Source: Acidobacteriota bacterium
GTDB lineage: Bacteria; Acidobacteriota; Terriglobia; UBA7540
Reading direction: 5' to 3'
DNA length: 49,384 nucleotides
Assembly (NCBI GenBank): GCA_902812415.1
Contig: CADDZJ010000019.1
Location: 1 to 49,384, forward strand
A program made the position numbers and the translations under genes. Each line of letters opens with the position of its first letter. Positions within the stretch are counted from its first letter, which is position 1. The notes under the pieces are model-generated. The model did no database searches and was not told where the DNA came from. It saw only the letters and a list, made by a program, of their open reading frames with translations. Shown here one piece after another: positions 1 through 49,384 of this stretch.

Positions 1-66
1 GCTACATTTTCCGCTACAGTGAGGAGATTTCCCCAATGGTGGCCAGCACTAAGTTATTGAAAGTAT

Positions 67-143
67 TGGTCGGGGCGCCCGGATTCGAACCGGGGACCTC
101 TTGCGCCCAAGGCAAGCGCGCTACCAGACTGCGCCACGCCCCG
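67..143 (-). tRNA. tRNA-Pro (anticodon UGG)
   Basis: The minus strand folds into a complete cloverleaf. It has a 7-bp acceptor stem starting with C1 (C1-G72 is typical of bacterial tRNA-Pro), a GCGC/GCGC D stem, a CTTGC/GCAAG anticodon stem with the 7-nt loop CTTGGGC, and a CCCGG/CCGGG T stem around TTCGAAT. The anticodon is TGG, which reads CCN proline codons. The discriminator is A and the 3' CCA is encoded (positions 69-67). Confidence 0.96.
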
Positions 144-416
144 AAAGAAAGGAACTTCTCCATTCTGCCAATCTTCATCGGCTCTGTCCATAGCGCCAAG
201 CGAACCCGCTGAATGTAAGAGCGCTATCACACCACGTTGTCTCATTTTGCCTGAAGGCAGCGCGGTAATGCCGAAACTCACACCAAATTACAGATTTGAG
301 AAAGCAGCGCTCATTAAAACAAGAGAGAAGAAAATCCTTGCGGAGCGAGAGGAATTTCACGGTTAACACCGGTGATTCGCAATTATCAGGAAGTGCGAAG
401 CGCCCGTATAACGAAT

Positions 417-1946
417 TCAGGGATAAGGGAAAACTGGCGGACCGATCGTTGATCCATGATCGCCCGCTTCGGCCATCCTTGATTGCAGACGCTGGCGCAA
501 CTCTTGGGCCACTTCAAGACTGATATCACGGCCAACCAGGTTGACAAGTTCGTAGGGATCGGAAAACAGATCGTAGAGTTGGTATTCCACGTATCGGTCG
601 GCATACGGGGCGGGCTTTGATCCCCCGCTGTAATTAGGCGTTCTGTATTCTGAATAGATTTCGCTTTGCGGAAGCGGCGTTTCAGCCCCGCGCTCGGGAG
701 AGGCGACAGCATACAACCATTGTTCAGTTCGCAGCGCTCGCCCCACCACAAATTCTGCCATTTGAATAAAGACTTCGTTGCGCCATCCTGCTGGGTTTCC
801 ATCCACCAGTTGAAGGGCGCTTTTCCCCTGCATCGTCTCAGGTATGGGAACTCCGGCTGCATCCAGAAGGGTGGGAGCAATATCCACCATTCCCACCAGT
901 TGGGGAATCACCCTGGAGCGATCAAACCCCGGACCTTGAATGACGAGTGGAACGTGGATGGAGCTTTCGTGCGGGCTGCGTTTATATTCGGTATTTCTGG
1001 TTTTGAAATGGCAACCATGATCGCTAGTGAAGGCAAATATCGTGTGGTCTTCGAGACCTTCCTCCGCCAAGGTTTTCAGGATCGTCCCTACCGCCTCGTC
1101 GATCCTGGCGATGCAGCCGTAGTAGTCCGGAAGCTGGCTGGGCCAATCGCCGGGAAAGGGCCGCAAGTCATAAGGAACGAAAGGATTGGCGTAACGCCCG
1201 GCGTAGCCCTTCGGAGCCACAAAACGATTGATATCATTTTGAAAATGAGGTTCGATGTTGGCCACAACCAGCAGGAAAGGTTCCCGGGGTTTCTGGCGGA
1301 GAAAATGCTTCGCAAGTTGGGTGATGAAATCCACACGATAGATGCCTGAAAAGTGAATAGCTTTCCCTTGTTCATCATAGAGATCGCCTTCGTACGGGTG
1401 GGAAGTGATCTCAAGCTCATTGGAGGCTTTCCACAAGTCCAGAAAGCCGCCGCGATACTCTGATGCAACAGGTCCTCGGGTATGTGGCGCCAAGTGCCAT
1501 TTGCCAATGTAGTTCGCGGTATATCCAGCTTGCCTGAACGCGGTGGCAATGGTGTGGATGCCCGGGGTGAGTCCAAGCCCGTTTTTCCATACGCCATGTT
1601 TCGCCGGGTATTGACCTGTCATGAGGCACGCGCGCGAAGGCGCACAGACCGGCTGATTGGTGATGGCATTCTGAAAAAGCGTTCCTCGCCGCGCTACCGC
1701 ATCGAGATTCGGAGTTAGCCCCATAGGGTTAAGGCCGTAAGCTCCGACTGCATCCCAACGGAATTGGTCGGCATGAAAGATGATTACGTTTGGACGTCTG
1801 CCCTTGGGATCGCCGGCGACTGCGCTCTTCGCTGCGGCGACTCTTGGGAGAGCAGGTAGCGCGGCCATCGTGGCGGCTGACTGTTTTAAAAAGTTCCTTC
1901 GTGTGGAACCTGAACTTTGCGATCCCAACCTGTTGTTCTCACTCAT
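417..1946 (-). CDS. Tat-exported type I sulfatase
   Basis: This is a formylglycine-dependent sulfatase of the alkaline-phosphatase superfamily. I start it at the ATG preceded by GGAGG seven bases upstream, giving 509 aa; a start 14 codons further upstream is open but has no ribosome site. Residues 15-40 form a twin-arginine signal (RR at 16-17, then NFLK and an Ala-rich stretch), so it should be exported folded. The modification motif CAPSR is at 101-105, where Cys101 would become formylglycine. Metal-binding acids appear at HADQ (58-61) and in a later TSDHG motif. The substrate is probably a sulfated polysaccharide or aryl sulfate, but the sequence alone does not decide. No partner glycosidase is adjacent. 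Confidence 0.93.
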   Translation of the reverse strand: MSENNRLGSQSSGSTRRNFLKQSAATMAALPALPRVAAAKSAVAGDPKGRRPNVIIFHADQFRWDAVGAYGLNPMGLTPNLDAVARRGTLFQNAITNQPVCAPSRACLMTGQYPAKHGVWKNGLGLTPGIHTIATAFRQAGYTANYIGKWHLAPHTRGPVASEYRGGFLDLWKASNELEITSHPYEGDLYDEQGKAIHFSGIYRVDFITQLAKHFLRQKPREPFLLVVANIEPHFQNDINRFVAPKGYAGRYANPFVPYDLRPFPGDWPSQLPDYYGCIARIDEAVGTILKTLAEEGLEDHTIFAFTSDHGCHFKTRNTEYKRSPHESSIHVPLVIQGPGFDRSRVIPQLVGMVDIAPTLLDAAGVPIPETMQGKSALQLVDGNPAGWRNEVFIQMAEFVVGRALRTEQWLYAVASPERGAETPLPQSEIYSEYRTPNYSGGSKPAPYADRYVEYQLYDLFSDPYELVNLVGRDISLEVAQELRQRLQSRMAEAGDHGSTIGPPVFPYP

Positions 1947-2054
1947 CTTTGGGCCTCCACCCAACCACAGCTTATAGTAGAACGTCATTTTAGAGGCATT
2001 GCACTTGCCTGAATAATGGACGGCATTCGAGTCTGTGTGAAGAGGTCTGGAGAT

Positions 2055-2131
2055 TCGCTGTAACAGCGATGTTTCAATCGCCGAACCAATTGAAAAGAAA
2101 AGTCGGCGGTGAGGACACCGCCGCTACAAAA
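2055..2131. repeat. Palindromic TGTAGCGGCG repeat, degenerate copy
   Basis: It aligns with the element at 16084-16160. Both open with TCGCTGTA, carry two short hairpins and end with CGCCGCTACAA. The right hairpin here is perfect: CGGCGGTG (2104-2111) pairs with CACCGCCG (2116-2123) over a 4-nt loop. The left arm is decayed. Confidence 0.6.
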
Positions 2132-2267
2132 GCAGTTTTCAAACAGGCTCGTCTCTGTCCAAGTCCTTCGTCGAAAAGTCTCAATATTAGCCTAAAGTCT
2201 TTCTGGTAGTCGGAGAATTTTTAAATCACACCCATCAAGAACACCAAACAAAGCGACGACCTAGTCA

Positions 2268-2376
2268 TGTGTCACTAATGTTTCTGGACCATGGGCGGTC
2301 ATGGCCAAGATGGCCATGCCATAACCGTAGCACGGGCGTCCCGCCCGTGGATTCAGCCCAGGTATTTATGTGAGAT
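2268..2376. repeat. ~110-bp dispersed intergenic repeat, copy 1
   Basis: It is closely similar to 33974-34084. Shared blocks include gtgtcacta, gatggccatgcca and cccgtggattcagcccaggt, in the same order with nearly identical spacing. No open frame is conserved between copies. It may be a non-autonomous mobile or REP-type element. Confidence 0.75.
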
Positions 2377-2695
2377 ACAACCAGCGACGGCACAACCTAA
2401 TCAGTAAACTCCGAATTTTAAATCGTGAAAAATGAGGTTATATATTTTTTGCTCGCTCGTCTTAATTCTTACCTGTCTGGCTTGCTTCTGAACTTGGGTG
2501 ATCATTCCATAACTCATTGATAAAGGCAAAGATAGATCATTTCGATCTCTCTTTGGCACATGGCTTGCCCCTACCAACATAACGTTAGGCCGGGAATCGC
2601 CAAAGCGAACTTGCTCTGGCGGTAGGAGCCTGGAAGTTATAACGCTTTTTCAAGATCGCAAGCTGTCCGCGAACTTTTAAGAACAAGAGGGTATT

Positions 2696-3235
2696 TTGAG
2701 TCTGCCGCATACCCATAAACCGTTTTTGCGCTCATTGGCCGATGCGCTTACGGGAGCTTTTTTGAAAGCGCTGATCACCGGATTTGTGATCACGTTGATG
2801 TCGCTACCAGCGGCTTGCGCCTCGCATTCAGGCCAAGGTCGTCACGCGCACTCAATTCTTAAAGTTCAATACGGCCTGGCTAGCTGGTACGGGTCGGAGT
2901 TGCAAGGCCGCCTGATGGCGTGCGGCTGGCCATTTAACGACCATGCCCTTATTGCCGCTCATCGCACCCTGCCCTTAGGGACAAAAGTAAAGGTCACCAA
3001 TCTCAGAAACGAACGTTCGGTGGTCGTCAAGATTGAAGATCGCGGGCCTGCGGTCCACAGCCGACTCATCGATCTTTCCAAGGCTGCTGCAAGCCATTTG
3101 GGATTTGTCCACCGAGGTGTCACCCCCGTAAAAGTGCGCGTGTTGAGTGTGCCGAAGCGCGCGCAGAAATCGAGAGATGCGTGGCCGGCATCCCGTGATC
3201 TAGCCGACGCGCGATTCGACAACAGCGTGCGTTAA
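2696..3235 (+). CDS. rlpA: RlpA-like double-psi beta-barrel lipoprotein
   Basis: A septal-ring RlpA-type protein of 179 aa, likely a lytic transglycosylase acting on denuded peptidoglycan glycan strands, or a non-catalytic relative. I use the TTG start with GAGG just upstream, because no ATG precedes the signal. A hydrophobic segment (about 20-40) ends in the lipobox-like SLPAAC with Cys41, so it is probably a lipoprotein. The double-psi barrel begins at YGLASWYG (59-66). His89 and Asp115 (in DRGP) lie where active RlpA enzymes have their catalytic pair. There is no C-terminal SPOR domain. It stands alone, followed by the HDOD gene. Confidence 0.88.
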   Translation: MSLPHTHKPFLRSLADALTGAFLKALITGFVITLMSLPAACASHSGQGRHAHSILKVQYGLASWYGSELQGRLMACGWPFNDHALIAAHRTLPLGTKVKVTNLRNERSVVVKIEDRGPAVHSRLIDLSKAAASHLGFVHRGVTPVKVRVLSVPKRAQKSRDAWPASRDLADARFDNSVR

Positions 3236-3288
3236 TCCCGCCTGATGGCACCCATCCAGACCCTTCCAGCCGTGCAATTAAATTTCCC

Positions 3289-3317
3289 TTTTCAACTTTC
3301 CATTTAGCATATATATT
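3289..3317 (+). promoter_or_regulatory. Candidate promoter giving a leaderless mRNA
   Basis: TTTTCA (3289-3294), a 17-bp spacer, then TATATT (3312-3317). The -10 ends 6 bases before the ATG at 3324, so transcription would begin at or next to the start codon. No Shine-Dalgarno sequence precedes the gene, which fits a leaderless transcript. Confidence 0.4.
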
Positions 3318-3323
3318 AACTAC

Positions 3324-4166
3324 ATGATTACTAGCCCCAAGAATGAATCCCGCGAACGACCGTGGGCCCTGATTAACCTGCCGCCCTTTCCGGCGATTGC
3401 CATGAGGGTGCTGCGATTACTTGCCAGGGAGGACATGGGACTCAAGGAACTAAGCCAACAAATCCAGTCTGATCCGGCGCTCGCTTCTGAAATCCTGGCC
3501 ATGGCCAATTCGGCGTTATTCGGTTTTCGCACTGAAATTCGGAACATTCTTCAGGCTACAACGCTTCTGGGCGCGCAACGGGTTAAGGGCATTGCATTGA
3601 CCATTGCCATGAAGACTTATCTCGCGGAATCTTTTCAGATTCCGGCGCTGCTGGCCTGTTGGCAGCACAGTCTTGCCTGCGCCTTGCTGGCCGAGGAGTT
3701 GGCCAAGGTGAGCCTGATCGAAGCGGACTTCGCTTATTTGGCGGGTCTGCTGCACGATATCGGCAGGCTGGCCCTGGGGATGATCAAGCCTATTGAGTAC
3801 GCCAATCTGCTGTCCACAAACTACAAGGATCAGGCGGATGTTTTCGCGCGCGAGAAGGAGCTTTTCGGAATCGATCATTGCCAGGCTGGACGCTGGCTGG
3901 CCGAATCCTGGAAACTGCCGAAGCCTTTTATTGAGGTCATCAGCAAGCATCACAATGCAGTCGACGGCAAGTTTGATATTCTGGCCCTGGTGAATCGAAG
4001 CTGCCTGATGGCTGATGCTCTTGGATTTGCAACCGTCAATGTGGCTTCGGCGCGAAAGTTTGAAGATGTCATCCTTTCTCTGCCGGAGCGCGAGCGCAGG
4101 CGATTCAACCCAGACCCTCAACAACTCGCCATGTCCGTAGCCATCAAAATTCATGAGCTTGAATAG
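3324..4166 (+). CDS. HDOD domain signalling protein
   Basis: A 280-aa HDOD protein, a degenerate relative of HD phosphohydrolases that acts as a signalling or scaffold module rather than a clear enzyme. The HDOD core runs from about residue 15 to 210, with the typical opening LPPFPAIAMRVLRLL, the block SDPALASEILAMANSALFG, and HDIGRLALG around residues 143-151. There is no receiver, GGDEF or EAL domain. Its partners are unknown. It ends 57 bp before pcrA on the same strand but each gene appears to have its own -10-like element, so co-transcription is possible but not required. Confidence 0.9.
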   Translation: MITSPKNESRERPWALINLPPFPAIAMRVLRLLAREDMGLKELSQQIQSDPALASEILAMANSALFGFRTEIRNILQATTLLGAQRVKGIALTIAMKTYLAESFQIPALLACWQHSLACALLAEELAKVSLIEADFAYLAGLLHDIGRLALGMIKPIEYANLLSTNYKDQADVFAREKELFGIDHCQAGRWLAESWKLPKPFIEVISKHHNAVDGKFDILALVNRSCLMADALGFATVNVASARKFEDVILSLPERERRRFNPDPQQLAMSVAIKIHELE

Positions 4167-4182
4167 CGAGCGCGATGAAAAT

Positions 4183-4211
4183 TTGTTCGGCCAGAACCGA
4201 TCGTGTAGAAT
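4183..4211 (+). promoter_or_regulatory. Candidate pcrA promoter
   Basis: TTGTTC (4183-4188), a 17-bp spacer and TAGAAT (4206-4211). Transcription would start about 6 nt before the ATG at 4224, leaving almost no leader, and no clear Shine-Dalgarno sequence is present. The -35 match is weak. Confidence 0.3.
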
Positions 4212-4223
4212 GACTGGCTGGAC

Positions 4224-6452
4224 ATGACAGATTTCCTCAATCAGCTCAATCCCCAACAGCGCCGCGCTGTGGAATCAACGGAAGGCCCCCTGCTGATTCT
4301 CGCTGGCGCCGGCAGCGGCAAGACGCGCGTCATCACTTACCGCATTGCGCATCTCATCGAAAATCTGCGCGTGCCGCCGGAAACGATCCTCGCCGTCACA
4401 TTTACCAACAAGGCTGCGCAGCAGATGAAGGAGCGCGTCGCCGCGCTGCTCGGCGGCTTTCCGGGCGAGGGCGGGCCGCACATCTCAACTTTCCATTCCT
4501 TCTGTGTGCGCGTCCTGCGACGGGATATTGACCGTTTGGGCTACCACCGCGATTTTTCCATCTATGACGAGGAAGATCAGCAGCGGCTCATCAGGATTTC
4601 CACTCAGGAACTCGGTCTGACCGAAGAGGTTCTTTCCGCTCGCGCCGCACAGTCGCGCATCAGTCACGCCAAAAATCGAGGCATTTTACCTGTCGATCTT
4701 TATCGTCAGGCGGCCGATGTGCAGACAGAGAAACTGGCATTGCTCTATGACCGCTATGAGAAAAAGCTGCGGGAATCGAACGCTCTGGATTTTGATGATC
4801 TGTTGCTGAAGACCGTGGAGCTTTTTGAGAAGGCTCCCGACATCGGTCAACTCTACAACCAGTTTTTCGGCTATCTCATGGTGGATGAGTATCAGGATAC
4901 CAATCGCATCCAGTATCGGCTCATCCGCCAGCTCACCGAGAGGCATCAGAACATTTGCGTAGTGGGCGATGAGGATCAGTCGATCTATCGCTGGCGAGGG
5001 GCGGATATCGAGAACATCCTGAGCTTTGAGAAGGACTACCCTGACGCAAAGATCATTCGCCTGGAACAGAATTATCGCTCCACCCAGATTATTCTCGATG
5101 CTGCTTCCGCTGTGGTCAGTCACAACCAGGCGCGCATCGGCAAGAAACTCTGGTCTGAGCGGGTGGAAGGCAGCCGAGTGGGGCTTTATCGCGCTGAGGA
5201 TGCGGACGCCGAAGCCGCTTTTGTGGCGGATGATCTCGCCCGCGCGCTTGCCGAAGAGCCGAAGGGAACGGTAGGCGTGCTTTACCGCACGAACGCTCAG
5301 TCCCGCCTCTTTGAAGAAGCGCTCCGACGCAGTAACATCCAATTCCAGTTGGTGGGTGGTTTTCGGTTCTACGAACGCGCGGAGATTAAAGATGCTTTGG
5401 CCTACGCGCGCCTGGCCGTGAATCCGAAAGACCATGCCGCTTTCCTGCGAATCATCAATGTTCCGGCGCGTGGCATTGGAGCTTCAACCCTCTCCGCGCT
5501 GCAAGCTGCCGCGCAGCAACGGGGCCTGAGCCTTTGGGAAACCCTGGAACACGAGCTTTCAAGCAGGGCGTTGCCCCCGCGTCTGCGAAAGACGTTGGAA
5601 AGCTTCGCAGCCGTCGTGCGTCCGCTGATGGAGAATCACGCATCGGTCTCGTTGAGCGAATTCTTCAAAAATATCCTCGATCGTACGGGATATCTAGCCA
5701 TGCTCGAAGCAGAAGGCACGCTCGAAGCCGAAGGGCGTATCGAAAACCTTCAGGAATTGGTCAACGCCGCTCGGGAGGCGGAGAGCCGAGGGGAAACCCT
5801 CTCTCAATTCCTGGACCACGCCGCCCTGGTTTCTGACAGCGATGAATATAGCGAGCGTTCGCGAATCACGCTTATGACGCTCCATACGGCCAAGGGGCTG
5901 GAGTTTTCAACAGTGTACCTCGTCGGCATGGAAGAAGGTCTCTTCCCGCATAAGCTCTCTCTGATGGAAGATGCGGCCCTCGAAGAAGAGCGGCGGCTGT
6001 GTTACGTCGGCATGACTCGCGCCCGCCAGCGGCTGGTCCTGACCTGGGCGGCCCGCCGGCGTTCCTACGGCGAAGACTACCTGCGCTCGACGCGGCCTTC
6101 GCGGTTCTTAAGTGAAGTTCCCTCCAGCCTTCTCGAACGCCTGGATGCCGAGGCTCCCATCTTCAAGACGCGAACATCCTGGAATAACGCTTTCAACAGC
6201 GTTGAAAGCATCGAACAGTTCTTTAACAAGCGCCGGCCGAGATACTCGGAAGCGTCACAGGGTCTGGAACCGGAAGTCACTTCAACTCCCCGGCGCTGGC
6301 GGCTGGGAAGTCGCGTACGGCACCCCAAGTATGGTCTGGGCACGGTGGTGGATTGCGAGGGTGAAGGGCAGGACGCGAAAGTGACCGTCAGTTTTCCGGG
6401 TTTCGGAAAGAAAAAGCTCGTTGAACGCTATGCGTCGTTAACGCGAGCGTAA
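4224..6452 (+). CDS. pcrA: ATP-dependent DNA helicase PcrA/UvrD
   Basis: An SF1A 3'-5' helicase for nucleotide-excision and mismatch repair and for clearing RecA or stalled RNA polymerase. Its 742 aa is normal for PcrA. Motifs appear in order: Walker A GAGSGKT (28-34), DEYQDT (about 221-226), GDEDQSIYRWRGA (about 247), EQNYRST, LMTLHTAKGLEF and CYVGMTRARQRL. The last ~50 residues form the Tudor-like C-terminal domain (RLGSRVRHPKYGLGTVV), which in PcrA binds RNA polymerase. That favours PcrA/UvrD over Rep. The gene is intact. Confidence 0.97.
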   Translation: MTDFLNQLNPQQRRAVESTEGPLLILAGAGSGKTRVITYRIAHLIENLRVPPETILAVTFTNKAAQQMKERVAALLGGFPGEGGPHISTFHSFCVRVLRRDIDRLGYHRDFSIYDEEDQQRLIRISTQELGLTEEVLSARAAQSRISHAKNRGILPVDLYRQAADVQTEKLALLYDRYEKKLRESNALDFDDLLLKTVELFEKAPDIGQLYNQFFGYLMVDEYQDTNRIQYRLIRQLTERHQNICVVGDEDQSIYRWRGADIENILSFEKDYPDAKIIRLEQNYRSTQIILDAASAVVSHNQARIGKKLWSERVEGSRVGLYRAEDADAEAAFVADDLARALAEEPKGTVGVLYRTNAQSRLFEEALRRSNIQFQLVGGFRFYERAEIKDALAYARLAVNPKDHAAFLRIINVPARGIGASTLSALQAAAQQRGLSLWETLEHELSSRALPPRLRKTLESFAAVVRPLMENHASVSLSEFFKNILDRTGYLAMLEAEGTLEAEGRIENLQELVNAAREAESRGETLSQFLDHAALVSDSDEYSERSRITLMTLHTAKGLEFSTVYLVGMEEGLFPHKLSLMEDAALEEERRLCYVGMTRARQRLVLTWAARRRSYGEDYLRSTRPSRFLSEVPSSLLERLDAEAPIFKTRTSWNNAFNSVESIEQFFNKRRPRYSEASQGLEPEVTSTPRRWRLGSRVRHPKYGLGTVVDCEGEGQDAKVTVSFPGFGKKKLVERYASLTRA

Positions 6453-6540
6453 GACAGAGGCAAGCTCACTGCGGAATAGCGGGAATTCACACTGGACGTT
6501 AACAAAGGAGTCTGTTCGACAGTCAGCTTCACAAACAGTT

Positions 6541-6696
6541 ATGGATACCAAAAAGATCACCGACAAGGCTGAACGAAAAAGATTGAAGCGCGAGGCGCGC
6601 AGGAAACGGCCTCCCAAGCCCAAGAGAACCGAACCTCGCGGCTCCCACAAACCCAAGGTCAAGAAAAAGGGACCGGGAACCCCGCCACGGCGATGA
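6541..6696 (+). CDS. Small Lys/Arg-rich protein (51 aa)
   Basis: An ATG-started frame of 51 codons ending in TGA encodes a strongly basic peptide: about 40% Lys/Arg, no Cys, no Trp and no aromatic residue at all. It opens MDTKKITDKAERKRLKREAR and ends in a Pro/Gly/Lys tail. The N-terminal half could form a charged helix, and such proteins often bind nucleic acid or ribosomes; that is only inference. AAAGGAG lies ~30 nt upstream, too far for a classical start. It sits alone between pcrA and the permease. The biased composition raises the chance of a spurious frame. Confidence 0.45.
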   Translation: MDTKKITDKAERKRLKREARRKRPPKPKRTEPRGSHKPKVKKKGPGTPPRR

Positions 6697-6759
6697 AAAC
6701 CGCGCGCCGCCTGCGAATGCTATTTTCTCTCGCCATGCATCACCTGGCGCGGCATTGAA

Positions 6760-8253
6760 ATGGCACACGCCTACTTTCGCACCAAGAGCATTGACAAGCT
6801 GCTGGCCTCGGCGGAACTGCCGGAGCATCGGCTACGCAAAAGCCTCGGTCCGTGGTCGCTTACCGCTTTGGGCATTGGCGCGATTGTGGGGGCAGGTATT
6901 TTTGTCCTCACCGGGACAGCGGCGGCAGGCGAGTCGCTCCAGGTGCATGACATATTTAAAGCGCCCTTGCTCGAGGTGATCCTTCACGGGCAGCATGCGC
7001 TGGGAGCTTCCGGACGCCCCGGGGCAGGTCCAGCCATCGCTCTTTCCTTTCTGCTGGTCGCCATCGTCTGCGGGCTGGCGGGGCTTTGCTATGCCGAACT
7101 CGCCTCCATGATTCCAATTGCCGGCAGCGCCTATACCTACACTTACGCCACGCTGGGCGAAATCGTGGCGTGGATCATTGGCTGGGACTTGATTCTGGAA
7201 TATGCCGTCAGCAACATGGCGGTGGCCGTAGGCTACTCCGCCTATATCGACAGTCTCCTGCAAAGTTTCGGACTCACGCTGCCCCGGAAGTTGATGGAAC
7301 CCATGTTAGTGGGAGGGCGATGGACAGGCTCCTACTTCAACGTTCCCGGTTTCCTCATCGTGATGATTCTGACCGTCATTCTGGTAATCGGCATCCGTGA
7401 GAGCGCCGGCGCCAACACCGCGATGGTTGCCGTGAAGATCGCCGCGGTCCTGATTTTTGTGGCGGCTGCCGCGCCTCACGTGAAAGTCGCCAATTGGAAG
7501 CCGTTTGCGCCTAACGGCTGGCAGGGCATTCTCACCGGCGGCGCGATTGTTTTCTTTACCTATATTGGCTTTGATTCCGTTTCCACGGCGGCGGAAGAAT
7601 GCCCCCATCCGCAGAAAGACGTTCCTTTCGGCATCCTGGCGTCGCTCGTTGCCTGCGCGATTCTCTATATTTCGGTCGCAGTGGTTTTGACCGGCATTCA
7701 GAAATGGCCCTCGCTGCGCAACGCCGCGCCGGTCGCTCATGCCTTGCAGGCCATTGGATTGGTTACGGTGGAGCGTTGGGTGGTGATCGGCGCGCTGATG
7801 GGTATGACCAGTTCTCTCCTCGTTTACCAACTTGGCCAGGCGCGCATCTGGTTTGCCATGTCGCGCGATGGGCTGCTCCCACGCATTTTCTCAAGCGTGC
7901 ACAAGCGGTTTCGCACTCCCCACATCAGCACCTGGACGGCAGGTCTTTTTGTGGCGCTTCCGGCGGGGATTTTTGACATTGGCACGCTCGCCGACCTATC
8001 CAATATCGGAACGCTTTTCGCGTTTGTCCTGGTGGCTTTGGGGGTGCTCATTCTTCGTCGCAAGCAGCCCAACCGGAAGCGCGGATTTCGGGTCCCCTGG
8101 GTTCCGGTGATTCCCGGAGCTTCTGTCCTGTGTTGCCTGGTGCTGATGGCAAGTCTTCCTCTTGAAACCTGGGTGCGATTCGGGGTGTGGCTGGTGATCG
8201 GTCTCTGTATCTACTTCGGATATAGCCGCCACCGGAGCGAATTCGCTGAATAA
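6760..8253 (+). CDS. APC-family amino acid permease
   Basis: A 497-aa integral membrane amino acid transporter resembling the YfnA/cationic amino acid transporter group of the APC superfamily. The N-terminus LRKSLGPWSLTALGIGAIVG followed by AGIFVLTG is the family's first-helix signature, with the unwound GxG segment. Further helices include the GLAGLCYAELASMIPIAGSA block and the GGAIVFFTYIGFDSVSTAAEE segment. About twelve to fourteen membrane segments are predicted by eye. The family moves basic or branched amino acids by proton coupling or exchange; the substrate here is not determined. The Shine-Dalgarno sequence is weak. The last residues (YSRHRSEFAE) form a short cytoplasmic tail. Confidence 0.93.
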   Translation: MAHAYFRTKSIDKLLASAELPEHRLRKSLGPWSLTALGIGAIVGAGIFVLTGTAAAGESLQVHDIFKAPLLEVILHGQHALGASGRPGAGPAIALSFLLVAIVCGLAGLCYAELASMIPIAGSAYTYTYATLGEIVAWIIGWDLILEYAVSNMAVAVGYSAYIDSLLQSFGLTLPRKLMEPMLVGGRWTGSYFNVPGFLIVMILTVILVIGIRESAGANTAMVAVKIAAVLIFVAAAAPHVKVANWKPFAPNGWQGILTGGAIVFFTYIGFDSVSTAAEECPHPQKDVPFGILASLVACAILYISVAVVLTGIQKWPSLRNAAPVAHALQAIGLVTVERWVVIGALMGMTSSLLVYQLGQARIWFAMSRDGLLPRIFSSVHKRFRTPHISTWTAGLFVALPAGIFDIGTLADLSNIGTLFAFVLVALGVLILRRKQPNRKRGFRVPWVPVIPGASVLCCLVLMASLPLETWVRFGVWLVIGLCIYFGYSRHRSEFAE

Positions 8254-8305
8254 GTGACTCCGATTGCGGCGTCGTTGGATTGAAAATGACGGGAGACTTG
8301 CTGCG

Positions 8306-8542
8306 GTGGCTCAGAAAATTGGAGTGGCCTGCAAGAATTGCGGAGAGTGGATACAACTCGAGGATGAGTATATCCGAGGGATACAAGGCGCAGAACTGGC
8401 AGCGAGCTTTTATCAGTCGGGCGCGCTGGGATCTTTCGATTTTGTGAATAGGGCGTGGCGAAAAACGCTAAGCTGCGAAAGTCCTGACTGTCGGCAAACG
8501 CGCGAGTACACAGGCAGCGATCTGCGACTTTACGATGACTAG
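8306..8542 (+). CDS. Small zinc-ribbon protein (78 aa)
   Basis: I start at the GTG with GGGAG ten bases upstream; an ATG 14 codons earlier is open but unsupported. The protein carries a CKNC pair near the N-terminus (about residues 9-12) and a CESPDC pair near residue 60, the layout of a zinc ribbon with a long helical insert. The middle is rich in acidic and aromatic residues and the end is YTGSDLRLYDD. I recognise no named family. A nucleic-acid or protein-binding role is possible. It follows the permease by 52 bp but need not be functionally linked. Confidence 0.6.
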   Translation: MAQKIGVACKNCGEWIQLEDEYIRGIQGAELAASFYQSGALGSFDFVNRAWRKTLSCESPDCRQTREYTGSDLRLYDD

Positions 8543-8610
8543 GTTCCACGGCCTGCTTTCGCAGGCGGGTGCGCTCGCAGGCGATAATGCGTTAAAATCC
8601 TTTTGAGCGC

Positions 8611-8749
8611 CTGTAGCAGCTTGTTGAAAACGCTGTATTGCCGTTCCTGACGGGCGGTCTGCCGGGCTTGGAAAGCTCGACATGACAGCGGCGGACCGGA
8701 TGTGGGTGACGCCAATTGCGAGACCGACGACGCTTTTCAACAGGGCTGT
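8611..8749. repeat. Inverted repeat element with TTGTTGAAAACG ends
   Basis: CAGC-TTGTTGAAAACG (8617-8632) is mirrored by CGCTTTTCAACAGGGCTG (8731-8748) about 100 bp later. The inner sequence has further GC-rich partial symmetry. It lies between genes and looks like a MITE- or REP-type palindrome. Confidence 0.5.
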
Positions 8750-8769
8750 GGAACCCCGATCCGCTGACT

Positions 8770-9660
8770 ATGACGAATTCTTCCCGCTGCATTTCCCATT
8801 CAAAGCGTCTCCGCTGCAACCTTCGCGCCGCAGGCGTGTGGCAATTTGTCGGCATATTCATTCTCAGTTTGCTTGCTTCCTCGCCCGCGCTTGCCTGGGG
8901 GCCGGAAACTCATCAACTGGTCACCCATTGGGCTCTTGAAACATTGCCGCAACCGCTTCAGGGCTACTTCCAGGCCTATCGGCAGTTTCTGCTGGAACAC
9001 GTCAACGATCCCGACATATGGATGAAGAAGGATCGCTTCGAACGTTACCGTCACTTCATTTATTTGGATGATTACGGAAGATTCCCCTATGTGAAGCTGC
9101 CACACTCCTATCAGGCGGCGGTGAGGCAATATGGCGCGCGGCGCGTCGGGCGAAGCGGAACGCTGCCGTGGCAGATCGGCGAATTCAGCCTGCGGCTGAC
9201 CAACGACTTTCGAGAAGGGAAGTGGGATCGAGCGCGCGAGGATGCAGCGGTGCTGGGATATTACGTCGCCGACGCCCACGACCCCTTGAATACGACCGAA
9301 AATTACGACGGTCAGTTGACGGGCCAAACCGGCCTTGCTGCGCGCTTCGGGATCAACCTGGTTGACCGCTATAAGAATTTCATTTTTTTCCGCTCCGTTC
9401 CGGCGGTAAAAATCAGCGATCCCACCGAATATGCCTTTCAAATTGTTCTGGAGGCCAATACGTGGGTCGATCGCGTCTTGTATGCAGACCGCAACGCGTT
9501 GGATGACTTGCCCGATTATAATGAGGATTACTACGACCGCTTTTACACGGCCGTCAGCTCGATTGTGATCGATGAGCTTGGACGCGCGGCGCATGACATC
9601 GGCTCTTACTGGTATACGGCCTGGCTCAACGCCGGCCAGCCATCAGTTCCCAACCATTGA
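8770..9660 (+). CDS. Exported zinc-dependent phospholipase C / P1-nuclease-fold protein
   Basis: A secreted or periplasmic protein of 296 aa. I prefer the ATG at 8770; an upstream TTG adds 18 unlikely residues. A hydrophobic signal (about 22-42) ends ASSPALA, giving a mature protein that begins with Trp43. This is diagnostic, because in the phospholipase C/P1 nuclease fold the N-terminal Trp binds zinc. His48 and the VADAHDPLNTTENYDG block supply further ligands. It may cleave phospholipids or nucleic acids. The stop overlaps the next ATG by one base (TGATG), so it is translationally coupled to the adenosine deaminase gene. A shared role in nucleotide or phospholipid scavenging is an inference. 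Confidence 0.8.
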   Translation: MTNSSRCISHSKRLRCNLRAAGVWQFVGIFILSLLASSPALAWGPETHQLVTHWALETLPQPLQGYFQAYRQFLLEHVNDPDIWMKKDRFERYRHFIYLDDYGRFPYVKLPHSYQAAVRQYGARRVGRSGTLPWQIGEFSLRLTNDFREGKWDRAREDAAVLGYYVADAHDPLNTTENYDGQLTGQTGLAARFGINLVDRYKNFIFFRSVPAVKISDPTEYAFQIVLEANTWVDRVLYADRNALDDLPDYNEDYYDRFYTAVSSIVIDELGRAAHDIGSYWYTAWLNAGQPSVPNH

Positions 9661-10739
9661 TGCAAAATTCTTTTGCTCGCCTGGCAGCCTTAGAAACCGA
9701 TTCAGCTCAGAGCCTCGAATCCTGGATCCATGCTCTTCCGAAAGCTGAGCTGCATCTGCACCTTGAAGGCAGCATTCAGCCGGAAACCTTAAGAGAGCTT
9801 TCCCGCGCCAAAGGGCGGCTTGAGCAGGAAACGGAAGTTTGGATTCGGCAGCAAGAGGAGCGCAATTTCCGCTATGGCAGTCTTTCCGAATTTCTGAATG
9901 CCTTCAAGTTGGTGAGCCTCCTGCTTGAGTCTCCTTCGGATTATGCGCTGGCCACTGAGCGCCTGCTTCAGGCTCTCGCCTCGCAGAATGTCGGCTATGC
10001 GGAGATTACGCTTTCGGCGGGCGTCATTCTCTGGAAAAAGCAGTCTTTGCCGGAGACTTTTGAAGCCATCTGCGAGGTTGCCCGTCACTTCGAGTCAACT
10101 GCGCCGCTTAAAGTGCGGTGGATTTTCGACGCCGTGCGCCAGTTTGGAACCGATCACGCGCGAGAAGTCTTAGGCTGGGCGCGAATGTTCCGCGACCAGG
10201 GTGTTGTGGCTTTTGGCATCGGCGGCGATGAAGAGCGAGGGCCGGCTGAGCTTTTCGTAGACGTATATCAGGAAGCGCGAGGTTACGGGTTGCATTGCAC
10301 TGCCCACGCAGGTGAGGGTCACAACCCAGCGGGTATGCGCCAGGCCATTCGCCTGCTCAAACCCGAACGTATCGGTCACGGCATTGCCGCCGCTCGCGAC
10401 CCTGAAATGATCCGACTTCTGCGCGATAATGAAATCCCTCTGGAAGTTTGCCTCACCAGCAACCTATGCACGGGGCTTTTCGACGATGTACAAAATCATC
10501 CGTTGAAGCAACTGTGGGATGCAGGCGTTCGGGTCACGCTGAATACGGATGACCCTGCCATGTTCGCCACAAACCTGGAAGGCGAGCTTGCGCTGGCTGC
10601 GCGCGCGTTTGGATTCGGTCCTACGGAAATCATCAAACTTTGTCAAAATGCCATTGAAGCCAGTTTCATGCCGGAAGATGAAAAGCAGGAGTTCCGGACG
10701 AAGCTTCGTCAGGCGGCAGACCGCAGCGTGCCTGGGTAG
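9660..10739 (+). CDS. add: Adenosine deaminase family protein
   Basis: A 359-aa metal-dependent purine deaminase. The zinc-binding HxH pair is at 32 and 34 (AELHLHLEGS), then HAGEGH near 216-221, RIGHGIAAARD, and NTDDPAMF near 294-300. All key residues of the adenosine/AMP deaminase fold are therefore present. It most likely converts adenosine or deoxyadenosine to inosine. Relatives act on adenine or on aminodeoxyfutalosine (menaquinone synthesis), and sequence alone cannot exclude that. Translation is coupled to the preceding exported hydrolase by a TGATG overlap. The ~70 nt after it hold nothing obvious before the next repeat. Confidence 0.92.
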   Translation: MQNSFARLAALETDSAQSLESWIHALPKAELHLHLEGSIQPETLRELSRAKGRLEQETEVWIRQQEERNFRYGSLSEFLNAFKLVSLLLESPSDYALATERLLQALASQNVGYAEITLSAGVILWKKQSLPETFEAICEVARHFESTAPLKVRWIFDAVRQFGTDHAREVLGWARMFRDQGVVAFGIGGDEERGPAELFVDVYQEARGYGLHCTAHAGEGHNPAGMRQAIRLLKPERIGHGIAAARDPEMIRLLRDNEIPLEVCLTSNLCTGLFDDVQNHPLKQLWDAGVRVTLNTDDPAMFATNLEGELALAARAFGFGPTEIIKLCQNAIEASFMPEDEKQEFRTKLRQAADRSVPG

Positions 10740-10837
10740 ATCAGCATATTTTTAGAATGAGACCCGACGGTTGCCAAAACCCAAGCGCTGTCATCCTTTG
10801 GAGCGGAAGACGGCCGTAAATGACGAACCTTCGCAAC

Positions 10838-10965
10838 CTGTCACTCTGACGAGCCGAAGGCGAGGAAAAATCCCCGTATTTGTTTGATTTTCCAAGCAGG
10901 GGATGTCTTGCGGAGTTTTCCCAAGCAGAAATACAGGGATTCTTCGCGATCGCTCAGAATGACAG
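10838..10965. repeat. REP-like CTGTCATTCTGA palindrome
   Basis: CTGTCACTCTGA (10838-10849) and TCAGAATGACAG (10954-10965) are inverted copies. Arms extend inward through GAAGGCGAGGA.. and ..TTCTTCGCGATCGC. Two direct copies of TTTTCC(C)AAGCAG lie between them. Related arms occur at 35106-35202, 36677-36760 and 42036-42087. Confidence 0.65.
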
Positions 10966-10981
10966 GTAGAAAGCTCAACCA

Positions 10982-11710
10982 ATGCCTGAAAAAGTGCGCG
11001 CCATAATCTTTGACGCCGGAAACACCCTGGTTTTCCCGCGCGTCGACCTGATTGCTCCCATCCTGACGCGGCTGGGCTACAACGTGACGTTGGATGACTT
11101 TTACCATGCCGAACGCATCGGTAAGCGCAAGCTGGACGAATGGCTCTGGCCTTTGTTGCGCAACGGGAATACGCCGCGCCGGGCTGATTATTACTATTGG
11201 ACGGAATACCTTCGCGCGCTGGTCGAACGGGTTCGTGTTCCGAAAGACAGGCAGCAGGAAGTAGGCCTGCAACTGGCTGAGGGATTCAAGGAAATCCACA
11301 TCTGGTCTCATGTCTTTTCCGAGACGCCCGCATATCTTGAGACTCTTCGCCAGCGAGGTTATCTTCTGGGAATCGTTTCCAATTCTTTGGGTCTGATCGA
11401 GTCGCAACTCCGTCGCGTCGATCTGGCGCGCTACTTTGAATTCATTATCGACTCCCACTTTGTCGGCGTGGAAAAACCTCATCCCGAAATCTTCCGGCTG
11501 GCGCTCTCGCGTTGCGAGTGCGAGCCTGGCGAAGCGGTTTTTGTCGGAGATCTTTATTCCACCGATGTCGGTGGAGCGCAAAACGCCGGTTTCCACGGCG
11601 TCCTGATGGACTGGGTGGGCGCTTATCCCGAGGCCGAATCTCCCCGAATTACTTTTCTCCCTGAATTGGACCTCATTCTCTCCTTTCTGGATAACAATGC
11701 AGGACCATGA
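10982..11710 (+). CDS. HAD-superfamily hydrolase (subfamily IA)
   Basis: A 242-aa haloacid-dehalogenase-like hydrolase of the REG-2/HDHD3-like type. Motif I is IIFDAGNTLV with nucleophile Asp11, but the usual second Asp (acid/base) is Gly13, as in several members of this branch. A helical cap follows (about 20-110), then motif II (IVSNSLG), the motif III lysine (VEKPHPEIF) and motif IV (FVGDLYSTDVGGA). The substrate is unknown, perhaps a phosphorylated metabolite. A ~240-bp spacer with a palindromic repeat separates it from the deaminase gene, so it is probably its own unit. Confidence 0.88.
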   Translation: MPEKVRAIIFDAGNTLVFPRVDLIAPILTRLGYNVTLDDFYHAERIGKRKLDEWLWPLLRNGNTPRRADYYYWTEYLRALVERVRVPKDRQQEVGLQLAEGFKEIHIWSHVFSETPAYLETLRQRGYLLGIVSNSLGLIESQLRRVDLARYFEFIIDSHFVGVEKPHPEIFRLALSRCECEPGEAVFVGDLYSTDVGGAQNAGFHGVLMDWVGAYPEAESPRITFLPELDLILSFLDNNAGP

Positions 11711-12030
11711 CCGCGACAAGACCGCCCAAGGCATCACGGCCATCCGTGCCTTGTTGTGGCGATGTCCTCAGCGCCGAAAGAGGCCGGTGAGAAGCTGTCC
11801 TGAGCGGAGCGAAGGAACATCGGCCCTACAGAAATGACTTCACTGGAATTTGTATTTCTCAACAGCGTTCTTCTACAAAGATGAGCACTTAATAAACTTT
11901 CCTAAATAATTCTTGACTTTACTTCAGCATAAAGATAAAAAGTTGTGCTTTGCGTTGCCAGGTCAAGGATGTGTGGCGGTCTGCGCGGTTATCAGGCTGC
12001 GCATAAAGTCATCGCGTCGCGGAGGAGATC
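11711..12030. other. Intergenic region with candidate promoter
   Basis: 320 bp without a convincing gene. The first half carries GC-rich repeat-like text (a tgtcctgagcggagcgaagg segment related to the REP-like family). The second half is AT-rich and holds a promoter candidate at 11913-11941 for the downstream glycosidase. Confidence 0.5.
11913..11941 (+). promoter_or_regulatory. Candidate promoter for the discoidin glycosidase
   Basis: TTGACT (11913-11918), a 17-bp spacer and TAAAAA (11936-11941), in an AT-rich stretch about 90 bp before the ATG at 12031. The -35 is a 5/6 match and the -10 is weaker. Confidence 0.4.
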
Positions 12031-14286
12031 ATGAAAAATGAATCAAGCCCAATTCGCTTTTCCAATTCAAGCGTCTCGCGCCGCAGGTTTCTGGCGGGCG
12101 TGGCCACCGCCGCGACGGCTTCCATTTTCCGCAATGAAATGTTTGGCCTGCCGGGGTCAGCGGGAGAACGCGGCCGCCTGGAGTCCCGGGTAGGCGATTC
12201 GAGCGTCATGACCATCCGGGTGGATGCGACGCCCGGTCATGCCACAAACTCTTTTCGCCCGCATCGCGCCCTTGGCACTTCCATTGACATGCTTGAGACC
12301 GGCTCCGTCGATAAGCTCTATACGGAGCCGATCATCAAGGAATGCCTCTCCGCGGGCTGGGGTCCCATGACTTATCGCCAGCATACAGAACTCCAGATCG
12401 CGGCCTGGCACTGGAATCCCAACGGAACCTGGAGCGATCCCGCCAACAAGCGCGGCTACTTCACGGGCAGCGCCGAGCCTGAAGAATTCCTGCGGCACTC
12501 CTATGGATATCCCCTCCCTCATCGCGGCAACACTCGGAATGGCGGGACCACCAGCGGCTATTCCCGTCTGACCGATGGCAATCCTGAGACCTATTGGAAG
12601 AGCAACCCGTACCTGACTCAACGCTTCACAGGTGAGCCTGACGCGCTTCATCCCCAGTGGGTGGTGATGGATCTGGTTCGGAAGCAAGAGGTGCAAGCGA
12701 TTCGCATCGACTGGGCTGATCCTTATGCGTGCTCTTATGAAGTGCAATATTGGACAGGGCCGGACGATGCCATGACAAACCCCACGTCGGGCGTCTGGAG
12801 CGCGTTTCCGGGCGGTTCAGTGAAGGACGGAGCCGGGGGATCCATCACGATGAAGTTGGCGTTGTCTCCTATCCCGACCCGGTTTCTTCGCATTCTGATG
12901 ACGGAATCCTCAAACACTTGTGACACCCACGGACCCCATGACCCGCGAAACTGCGTGGGATATGCAATCAGGGAGGTCTACGCCGGAACGCTGGACAGCC
13001 AGGGCCGGTTGGTTGACCTCATCCAGCACTCTCCCGACCAGAATCAGACGGCCACGTATTGCTCCTCGATTGATCCGTGGCATTCAGAAGCCGATCTTGA
13101 TATTCAGGGCGGAGACCAGACCGGTTTCGATCTATTCTTCACCAGCGGCGTAACGAACAACCTGCCGGCCATTGTCCCCATCGCCATGCTTTATGATTGT
13201 CCGGAAAACGCCGCAGCCGAAATCGCTTATCTCCATAAGCGGGGATACCCCGTAGCTTATGTGGAAATGGGTGAAGAGCCAGACGGCCAGTTCTGCATGC
13301 CGGAAGACTATGGCGCCTTATACCTTCAGTTTGCAACCGCCATTCATCGCCTGGTTTTCGATGCCAGGCTGGGCGGGCCGATCTTCCAGGGCGTCAATGA
13401 GGATATCCAGGTCTGGCCTGACGCGCAGGGGAGAACCTCGTGGCTGGGACGCTTCCTGGACTATCTGAAATCGCATGGCCGGCTTTCAGATTTCTCCTTC
13501 ATGTCCTTCGAGCATTACCCCTTCGAGCCGTGCGAGACCGTCTGGAGCGATCTCTATCGGGAGCCGGAGTTGGTGAGCCATATTCTCCAAGTCTGGAGAG
13601 ACGATGGCCTGCCGGAAAACATCCCGATGTTCATCACCGAAAGCAACCTTTCCTGGAATCTCAATCAATCCTTCGTGGATATCTTCGGGGCGCTTTGGCT
13701 TGCCGAATACGTCGGGGCGTTTCTTACCGCGGGCGGAAGCGCGCTTTATTATTTTCACTTTTTCCCCCGCCCGCTTTCGCGCGGCTGCCACGGATGGGGT
13801 ACGTTTGGGATGTTCTCGGCAGATGGAAATCTCCGCATCCGGCAATACACGTCGCAATACTTTGCCTCGCGGCTGATCAATCTGGAATGGGTTAAGCCCG
13901 GCGACGAAGAGCATCACACCCGCCGCGCCGCGAGCAACGTCACCGATGCCTCAGGGCGTGAATTACTGGCAACTTATGCGGTCCGCCGTCCGGACGGCCA
14001 ATGGTCGTTGATGATCGTCAATCGCGACCAGGAAAATGCTCATACGGTGCGCATCGTTTTCGACGACGCGGACCATAAGCAGTCCGGCTTCTTTTCCGGC
14101 CCGGTCAGGGTGATAACGTTCGGGCGCGAGCAATATCGCTGGCACTCGGATGGACGCAATGGGCACGCCGATCCGGACGGGCCGCCCGTCACAGCCACAC
14201 TATCCGGCGGTCCGGACACTTCGTTTACAATTCCCAAAGCCTCCCTCACCATCCTCCGCGCCCAAGTGGAAGGAATCACTACTTAA
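12031..14286 (+). CDS. Tat-exported discoidin-domain glycoside hydrolase-like protein
   Basis: A 751-aa exported protein. A GGAGGAG site precedes the ATG. A Tat signal is at 15-35 (RRR 17-19 then FLAGVATAATA). Residues ~175-325 form an F5/8 type C (discoidin) carbohydrate-binding domain: YSRLTDGNPETYWKSNP, PQWVVMDLV, then a C-terminal FLRILMTESS strand. From ~345 a TIM-barrel follows with EMGEEPDG (acid/base candidate Glu415/416) and FITESN (nucleophile candidate Glu537), the two-Glu arrangement of clan GH-A. A beta-sandwich-like tail ends the protein. The substrate is unknown. The binding domain sits N-terminal or inserted rather than at the C-terminus. Confidence 0.8.
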   Translation: MKNESSPIRFSNSSVSRRRFLAGVATAATASIFRNEMFGLPGSAGERGRLESRVGDSSVMTIRVDATPGHATNSFRPHRALGTSIDMLETGSVDKLYTEPIIKECLSAGWGPMTYRQHTELQIAAWHWNPNGTWSDPANKRGYFTGSAEPEEFLRHSYGYPLPHRGNTRNGGTTSGYSRLTDGNPETYWKSNPYLTQRFTGEPDALHPQWVVMDLVRKQEVQAIRIDWADPYACSYEVQYWTGPDDAMTNPTSGVWSAFPGGSVKDGAGGSITMKLALSPIPTRFLRILMTESSNTCDTHGPHDPRNCVGYAIREVYAGTLDSQGRLVDLIQHSPDQNQTATYCSSIDPWHSEADLDIQGGDQTGFDLFFTSGVTNNLPAIVPIAMLYDCPENAAAEIAYLHKRGYPVAYVEMGEEPDGQFCMPEDYGALYLQFATAIHRLVFDARLGGPIFQGVNEDIQVWPDAQGRTSWLGRFLDYLKSHGRLSDFSFMSFEHYPFEPCETVWSDLYREPELVSHILQVWRDDGLPENIPMFITESNLSWNLNQSFVDIFGALWLAEYVGAFLTAGGSALYYFHFFPRPLSRGCHGWGTFGMFSADGNLRIRQYTSQYFASRLINLEWVKPGDEEHHTRRAASNVTDASGRELLATYAVRRPDGQWSLMIVNRDQENAHTVRIVFDDADHKQSGFFSGPVRVITFGREQYRWHSDGRNGHADPDGPPVTATLSGGPDTSFTIPKASLTILRAQVEGITT

Positions 14287-14688
14287 GGTGGAAAGCGGCG
14301 GCAGGGGCCAAGATTGAGGCTGCTGACGAGCGGATAAGGGCGACCCCAGCGAGCTTGGCATTGCTCGCCTGCGGCTACGCGGGCTGAGCATCACGGCCAA
14401 AACCCGTCGGGCCGACGCTTGACAAGGATTAACGGCAGGTCAATACTTCCCTCAAAGCCGCATCCTCCGACGCAGATCACATGCTTGCGGCGCCGAAGCA
14501 GCACACTACCCTGACGGAGAAATGCCCCATGCCCAAAAGCGCTAATCGTAGCAGATCTGGAGGGGCGCATATTTGTATGGCGCGGCGAGTGGGTGAAAGA
14601 ACTACGCCGCGCTGCTGGTTTCAACCCGGCTGCGGTGTTGTTATGCAACGCCTGGTGAGTGAAATCAAAATGACATCGGGAGGGTAAG
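14287..14688. other. Intergenic region upstream of the S53 protease
   Basis: 402 bp. A promoter-like pair TTGACA (14419-14424), 17 bp, AATACT (14442-14447) is present, which would leave a ~240-nt leader. Around 14560-14655 one frame reads plausibly (ADLEGRIFVWRGEWV...) but has no start and soon stops, so I treat it as a repeat or relic. No RNA motif was recognised. Confidence 0.4.
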
Positions 14689-16029
14689 ATGAACAAGAAA
14701 ACACTATTCGTTTTGCCTGCCTTGTTGTTCACGTTTTTCGCCTTGTTTTTCGGACTGCCCGGGGTTTGCCGCGCGCAGAGCCCCGGGGGTTTTGCCTATC
14801 GCGTGCATCCGCCTCGCGTCGAAGTCATTCCCACGGGCGTGGTTCCCACAGCGATTCCCTTTTGCTCCACCAGCGTTGGAACTTTGATTTGCTACACGCC
14901 GAGTTTCATGCGCGCTGCTTATAACTTTCCATCCTCTCTCGACGGCACGGACCAGACCATCCTGATTGTCGATGCTTTCGGCAGCCCGACAATTCAGAAT
15001 GACCTGGCCGTCTTTGATAGAATCTTCTCCATTCCTCCTCCTCCCTCCTTCACCGTTTTCTGCCCCGAGGGCTGCCCGCCATTCAACCCCAGAAACCCGC
15101 ACGGCGAGGCAGACTGGGCGCTCGAAACCAGCCTGGACGTTGAGTACGCCCACGCGATGGCGCCGGGCGCGAACATCGTGCTGGTGGTTGCTGCGACGAA
15201 CTCCGGCAATGCCATCAATGTTGCTGAGTCGATGGCCATCAAACGATACCCGGGCAGCATCATGTCGCAGAGTTTCGGCATCCCGGAAATTCAGGTGAGC
15301 GGCAACAACCCGCAGATCATCCAGGCGGAAAAGAATTATGCAGCGGCGGCCGCGGCAGGCATCACCGTGCTGGCTTCCGCCGGGGATTCCGGCGCGACGA
15401 ACGGCTCGAGCGCTCCGAACGCCCTTTTCCCCTCGTCCGATCCATTGGTAGTTGCCGTCGGCGGCACGGAAGGTAGCCCCTATCCTGGCGGTCTCGCCAC
15501 GTGCAGGATCACGAGCCAAAGTTGCGAAGGCAGGTACGGTGGAGAGCAGGTCTGGAACGAACCGCAGTTCGCGTCTGCCACCGGCGGAGCACCCAGCTTG
15601 TTTTTTGGCGTGCCTTCATATCAGAACGGACTGGGGTTGAAGGCGAGAACCACCCCTGATATTTCTTACAATGCAGCGGTGAACGGCGGCGTGCTCGTTT
15701 ATACCACCTTTCTGGGTTTTCCGGCTCTGTTTATTGTAGGGGGAACGAGCGCCGGATCGCCGCAGTGGGCTGCAATCTTCGCGATGGCCAACCAGTTGGC
15801 TGGCAAAGCGCTGGGATTCATTAATCCGGCGCTCTACTCACTGGCGCAATCTACGGCGTACGCACTCGATTTCCACGACATCACCAAGGGCAATAACCAA
15901 CTCGTGGGTACGCCGCTCGGCTTTACCGCGGGCCCTGGATATGATGACGCCTCGGGATGGGGAACGCCAGATGTTGCCAGACTGGTCCTGGATCTGGTCC
16001 AATGCGCGACGACCACAAGCTGCCCATGA
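14689..16029 (+). CDS. S53 family serine-carboxyl protease (sedolisin-like)
   Basis: A secreted acid protease of 446 aa. GGGAGG lies 5 nt before the ATG. The signal peptide spans residues 1-30 (hydrophobic core 6-24, ending CRAQS). The full catalytic set is visible: Glu146 and Asp150 in ETSLD, oxyanion Asp233 in SAGDSG, and Ser354 in GGTSAGSPQWA. The C-terminal calcium site is present as DITKGNN and GPGYDDASGWGTPD. The usual ~180-residue activation propeptide is missing; only ~45 residues separate the signal from the catalytic domain. It may mature differently or be directly active. The role is probably nutritional breakdown of protein at low pH. Confidence 0.93.
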   Translation: MNKKTLFVLPALLFTFFALFFGLPGVCRAQSPGGFAYRVHPPRVEVIPTGVVPTAIPFCSTSVGTLICYTPSFMRAAYNFPSSLDGTDQTILIVDAFGSPTIQNDLAVFDRIFSIPPPPSFTVFCPEGCPPFNPRNPHGEADWALETSLDVEYAHAMAPGANIVLVVAATNSGNAINVAESMAIKRYPGSIMSQSFGIPEIQVSGNNPQIIQAEKNYAAAAAAGITVLASAGDSGATNGSSAPNALFPSSDPLVVAVGGTEGSPYPGGLATCRITSQSCEGRYGGEQVWNEPQFASATGGAPSLFFGVPSYQNGLGLKARTTPDISYNAAVNGGVLVYTTFLGFPALFIVGGTSAGSPQWAAIFAMANQLAGKALGFINPALYSLAQSTAYALDFHDITKGNNQLVGTPLGFTAGPGYDDASGWGTPDVARLVLDLVQCATTTSCP

Positions 16030-16083
16030 GGGGCGGACCGGAGTCGCAGCCGCTAGTCAGGTGTCAGAACGTGTGAAAAAATC

Positions 16084-16160
16084 TCGCTGTAGCGGCGATC
16101 TGTGATCGCCGGGTTTTGGTTTTCTAAAACTTCGGCGAACATAGTTCGCCGCTACAACTG
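16084..16160. repeat. Palindromic TGTAGCGGCG repeat, intact copy
   Basis: TCGCTGTAGCGGCGA at the left is mirrored by TTCGCCGCTACA at the right. Inside are two 8-bp hairpins: CGGCGATC/GATCGCCG with loop TGT (16093-16111) and CGGCGAAC/GTTCGCCG with loop ATA (16133-16151). The degenerate partner is at 2055-2131. Confidence 0.7.
16093..16123 (+). terminator. Possible intrinsic terminator after the S53 gene
   Basis: The 8-bp hairpin CGGCGATC-TGT-GATCGCCG is followed by GGTTTTGGTTTTC. The T tract is interrupted, so termination may be partial. The hairpin belongs to a dispersed repeat and may have been co-opted. Confidence 0.35.
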
Positions 16161-16242
16161 CGCGGATTGACTGATTCACAGCACGGCAGGGCCACAACCC
16201 ATGTGGCACGGCCGTCTCGCCCGTGGGTTGGGCAGGAAAGCA

Positions 16243-17640
16243 TCAGCGAGATTGTTCGTTCGAACGGAGCGCGTTGCGCCGGCAGAAATAAACAATAATG
16301 CCGCTTGCGACCACAACGGGGATGATCACCATCTGATAGAGGTCGGCGCGGGCGCCCCGCATGCTGGCGGCAGCGACCACGAGAGCAAGCGCCATCGGGG
16401 AAACGGTCACCAGGATCAGACCTGGCCATCCGCCCGGCACGCGGAACGGGCGCTCCATTCCAGGCTTCTTGATGCGCAAAGCCATGAGCGCCAGAAATTC
16501 CAGGAATAACTCCGCTGAGTAAAGCAGGATGTCGATCACAACAAGCTTGGTGAAGGGAAGGGCTGCAACCATTGCGGAGACGAAACACGCGAGCGCCAAA
16601 GCATTGACTGGAACGCCTGTGGGCTTTGAGATCCGCATGAGCGGCGCAGGAAGCCAGCCGTCGCGCGCCATAGCATAGGGAAGGCGCGAGACATAGAGCA
16701 ACTGGCTGTTGAACATGGACCATGCTGAAACCACTCCCATCGTCGCCACCGCAATCGCCAGCCAGTTTCCAGCCATCAGACGCGCGATGGCCGGCCATCC
16801 GGCAGACTCGCTCCATAGTCTGGGACTGGAAGTGACTTCGACTCCAGCCACGACCGGCAAGACATAGGCAGCCAGAATCAGAACCTGGGCGACGGCCAGG
16901 GCGAAGGGATAGCTTCGGCGCGCCTGTTTTACTTCCGCCGCAAAGGTGGAGATGTTATCCCAGCCGGAATAATTCCACAGCACCGTCGCCACTCCGAGAG
17001 CCAGCAGATGCCCCTGATGTCTCTCCGCCAGTCCTGTCTTGATGTTATGGAATGCCGTTAACACCATGCCCCAATGGTGAAAGCCTACTAGGACCATCAG
17101 CGCAAATGGAGACAAAACCAAAGCCAGGGTAAGGGTGGAACTTCGCCCGACGATGCGAATCCCCCGCCAGTTGGCGAGAAAGCCGGTGGCGACGACGGCC
17201 AGCGCAATAAGCCATCTGAGTAGGTAGATTCGCCATAAGGAAGACCCCTGAGCAGAAAGGCTCAGCGAGGGATAAAAATAGGCGAGATAGTCCACGAAGA
17301 GCACAGGGTAAATGGCCATGTCGATGACTGTGTAACAGAGCGTCCACCATCCCTCCTGAAATCCCCAAAAGTCTCCCAAGCCTTCGCGGACCCAGACATA
17401 ATAGCCACCCTCCAGGGGCAACGCGCTCGAAAGCTCGGAGACCATCCAGGCGATCGGCAAGCACCAGAACAGCGGCGTCAGGATAATCAACATAACAGCC
17501 CAGCCGGGATTGAGAGAACCTACCAAAGGTTCAAGGCCATAGGCGCCGCCTGAAACTGTAAAGAAGATGACGCAGATAAGTCCCAGGCGGCTTAGCTCAG
17601 GGGTTAAAGACGCGCGATCTTTTGCCGGCTCATAGAACAT
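16243..17640 (-). CDS. APC transporter resembling polyamine/amino acid importers
   Basis: A 465-aa integral membrane transporter. The helix-1 signature reads VIFFTVSGGAYGLEPLVG, and later EGGYYVWVREGLGDFWGFQEGWW and DMAIYPVLFVDYL. This pattern is close to the plant polyamine-uptake branch of the APC superfamily (as I recall it, SGGPFGVE..., NGGYVVWV..., FWGFQQGW..., NALYPVLFLDY), so a polyamine or neutral/basic amino acid substrate is likely but unproven. About twelve helices are visible. It is transcribed alone, convergent with the protease gene and divergent from the PLP enzyme. Confidence 0.88.
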   Translation of the reverse strand: MFYEPAKDRASLTPELSRLGLICVIFFTVSGGAYGLEPLVGSLNPGWAVMLIILTPLFWCLPIAWMVSELSSALPLEGGYYVWVREGLGDFWGFQEGWWTLCYTVIDMAIYPVLFVDYLAYFYPSLSLSAQGSSLWRIYLLRWLIALAVVATGFLANWRGIRIVGRSSTLTLALVLSPFALMVLVGFHHWGMVLTAFHNIKTGLAERHQGHLLALGVATVLWNYSGWDNISTFAAEVKQARRSYPFALAVAQVLILAAYVLPVVAGVEVTSSPRLWSESAGWPAIARLMAGNWLAIAVATMGVVSAWSMFNSQLLYVSRLPYAMARDGWLPAPLMRISKPTGVPVNALALACFVSAMVAALPFTKLVVIDILLYSAELFLEFLALMALRIKKPGMERPFRVPGGWPGLILVTVSPMALALVVAAASMRGARADLYQMVIIPVVVASGIIVYFCRRNALRSNEQSR

Positions 17641-17701
17641 CGGGGATTCAGAGGGAGACCGAACTCATGACACGTCCGCTTTCAGAGATATGACCTTAGC
17701 A

Positions 17702-17707
17702 TATAAT
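17702..17707 (+). promoter_or_regulatory. -10 element TATAAT
   Basis: A perfect TATAAT lies 31 bp before the preferred start of the PLP enzyme gene. The -35 region (CTTTCA, 17 bp upstream) is a poor match. Confidence 0.4.
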
Positions 17708-17738
17708 TGAGATGTATTACTTTAAGGAGTTGGTAAGA

Positions 17739-18980
17739 ATGGTTGAAGCTGCCAGGCACGCCGCACAGGTCCGATCAACAGACGCAATTCGGGGTCAATT
17801 CCCCGCCTTGGAGCGGCGGCAGGGGGGTTTCTCTGTAGCCTACTTCGACGGGCCAGGAGGAACGCAAGTGCCGCGATCCGTGGCGGAAGCGATGTCGGAT
17901 TATCTGCTCCATCACAACGCGAACCGCCATTGGGCATTTGCAACCAGCGCTGAAACGGATCAGGCGGTTGAGAATGCTCGGGCGGCTCTGGCCGATTTCC
18001 TGAACGCTACGCCGCACGAAGTTGTGTTTGGCGCAAACATGACCACGCTGACCTTTCATCTTTCGCGGGCGCTTGGGAGACACTGGCAAGCTGGGGATGA
18101 GGTGGTCGTGACCGAATTGGATCATCATGCCAATATCGCGCCCTGGCAAGCGCTGGCTCGCGAGCGCGGCATCACTCTGCGAATTGTCCGGATGATTCCT
18201 GAAACCGGACAACTCGACTGGAACGATTTCGAGCGCCAGGTGAACGGCAAGACTCGGCTTGTGGCTGTGGCGGCTGCCTCCAACGCTTTGGGAGCCATCA
18301 ACGATATCCGTCGAGCCGCGGGAATCGCCCATCGCGCCAGGGCATGGCTCCTGGTGGATGCAGTCCACTATGCCCCGCACGAGTTGACGGATGTTCGCGC
18401 GATGGATTGTGAATTCCTCGTCTGTTCTGCGTATAAGTTCTACGGCCCGCACGTCGGCGTTCTTTTCGGTAAACTCGACCTGCTTCAAACCATCGATTTC
18501 CCGAAGCTTGCGCCGGCGCCCGATATTGCGCCCGAGCGGGCCGAGACGGGAACGCAAAATCATGAGGGAATTGTAGGCGCTGGCGCTGCTGTTGACTTTA
18601 TGGCTTCCCTGGCGGCTGGCTCCACGCGGCGTGAGCGACTTTCGGCAGTTTTGGAGGAATTCGAAAAAAGGGGACAACGGTTGGTCCGCAAGCTGTGGGA
18701 AGGTTTGGCAGGCATTCCGAAAGTCAAACTCTTTGGCCCTCCGCCGGAAGCTCCGCGGACGCCGACTGTTTCTTTCACCATTCAAGGGGTGTCGCCCGAG
18801 GAAGCAGCGCGAAAGCTTGGAGAGCAGGGGCTTTTCCTCTCGCATGGTGATTTCTATGCGAAAACTGTGGTTGAACGGCTCGGCCTGGCTCCCCAAGGGC
18901 TTATCCGCGCGGGCTGCGCGTGCTATACGACCGAGGATGAGGTTCGTCGTTTGATCGAGGCTGTGCGCAAATTGGCGTAG
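17739..18980 (+). CDS. Cysteine desulfurase-like PLP enzyme (VC1184 family)
   Basis: A fold-type I PLP-dependent enzyme of 413 aa. I choose the ATG at 17739 because AAGGAG ends 9 nt before it; an ATG nine codons upstream lies next to the -10 and lacks a ribosome site. Features are YFDGPGGTQVP, NANRHWAF, DHHANIAPW, DAVHYAPH and the Schiff-base Lys233 in SAYKFYGPHVGVLFG. This matches the family often named cysteine desulfurase-like, related to class V aminotransferases but distinct from IscS and SufS. No SufS-like mobile cysteine loop is obvious (a Cys pair occurs late in RAGCACYTTEDEV). True sulfur transfer is unproven. Confidence 0.85.
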   Translation: MVEAARHAAQVRSTDAIRGQFPALERRQGGFSVAYFDGPGGTQVPRSVAEAMSDYLLHHNANRHWAFATSAETDQAVENARAALADFLNATPHEVVFGANMTTLTFHLSRALGRHWQAGDEVVVTELDHHANIAPWQALARERGITLRIVRMIPETGQLDWNDFERQVNGKTRLVAVAAASNALGAINDIRRAAGIAHRARAWLLVDAVHYAPHELTDVRAMDCEFLVCSAYKFYGPHVGVLFGKLDLLQTIDFPKLAPAPDIAPERAETGTQNHEGIVGAGAAVDFMASLAAGSTRRERLSAVLEEFEKRGQRLVRKLWEGLAGIPKVKLFGPPPEAPRTPTVSFTIQGVSPEEAARKLGEQGLFLSHGDFYAKTVVERLGLAPQGLIRAGCACYTTEDEVRRLIEAVRKLA

Positions 18981-19086
18981 CCTGTCCTGGATAGGCGACT
19001 CATAGCTCCCCGGTTGCTATCGGGTGAAAAAGCTATTGAAACTTAACGTCTTTATCGCACGTCTCCCAATCGAGGCGTCTGGTAAG

Positions 19087-19944
19087 ATGGGGCAAAAGTT
19101 GAATCGGAGCTTTTTCTTACTTTGGCTGATTGTTTTTCAGGCAACCACGTTGATTTGCCGCGCGGCATCAGCATCTTCGCCGCACGCCAAAGTGGACCTC
19201 GTCTCTGACGCCAATGCCATTCAGCCCGGGCGCATCCTGCGGGTAGGCCTGCACTTTACTCTGGAAAAAGGCTGGCATATTTACTGGATTAATCCCGGTG
19301 ACTCAGGCGAACCGCCTCGAATTCAATGGCAACTTCCGGCGAGTTTTCGCGCTGGTTCCATCCAATGGCCTGCTCCGCGCCGCATTCAGGATCATTCGCT
19401 GACCGATTACGGTTACGAGGAGGAGGCATTACTCATTGTTCCGATCTCGATTCCTTCACGCCTGCAATCCCATGAGATCAAGCTGGGCGCCACAGCCAAA
19501 TGGCTGGTGTGTCGGGATTCCTGTATTCCCGAGCAGGCAAGCCTTAATTTATCGCTTCCGGTGAGAGATGCTGGCGCCCAATCTCGCTCACCTTGGCATC
19601 GTCTCTTCGTCACAACTCAGGGACAGATTCCTGAACCTGCTCCAAAACGATGGAAACTGCGCGCTATTGCTGAGAAAGACCGATTCATTTTGGAAGCTCG
19701 CACCGGCAAGCCAGAGCGTCAGGCATCGTTCTTTCCCCTGGAACCAGATCAGATTGAAAATGCCGCGCCGCAAGAGGTCAGCAGTTATTCGGGTGGAGTG
19801 CGAATCAGTCTTCACAAGTCCGATCAGCTCATGCAACCCATTTCAACCCTTCGGGGAGTCATCGTCGTGAATTCGGGGCAAGCTTATGTGGTTGCCGCTC
19901 CGGTAATTCAATTGAATTCACCCAACAGGAGGAATCGTCCATGA
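19087..19944 (+). CDS. Stand-alone DsbD N-terminal (alpha) domain protein
   Basis: A periplasmic thiol-redox protein of 285 aa. The ATG at 19087 gives a good signal peptide (NRSFFLLWLIVFQATTLICRA); the upstream GTG adds 21 odd residues. The fold matches the DsbD-N/DsbC-corrector family: a GWHIYWINPGDSGEPPRIQW block, then WLVCRDSC with Cys142 and Cys146. Spacing is CxxxC, as in ScsB-like members, not the Cx5C of E. coli DsbD. No membrane-spanning or C-terminal thioredoxin part follows, so its electron donor must be encoded elsewhere. The stop overlaps the next start as ATGA, implying coupled synthesis with the redoxin. Confidence 0.85.
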   Translation: MGQKLNRSFFLLWLIVFQATTLICRAASASSPHAKVDLVSDANAIQPGRILRVGLHFTLEKGWHIYWINPGDSGEPPRIQWQLPASFRAGSIQWPAPRRIQDHSLTDYGYEEEALLIVPISIPSRLQSHEIKLGATAKWLVCRDSCIPEQASLNLSLPVRDAGAQSRSPWHRLFVTTQGQIPEPAPKRWKLRAIAEKDRFILEARTGKPERQASFFPLEPDQIENAAPQEVSSYSGGVRISLHKSDQLMQPISTLRGVIVVNSGQAYVVAAPVIQLNSPNRRNRP

Positions 19945-20549
19945 AGCGACTGAGGTTCTTGGCAGCGCTGGTTTTATCAGCTTTGTTTACAATCTGCGTT
20001 CAGGCGGTGCAGGTGGGAACTCCTGCCCCCGACTTCACAGCAACCGATACGCACGGGCAGGTCCATAGTTTATCGGAGTACAAAGGTAAGTTCGTGGTGC
20101 TTGAGTGGCACAACCGCGAATGCCCGTTCACGCGCAAGCACTATGAGAGCGGGCACATGCAGAAACTTCAGCGTGAATGGACCAGCAGGGGCGTCATCTG
20201 GTTTACGGTGATCTCCTCGGCTCCCGGCCAGCAGGGATATGTGACGGCGGATGAGGAAAACGCCTACGTCGAGAGAATGAAGGCTGATCCAACAGCCGTC
20301 TTGCTGGACCCTACCGGCAAACTCGGACACCTTTATGGAGCGAAGACCACGCCTCACATGTTTGTCATCAATCCGGAAGGAATTTTGATCTACGATGGCG
20401 CGATTGACAATAAGCCGACCACCGATCTGGATGATATTCCTGGAGCGAGGAATTACGTCTCAGAAGCGCTGGAAGAGGCGATGGCCGGGAAGAGCGTGAG
20501 CGTTCCCACTACGCGTCCCTACGGGTGCTCGGTAAAATATGCTCATTAA
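19941..20549 (+). CDS. Exported AhpC/TSA-type redoxin
   Basis: A 202-aa thioredoxin-fold peroxiredoxin-like protein. AGGAGG lies 8 nt before the ATG, which overlaps the previous stop. The signal peptide covers about residues 1-22. The mature part starts VQVGTPAPDFTATDTHG, the typical redoxin strand, and has HNRECPFTRKHYESG with Cys61 in place of the CxxC of thioredoxins. A second Cys196 near the C-terminus (YGCSVKYAH) could be the resolving residue. This CPFxRKHY type is common in exported proteins of environmental bacteria. Its partner is presumably the DsbD-N-like protein made from the same mRNA. Confidence 0.88.
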   Translation: MKRLRFLAALVLSALFTICVQAVQVGTPAPDFTATDTHGQVHSLSEYKGKFVVLEWHNRECPFTRKHYESGHMQKLQREWTSRGVIWFTVISSAPGQQGYVTADEENAYVERMKADPTAVLLDPTGKLGHLYGAKTTPHMFVINPEGILIYDGAIDNKPTTDLDDIPGARNYVSEALEEAMAGKSVSVPTTRPYGCSVKYAH

Positions 20550-20827
20550 GGCGCCGGAAGGCTTGTGCAGGGAGCGCGCGACTTAAGTATGATTCCCATC
20601 GCCTCATGGACCGCTCTTCCTTCGGGAGTCATGGGAAGATCATGGGATTTCCAGCATATGCTGCTCCTTGGGCGCAGGGGGCGTCTCAGTGTGTCCGAGT
20701 TGGTGAGGGAAGTGTGACAACCCGGAGCATTTCAACGAAAGTCTATCCTCAGTTTGCAGGACGAGGTTCTCTTTATTTTCTTGTACGCCGTGCTTTTCCA
20801 GTGATACGCTGAAAATTAGATTCCAAA

Positions 20828-22948
20828 ATGTCATTCTCTAAAGCTGGCCAGCAGTCAGAAAAAGTCCGCCCAAACCGACTGATTCACGAGAAGAGCCCTT
20901 ATCTTCTTCAGCATGCCTATAATCCCGTGGATTGGCATCCCTGGGGGCCGGAGGCCTTCAATCAAGCGCAGAAAGAGAATAAACCCATCTTTCTCTCCAT
21001 CGGTTATTCCACCTGCCATTGGTGTCACGTGATGGAGCGTGAATCTTTTGAGGACCCGGAAGTGGCCAGGCTGATGAACGAGACCTTCATCTCCATCAAG
21101 GTCGACCGCGAAGAGCGCCCGGACATCGATCAGGTCTATATGCGGATTTGCCAGATGCTCACGGGTAGCGGCGGATGGCCGCTTACGATCGTCATGATGC
21201 CCGATAAGAAGCCATTCTTCGCCGCGACTTATATTCCAAGGGGCGACCGTTTCGGACAGATGGGAATGCTTACGCTGATTCCCCGCATCCGCGAGCTTTG
21301 GCAGACAAGGCAGGATGACATTCTGAAATCTGCCGATGAGATCGTATCGGCCCTCGAAAAGGTTTCTTCCGCGTCCGTTGCGGGCAGCCTGAACTCCGGC
21401 ACGCTTGAAGCGGCTTTTGAGGAGTTAAGCTCGCGATTTGATTGGCGGCATGGTGGCTTCGGCAGGGCTCCCAAGTTCCCGACACCGCACAATCTGCTTT
21501 TTCTCTTGCGTTATTGGAAGCGAACGGACGATTTGCACGCTCTCGAGATGGTGGAGAAGACGCTTCGCGCCATGCGGCTGGGTGGAATTTATGATCACGT
21601 CGGTTTCGGTTTTCATCGCTACTCGACGGACGCCGAATGGCTTGTGCCGCACTTCGAGAAGATGCTATATGACCAGGCGTTGCTCTTGATGGCATATAGT
21701 GAAGCTTATCAGGCGACGCATCAGGAGGAGTATGCGCGGACGGCCCATGAAATTGTTGCCTATGTTGCGCGCGCGCTTCTGAGCCCTGAAGGGGCATTCT
21801 ATAGCGCGGAGGATGCCGATTCAGAAGGCGTGGAAGGCAAGTTTTACCTCTGGAAGGAAAGTGAAATCCGGACTGCGCTTGCCTGTGAGGAAGCCGATCT
21901 GGTCATTCACGCTTTTAACGTCAGCGGACCTGGCAATTTTTCCGAAGCTGGCGGCGACGGACCTTCCGGCGAGAATATTCTTCATCAAACCGAGCCTCCG
22001 CGGGCCATCGCCTTCCATCTGGGGATTTCGGAACAGGAGTTCGAAAAGCGCTGGGCCGCGGCGCGCGAAAAGCTCTTCGCTACTCGTGAGCACCGCGCGC
22101 ATCCTCATAAGGATGACAAAATCCTGACGGACTGGAATGGCCTTATGATCGCCGCTCTGGCCAAAGCCGCCAGGGCGCTGGGCGAGCCTCGCTATGCGGA
22201 ATTGGCGCAGCGAGCGGCGGACTTCATATTGCGGCGAATGCGGGCGACGGATGGGAGCTTGCTGCATCGGTATCGCGAAGGGCAAGCTGCAATCGAGGGC
22301 AATCTGGACGACTACGTTTTTCTCACCTGGGGATTGATTGAACTCTATGAGACGACTTTTGAAGTGAGCCATCTCCATGCCGCGCTGGAACTCAATTCCT
22401 ATACCCTGAAGGAATTTTGGGACGACCAGGAAGGAGGGTTTTATTTCACGGCCAGCCAGCAGGAGAGAGTCCTGGTGCGCTCGAAAGAAGTGTATGACGG
22501 CGCAGTTCCTTCAGGGAATTCAGTTGCCATGCTGAACTTGCTTCGCCTGGCTCGCATTACAGGCCATACGGAATGGGAGGAAAAAGCCTCCCAGCTTTCC
22601 GGAGTCTTTGCGCGCTCCATTCAGGAGTCGCCTTCAGCCTATACGCAGTGGATGACGGCACTGGATTTCGCGCTCGGGCCTTCGTTTGAGGTTGTCGTGA
22701 GCGGCGATCCAGCCGCTGAAGACACGCAGGCCATGCTCCAGGCCTTGCATCGTAGTTTCATTCCCAACGCGGTGATACTCTTGCGACCCACTTCGTCCGA
22801 CATTCCTGAAATCGCTCGGATCGCCGATTTTACAAAAACTCACACCAGCCTCAATGGCAAAGCCACCGCGTACGTCTGCCAGAATTTTCAGTGCCAGATT
22901 CCCACCGCAGACATTCAACAAATGCTCGAATTTCTTCGCGCCCGATAG
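20828..22948 (+). CDS. DUF255 thioredoxin-like protein (YyaL/SPATA20 family)
   Basis: A 706-aa cytoplasmic protein of the YyaL family. The N-terminal ~170 residues form the DUF255 thioredoxin-like domain: [20 protein letters not shown], then [10 protein letters not shown] with the CxxC pair Cys63/Cys66, and [10 protein letters not shown]. The rest is an (alpha/alpha)6 barrel like that of N-acylglucosamine 2-epimerases, with [15 protein letters not shown] and [13 protein letters not shown]. The biochemical function of the family is not established. There is no Shine-Dalgarno sequence; TAGATT lies 5 nt before the ATG, hinting at a leaderless or very short leader mRNA. The 278 bp upstream contain no convincing gene. 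Confidence 0.93.
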
Positions 22949-22976
22949 ATTCGAGGCGCCTTCCGGTTAATTCGTC

Positions 22977-24044
22977 CTATACGGCGGCGGCTTTTTCCAG
23001 TTCCTTAAGCTCCTGCGCGTCTCCCATCACAATCAGAAAGTCTCCGGTGTTAACTTTGCATTCTGGCGGAGGATTAAACTCCAGGCTTCCACTTGCGCGG
23101 CGGATGGCAAGCACGAGCGCCCTGAAGCGCTCGCGTAGAGCAGCTTCGCGGAGGCTGAGGCCCGCGAGTTTTGAAGAGTCGGTAATCTTGATTTCCTCGA
23201 TCTGAAGATTGAGACCCTCATCCGTAGCTGCCGAGAGGGCAAGATCAATGAAACGTTGCACGTGAGGGCGGATGAGCATGCGGGCGATTCGTTGTCCCGC
23301 ATAAACATAGGGAGAGATCACCGTGGTGGCGCCGGCGCGCAGCAGTTTTGATTCCGCATCCTCCTCGCTGGCGCGGGCGACAATCGGAAGGTCAGGGACC
23401 ATTCCCCGGGCTGTGAGGGTGATATAGACATTCTGCGCGTCCAGCGTTACGGCGCTGGCAAGGCCCCTGGCGAATTCAATCCGCGCCTGTTTCAGAATGG
23501 CCTCGCTGGCGGCGTCGCCGACAATCACGGGAATCTTTTGGGCAAGCGCCCACTCGGCCCGAACGGGATCTTTCTCAATGGCTACCAACGGAATCCCGCG
23601 TTGAGTGATCTCGATCGCAACACGACGCCCCACGCGGCCTAACCCGCAAACAATGAAATGATCCCTGAGCTTGAAGATCTCCTTCTCCATCCTCCGCCGC
23701 CCGTATTGCCTGCTCAACTCGATTTCGATCACCCAGGTCGCAAAACTGGTGATCGCAAATCCCATCACGCCGAGTCCGAGGAACAATACTACCACGTTGA
23801 ATTCCCGACCTGCCTTGGAGAGTTGATTTTCGGGCTCAGCGCCCACCGTGGAGATGCTCATCAGAGTGCAATAAAAAGACCTGAACCAGGGCCAGCCTTG
23901 GACGATGTGAAATCCAACGGTGCCAAAAGTGATCAGCCCGGCAACCAGCGCCACCACCAGGAGAGCGCGAGGCAAGCGCCGAGCGCCGTGAGCCTGCCGG
24001 ACGCCCAGCCTGGCTTTCTGGTCTAAAGCTTGTTGGATCTGCAC
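22977..24044 (-). CDS. 2TM potassium-channel-like protein with RCK/TrkA domains
   Basis: A membrane ion channel or gated pore of about 355 aa. The start is uncertain: the frame is open to an ATG at 24233, but the first ~63 residues look non-native, so I take a GTG at 24044. Helix 1 is ~26-47, the pore loop follows, and helix 2 is ~82-108. The filter reads TVGAEP (66-71) instead of TVGYGD. Then comes an RCK/TrkA-N Rossmann domain (VCGLGRVGRR, 132-141) and a TrkA-C domain at the end. RCK domains bind nucleotides, Ca2+ or c-di-AMP to gate pores. It lies last in the iscS-mnmA-AhpD run and may be co-transcribed. Confidence 0.85.
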   Translation of the reverse strand: MQIQQALDQKARLGVRQAHGARRLPRALLVVALVAGLITFGTVGFHIVQGWPWFRSFYCTLMSISTVGAEPENQLSKAGREFNVVVLFLGLGVMGFAITSFATWVIEIELSRQYGRRRMEKEIFKLRDHFIVCGLGRVGRRVAIEITQRGIPLVAIEKDPVRAEWALAQKIPVIVGDAASEAILKQARIEFARGLASAVTLDAQNVYITLTARGMVPDLPIVARASEEDAESKLLRAGATTVISPYVYAGQRIARMLIRPHVQRFIDLALSAATDEGLNLQIEEIKITDSSKLAGLSLREAALRERFRALVLAIRRASGSLEFNPPPECKVNTGDFLIVMGDAQELKELEKAAAV

Positions 24045-24225
24045 GGTTGGGCCGCCTGCGGCTGGATTATTGAGAGCCAGACTGCGCTCCAGGAAATGCA
24101 AGCAGGGATGCGCATGTGGAGCTTGAATGGGCGTCTTGATCTTACGGAGAACACTGACAACGCTGACCGCAGCTCCGGGTGTGCATGGGGCGATCGGTAA
24201 GCGTGGAGGGAGCGCATACTCTCCT

Positions 24226-24756
24226 TTACACATCCACCGGCGTTCGCATTCCTTCGTTAAAGCGATTCGTCAGATTTGCTGTAGCGATGATCAGGACCAG
24301 TTCGGTGATTTGATCTTTGTTGAAATACTTTCCGAGAGTGTCAAGATCGGATTCCTGCGCCGACCCTGGCCAGCCCGTCAGCGTTTCCGCAAACTGAATA
24401 GCGGCTCTTTCCTGTTCGTTGAAGACATCGCGTCGAGCGCCGCCAGGCTCTTTGAGCGCCTGAATTTGCTCTTCGCTCACGCCGTGCCGCTTCGCCGAAG
24501 CGGTATGAGCGCGACTTCAATACTCACATCCGTTCATCAGCGAGGTTTTGAGATAGGCCAGTTCCTTGATTTTGGGTGAGAGCGCGCCCGGAGCCCAGAC
24601 TTGGGAATAAAATTCGAGGAAGGGAGCGAGCACATCCGGCTTGTGAGCCATCATCTTGAAGAAGTTGATCACGCGCCCGGTTTTTTGTTCGAGCTTTTCA
24701 TAAACGGGCCGTGCAGATTCGGCGACTTCGTGTTTCTCGACAGGTTCTATCTTCAT
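24226..24756 (-). CDS. AhpD-like / carboxymuconolactone decarboxylase family selenoprotein candidate
   Basis: A 176-aa AhpD-fold protein if the in-frame TGA at 24519-24517 is read as selenocysteine (Sec80). Upstream, residues 1-79 end LAYLKTSLMNGCEY. Downstream the same frame continues SRAHTASAKRHGVSEEQIQAL and runs 96 more residues to TAA. Family members have NGCxYCxxxH here, so the TGA replaces exactly the second, attacking Cys of CxxC, with Cys77 and His84 kept. A strong AAAGGAG precedes the ATG. A hairpin follows the TGA (separate entry). The gene is 19 nt after mnmA. The role is likely peroxide or thiol redox chemistry. The alternative is a nonsense mutation in a pseudogene; the frame and composition argue against that. 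Confidence 0.82.
24474..24511 (-). promoter_or_regulatory. SECIS-like hairpin after the AhpD UGA
   Basis: On the minus strand, 6 nt after the TGA begin nested stems: CGCTCA (24511-24506) pairs with TGAGCG (24479-24474), and CCGCTT (24503-24498) pairs with AAGCGG (24492-24487). The apical loop is CGGCG (24497-24493). The UGA-to-loop distance is 19 nt and a G is the second loop base. Both fit the published bacterial SECIS model (16-37 nt, G in the first two loop positions). Confidence 0.6.
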
Positions 24757-24775
24757 GAGTTCTCCTTTTCTCGCC

Positions 24776-25924
24776 TCAATCGGCGCCTAAAATCCAGCCG
24801 CCGCCCACGACCTCCTCGCCGTCGTAAAAGACGGCGGCCTGGCCGGGGGTGATCGCTCTCTGCGGCTCAGCAAACTCAATGTTAGCCTCCGCGCCAGCGA
24901 GGGCCTCCACGGTGGCTGGGGCCGGCAGATGCTTATTGCGGATTCTCACGCAAGCGGAAATCCGCTCGCCCTCAGCGACGGGCCGAATCCAGTTCACGTT
25001 GCGCACGCGACAGCGTCGCTTGAACAAATCCTCATTGCGACCTACCACCACGCGATTTTTTGCGGCGTCAATCTCGATCACATAGAGCGGTGATCCGGCT
25101 GCCACGCCAAGGCCCTTACGTTGGCCAACCGTGAAGTGCTGGACTCCGTGATGCTCACCCAGGGTGCGTCCGTCGGTTGTGACCAATTCCCCAGGCCGAT
25201 CTTCCATTCTCGCGCCCTGCTCGGCAAGATAAGCCGCAATAAAGCCGCGATAAGAGCCGCCAGGCACAAAACAGATTTCCTGGCTTTCCGGTTTTTCCGC
25301 CACCGGCAATCTCTTCTCACGAGCGATGGCTCGCACCTGTTGCTTGGTGAGCTTCCCGAGCGGAAATATCGCTCGCGAAAGCTGTTCCTGCGTAAGGCCA
25401 AAGAGGAAATATGACTGATCCTTGCTCCGGTCGACCGCCACCAGAAGACGATAGCGTCCTGTCCGCTTGTCCTGATGAATGCGCGCATAGTGGCCGGTGG
25501 CGATACGCTCTGCCCCGATTTGCCGCGCCGTCTCCACAAACTGCTCAAACTTGATCTCGGTGTTACAACGGCTACACGGGATGGGAGTCTCACCCGCAAG
25601 ATATTGCTCGACGAAAGGCCGGACGACCTCTTCCTCAAAACGTCTTTCAAAGTTAACGACATAATACGGGATTCCCAGAAAACTTGCCACCCGGCGGGCG
25701 TCATAGACATCATCCAGCGAACAGCATCGCCCTGAAGCGCGACCCGGCTCGATCCCTTCCGGGAGACCCTGAAGGGCAGGGAGTCGCCGCTGGTTCCAAA
25801 GTTGCATGGTCAGGCCCACGATGCGCGGTTCGCCTCCAGCCTGCTCGGATCGAGACTTTTCGGCAAGAATTGCGGCGGCCGTTGAACTATCAACTCCGCC
25901 GCTCATGGCGACAGCAATGGTCAT
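24776..25924 (-). CDS. mnmA: tRNA-specific 2-thiouridylase MnmA
   Basis: It installs the 2-thio group on wobble uridine U34 of tRNA-Lys, -Glu and -Gln, using sulfur relayed from IscS. The 382 aa starts at the ATG at 25924 (the frame is open six codons further to a TTG). The ATP-pyrophosphatase P-loop SGGVDSS is at 8-14. Catalytic Cys120 is in IPCSRCNTEIKF and Cys218 in SQEICFVPGGSYRGF. GHYAR and the C-terminal beta-barrel (VFYDGEEVVGGGWILG) are present. It lies 72 bp downstream of iscS, an expected sulfur-relay pairing, and 19 bp upstream of the selenoprotein candidate. Confidence 0.97.
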   Translation of the reverse strand: MTIAVAMSGGVDSSTAAAILAEKSRSEQAGGEPRIVGLTMQLWNQRRLPALQGLPEGIEPGRASGRCCSLDDVYDARRVASFLGIPYYVVNFERRFEEEVVRPFVEQYLAGETPIPCSRCNTEIKFEQFVETARQIGAERIATGHYARIHQDKRTGRYRLLVAVDRSKDQSYFLFGLTQEQLSRAIFPLGKLTKQQVRAIAREKRLPVAEKPESQEICFVPGGSYRGFIAAYLAEQGARMEDRPGELVTTDGRTLGEHHGVQHFTVGQRKGLGVAAGSPLYVIEIDAAKNRVVVGRNEDLFKRRCRVRNVNWIRPVAEGERISACVRIRNKHLPAPATVEALAGAEANIEFAEPQRAITPGQAAVFYDGEEVVGGGWILGAD

Positions 25925-25996
25925 AGTAAAAGTGGTCAGCAATCAGCGTTCAGCAAGCTGGACTTGACCCTAACTTACAGGAAACCCGCTTGCAAA

Positions 25997-27193
25997 CTAA
26001 AGGCTGACGGCTTCTTTCTTGTAATGCGGTGAAAGCGAACGTAGGCGCTCAACCACTTGTGGAATGATCTCCACAGCCTGGTGGATGTCGTCTTCCGTAT
26101 TGTGTCGGCCCAGGCTGAAGCGGATGGTGGAGCGCGCCTGCTCTTTGCTCATCCCGATGGCCGAGAGCACGTGGGAGGGTTCGAGCGAGCCGGAAGAGCA
26201 CGCCGCGCCGGTCGAGCAGGCGAGACCCAGCAAGTCAGCCGCGATCACAAATCCCTCCCCTTCCACGTGATCAAATCGAATGCTACTGGTGTTCGGCAGG
26301 CGCGGGCTCCGGCTGCAATGGACAGTCGCGTCAGAAACTTGTTGCAGAATCCCTTCTTCCAATCGACCTCGCAAGGCCGCGATGCGGTGCGACTCATCGC
26401 ATAAGCCCTGAATGGCAAGTTCGGCAGCCCTGCCGAATCCGACGATGCCCGAAACATTTTCCGTTCCGGGCCGGCGGTCGCGTTCATGATGACCGCCGTA
26501 CATCAATGGTCGAAGAGAGGTTCCCTTGCGAATGTAAAGCGCGCCCACGCCCTTGGGGCCGTACAGCTTGTGCGCTGAAAGAGAGAGCAGGTGCACGCCC
26601 AGCTTTTTCACGTCAATCGGAATCTTGCCCGCTGACTGCACCGCATCCGTGTGGAAGACGATGCCGTGTTCGCGCGCGATGCGGCTGATCTCTTCCACAG
26701 GCTGAATGGAACCCAGTTCGTTATTCGAGTGCATTACGGAGATGAGCGCCGTTTCGGGCGTGATCGCGCGCTCAATGTCACCGGGATCGACAACGCCGCT
26801 CGATCCCACCGGAACATAGGTGACGCGCACCCCGCGGGCCTCCAACGCCTGAGCGGCATAAAGCACCGCGTGATGTTCGATGGTGGTGGTAATGAGATGT
26901 GCGGGCCGATCCGCGCCATGCGAATCCGCTGCTGCTGCTGCAACCACGCCGAAGAGAGCTGTGTTATCGCTCTCCGTTCCGCCGCTGGTAAAGACAATCT
27001 CGCTTGCCTGCGCGTTGATCAAACGCGCCACGCTTTCCCGAGCTTCTTCCAAGGCCGCCTTGGCCCGCTGGCCGTACCAGTGAATCGAGGAGGCATTCCC
27101 GAAGCCTTCATCGATAAGATAGGGCTTCATCGCCTCAAATACTTCCGGCGCAAGAGGCGTAGTGGCATTGTTATCCAGATAGATTCGGCGCAT
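25997..27193 (-). CDS. iscS: Cysteine desulfurase (IscS/NifS type)
   Basis: A PLP-dependent cysteine desulfurase of 398 aa that makes a persulfide for Fe-S clusters, thio-tRNA and possibly selenium delivery. The N-terminus is YLDNNATTPL. His108 is in ITTTIEHHAVL, the PLP site is TDAVQSAGK, and Schiff-base Lys209 is in SAHKLYGPKGVG. The catalytic Cys332 is in STGAACSSGSLEPSHVL, with the long flexible loop of group I (IscS-like) enzymes. No iscU, iscA or IscR is adjacent; the downstream genes are mnmA and the AhpD-like selenoprotein. The dedicated role is therefore likely tRNA thiolation, with possible general use. Confidence 0.96.
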   Translation of the reverse strand: MRRIYLDNNATTPLAPEVFEAMKPYLIDEGFGNASSIHWYGQRAKAALEEARESVARLINAQASEIVFTSGGTESDNTALFGVVAAAAADSHGADRPAHLITTTIEHHAVLYAAQALEARGVRVTYVPVGSSGVVDPGDIERAITPETALISVMHSNNELGSIQPVEEISRIAREHGIVFHTDAVQSAGKIPIDVKKLGVHLLSLSAHKLYGPKGVGALYIRKGTSLRPLMYGGHHERDRRPGTENVSGIVGFGRAAELAIQGLCDESHRIAALRGRLEEGILQQVSDATVHCSRSPRLPNTSSIRFDHVEGEGFVIAADLLGLACSTGAACSSGSLEPSHVLSAIGMSKEQARSTIRFSLGRHNTEDDIHQAVEIIPQVVERLRSLSPHYKKEAVSL

Positions 27194-27232
27194 GGGTTAC
27201 TTCAAGCGAGAGCCTGAAATTCCTCTTCCTTC

Positions 27233-27262
27233 AGACTAGCCGAGAGGGTTTGCAGGTGTCAA
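27233..27262 (-). promoter_or_regulatory. Candidate promoter of the iscS-mnmA-AhpD run
   Basis: On the minus strand, TTGACA (27262-27257), an 18-bp spacer and TAGTCT (27238-27233), about 40 bp before the iscS ATG. The -35 is perfect and the -10 is weak. Confidence 0.35.
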
Positions 27263-27374
27263 ACAATCTGGACGCCGCAGGCGATCAGCAATTGTCAAGG
27301 GGAGCGCAGCGAACTCTGAAGGGGAAATGCTTCACAGGGTTGAAATGTTACGAATTCTTACAAAGGCGCGCTGT

Positions 27375-28619
27375 CTACGGACACGTGCGAGGATTCAAGA
27401 TGAGGGATGGCGCGGGAGATTGAGAAAAATCGAAGCTGTCTGTCATGTCATTGGCCATCGTGTCGCGGGTGGTGAGCGGCTGCAATCCGAAGCGTTCTTC
27501 CGCAAATTTCAGGAAAGAAGAAAACTCGTATTGCGTGTGAGAAATATAGCCCTGACGGGCGTAGGGGGAAATGATCAAGAGAGGAACACGTGGACCAAGG
27601 CCAAAAGAGTCAATCTTAGGCGGTGGAACGTGATCGTAAAATCCGCCGAAATCATCCCACGTCAGAAAGATTGCTGTACTGGGCCAGTCGGGCCCCTGCA
27701 TCACGGCGTTGATCTGCGCCACCGTCCAATTTTCGCTCTGACAAGTGCTGGCAGGGGGATGGTCACTGACATTCGCAGGTTGCACAAGCCAGCTCACAGC
27801 AGGCAACTGTCCGTTCCGGGCATCGGTCGCGAACTGAGTATAAGAAACCACATGTTGCGACCATAGATTCGTCTCACGGATGTGACGGATGGCATCAAAC
27901 GCCGACCAGATGTAACCCGACTGGCCGGGCGAAGGCGCGTAATAGCGCCAGGAAATCCCGGTGGTATCCAGCCGGTCAGCCAGCGTCTGGAAGTCAAAGC
28001 ATGGAAAGCTCTGTCCCATGCTGCCGTCAGGATTCAGAATCGCCACGGTAGTGCCGTTCGGTGCGTCGCAGCCCCATTCGCTAGCATTGGGAAGGTCAAT
28101 CGCGCCTCCGGATTGCGCCGCCACAGTGTAGAGGTGATTGGGGAAACTGGGCCCATGAAGCGACGAAAACATGTGATCGGCCAGCGTGAAATTGTGGGCA
28201 TAAGCAAAATAGTTCGGAATGTCAGCTTCTGTCATTTGGGTGTAGGCAATATCGACGCCGTTTTGGATGGCTCCGGGCAACTTGTCAAACCGATCCATCT
28301 TGCCGCCATCCATCGCGGTCAGCGCGCACGTCCAGGAGTGGCATAGATCTTCCGCGGTACGATCAGGCGTATGACCCAAAGGGATTGTCTGGCCGTTTGA
28401 GAGCGTTCCTGAGGTTGCTCCATCCGCGCCTGGGAAGGTGCCGAAATAAGTATCAAAAGTCCGGTTTTCCTTCACCATGAAGACCATGTGCTGGATCTTT
28501 TCGAGTCCCGGAATCTGCGGAGGTATGCTTTCTTCCGGACTGGAGCGATTTCCACCACACCCGCCGTTTAAAAGAATCGCCAGCAAAATGAGACAGCTTT
28601 TCAGGCCACTTGATCGCAT
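27375..28619 (-). CDS. Phosphoesterase / phospholipase C family lipoprotein
   Basis: A non-zinc phospholipase C/acid phosphatase family protein (PF04185 type), 414 aa from the ATG at 28619; a start 14 codons upstream is open. The signal [16 protein letters not shown] has Cys21 in a lipobox, so it is likely membrane-anchored. The diagnostic [17 protein letters not shown] follows at about residues 45-60. The C-terminal catalytic part holds [17 protein letters not shown] and [17 protein letters not shown]. Substrates are probably phospholipids or phosphomonoesters at the cell surface. It is the last gene before iscS in the minus-strand run, but a 181-bp gap with a promoter separates them. Confidence 0.92.
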
Positions 28620-28702
28620 CGGAACACTTAAATTTTTACCATGTAACTTTTGCCATAACAACCGGACAAAGCCATATAATTTCAGGAGAAGTCAGTTTCG
28701 GA

Positions 28703-29239
28703 TCACACAAAAGACGCTTCAGGCCATGCGCCCAGCAAACGGCGCAGCATGATCACTTGGCCCAGGTGGTAGGCATTATGATCCAGGCAGGCTAACGCCT
28801 GGCGAAGGATTGTTCTACCCGCTCCTCCGGGGATAGGCGCAAAAAGATCGGTGGAAGGATTCATGATGAGAACTTCCAAAGCTTTCAGGTCTTCAAGAAA
28901 ACCATGAAGGCTCCGCTCCCAAGCGGCGTCATCGGGAGGCGCATCCTCTTGCGGCCAGTAGCCTTCGGGGAATGGGGGCTCTATATATCCTGGCTTGCGG
29001 CAATAATCGAGGAAGTCGCGCATTGAGAGACGTAAATGTTCAAGCAAGCGCCACAGAGTGAAGGGTTGGCCAGGCGCTTTCGCGCCTCGAAGTTCAGGCG
29101 GAATTCCGGCAAATGCCTGCTCGAAATCGCTATGAACGTTCCGATCGTGGAACGCGGCTACCAGGTGTTTGCGCAACGATTCCAGCCATTCCGCCTTTTC
29201 ATCCGACTTCAACCTTCCTGCGTTTTGTTCCACCGACAT
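28703..29239 (-). CDS. DinB/YfiT-like four-helix metalloprotein
   Basis: A 178-aa protein of the DinB-like superfamily. The three-His metal site appears as His in LWRLLEHLRLSMRDF and two in LDHNAYHLGQVIMLRR near the C-terminus. Such proteins include mycothiol- and bacillithiol-dependent transferases and uncharacterised damage-inducible proteins; the reaction here is unknown. It starts 34 bp after asnS on the same strand, so it is probably co-transcribed, though I know of no functional tie. Confidence 0.85.
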   Translation of the reverse strand: MSVEQNAGRLKSDEKAEWLESLRKHLVAAFHDRNVHSDFEQAFAGIPPELRGAKAPGQPFTLWRLLEHLRLSMRDFLDYCRKPGYIEPPFPEGYWPQEDAPPDDAAWERSLHGFLEDLKALEVLIMNPSTDLFAPIPGGAGRTILRQALACLDHNAYHLGQVIMLRRLLGAWPEASFV

Positions 29240-29273
29240 TTTCTAACCTGAGCTTTCGCTCCTCATCGCTTTT

Positions 29274-30581
29274 TCAGGGCGTCAGGCGATACAACATGCG
29301 CGGGAAGGGAATTGTTTCGCGCACGTGCTCCAGGCCGCAAATCCATCCCACAAACCGTTCGATGCCCATGCCAAAGCCGGAGTGCGGGAATGCGCCGTAG
29401 CGGCGCAGATCGAGATACCATTCAAAGGCTTCGCGCGGCAAAGCGTGTTCTTCCAGGCGCTTCACGAGCAAGTCATACCCCGCAATGCGTTCCCCGCCGC
29501 CGATGATTTCGCCGTATCCTTCCGGCGCCAGCATATCGATGCAAAGCGCCAGTTCCGGTCGCTCTGGATCCGGCGCCATATAGAACGCCTTCACCTGAGT
29601 GGGATAACGAGTGATGAGAACAGGTTTCTGAAAGTGTTGGGAAAGGATGGTTTCATCCGTACCGCCGAAATCGCCGCCCCATTGAATTTCGCTGCCATGC
29701 GATTGGAGGATTTTAACGGCTTCGTCATAGGTGATGCGTGGGAAGGGAAGCTCGCGGCACGGTTCAAGTTTGGTGATATCGCGTTCCAGAGTTTTCAACT
29801 CCGTCTGCCTGTTCTCGAGGACGCGTTCGATGAGTGAGGCGACTAATTGTTCGGCGAGCGCGCAGATTTCATCCAGCCCGGCGAAAGCAACCTCCGGCTC
29901 AAGCATCCAGAATTCGGTCAGGTGCCGCCGCGTCTTGGATTTTTCAGCCCGGAAAACCGGGCCAAAACAATAAGTTTTGCCTACCGCAGCAGCGGCGGCC
30001 TCGTTATAAAGCTGGCCAGATTGCGTGAGGTAAGCCTTGTCATCAAAGTAGTTCACCTCAAACAAGGTGGTGGTACCTTCGCAGGCGGCAGGCGTGAAGA
30101 TGGGCGTATCAACCAGCGTAAATCCCCGGTCGTCAAAGAAATCGCGGGCGGCCTTGATCACCTCATGGCGCACGCCAAGAATGGCTCGCTGGCGGCTGGA
30201 GCGCAGCCAGAGATGGCGGTGATCCATTAAAAACTCAATGCCATGTTCTTTGAGGGAAATGGGATAAGGTTGCTCAGGAGGAATGCACTGGATGATTTCG
30301 ACGTTGGTGACATCCAGCTCGAAGCCGCCGGGCGCGCGTTTGTCCTCGCGCACCTGGCCTTCAGCTCGAAGTGAGGATTCCTGGGTAAGGTTCTTCACCC
30401 GTTCGAATACTTCAGGGGAAACGGCAGACTTGGCAACCACGCCTTGCAGAAGCCCTGTGCCGTCCCGAAAAATGGGAAACAGGAGCTTGCCGCTTTCCCG
30501 CAAATTATAGAGCCAGCCTTGGATCAAGACTTTCTGGCCGGCATATTGGGCAATATCCCGAATTTCGATCGTAGGAACCAA
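29274..30581 (-). CDS. asnS: Asparaginyl-tRNA synthetase
   Basis: A class IIb aminoacyl-tRNA synthetase of 435 aa that charges tRNA-Asn. I choose the TTG start because GGAGG lies 7 nt upstream; seven further codons are open to an earlier TTG, but that start would place the ribosome site inside the gene. The N-terminal OB-fold anticodon domain ([20 protein letters not shown]) is followed by the class II core with motif 2 ([21 protein letters not shown]) and motif 3 ([15 protein letters not shown]). [12 protein letters not shown] is the usual C-terminus. A direct AsnRS means Asn-tRNA need not come from the amidotransferase route. Confidence 0.96.
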
Positions 30582-30748
30582 AAACTTTCCTCCAAAAGTC
30601 AAAATAAGCTGCGCGAGGATGAATAGCGTTCACCCTCGGCTTGCGTCTGCCCCCCAACGCGGTTCGCACCGGCTGGCGCCCATCTCCAAGCCAACCAGGC
30701 AGGTCACGCACCGCGCGCCCCTACGGGCGGCGTTTGAATCATTTCAGG

Positions 30749-31588
30749 TTAATGCTCCGCGTCGCCTCGGCAAAGATCGTTGATCCGCTGAATGGTCTCC
30801 TGAATCTGCGAAATTTTCACCGGCTCCGTTCCGTCGCCGCGCGGCTCAATCAGGCTGATGATGGAGCCTTCGGAACCTGCGAAAAGCTTTATGGCCGCAG
30901 GCCAGTCGATCTTTCCGGCGAAAGGCATCAGGTGGTCATCCTTCTCACCGTGATTATCGTGCAAGTGAAAAGTTGCTGAGTACGGCTTTAGAGTTTCAAA
31001 AGCCGGCTGGATGCCGCCGGTCAGGTGCGCATGGCCCGCGTCGAAGCAAACTTTTACCTCCATGCGCGTGTATTGGATGAACTGCGCCAGCCGCTCCGGC
31101 GTGCTCAAGTGATCGAGATTATTTTCGAGAAGGACTTGCACGCCGCGCTCCTTGGCAAATATCTTCAGATGCTCAAGCGATGTGAACGCCGCATCGAATT
31201 TGCGCAGGTCGTACTCTTCATCTGCCAAACCCATATGGCAGATGAGGCAGCGAAAGGGGAGGCGTTCGGCGACTTCGAGGACGCGCTTGATTTCATCCAT
31301 CGAATCAATACGCATTCTCTTCTCGGTATACGAGGGAGAAATGGCGAGCCCGCCAGACCGCCCCCAGTCGAAATCCGTAAAAAGCGGCGCATGAACGGAG
31401 TGCAAACTCACGCTATGATCTGCGAACCACTGCGCGACATCACGAACATGATTTACGTCGCGATAGTCCAGGTGTTGCCGGGCGGCGTAAATCTCGATCT
31501 GCCGGATCCCGGCGTCGTGGATTTGATCCAGAATGTGCGAGGTGAGTCGCTGATTGACGAACAGGTACGTGGAAAGTCCAATCTCCAT
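30749..31588 (-). CDS. Xylose isomerase-like TIM-barrel (sugar epimerase family)
   Basis: A 279-aa TIM-barrel protein of the AP endonuclease-2/sugar phosphate isomerase family. It carries the likely metal ligands in order: Glu in VLLENNLDHL, Asp and His in VCFDAGHAHLTGG, His in FHLHDNHGEKDDHL, and Glu in ISLIEPRGDG. It has no signal peptide and is probably cytosolic. Its ATG overlaps the stop of the gamma-glutamyltranspeptidase gene (TGATG), so they are translated together. The substrate is unknown; an epimerase or isomerase role is inferred from the fold. Confidence 0.88.
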   Translation of the reverse strand: MEIGLSTYLFVNQRLTSHILDQIHDAGIRQIEIYAARQHLDYRDVNHVRDVAQWFADHSVSLHSVHAPLFTDFDWGRSGGLAISPSYTEKRMRIDSMDEIKRVLEVAERLPFRCLICHMGLADEEYDLRKFDAAFTSLEHLKIFAKERGVQVLLENNLDHLSTPERLAQFIQYTRMEVKVCFDAGHAHLTGGIQPAFETLKPYSATFHLHDNHGEKDDHLMPFAGKIDWPAAIKLFAGSEGSIISLIEPRGDGTEPVKISQIQETIQRINDLCRGDAEH

Positions 31589-33366
31589 CAGTAGCCCACC
31601 GCCTTCCCGTAGCCGCGCGGATCGGCGACTCCAAAGCGCCAGCCCGTTTTCGGGTCAACCTCGATGGCCTCGCACTCGCCGATGCTGTTAACCCAGCCGA
31701 GTTTGTAACCGGCTTCGAGGAGCTTCTGCACAGTGTCCGCTGAAAAACCCTGTCGTTCAAGATATAACACGTCAGGCATCCATTGATGATGAAAGCGCGG
31801 CTCCGTCACCGCGCGCAAAATGTCCATTTTATAGACCAGCGCGTTCAAAATCACTTCGAGAACGGTATTGGGAATAGTGCCGCCGCCCGGCGAGCCGGCA
31901 ATAAGACGCGGCTGATTATTTTCCAGGACAATAGTGGGCGTCATGGAGGAAAGTGGCCGCTTATGCGGCGCGATGGCATTGGCTTCCCCCTGAATCAATC
32001 CAAACATATTCGGCGAGCCCGGCTTGCTGGCAAAATCGTCCATTTCATCATTCAGCAGAAACCCTGCCCGATCTACCGTCACGCCGCTGCCGTAGCCATT
32101 ATTGAGCGTATAGGTATTTGAGACGGCGTTGCCTTGGGCGTCGATCACGCAAAAATGCGTGGTGTGGTGGGACTCGTACTCGGCTGCCGGGCCGGCGCTG
32201 ATCGGCGCATCGGGTTTCGAGTGAAGGATTTCATCGCGCAGTTTGGCCGCGTAGGGTTCGCTGATAAGTCCTTGCACCGGGACTGAGACAAAATCCGCAT
32301 CGCCGAGGTAAGCAGCACGATCCGCGTAGGCGCGCCGCATGGCTTCCACGATGAGATGCATCGAATCATAGGAATCAAGCTGGCCCAGATTCAACGGATC
32401 GAGGATGTTGAGCATTTCGATCAAGGCGACGCCGCCTGAACTCGGCGGCGGCGCCGAGAGAACAGCGTAGCCCCGAAAATGGCCTACAAGCGGCTGGCGA
32501 ACCTTGGCCTGATAGTAGGCCAAATCCGCCAGTGTCATGATGCCGCCCAGCCGCTTCTCCGTTTGGACGATGTCGCGCGCGATGGAGCCTTCATAAAAAA
32601 CCGAGGGGCCATGCCGAGCGATTTGAGCGAGCGTGCGCGCCAATTTCTGCTGGCGGAAGATTTCACCCGGCTCGTAGAGTCGGCCGTTGCGAAGAAAAAT
32701 CCGGTTGGAATTCGGAAACCTGGAGAGCAAATTCTGATGATCTTTGAGCGATTGGCTGAACCAGTAGCTTACTGGAAAGCCCTTCCGGGCCAGGCGAATG
32801 GCGGGAGCCATCACTTTGGCGAGCCCCAGCTTTCCGTATTCGCGCTCAGCCAGAGCCAGGCCGGCCACAGTTCCCGGAACGCCAACCGCCAAGGCTCCCA
32901 CAATGCTTGCTTGTGGAATCAGGTTGCCGTGGGAATCCAGATACATATTCCGGGAGGCGGCGCCCGGAGCCTCCTCCCGATAGTCGATCACAACGGATTT
33001 GCCGCTGGCCATGCGGATAAGCATAAAGCCGCCGCCGCCGATATTCCCCGCAAAGGGATAGGTCACGGCCAGCGCGAATCCTACCGCGACGGCTGCATCC
33101 ACCGCGTTGCCGCCTCGTCGCAAAATTTCAAGCCCTGCTTCAGAGGCGAGCGGCTCGCTGGTTACGACCATCCCGTGTTGCGCAGCTACGGGATCATCGG
33201 CCCGCGCCAGGGGAGCCGCGGCGGTGACGACGATGAGAAGCACAACAATAAGGAGAGTCTGGTGCGGGTTGTAGCGCCAAAAATTTCTCTGGATAGACTC
33301 TGAGGAGCATAGGAGCGGATGCTTGTTGCCTGTGCGGCGGTCCAAGTTCTTAAAGATGATGGGCAT
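31588..33366 (-). CDS. ggt: Gamma-glutamyltranspeptidase
   Basis: An exported N-terminal-nucleophile hydrolase of 592 aa, made as a precursor that self-cleaves into two subunits. I place the start at the ATG at 33366 (AGGA 11 nt upstream); a GTG 22 codons earlier is open. A hydrophobic segment (LLIVVLLIVVTAAAPLARA) acts as the signal. The cut site and nucleophile Thr402 lie in ESHHTTHFCVIDAQGNAVS. Other hallmarks are AEAMRRAYADRAAYLGD and, in the small subunit, GSPGGGTIPNTV. It transfers or hydrolyses gamma-glutamyl groups from glutathione or related peptides, feeding amino acid recovery. It is coupled to the following TIM-barrel gene. Confidence 0.94.
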   Translation of the reverse strand: MPIIFKNLDRRTGNKHPLLCSSESIQRNFWRYNPHQTLLIVVLLIVVTAAAPLARADDPVAAQHGMVVTSEPLASEAGLEILRRGGNAVDAAVAVGFALAVTYPFAGNIGGGGFMLIRMASGKSVVIDYREEAPGAASRNMYLDSHGNLIPQASIVGALAVGVPGTVAGLALAEREYGKLGLAKVMAPAIRLARKGFPVSYWFSQSLKDHQNLLSRFPNSNRIFLRNGRLYEPGEIFRQQKLARTLAQIARHGPSVFYEGSIARDIVQTEKRLGGIMTLADLAYYQAKVRQPLVGHFRGYAVLSAPPPSSGGVALIEMLNILDPLNLGQLDSYDSMHLIVEAMRRAYADRAAYLGDADFVSVPVQGLISEPYAAKLRDEILHSKPDAPISAGPAAEYESHHTTHFCVIDAQGNAVSNTYTLNNGYGSGVTVDRAGFLLNDEMDDFASKPGSPNMFGLIQGEANAIAPHKRPLSSMTPTIVLENNQPRLIAGSPGGGTIPNTVLEVILNALVYKMDILRAVTEPRFHHQWMPDVLYLERQGFSADTVQKLLEAGYKLGWVNSIGECEAIEVDPKTGWRFGVADPRGYGKAVGY

Positions 33367-33571
33367 TCCGGTACGATTCCTGAGAGATTTCAGGCGATGT
33401 CGGCAAAAGATGAACAGTAGGGGAAAAATCACGAAGCGTCAATAAAATAGTGGTGGGCGCGGCCAGTTCTCGGCAGGCCACAAGTGACCGACAACGGATG
33501 CAGCCGCTATCCAACTTTTTGACAACTCTGCGTCTCTTGGCGTACCGTGAGTTATTCCCCCAGGAGGTCTT

Positions 33572-33973
33572 ATGCGCCGAATATTGGTCTGCCTGGCCAT
33601 CTTATTTGTGATCGGGGTCGGGAGTTGCAGCAGGGTGGATTCAAAAGAGGCCGTGAAGGAGGCTATCCAGAAACATCTTCAGGAAAATTCCCATCTCATG
33701 CTCAACAGTTTCACCACGCAGTTTGAGAAAATTGATGTCACAGGCGATACGGCGGAAGCCCTGGTCAGATACCAGAGCAAGAACCTGCCGCAGCTTGCCG
33801 TTCTTGTGCGTTACGGATTGAAGAAGGTCGATGGAAAATGGCAGGTGATTTCCAGTTCTTCAGCAGGCGGCCAGATGACGAACCCTGCAAATCCTCATGA
33901 AGGCATGGGAACTGAGACTGGGACCGGCGCCGCGCCTTCGGGCGCTCCACCCGGCCCCATTGCAAGCCACTAG
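33572..33973 (+). CDS. Small hypothetical lipoprotein
   Basis: 133 aa with AGGAGG four bases before the ATG. Residues 1-19 form a lipoprotein signal (RRILVCLAILFVIGVGSC with the lipobox Cys). The mature part is helix then a sheet-like segment (EALVRYQSKNLPQLAVLVRYGLKK), then a low-complexity Gly/Ala/Pro tail (GTGAAPSGAPPGP). The KKVDGKWQVIS ending of the core suggests a small alpha+beta fold of the NTF2/DUF4878 kind, but I do not recognise a family with confidence. It lies alone between two minus-strand operons. Confidence 0.72.
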   Translation: MRRILVCLAILFVIGVGSCSRVDSKEAVKEAIQKHLQENSHLMLNSFTTQFEKIDVTGDTAEALVRYQSKNLPQLAVLVRYGLKKVDGKWQVISSSSAGGQMTNPANPHEGMGTETGTGAAPSGAPPGPIASH

Positions 33974-34084
33974 CGTGTGTCACTAGCATTCTGGACAAGG
34001 TGTGGTCATGGACAAGATGGCCATGCCACAATCGTGGCTTGGGCGTCACGCCCGTGGATTCAGCCCAGGTATTCATGTGACATA
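33974..34084. repeat. ~110-bp dispersed intergenic repeat, copy 2
   Basis: It matches the copy at 2268-2376 with a few substitutions, in the same orientation. Here it sits between the convergent lipoprotein and P1-peptidase genes. Confidence 0.75.
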
Positions 34085-34092
34085 CGATTAGC

Positions 34093-35055
34093 CTAGAACG
34101 AAGGCAGCTCGTTGGCGGAAGGGACCCCGCCCAGAGAGCGCGCTGTCTTCACCGCGCGGAGAATGGCCTGAGCGGTCACTTCGGCTGCGGCAGTTCCCAC
34201 GATATTCAAGTCAGCCTGCTTCCGGCCTACCGAGAGCGTAAAGACCGTGTCTCCGTCAAACAGGGTATGAACGGGACGTATGGTGCGCGCAAGTCCATCC
34301 TGCGCCATGGATGCCACCCGCATTGCGTGCACCTTGCTGAGAGAGGCGTTGGTCATAACCACGACGAGCGTTGTATTGGCGTCTTCAAAGTTTTTGCGCG
34401 TGCGTCCCTGGAGCATCTGCAAAGTGGTGTTGGCGAATTCCGAGGAATTCGGGGCTTTGCGCGCGCCTGCAAGGATTTGGCCGCTCTGTGGGTCGATAAC
34501 GTCCCCGAAGGCATTCACCACAGCGAGAGCTTGCACCACCAAACCTTTCCCCAGGGCCAGACTCCCAAAACCAACGCCGGATTTAATTGCATGCGAGATG
34601 CCGAAGAGTTTGCCGACGGTAGCCCCCGTTCCCGCGCCTACCGAACCTTCCGCGACCTTCCGAGTGGCGTTCTGACACGCCCACAGTGCCATTCCCGCGT
34701 TGGGACGAGCCTTGGCGGAACCGATGCCGAGGTCATAGACAACAGCCGCAGGAACAATGGGAACGCGCAAGGCGCTCGTGGGAAAACCCACGCCACGCGA
34801 TTCCAGATATTCGGTGACGCCAGCAGCGGCCTCCAATCCAAACGCGCTGCCGCCCGTAAGAAGAATGGCGTGGATGCGTTCCACCAGATGTCCTGGATCG
34901 CACACTGCCGTCTCGCGCGTTCCCGCCGCCGCGCCGCGAATATCGACGCCACAAACGCCTCCACCCTCGCAGAGAATCACGGTGCAGCCGGTGATCCCTT
35001 TAAAGTCGCTGCCGTGGCCGATACGAATTCCGGGAAGGGTGGCATTCTCAGGCAT
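34093..35055 (-). CDS. P1-family (S58, DmpA-like) peptidase
   Basis: A 320-aa N-terminal-nucleophile aminopeptidase of the DmpA/P1 family (a TTG three codons upstream is also open). The opening GIRIGHGSDFKGITGCTVILCEGGGVCGVDIRGAA pattern is typical, then GHLVERIHAILLTGGSAFGLEAA. The autocleavage and nucleophile region is DANTTLVVVMTNA. Members release N-terminal D- or L-amino acids or beta-amino acids from short peptides. There is no signal peptide. The gene is isolated: convergent with the lipoprotein, and 223 bp downstream of the Gfo/Idh gene's end. Confidence 0.9.
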   Translation of the reverse strand: MPENATLPGIRIGHGSDFKGITGCTVILCEGGGVCGVDIRGAAAGTRETAVCDPGHLVERIHAILLTGGSAFGLEAAAGVTEYLESRGVGFPTSALRVPIVPAAVVYDLGIGSAKARPNAGMALWACQNATRKVAEGSVGAGTGATVGKLFGISHAIKSGVGFGSLALGKGLVVQALAVVNAFGDVIDPQSGQILAGARKAPNSSEFANTTLQMLQGRTRKNFEDANTTLVVVMTNASLSKVHAMRVASMAQDGLARTIRPVHTLFDGDTVFTLSVGRKQADLNIVGTAAAEVTAQAILRAVKTARSLGGVPSANELPSF

Positions 35056-35105
35056 CGTTGCCAACTAGGGGTGAAAACTCCGGAGGTTGAAAACGATTGC
35101 GGATG

Positions 35106-35202
35106 CTGTCCTTCCGACCCAGAGCGGAGCTAGGGGGAGGAAGCTCGCTCTGTGCATGAAGAACTACGAGATTCCTCGCCCCCTTCGGCTCCTCGGAATG
35201 AT
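35106..35202. repeat. REP-like palindrome (degenerate)
   Basis: TGTCCTTCCGACC at the left faces CCTCGGAATGAT at the right, with GAGGAAG..CTCGCCCCCTTCGG between. It is a decayed copy of the CTGTCATTCTGA/ATTCCGAGG palindrome family. Confidence 0.4.
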
Positions 35203-35278
35203 TAGGTTGCAAAAGTTTTCAACGCTCTACTGGAGTCATTAGGTTTGAGCATGCCTCTCTGGCCGGTTTCGTTGTGCC

Positions 35279-36568
35279 CTATGCAAACTGGCTGAGATTG
35301 ATTCCCGAGTTCCAGGTCATATCCATGCTGACCAGTTCATCCCAGGTAAGCTCTCTTCCCAGATAGGCAGCTTCGCGGCCCAGCATGGCGCTCAGCGTGG
35401 ATTCGGCGCCTTCGGCAGCCTGATTGTGAAATTTTCCGCTGGTGATGCTGTCTACGTAGGATTTGAACTTCTCAGGATCGGCCTCCGCCAGATTGTCGCT
35501 GAAAGCCCCGGTGACTGAGAATTGGCCTTGACCTGAGGAAGGTGGATTCTGATTCGATGTCCACTTCCAGGGCTCATCGCCATAAATTGCCACCGGCCCT
35601 GAATAGTGCCATTCAGAAACGCCCTTGCTGCCAAAGAATCTTCCGGCCACATCCCACCAGCCTTTGTCGAACTGGGTCGAACCGAAATTGATGGCGACGT
35701 TATCGGGGTAATAAAAGATCACGTTATAGTGCCCGTAAACGTTGCCGGAATCCGTACGCACCTGGCGTCCGCCGGTCGCCACAGCTTTGAGTGGACGACC
35801 TTTCAGCATCCAGTTGAACGTGTCGATCACGTGGATGTTCTGCTCCACCAGGATATCGCCGGAGAGCACACGGTCATAAATCCAGTTGCGAATGCGAATG
35901 TAATCCGGCGAGGCGTTCGGCCAGTCGGGACGATTGATGAATGTGGAATAGTAGTAGGCTTCGCCGCACGCGATGCGCCCCAAAGCGCCAGCCTGAATGC
36001 GGCGAGTCAGCTCGACGTAGGGCGGGGCCTTGCGCAGTTCAAAACCCACTTCAAGGCTCAGACGACCGTCCGCTTTCTGCCCGATCTCCATCACGCGTTT
36101 GGCGCCTGTCACATCCACCGCAACGGGCTTTTCGCAATAAACGTGCTTGCCCGCATCGACGGCAGCTTCAAGATGTTGAGGGTGGAAATAGGGAGGAGTG
36201 GTGATGAGCACCACGTCCACATCCTTATTCCCGGCGATCTGCTCGTAAGCGTTCGGACCTCGGAAAATGCGGGAGGATTCAATGCCCGAATAGCCTTTCT
36301 GCTGCGCGATCTGATCAAAGTGCTGTTTCGCCTTGTCGAGTTGATCCTGAAACAGATCGCCGAGGGCGATGACGCGCGTAGGCGTCTGGGTAGCGAGCAC
36401 TGTGGCGTCGTGGGTGCCGCGCCCCCCGCAGCCGATCACGCCCAGGCGTAACTGGGAATTTGCGGCTGTGCCGCGCACAAGTTGTGGCTTGATGATCATC
36501 AGCCCTGCAGCGCCCGCCGCGGCGCTCACAAATTCACGACGCGATATTTTTTTCGGTCCTTCGCTCAT
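35279..36568 (-). CDS. Tat-exported Gfo/Idh/MocA oxidoreductase
   Basis: A 429-aa NAD(P)-dependent sugar oxidoreductase exported folded, with its cofactor. AAAGGAG lies 8 nt before the ATG. The Tat signal is at 7-35 (SRREF followed by VSAAAGAAGLMII). The Rossmann motif GVIGCGGRGTH follows, then VYCEKPVAVD (the catalytic Lys of the EKP motif) in the middle. The C-terminal half is the Gfo alpha/beta domain. The substrate is likely a sugar or glycoside in the periplasm. It is followed on the same strand (upstream in transcription, 328 bp away) by a Tat-exported TIM-barrel protein, a pairing typical of keto-sugar pathways. Confidence 0.92.
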   Translation of the reverse strand: MSEGPKKISRREFVSAAAGAAGLMIIKPQLVRGTAANSQLRLGVIGCGGRGTHDATVLATQTPTRVIALGDLFQDQLDKAKQHFDQIAQQKGYSGIESSRIFRGPNAYEQIAGNKDVDVVLITTPPYFHPQHLEAAVDAGKHVYCEKPVAVDVTGAKRVMEIGQKADGRLSLEVGFELRKAPPYVELTRRIQAGALGRIACGEAYYYSTFINRPDWPNASPDYIRIRNWIYDRVLSGDILVEQNIHVIDTFNWMLKGRPLKAVATGGRQVRTDSGNVYGHYNVIFYYPDNVAINFGSTQFDKGWWDVAGRFFGSKGVSEWHYSGPVAIYGDEPWKWTSNQNPPSSGQGQFSVTGAFSDNLAEADPEKFKSYVDSITSGKFHNQAAEGAESTLSAMLGREAAYLGRELTWDELVSMDMTWNSGINLSQFA

Positions 36569-36896
36569 GAGTCAGTCTCCTTTTACAAATAAATTCGTAA
36601 AAACGTTCTCTCTTACGCCGGCTGGTTGCTTAACCCAGATTCTCCGCGCTTCCGGCTCTCTCGTGAACCACTCATGCCAGTCATTCCCGATCAAGCGGGG
36701 ATCCTTGAGCCAGTTCCCCCTGCTCCCCATTCCTCGCGGGAGTGACATCCACGGCGATTCTCGTTTCCTGGGGTAGGCCGCAGGCCCGTAGGGGATTCCT
36801 CCAAATGACAGGCTGGGGTTTTCTCGCAACCCGCCAGCGGAGTGTGATCCTCACCTCAGACGTTATACTCGGCGCATGCTCCGCATTCCAAGTCGA
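36569..36896. other. Intergenic region with GTCATTCCCG-type palindrome
   Basis: 328 bp between two minus-strand genes. GTCATTCCCGATCAAGCGGGGATCC (near 36681-36705) and a mirrored ATTCCTCGCGGGAGTGACATCC (36729-36750) form a palindromic repeat, and a further degenerate arm occurs near 36786-36810. No gene is convincing. Confidence 0.5.
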
Positions 36897-37874
36897 TCAC
36901 GCGATCAGCTTTTCAAGATATTGGATCTCCTTGCGAATATCCTGCAATTGCTCCGGGCCGGAAATTTCACGCTCAATCGTCAGCGCTCCCTGGAAGTTCA
37001 ATTCGCGCAGCCGCTGAATGAGGCGGGGAAAGTCCACTTTCCCCTGGCCAATCGGTACCTCGCGCCCCAGATCGTGCGGATTGGTCGGGAACAGGCCATC
37101 CTTCATGTGAGTGCCTTGCACATGCTTGCCAACCACATCCAGCGCGTCCACCGGATTGCCGGTATCGTAAAGAATGAAGTTCGCCGTGTCAAAGTTGATT
37201 CCCTGATTATCCAGCCCCACGTCTTCAATGGCGCGCAACATGGTGATCGGCGTTTCCTGGCCGGTTTCGTAGCGAAACATTTGGCCGTTTTTGCGGCAGT
37301 AGCTTGCCACTTCGCGGATAGCCGCAACCGTTTCCTTGTAGAGCGGGTCGCTGGGGTTTGCAGGAATAAAGCCACAGTGAGTCTGGACGGCTGGGATTCC
37401 AATTCGCTTGGCGAAATCCGAAGCCTGCTTCAATCGCGCAATGCGAGCCGCGCGCGTCTTGCGGGGCACCAGGCCGCAAGTGAGCGGCCCTTGATAAAAG
37501 TTATAGATATCCGGACCCGGGCCGCCTGTGACGAGGGCCGTGGGAATAATTCCATAGCGATCCAGGGCTTGTCGCAGGCGCTGGGCGAGTTCAGGCGTGA
37601 AGGTTGTCATCTCCAACTGGCAAGTCGGCAAGCCCAGGCTGTGAACAGTCGAGAGAGCCTTTTCGGGATCGTTCCCAACCCCGGTAATCATGCCAAGTTT
37701 CCAGGCCACATTGCTGGTCTGCGGCTCAGGCCCTGGTGCAGAGCTCGGCTCACTCGGCGCTGGAGAGGCAGCGAGCGTCGTAAGGGCCTTTGCCCCGGCT
37801 GTCCGTTGAGAAATCCCCGCCACGGCAGCCGCCGCTGAGGCGAGAAGGAAATTGCGACGATTGGTTTGAAACAT
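36897..37874 (-). CDS. Tat-exported sugar epimerase-like TIM-barrel protein
   Basis: A 325-aa xylose-isomerase-like TIM barrel with a twin-arginine signal (NRRNFLLASAAAAVAGIS, residues 5-22). GGGAG is 5 nt before the ATG. A Pro/Ser-rich linker (AASPAPSEPSSAPGPEPQ) joins the signal to the barrel. Metal-site candidates are Glu in RYETGQETPITML, Asp in GINFDTANFIL, His in GTHMKDG and Glu near the C-terminus (GALTIEREISG). It probably acts on periplasmic sugars as an isomerase, or as a lyase or epimerase of 3-keto-sugars, together with the Gfo/Idh protein. Confidence 0.88.
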   Translation of the reverse strand: MFQTNRRNFLLASAAAAVAGISQRTAGAKALTTLAASPAPSEPSSAPGPEPQTSNVAWKLGMITGVGNDPEKALSTVHSLGLPTCQLEMTTFTPELAQRLRQALDRYGIIPTALVTGGPGPDIYNFYQGPLTCGLVPRKTRAARIARLKQASDFAKRIGIPAVQTHCGFIPANPSDPLYKETVAAIREVASYCRKNGQMFRYETGQETPITMLRAIEDVGLDNQGINFDTANFILYDTGNPVDALDVVGKHVQGTHMKDGLFPTNPHDLGREVPIGQGKVDFPRLIQRLRELNFQGALTIEREISGPEQLQDIRKEIQYLEKLIA

Positions 37875-38104
37875 GATTTCTCCCGTTCTATGGCGCTTTA
37901 GTCTGCAACCTCATTGAGAATTAAAAGTGATCGTGATGGCGCTTTCGGCGTTGTGATCTTCTTTCAACTTTGTCGTGCACAAGCGAGGTAAAAATCCTGT
38001 CCTCAAATCGTTGGTTACAATATCATAGGAGGGCGCTCCAAGATAAGTCATAAACTGAAGTTGGAGTGGATACTTTTCCTTTTCGTTGATGCGGAGGCAG
38101 ATTT

Positions 38105-39127
38105 ATGAAGGATCTTGGCGTAGCGATCATCGGCACAGGCTGGGTTGCGGGAGAGCATATTCGGGCGTATCGGGCGAATCCTCGGACGGAGATTCGCGCC
38201 ATCGTGAGCCGCGACCGCGACCGGGCGCACGCGAAGGCGGAAGAATTCGGGCTTCAGAATTGCCGCGGCTATGACCATCTTGAAGAGATGCTGGATGCGC
38301 CCGGCATCAATATTGTTTCAATTTGCACGCCGCATCATCTGCATGTGGAGCAGGGAGTGGCCTGCGCCAAAGCCGGAAAGCACCTGTTGCTTGAAAAACC
38401 GGTGGCATTGGACCTCGAAGGGCTGCGCCAGCTTCAGGCCGCCGTGCGCGAAGCGGGGGTGAAAACCCTGGTGAGCTTCGTCTTGCGCTGGAATCCTTTG
38501 TTTCAGACCCTTCGCGCTTTGCTCGATGACGGCGTAGTGGGGTCGCTCTTTTATGGCGAGGTGGATTACTTCCACCAGGTAGGGCCGTGGTATGCCCAGT
38601 ATGCGTGGAACATCCAGAAGGAGATTGGGCGCAGTAGTTTGCTAACCGGCGGTTGCCATGCGGTGGACGGCTTGCGATGGTTCATGAAGAAGCGAGCCGT
38701 TGAGGTATTCGCCTATGCCAACACCAGTCCCCGAAATCCGCTCCATTATGAGTATGAGCCTAACAGCGTGACACTGGTGAAGTTTGAGGATGGCGCGATA
38801 GGCAAAGTCGCTTCTTCCATCGAATGCGTCATGCCTTACGTCTTCAATATTGAGCTGCTGGGCGATATGGGGACTATCCGCAATAATCAGGTCTTCTCAA
38901 AGCGCTGGGTAGGGCAGCGTGGCTGGGCGACTATTCCTACGGTCCTTCCTGACAGCGGAGACGTGGCGCACCATCCCTTCCGCGAAGAAGTGGATCACTT
39001 TGTGGATTGCATTTTGAACGATCGAGAGTCCCACGCCAATCTGGAAGACGCCGTCCAGACGCATGAGATCTGCTTTGCATCCGAAATCTCGGCGCATGAA
39101 AAGCGTCCCGTCGCGTTACCGCTTTGA
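38105..39127 (+). CDS. Cytosolic Gfo/Idh/MocA oxidoreductase
   Basis: A 340-aa NAD(P)-dependent oxidoreductase with no signal. GGAGG precedes the ATG by 7 nt. The Rossmann loop is AIIGTGWVAGEH. The EKP motif (LLLEKPVALD) and the GGCHAVDGLRWF segment with the conserved Asp/His pair of the family are clear. The C-terminal domain is full length. Related proteins oxidise inositols, sugars or their derivatives. It is divergent from the Tat-exported TIM-barrel gene, so all three could share a sugar pathway. Confidence 0.92.
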   Translation: MKDLGVAIIGTGWVAGEHIRAYRANPRTEIRAIVSRDRDRAHAKAEEFGLQNCRGYDHLEEMLDAPGINIVSICTPHHLHVEQGVACAKAGKHLLLEKPVALDLEGLRQLQAAVREAGVKTLVSFVLRWNPLFQTLRALLDDGVVGSLFYGEVDYFHQVGPWYAQYAWNIQKEIGRSSLLTGGCHAVDGLRWFMKKRAVEVFAYANTSPRNPLHYEYEPNSVTLVKFEDGAIGKVASSIECVMPYVFNIELLGDMGTIRNNQVFSKRWVGQRGWATIPTVLPDSGDVAHHPFREEVDHFVDCILNDRESHANLEDAVQTHEICFASEISAHEKRPVALPL

Positions 39128-39241
39128 AGGGCGGGTGACAGGTTTCAGGTGTCAGGTCACCAGATCGCAGGCAATCCCAACCGCACGCTGGTTCCAGCTT
39201 GCAATATCCGCAATGGATGACTGACTGCTGAAACCTGATGC

Positions 39242-40522
39242 CTATCTTTTCCCACTCTTCATCAGAGCCTTGTGCGTTTCTGCCGCCTCATGGTTTGCGG
39301 CTCGCACCGCCTCAACAAATTCTGCATAGGGCTGGTCGTTGATATTCACGAGGCCATAGTTTGAGTTTTCCCCATCGAAGCGGCCCTGCTTGGGCTCATC
39401 ACACCACTTAAACCAGTGGTAGCCGACGGCCTCAGGCAAGCTTTCAAGCCAGGTAATGTAGTTTTTGTACGCTCTAGCGCGCGCGGCTTGGTCGGGCACT
39501 TTGGGTCCCGCGCCTTGCGTGTTGGGCAAGCCGGAATTCTCCGCGCGGAAAGCAAATTCTGTGATGAGCACCGGTTTGTGCGTGAGCGCGTAAACATGCT
39601 CGACGATGGGTCGGGGGTCGAAGCGGTAGATATTGATTGAGACCACGTCAGCTAGATGGCCGGCCTCAATCGCCACATCCTGAGCCGGCAAGGAAAAACG
39701 CGATCCGAGATAAAGATGATTAGGGTCGGCGGCGTGGATGGCACGCGCGCAAACTTCAAAATAGCGTGTGGCCATCTGGCGCAGGAAGTCCGCGGAGTCG
39801 GCTTGATAAGCGGCTGTCGTGGCCCCGGGCGGGAGACGATTAAAACTTGTGGCATGCGTGTTCCAGGCGCGGTTCAGGGCGTCAATGCTGCCGGCATATT
39901 TCTTTCTGAGGAAGTTGATGGCCTGCTTTCGGCCAGGGGCTGAGGAAGGAAGGGCGAGATACATTGCCAGCATGGTTTGCGGGCCGCGCCAGTCGGGTCC
40001 CCAGCGCAATTCGTTGTCGCTGAAATATCCGATCAAGTTGGGATCATGCGCTCGGGGCGCGCACATCCGCTGGGTAATCTCCTGGGCCTCCCTCTCGAAC
40101 CTGGGATCGTAAACATCCACCGGAATGCCTTTTTGCCAGTTTGCGCCCGCCTGAGCGGCAATATTGAGAATAACCGTGTAGGGAACTCCGCGCTTCCAGA
40201 CGTCGGGATCCGACCATGCGCCGATGGTATTGAAGCCCCATTCTCGCAAGCGCGCGAGTGAGGCCGTGGCCCAGCGACTTTCGTTGGAATAGATTTTTGC
40301 GACGTTTTGTTCGTAGGGATCGATTTGCGTGCCGCGAATGCGATCCGGTGCGTAGGAGATTTGGTCGACGCCGGCGGAAATCATCGGGTGACCGGAAGGA
40401 TCAATAAACCACCAGACGCCCGAACGCTGTTCTACCCGAAAGTATTGTCCTTGAGCGTTCAAAGCGGCAACAAGGCAAAAGAGCAGAGCCAGCAGCCAGA
40501 GGTGTCGAAACCGAATTCTCAT
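39242..40522 (-). CDS. Exported agarase/beta-galactosidase-like glycoside hydrolase
   Basis: A secreted clan GH-A-type glycosidase of 426 aa. I start at the ATG at 40522 before RIRFRHLWLLALLFCLVAALNAQG, a clear signal peptide; the frame is open 56 codons further without a signal. The early block WWFIDPSGHPMISAGVDQIS and the acid/base motif GYFSDNELRWG (Glu171) are typical of agarase-like GH50/beta-galactosidase relatives. VLITEFAFR carries nucleophile candidate Glu322. The substrate is a guess (galactose-type or other plant/algal polymer). It sits next to, and divergent from, no regulator. Confidence 0.85.
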   Translation of the reverse strand: MRIRFRHLWLLALLFCLVAALNAQGQYFRVEQRSGVWWFIDPSGHPMISAGVDQISYAPDRIRGTQIDPYEQNVAKIYSNESRWATASLARLREWGFNTIGAWSDPDVWKRGVPYTVILNIAAQAGANWQKGIPVDVYDPRFEREAQEITQRMCAPRAHDPNLIGYFSDNELRWGPDWRGPQTMLAMYLALPSSAPGRKQAINFLRKKYAGSIDALNRAWNTHATSFNRLPPGATTAAYQADSADFLRQMATRYFEVCARAIHAADPNHLYLGSRFSLPAQDVAIEAGHLADVVSINIYRFDPRPIVEHVYALTHKPVLITEFAFRAENSGLPNTQGAGPKVPDQAARARAYKNYITWLESLPEAVGYHWFKWCDEPKQGRFDGENSNYGLVNINDQPYAEFVEAVRAANHEAAETHKALMKSGKR

Positions 40523-40553
40523 GGGGCAAGGTCCTCTGATAAGGGCGCAGAAG

Positions 40554-41261
40554 TTAAACCGTCTTATCCGGCGCATCGCAAATCTTTTCAATCGGGCATG
40601 TGGCGCAAAGCGGCTTGCGAGCCAGGCAGACCTTCCGTCCGAACCAGATGACCTGGTGGCTGAAGGTGATCCAGCGATCTTTTGGAACAATCTTCATGAG
40701 GTCCTGCTCCACCTTTTCCGGCGACTGTTCTTGCGAGAGCTTCAGGCGGTGCGCAAAGCGAAAGACGTGAGTATCCACCACAATGCCGGTGGCCAGCCCG
40801 TAGGCAGTGCCCAGGACGACGTTGGCCGTTTTCCGGGCTACACCGGGAAGGCTCAACAGTTCTTCCATCGTCCTGGGCACTTGGCCGCCAAAGTCGGAAA
40901 CGATTTTTTTTGCTGCTCCCACGATGTTTTTGGCTTTGTTCCGAAAAAATCCCGTCGAGCGGATATCTTCAGCCAGCACTTCGGGGCGAAGAGCGGCAAA
41001 ATCCTGCGGCGTGGGGTACTTCTGGAAAAGACCCGGGGTTACCATGTTCACCCTCGTATCGGTGCATTGAGCGGAGAGGATGGTCGCCACTAGGAGTTGA
41101 AAAGCATTCTCGTGCTTGAGCGCGCACTGGGCGTTGGGAAATAGCTTATCCAGCGCCGCAAAGATTTTGTTCATTCGCGCCTTGGAAGTGTAATCAATCC
41201 TGGACCTTATGGGCATTACTGCTTTTTTGCGCGTTGTCTTTTCGGAGGTTTTCAGAGGCAT
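40554..41261 (-). CDS. nth: Endonuclease III (DNA glycosylase/AP lyase)
   Basis: A base-excision repair enzyme for oxidised pyrimidines, 235 aa from the ATG at 41261. The frame is open 57 codons further, but that part reads as non-coding. The helix-hairpin-helix LLSLPGVARKTANVVLG holds the catalytic Lys and VVDTHVFR the catalytic Asp. The C-terminal [4Fe-4S] loop is complete as CLARKPLCATCPIEKIC (Cx6Cx2Cx5C). It has a Lys-rich N-terminal tail (TSEKTTRKKA). It ends 31 bp upstream of the glycosidase start on the same strand. Confidence 0.96.
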   Translation of the reverse strand: MPLKTSEKTTRKKAVMPIRSRIDYTSKARMNKIFAALDKLFPNAQCALKHENAFQLLVATILSAQCTDTRVNMVTPGLFQKYPTPQDFAALRPEVLAEDIRSTGFFRNKAKNIVGAAKKIVSDFGGQVPRTMEELLSLPGVARKTANVVLGTAYGLATGIVVDTHVFRFAHRLKLSQEQSPEKVEQDLMKIVPKDRWITFSHQVIWFGRKVCLARKPLCATCPIEKICDAPDKTV

Positions 41262-41487
41262 AACCCTCGCCCATTTAAGGATGATAACCGGCATACTATA
41301 GCACGAAACCTGCTGGTCGGTGGGCGGCGAGTGATTCCTGAAAGTGCACCTCCGCCCGCATCCCGGAGCTTTTGAAGATAGCTCCCGCAAAAATTTCCGT
41401 CTTGTTTGTCTCAATCGTCTCCATCGTCTCACTCGAAGCTGCTAAGGGTAAAAAGAACGCCCTCGAGAGATCAATCGCCTCTCGCAG

Positions 41488-42021
41488 ATGATCGATTTAT
41501 TTTCAGGAGACATGGAGAATATGTCATTCTGCCAGTCACGTACCGTAACGCCAGCCTTTCTAGCAGCAGCGCGAGCGAACGCGCAAAAATCCACGGGGCC
41601 CCGGACAGAACAAGGCAAGCAATATATTGTTCTCAACAGCCTGAAGCACGGCCGCTACTCGAAATCCTTTCGTGAGAACTTGATCAAAGCCCATGAGGAT
41701 GTGGAATTCTATGACCGCATCCTGGAGCGCATCACAGACCATCTCGAGCCCCAGGGTTTCAAGGAAAATTTGCGAGTTGAAACCTTGGCGCGCGAAATCT
41801 GGTGCGCATATCGCAACGCCCGCCGCATCAAAAGGGTCACGACAAACCGAAAACGTGATTCAGAGTTAAGGGCGCGCTCTGACAACCTTTCGTTCCCCAT
41901 TTGCATTACCAACCCTCTGACTGGCCATGCCCTGACCTTCACTTTGGACCATCCGGAGGGGAAGAAAAGCGGTCGTTCAGAGAAGACGAAGAAGGTCAAG
42001 CCATCTCTTAGCAGGTTCTGA
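41488..42021 (+). CDS. Hypothetical protein with ANAQKSTGPRTxxGK motif
   Basis: Up to 177 aa; starts at 41512 or 41521 are equally possible (AGGAG lies at 41505-41509). The segment AAARANAQKSTGPRTEQGK followed by NSLKHGRYS is a signature I recognise from a widespread hypothetical family of Acidobacteriota and some Planctomycetes, often in several copies per genome. The rest is helical and highly charged with a basic C-terminus (GKKSGRSEKTKKVKPSLS). No catalytic motif is visible. Function is unknown; DNA binding is conceivable. A REP-like palindrome follows it at 42036-42087. Confidence 0.7.
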   Translation: MIDLFSGDMENMSFCQSRTVTPAFLAAARANAQKSTGPRTEQGKQYIVLNSLKHGRYSKSFRENLIKAHEDVEFYDRILERITDHLEPQGFKENLRVETLAREIWCAYRNARRIKRVTTNRKRDSELRARSDNLSFPICITNPLTGHALTFTLDHPEGKKSGRSEKTKKVKPSLSRF

Positions 42022-42035
42022 AAGGCCTCGAATGC

Positions 42036-42087
42036 GGTCATTCCGTCGCGCTACGCGCGGATTTTTTCGCTAGCGCTCAGGATGACA
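42036..42087. repeat. REP-like GTCATTCCG palindrome
   Basis: GGTCATTCCGTCGCGCTACGCG (42036-42057) is partly mirrored by TCGCTAGCGCTCAGGATGAC (42067-42086). It is a short copy of the CTGTCATTCTGA family with its own GC-rich loop. Confidence 0.5.
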
Positions 42088-42153
42088 AGGGAATGGCTTG
42101 GCATGATGCGCCCAAAGAATTTTCAGCATCCCGCCCAGCGTTCGCGCCATATT

Positions 42154-42182
42154 TGAAAGCCTTCAGAATCCCAGCTTATAAT
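42154..42182 (+). promoter_or_regulatory. Strong promoter of leuC-leuD-DUF3179
   Basis: TTGAAA (42154-42159), exactly 17 bp, then a perfect TATAAT (42177-42182). It would start transcription about 37 nt before the preferred leuC ATG. No leader peptide or T-box is seen in this short leader. Confidence 0.65.
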
Positions 42183-42226
42183 GCGAAAAGAAGGTTGTCC
42201 TTCAATTTTCAGAGATGGGATTCGCG

Positions 42227-43657
42227 ATGGCTGCGCGCACGATGTATGAAAAGATCTGGGAATCGCACGTGGTGCACGAAGAGCCGGGGCAGCCGGCCTT
42301 GATTTATATTGACCGGCACCTGATCCATGAAGTGACTTCGCCCCAGGCGTTTGCAGGTTTGAAGGCGCATGGCCGGAAAGTGCGGCGACCGGACCTGACC
42401 TTCGCCGTGATGGACCACTCCGTGCCCACGACGGACCGCAGCCTGCCGCTGGTGGATGCCGTCGCGGCGGCACAATTTGAAGCTTTGGCGCGCAATTGCC
42501 GGGAAAACGGCGTGTTGCTGTTTGATATGCAGAACCGCAATCAGGGCATTGTGCATATCATCGGGCCGGAACTTGGCATTACCCAGCCCGGCCAGACCAT
42601 TGTTTGCGGCGATAGCCACACTTCCACACACGGTGCGTTTGGCACGCTGGCCTTTGGCATTGGCACGAGCGAAGTGGAACACGTGCTTGCCACCCAGTGC
42701 CTCTCGCAATTTAAATCGAAGACCATGCGGGTCGAGGTGAACGGGCGGTTGCCGCGAGGCGTGACAGCGAAGGATTTGATCCTCTCGATCATCAGCAGGA
42801 TTGGCGTTTCCGGAGGTACAGGACATGTGATTGAATACGCCGGGGAGGCGATTCGGAGCCTTTCCATGGAAGGCCGTATGACGGTCTGCAATATGTCGAT
42901 TGAAGCGGGAGCGCGCGCGGGTATGGTGGCCCCGGATGAGACGACGTTCGCATATCTCGAAGGACGTCCGTTTGTGCCTCGCGGGAAAGACTTTCATATT
43001 GCGGTGGATTATTGGAAATCGATTGCCTCCGATCCGGATGCCAAGTTTGATCGAGTGGTGGAATTGGACGGCGAGAAGATCACTCCGCAAGTGACGTGGG
43101 GAACGAATCCCGGAATGGTGACGGATGTGACCGGTTCGGTCCCCGATCCGGCTTCTTTTCAGGACCCGGATGAGAGGAAGGCTGCCGAGCGAGCCTTGCA
43201 GTATATGGATCTCCGGCCCGGAACGCGGATCATGGATATCCCTCTGGATCGCATCTTTATCGGCTCCTGCACGAACTCTCGCATTGAAGATCTGCGGGCC
43301 GCAGCGCGCATGGTGGAAGGGAAGAGAATTGCCCGTACTCTGAAGCAGGCGCTCGTGGTGCCTGGCTCGCGGCGCGTGAAAGCGCAGGCCGAGCAGGAAG
43401 GTCTGGATAAAATCTTTCGCGGGGCCGGTTTTGAATGGCGCGATTCGGGATGCAGCATGTGCCTGGGCATGAATCCTGACATCCTCCTGCCGGGTGAGCG
43501 CTGTGCCAGCACGTCAAACCGCAATTTTGAAGGCCGGCAAGGCAAAGGCGGCCGGACGCACCTGGTGAGTCCCATGATGGCGGCTGCCGCGGCGATTGCC
43601 GGGCATTTTGTGGATATCCGCGAATGGCCGGAGACGAACGGAAGAAGTGCCGAGTGA
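42227..43657 (+). CDS. leuC: 3-isopropylmalate dehydratase large subunit
   Basis: The aconitase-fold large subunit converts 2- to 3-isopropylmalate in leucine synthesis, with LeuD. 476 aa from the ATG at 42227 (GGGA 6 nt upstream; an ATG four codons earlier is also possible). The opening [16 protein letters not shown] is typical. The substrate and cluster motifs are [29 protein letters not shown] and [11 protein letters not shown], providing all three Fe-S cysteines. The last residues ([12 protein letters not shown]) are normal for the family. leuD follows after 99 bp. Confidence 0.97.
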
Positions 43658-43756
43658 TGAGTGGGGAGACAGGGAATTTTCAGCAATCAGCCGTCAGCCT
43701 GAAGTCTTTGGACCTCGATACTCGTCGCTGAAAGCTGATCGCTGAGAGCTATTGTT

Positions 43757-44395
43757 ATGAAACCTTTTATCAAACATACCGGACTCATTGCGCCCCTTGA
43801 CCGCGTGAATGTAGATACTGATCAGATCATACCCAAGCAATTTCTAAAGGTGCTTACGCGGGAGGGTCTGGGACGCGTCCTGTTTTACGACTGGCGATAT
43901 TCAGAGGGTGAAAAGCCCAATCCTGATTTTGTATTAAACCAGCCGCGTTATCACGGAGCCAGCATTCTGCTGGCGCGCGCCAATTTCGGCTGCGGCTCCA
44001 GCCGCGAGCACGCTCCGTGGGCGCTTCTGGATTACGGCATCCGCGCGCTGATCGCTCCGAGCTTTGCGGATATTTTTCGCAATAATTGTTTCAAGAACGG
44101 CATGCTGCCCGTGACGCTTCCCGAAGAGCAGGTGGACGAACTTTTTCGTCGCGCCGAACGCGCTCCCGGCTATCAAATCACGGTTGACCTGGAAAATCAG
44201 ATTGTCACCGACGGCAGCGATCTGAAGCTCAGCTTTGAGATTGACCCCTTCCGCCGCGAATGTCTACTGAAAGGCCTGGATGACATCGGCCTCACCCTTC
44301 GGGTTGAAGACGCCATTGCCGCTTATGAGAAGTCCCATCAACCGCAGGCCATGATGTATGAGCCGATCGATGTGGCAGCTTCCGGCAGGCCATGA
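43757..44395 (+). CDS. leuD: 3-isopropylmalate dehydratase small subunit
   Basis: A 212-aa swivelling domain that completes the isopropylmalate isomerase. It starts [20 protein letters not shown] with the diagnostic [11 protein letters not shown] and has [18 protein letters not shown] around residues 76-93. The length matches the bacterial family. The 99-bp gap to leuC holds a CAGC-type inverted repeat (near 43681-43750). The stop overlaps the next ATG as ATGA, so the DUF3179 selenoprotein candidate is translationally coupled to leucine biosynthesis genes, an unusual neighbour. Confidence 0.96.
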
Positions 44396-45360
44396 AGAGC
44401 GGCGCGGTGAGAATGCGGCGGCTTCCCCTGACTTTTGCATTCCTCACCTTAAGCCTGGCAGCGGTCTGGAATCCTGGGCTGCTCTCTAGCCAGAAAGTCA
44501 CCATCGAGCGCACCCCTAAATTCATCTTTGCAGGCCCTCGCCAGAAACCCTTCAATGCCACACGTCATCTAATCCCTCTCAGCCAGATTCAGATTGGAAC
44601 CCTTTCCAAGGATGATATCCCAGCCCTGGATCACCCGGCGTTCATCACCGCCGCCCAGGCAAACGCCCTCCTGAAAGGCTCCGACCGCGTCCTCGGCGTC
44701 TTCCTGAACGGCGAGGCCAAAGCCTATCCTGTGCGGATTCTCAACTGGCACGAGGCGGTGAACGACGCGATTGGAGGCCGTCCGATTCTGGTCAGTTGGT
44801 GACCGCTGTGCGGCTCGGGCGTGGTCTACGACCCGATCATCCACGGCAAGCGTTACATCTTTGGCGTCTCGGGACGTCTCTACCAGCGCAATGCGCTCTA
44901 TTATGACCACGAGACCAAAAGCCTCTGGTCGCAATTGCTTTCTAAGGCGGTGACCGGACCGATGGCCGGAACGCCCTTGAAGATGCTAACCGCCGAAAAC
45001 ACGACTTGGGGAGCATGGAGGAAGAGGCATCCGCATACCTTGGTCTTGTCGTTTAACACCGGATATTCCCGCGACTACAGCCGCGATCCCTATGCCGGAT
45101 GGAAATTCCCGCGCCGTCCGGCGCTGCTGGTTTCGGTGGGGAATGTGAAAAAGATCTATCCCTACTTTGAACTGCAAAAAGTGGCCAGAGGGTTGGTGGA
45201 GGACCGTTTGGGCGGGCAATCCATTCAGATCATCTACGACCACCGGTCGCAAAGCGCGCGTGTGCGGGAAGAGGGAGGGAATGTGATCTGGTTTGTGTCG
45301 TTCCTGGATGATCTCAGAAATTTCTATCCCAAGGCTGAAGTCTATCACGCGCCTAAGTGA
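44392..45360 (+). CDS. DUF3179 family selenoprotein candidate
   Basis: An exported 322-aa protein if the in-frame TGA at 44800-44802 is read as selenocysteine (Sec137). A hydrophobic signal covers about residues 8-30 ([20 protein letters not shown]). Before the [49 protein letters not shown]. After it: [48 protein letters not shown] and [14 protein letters not shown], all hallmarks of DUF3179. Homologs have CPLCG, so the TGA replaces exactly the first Cys of CxxC, leaving Sec-Pro-Leu-Cys. The reading frame is unbroken and the gene overlaps leuD (ATGA). Function is unknown; a redox role is implied by the motif. A nonsense mutation is the rival explanation. Confidence 0.87.
44815..44836 (+). 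promoter_or_regulatory. SECIS hairpin with GGUCU loop after the DUF3179 UGA
   Basis: TCGGG (44815-44819) pairs with CCCGA (44832-44836). After one bulged A (44831), CGT (44820-44822) pairs with ACG (44828-44830), closing the apical loop GGTCT (44823-44827). The UGA-to-loop distance is 20 nt. E. coli fdhF uses a GGUCU-type loop bound by SelB, so the resemblance is close. Confidence 0.75.
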
Positions 45361-45501
45361 GAAATGCAGCGAGGCCAAAAAATCCGACCTTATGTCAGAA
45401 TTATTTTAGGAAGAAAATCTCGCCGATAGCTTGAATGAATTTGCCGGTGAGTGATCTGCGCATAGCCGCTGGTCAGGCGGCGGAAACTCATTTTGAGACT
45501 C

Positions 45502-46842
45502 TCATGGCTGGGCCTGTTTCTTCTTTTGTGCGGGTTCAACCGGAAGCGGCGTCGTCGATTGGTCGGCGCGGCGGTAAACGATTTTTCCGCTTACCAGGGT
45601 AGCCGTCACAGCGCCCTTCAGTTTCCAACCGTCAAAGGGCGAGTTGCGGCTTTTAGATTTACCCGCCTCGGCATGATAGGTCCACTCACGCCGAGGATCA
45701 AAAATCGTGATATCGGCCGCTTCGCCAATTCGCAATCGGCCTGATGGCTGACGGATAATGCGCGCGGGACGCGAGCTGAGCAATTCAATAAGTCGAACCA
45801 GCGAAATCCTGCCGGGATCAACCAGTTGAGCGATGGCAAGACCCAGGGCTGTCTCAAGTCCGATCACGCCGAAAGAAGCGGCGGCGATGGATTTCGATTT
45901 GAGCTTTGGTGCATGCGGGGCGTGATCGGTGGCAATCACATCCACCGTGCCATCCGCAATTCCTTCAAGGATGGCGTCGCGATCCTTCGCGCTCCGCAGG
46001 GGTGGATTCATCTTGGCGTTGGCGCCATATTCTTCCACGGCTTTTTCGGTGAGCGTAAAGTGATGCGGCGTCACCTCGCAGGTCACGCGGACGCCGTTTC
46101 GTTTTGCCTCTCGCACCATTTGAATCGCGCCGGCGGTGGAAAGATGAGCCAGGTGGAGCGGCGCTCCGGTTTCAGCCGCCAGCGCCAAGTCGCGCGCCAC
46201 GCAAGCATCTTCTGATTCATTGGGGATGCCTGGCAGCCCCAACTTCTCGGCTATCGGACCCTGGTTGATGATGCCTCCTGCGGAGAGTGCCGGGTCCTCA
46301 CAGTGATCGATGATGGGAAGGCCGAGAGCGCCAGCGCGATCGAGAGCCTGCCGCATCAGGCTGGCTGTCTTGATAGGGCGCCCGTCATCTGAAAATGCGA
46401 CGGCGCCTGCGGCGGCCAGCGCCGCGAAATCGGTAACTTGTGCGCCCTCGCTCTGAAGGGTGGCCGCAGCAATCGGAAAGACTCGCGCCAGGCCGATATG
46501 CCGGGCTTGCTCCACCATGAAGCGCGTCAATTCCGGACTGTCGTTCACGGGCCGCGTGTTGGGCATCGGACAGACTGCTGTAAAGCCCCCGGCCACGGCG
46601 GCTTCGATCCCGGTTTTGATAGTTTCTGAAACCTCGCCTCCCGGCTCGCGGAAGTGAACGTGCAGGTCAATGAATCCCGGACTTACAATTTGCTTGTGGG
46701 CGTCAAGGGTTTCGTCCGCGGGCGTTGAAATCTGGCGGTCTATGAGACGAATCACGCCGTCTTCCACCCAAACATCGAGTTCATCATCGATTCCGTCTTC
46801 AGGCGAAATGACTCGTCCGCCGCGAATCAACAGTGTGCTCAT
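45502..46842 (-). CDS. pyrC: Dihydroorotase (multifunctional-type)
   Basis: A metal-dependent amidohydrolase of de novo pyrimidine synthesis, closing carbamoyl-aspartate to dihydroorotate. The 446-aa length and the opening STLLIRGGRVISPEDGIDDE fit type I dihydroorotase. Zinc ligands are in IDLHVHFREPGGE (His61, His63). Further metal and substrate residues are in MPNTRPVNDSPE, DHCEDPAL, CEVTPHHFTLTE and IATDHAPHAPK. It stands alone here, divergent from efp, without pyrB beside it. The start codon has a weak ribosome site. Confidence 0.96.
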   Translation of the reverse strand: MSTLLIRGGRVISPEDGIDDELDVWVEDGVIRLIDRQISTPADETLDAHKQIVSPGFIDLHVHFREPGGEVSETIKTGIEAAVAGGFTAVCPMPNTRPVNDSPELTRFMVEQARHIGLARVFPIAAATLQSEGAQVTDFAALAAAGAVAFSDDGRPIKTASLMRQALDRAGALGLPIIDHCEDPALSAGGIINQGPIAEKLGLPGIPNESEDACVARDLALAAETGAPLHLAHLSTAGAIQMVREAKRNGVRVTCEVTPHHFTLTEKAVEEYGANAKMNPPLRSAKDRDAILEGIADGTVDVIATDHAPHAPKLKSKSIAAASFGVIGLETALGLAIAQLVDPGRISLVRLIELLSSRPARIIRQPSGRLRIGEAADITIFDPRREWTYHAEAGKSKSRNSPFDGWKLKGAVTATLVSGKIVYRRADQSTTPLPVEPAQKKKQAQP

Positions 46843-46867
46843 CGTGAAGTTAAAACTGACCAGAACG

Positions 46868-46897
46868 TTGACGCAGGTTTCATGTGGCAGTTACAAT
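46868..46897 (+). promoter_or_regulatory. efp promoter
   Basis: TTGACG (46868-46873), an 18-bp spacer and TACAAT (46892-46897), both 5/6 matches. The predicted leader is ~40 nt and GAGGA lies 8 nt before the ATG at 46945. Confidence 0.6.
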
Positions 46898-46944
46898 AAT
46901 TTTTACAACCAACCTGATTGAGAAAATCGTTTGAGGAAATTTGA

Positions 46945-47502
46945 ATGAATGCTAACGACCTTCGACCGGGCATGGTCATCAAGCACAACAAGGAGCTTTA
47001 TTCCATCTTCAAGGCCGAACATCGAACGCCTGGAAACCTGCGCGCCTTCGTTCAGGCGCGCATGCGAAATCTGCGTTCCGGGGCGATGATCGACCATCGC
47101 TTCCGCTCGGAGGATGAAGTCGAGCGCGCCATCATTGACGAGGCTCCGATGCAATACCTTTACTCGGACGGCGATTCTTATTATTTCATGAATACCGAGA
47201 CCTACGAGCAACTACATTTGCCGAAAGAAGTGGTGGGCGACCGCGCGCAGTATCTTGTGCCGGACGTCACCTTGCGGGTCACCTTTTACGAATCCCGCCC
47301 GATTGACGTCGTTTTGCCACCCACCGTGGACCTTAAAGTGGTTGAGACCGAACCCGGCATTAAAGGCGGATCGGCCACGAATGTCGGAAAGCCTGCCAAG
47401 CTTGAAACCGGCCTGATTGTGCAAGTCCCTCCTTTTATCTCCGAAGGCGAAACCATCCGCGTGGATACCGCCGAAGGAACCTATCTGGAAAGAGTCAAGT
47501 AG
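46945..47502 (+). CDS. efp: Elongation factor P
   Basis: A 185-aa translation factor that rescues ribosomes stalled on polyproline. Three beta-barrel domains are complete, ending EGETIRVDTAEGTYLERVK as usual. The domain I tip loop, which normally reads PGK and carries the modified Lys34 (E. coli numbering), reads HRTPGNLRAF here, so the tip residue is Asn31. There is therefore no lysine to be beta-lysylated, and no Arg at position 32-type sites for rhamnosylation except Arg33 two residues later. This points to an unmodified or differently modified EF-P subgroup. Confidence 0.96.
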   Translation: MNANDLRPGMVIKHNKELYSIFKAEHRTPGNLRAFVQARMRNLRSGAMIDHRFRSEDEVERAIIDEAPMQYLYSDGDSYYFMNTETYEQLHLPKEVVGDRAQYLVPDVTLRVTFYESRPIDVVLPPTVDLKVVETEPGIKGGSATNVGKPAKLETGLIVQVPPFISEGETIRVDTAEGTYLERVK

Positions 47503-47520
47503 ACTGCTCCCTTGAAAGGC

Positions 47521-48399
47521 TTAGGAAACGCTCTTAAAGGGAATCTGATGTTCGGTTTGGAGCGTCAGCCCCTCCGGCGTTACGGCATAGATTGCCTCGT
47601 GCCCGGGGGGCAGCGCGCCTCGTTCTACCGCCTGGATGTATTCGCGTTCGATCAGGTAGCGTAAAGTGACGGTTTGCGGCGTGACCTCGATTTTGCCGTT
47701 GTAGAGATCCTGCTTTTCCCATAGATTCTTCAGCGATTTCCCATCAAAAGAATAGAGGATTGCCGTCAGTCGCGGCTGGCTTTTACCTAACTTGTTGCCG
47801 TAAATGATAAAGCGAAAATCTCCTGCTGGCGAAGGCGGCAAGAAAGCATAGTGCAGATCGGTTTGAGGCACAAAATTCGTGACGGCTGCCATCCGAATCG
47901 TTTCCGCTTTGCGTTGAAATAATGCGACGCAGTTCACGCGGTCAAAGTCAGACCAGCCAAACGTGTATCCTGCGGCAATCAACTGAACGCCGTTCCAGGG
48001 CCTGACCGCCACCGCCGGGCGACCAAAGAATGGATAATGAAGCTTTGAAAAGTAATTCTCAAGCTGCATTCGAACCTGCACGTCGATCGGATAGCGTGAC
48101 GAGGCGCCGGAAGCAGCGTTCTGGTTCATCCAGCTTTCCAGTGAATCGAGCACCAGCTTTTGGATCTGCTGTGGAATGGAGCCAGCGTCTGCCAGTTGCA
48201 CGTCGTCAAGCTGTTGCGCAAGCGCGTTGATGCGATCCGGCACGCTCTCAGGAGAGTTGGCTTTCTTGCCATGCCGCTTCGCCTGCGCCGTGCCTGTTCC
48301 CAGTAGCGCGATCGCCAGCGCCAGCGTCAGAAGGCGCTGCAACCCGCCGCGACCGAGCGGATTCCAAAGATCTCGGGAAACGATTTCTGCTGCCTTCAT
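47521..48399 (-). CDS. Hypothetical exported protein
   Basis: 292 aa from the ATG at 48399 with GGAG 8 nt upstream. The signal sequence lies around residues 18-38 (LQRLLTLALAIALLGTGTAQA), then a Lys-rich stretch (KRHGKKANS). The mature protein is mixed alpha/beta with blocks such as WNGVQLIAAGYTFGWSDFDRVNC and FIIYGNKLGKSQPRLTAILYSFDGKSL. I recognise no family. It reads as a typical conserved exported protein of unknown function. The next gene in the minus direction is similar in style, so both may belong to the same envelope system. Confidence 0.7.
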   Translation of the reverse strand: MKAAEIVSRDLWNPLGRGGLQRLLTLALAIALLGTGTAQAKRHGKKANSPESVPDRINALAQQLDDVQLADAGSIPQQIQKLVLDSLESWMNQNAASGASSRYPIDVQVRMQLENYFSKLHYPFFGRPAVAVRPWNGVQLIAAGYTFGWSDFDRVNCVALFQRKAETIRMAAVTNFVPQTDLHYAFLPPSPAGDFRFIIYGNKLGKSQPRLTAILYSFDGKSLKNLWEKQDLYNGKIEVTPQTVTLRYLIEREYIQAVERGALPPGHEAIYAVTPEGLTLQTEHQIPFKSVS

Positions 48400-48531
48400 C
48401 TCCAAATCTCCAGAGTTCCTTTCCGCAAGGTTCCCCCTTTGAGGGTTTCATCCCTGCGATATCCAGTATAGGGCGCTAACGCGATGGTGTCGATGAGGCG
48501 CAGGCGGGCGACAGGCAGCTTTTGAAGGGAA

Positions 48532-49317
48532 TCAGTACTGATGGACTCGAACCACCGAATCCTCATTGAAAATAACGAACAGCACGTGAGGAGGCTGGCC
48601 GTAAAGCCAGTCTTCTTCCTCGGTGCCGTCCGGCTTATCTTCCCGAATTTTTCGATCCGGCGGCCCTTTAGCGGATAGCACCGCGCTCTTACTCATGCCG
48701 ATCACCACCTGATGCTTCTGGATGGCATCCTTGAACTGCGGCGGCACAGAAGGTGAATAGAGCACCGTCGGGGCGCGGCGGGAGAAGTCCAAAACTTCGC
48801 TTAAAAGTGTTTTCACCTGTTCCGCTGTGGGATGAGGATCGTTCTTGGGAAGCTGAAGGGTGATGTAGGAACCGTTGGAAGGGGTTGTCGGGTTCTCGCT
48901 CGAAGCAACCGGGACAGGCATGGGGCCCATGCCAATCTCAAGGTGCTGATACCAATGCTCGCCGCTCTTCCCGCCTCCGTTAATTGCGAAAACAATACGG
49001 CCTGGCCTGAACTTGATTCCAGTGATCTCGACCGGCCTTCCGGGCTTGACAGACATCCCCTTTTCTCGCAGCTCTTTCGCCGCCTGAGTCTGGTCGATCT
49101 CACCTTGAGAGTTCACATGGACGCCGTGCTTGCCCCAGGGCAGGGGAATCTTGGCCACCGCAACTTCGTGCGCCAGCTCTCGCACGATCAGGATTTGGTC
49201 AAAGTGTTCCATCGACTGCCGGGCGTACAGCAAACCGAACGGACCAGCGATGAACAAGGCGAGAAAGAATAATGCGCTATTGCGGAAACCCCTCGGCAAA
49301 CAACTTTCGTCCTTCAT
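48532..49317 (-). CDS. Hypothetical membrane-anchored protein
   Basis: 261 aa with GGGAGG 5 nt before the ATG. An N-terminal hydrophobic segment (FRNSALFFLALFIAGPFGLLYA, residues ~11-32) is likely an uncleaved anchor or signal. The mature part contains PVEITGIKFRPGRIVFAINGGG and near the C-terminus VVIGMSKSAVLSAKGPPDRK and EEEDWLYGQPPHVLFVIF. The GMSKSAVLSAKGPPD block and the final VVRVHQY strand resemble the SmpA/BamE-like fold, but this is only a shape similarity. Function is unknown. Confidence 0.7.
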   Translation of the reverse strand: MKDESCLPRGFRNSALFFLALFIAGPFGLLYARQSMEHFDQILIVRELAHEVAVAKIPLPWGKHGVHVNSQGEIDQTQAAKELREKGMSVKPGRPVEITGIKFRPGRIVFAINGGGKSGEHWYQHLEIGMGPMPVPVASSENPTTPSNGSYITLQLPKNDPHPTAEQVKTLLSEVLDFSRRAPTVLYSPSVPPQFKDAIQKHQVVIGMSKSAVLSAKGPPDRKIREDKPDGTEEEDWLYGQPPHVLFVIFNEDSVVRVHQY

Positions 49318-49384
49318 GTTTGCCCTCCCAACTTTAGAAGAGCTGCCTCAGCCTTTAGACACTCCCATTGTAACGCTGTCCGGC

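Follow-up and report, generated by a model that had tools for sequence, protein, structure and literature searches.

An AhpD-like gene from an uncultured Terriglobia bacterium very probably encodes a selenoprotein with selenocysteine at the second redox position

An AhpD-like gene in the 49,384-nucleotide stretch of DNA analysed here (the window) carries an in-frame UGA at codon 80 that is, with high confidence, read as selenocysteine (Sec) rather than as a stop. We favour this reading because the corresponding column in homologues holds either TGA or a Cys codon, because a covarying hairpin follows the UGA, because the same genome has the Sec machinery and because selection acts on both sides of the codon.

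Re-reading of the minus-strand frame 24756-24226 confirmed that it runs from an ATG through a single TGA (24519-24517) to a TAA and is otherwise open, as a first, sequence-only reading had claimed. The ATG is preceded by AAAAGGAGA, a good ribosome-binding site. The residues around codon 80 are ...LMNGCEY-U-SRAHTASAKRHGVSEEQ..., and in the AhpD motif CxxCxxxH the TGA falls exactly on the second Cys, taken to be the attacking thiol of AhpD. This placement (Cys77, Sec80, His84) had also been proposed from the sequence, and alignment with Pseudomonas aeruginosa PA0269 gives the same spacing. Table 1 lists the features discussed.

Table 1. Positions of the AhpD-like gene, its elements, its neighbours and further AhpD-family genes of the same genome
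Feature	Location	Strand	Remarks
AhpD-like (CMD family, peroxidase-related) gene, very probable selenoprotein	24226..24756	minus	176 aa when UGA80 is read through
Sec80 codon (predicted), in-frame TGA	24517..24519	minus	TGA or TGC alone in the column, 30 sequences
Active-site segment coding Glu65, Cys77, Tyr79, Sec80, His84	24505..24564	minus	From alignment with PA0269 and of homologues; residue roles from PMC3141380
Putative bacterial SECIS apical hairpin	24487..24503	minus	7-bp stem CCGCTTC/GAAGCGG, loop GGC, UGA-to-loop 20 nt
Outer stem enclosing the hairpin, window copy	24477..24514	minus	Fold of 24470-24519; not kept in every relative
mnmA	24776-25942	minus	Upstream of the AhpD-like gene
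nifS	25997-27193	minus	Upstream of the AhpD-like gene
TrkA-type potassium channel protein gene			Downstream of the AhpD-like gene
L062, AhpD-family	G000:C2:2627-3106		CDYU
L065, AhpD-family	G000:C20:2606-3016		CPFU
L064, AhpD-family	G000:C199:1755-2246		CPFU; without His four residues past Sec

Homologues were sought in 200 relatives, and the full sequences of 29 homologues, the most distant about 30% identical, were examined. At the column of the UGA we find TGA in 18/29 and Cys (TGC) in 11/29, with no other codon; together with the window gene, Cys or Sec occupies this position in 30/30 sequences, a result that leaves the selenoprotein reading standing. Tyr79 and Asn75 are invariant in the alignment, and Glu65, Cys77 and His84 nearly so. 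The closest relatives of the gene come from uncultured Terriglobia (Acidobacteriota). Among the close orthologues (71–73% identity), those with TGA come from genera g8 and g16 (a single genome of each) and those with TGC from five genomes of genus g3, and the search of the 200 relatives found no close orthologue in three congeners of the window genome. In a plasmid search, all relatives recovered fell below 60% identity, with a maximum of about 33%.

Folding of the region 3' of the UGA gave a 7-bp apical stem with a GGC loop, which in the window copy sits inside an outer stem, so that the nested hairpin described earlier is indeed present. The earlier description had put the loop 19 nt after the UGA with G in its second position; the hairpin is the same one, but the fold places the GGC loop at 20 nt, the CGGCG loop of that description including the closing C-G pair. 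Among the UGA genes the stem is intact in 19/19 (18 homologues and the window gene), with 133/133 pairs standard, and in all of them the loop, GGC or GUC [G(G/U)C], lies in the same place 20 nt past the UGA. Five of the seven stem pairs have both-sided (compensatory) changes, amounting to 23 cells against a shuffled mean of 7.8, and the covariation score is 0.516 against 0.270 for shuffled alignments, with 0/500 shuffles as high. When the partners are slid by 1–3 columns, pairing drops to 35–56%. The hairpin lies within coding sequence, and comparison with the Cys genes is important for that reason: among them the full stem occurs in 0/11, and 38/77 cells are paired. The case for a putative SECIS element is carried by this comparative test rather than by the single-sequence fold of the window region, which is unremarkable alone (z −1.17).

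The window holds 1739 TGA triplets when both strands are counted, and just one, TGA 24519-24517, is followed by a 7-bp stem at the SECIS position. We also screened window TGAs for readthrough into at least 60 codons, at least 30 codons before the TGA and a SECIS-like hairpin. Only two passed, this one and one at 39015 (+); as a second selenoprotein the latter was rejected, its readthrough frame holding nothing recognisable by eye, and it was taken as a chance hit.

The same genome encodes a tRNA-Sec with anticodon UCA (72.6 bits), SelB (372.5 bits; cut-off 242), SelA (586.5 bits; cut-off 268) and SelD (376.9 bits; cut-off 125). Its SelD (L045, G000:C37:3685-4617) has an in-frame UGA of its own (GUAAK) and is probably itself a selenoprotein. 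SelB is over the cut-off in 17 of the 19 genomes that carry the UGA form; the two others, G018 (83% complete) and G033 (57% complete), probably lack it through incompleteness. Over the whole set of relatives SelB is patchy, being over the cut-off in 145/200 genomes and in none of the searched genomes of genus g38 (family f10).

It is very improbable that UGA80 is a true stop, leaving a pseudogene or a 79-residue truncated product with a decaying downstream part. Under genetic code table 11 UGA ordinarily terminates translation, and no full-length open reading frame is listed at this place, but pN/pS of the window gene against its orthologues, a rough measure here with synonymous sites near saturation, is 0.17–0.24 before the UGA and 0.18–0.40 after it. 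Purifying selection thus appears alike on either side, with no sign of downstream decay. Further in-frame stops, looked for as a mark of decay, were seen in none of the close relatives among the 29 homologues read, and several families of the class have retained this UGA together with its covarying hairpin. Still less probable is that a sequencing or assembly error made TGA from TGC in this contig. Such an origin would fit the TGC of the close Cys orthologues in genus g3, and the window does come from a draft genome of 261 contigs; against it, the same TGA recurs in independent assemblies, and the window copy has an intact SECIS stem that is missing from every Cys orthologue.

At the protein level, the window product matches Pfam CMD (PF02627) with 67.4 bits (gathering cut-off 23), the AhpD core domain with 46.9 bits (cut-off 27.8) and the peroxidase-related family TIGR01926 with 81.8 bits. 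The last lies exactly at its cut-off of 81.8, with orthologues over (83.6) and under (74.6) it, and we regard the protein as a borderline member. All three matches extend across the TGA on both sides. The window protein gave no match to AhpD proper (TIGR00777, cut-off 191.95), for which some relatives reach 20–24 bits. The second best family model is NF053654, a YciW-related (seleno)protein family whose name includes Sec members; the match covers the full profile, but its 73.9 bits fall short of the equivalog cut-off (310 bits), and the protein is not a member. An AlphaFold2 model has a mean pLDDT of 94.9, and its best Foldseek matches in the PDB are the Bmp8 debrominase (6OHJ, top), mlr4105 (3C1L) and Deinococcus radiodurans AhpD (6K40), with PA0269 further down.

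The catalytic Glu, Cys, Tyr or His, Cys and His of the AhpD-like structural family are all found in the two-helix motif of the window protein, with E65, C77, Y79, U80 and H84 aligning with PA0269 Glu36, Cys48, Tyr50, Cys51 and His55. In PA0269 these five residues form the proton relay of an enzyme that reduces H2O2 slowly, and their counterparts in Mycobacterium tuberculosis AhpD are Glu118, Cys130, His132, Cys133 and His137 (PMC3141380). PA0269 (2O4D, 2IJC) thus has the same fold and active-site spacing as the window protein, differing in its Cys for Sec, a shorter N-terminus and an identity of about 33%. The spacing of Glu118, Cys130, Cys133 and His137 is likewise common to M. tuberculosis AhpD (1GU9, 1KNC) and the window protein, whereas the active site of the former lies near its C-terminus, the identity in the Foldseek alignment is 11% and the window protein misses the cut-off for AhpD proper. 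Because the spacing is that of PA0269 and of M. tuberculosis AhpD, we assign Sec to the second-Cys position.

We suggest the following course of events. SelB carrying Sec-tRNA(UCA) would bind the hairpin just 3' of UGA80 while that codon is being read, leading to insertion of Sec. Once folded, the all-helical protein would have Cys77 and Sec80 as a CxxU redox pair beside Glu65, Tyr79 and His84, in the proton-relay arrangement of AhpD. The substrate reduced by Sec80, which occupies the position of AhpD Cys133, would most likely be a hydroperoxide or some comparable oxidised compound, and having a selenol at this site should speed the attack on hydroperoxides. Sec80 would then join Cys77 in a selenylsulfide, and a cellular thiol or lipoyl donor would recycle Sec80. 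For the window enzyme, we infer Sec insertion, peroxidase activity, substrate and electron donor alike.

Hydroperoxide reduction is, from homology, the somewhat more probable main reaction. Loss of its AhpD-like protein makes a D. radiodurans strain more H2O2-sensitive (PMC8945050), and an AhpD-like protein of P. aeruginosa protects against HOCl (PMC7950407). A smaller yet substantial probability belongs to an enzyme in which Sec is real but which acts mainly as a thiol/selenol reductase (a peroxiredoxin-reducing adaptor, as AhpD is for AhpC) or as a Bmp8-like reductive dehalogenase. AhpD has been described as an electron donor for AhpC/AhpE and OsmC (PMC8945050), and about 3.7 kb from the window's AhpD-like gene the opposite strand carries an AhpC/TSA-type redoxin gene. 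Bmp8 (6OHI, 6OHJ), the top Foldseek match and structurally an equally good one, shares the CMD/AhpD-like fold, but it is deposited as a debrominase, has no Sec and is 25% identical to the window protein. Peroxidase activity is favoured by its assignment to just this five-residue proton relay, by the H2O2 reduction, if slow, of PA0269, whose relay residues are the same, and by the lack in the fetched relatives of conserved neighbours pointing to another pathway.

The operon context, to which the sequence-only reading had drawn attention, proved uninformative. In no fetched relative (most loci with about 1.5 kb of flank) do mnmA, nifS or the TrkA-type channel gene adjoin the AhpD-like gene, and a link to 2-thiouridine or selenouridine through mnmA and nifS was rejected on the same ground. 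Because these genes are not conserved beside it, the neighbourhood gives no functional clue. The Cys orthologues adjoin phosphate-transport and radical-SAM genes, as judged from translations. Close to the AhpD-like gene but on the opposite strand (19024-22948, plus), DsbD-N, AhpC/TSA-type redoxin and YyaL-type thioredoxin-domain genes stand in a row, forming a loose redox neighbourhood.

AhpD-like selenoproteins are known from metagenomes, as the sequence-only reading had stated: 27 AhpD-like CxxU sequences were reported from the Sargasso Sea in 2005 (PMC1088965), the GOS set holds 299 and 70 AhpD-like 1 and 2 selenoproteins (PMC2398784), and a 2026 catalogue lists an 'AhpD-like protein, TIGR01926, CxxU' in its Table 1 (PMC13188914). 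The window gene has in common with the published CxxU proteins the family, Sec at the second redox position and a bacterial SECIS just 3' of the UGA; its host is an uncultured member of the Terriglobia (Acidobacteriota) and not a marine metagenome. Its clade is distinct (the next Sec clade is about 45% identical), the likeness to the published sequences being one of description only. What is new is the particular clade and its host, the kind of selenoprotein being known already, and knowledge of selenoproteins as such is unchanged. For annotation, genes of this sort matter in that automatic pipelines would tend to cut them at the UGA or call them pseudogenes.

Three more AhpD-family genes of the same genome each have a single in-frame TGA at the second CxxC position (Table 1), bringing the UGA-containing AhpD-family genes to four with the window gene. 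That the clade is a distinct Acidobacteriota selenoperoxidase subfamily with its own substrate, in genomes with several parallel AhpD-like selenoproteins (an AhpD-centred selenoproteome), is a speculative and rather unlikely proposal.

In the tree, the Cys genus g3 forms one clade within a group whose other members (the window gene, G010 and G018) carry Sec. The simplest reading would be that TGA gave way to TGC and the hairpin was lost, a direction that depends on a midpoint root. G124 represents a separate switch to Cys, in a genome without SelB over the cut-off. The Sec and Cys forms of the clade make natural pairs, about 72% identical, one with the SECIS and one without, and lend themselves to a clean comparison of what an AhpD-type enzyme gains from selenium. 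Loci L010-L013, L015 and L025 show apparent switches from Sec to Cys (TGC) in which the SECIS stem is gone, and SelB is mostly still present in the g3 genomes.
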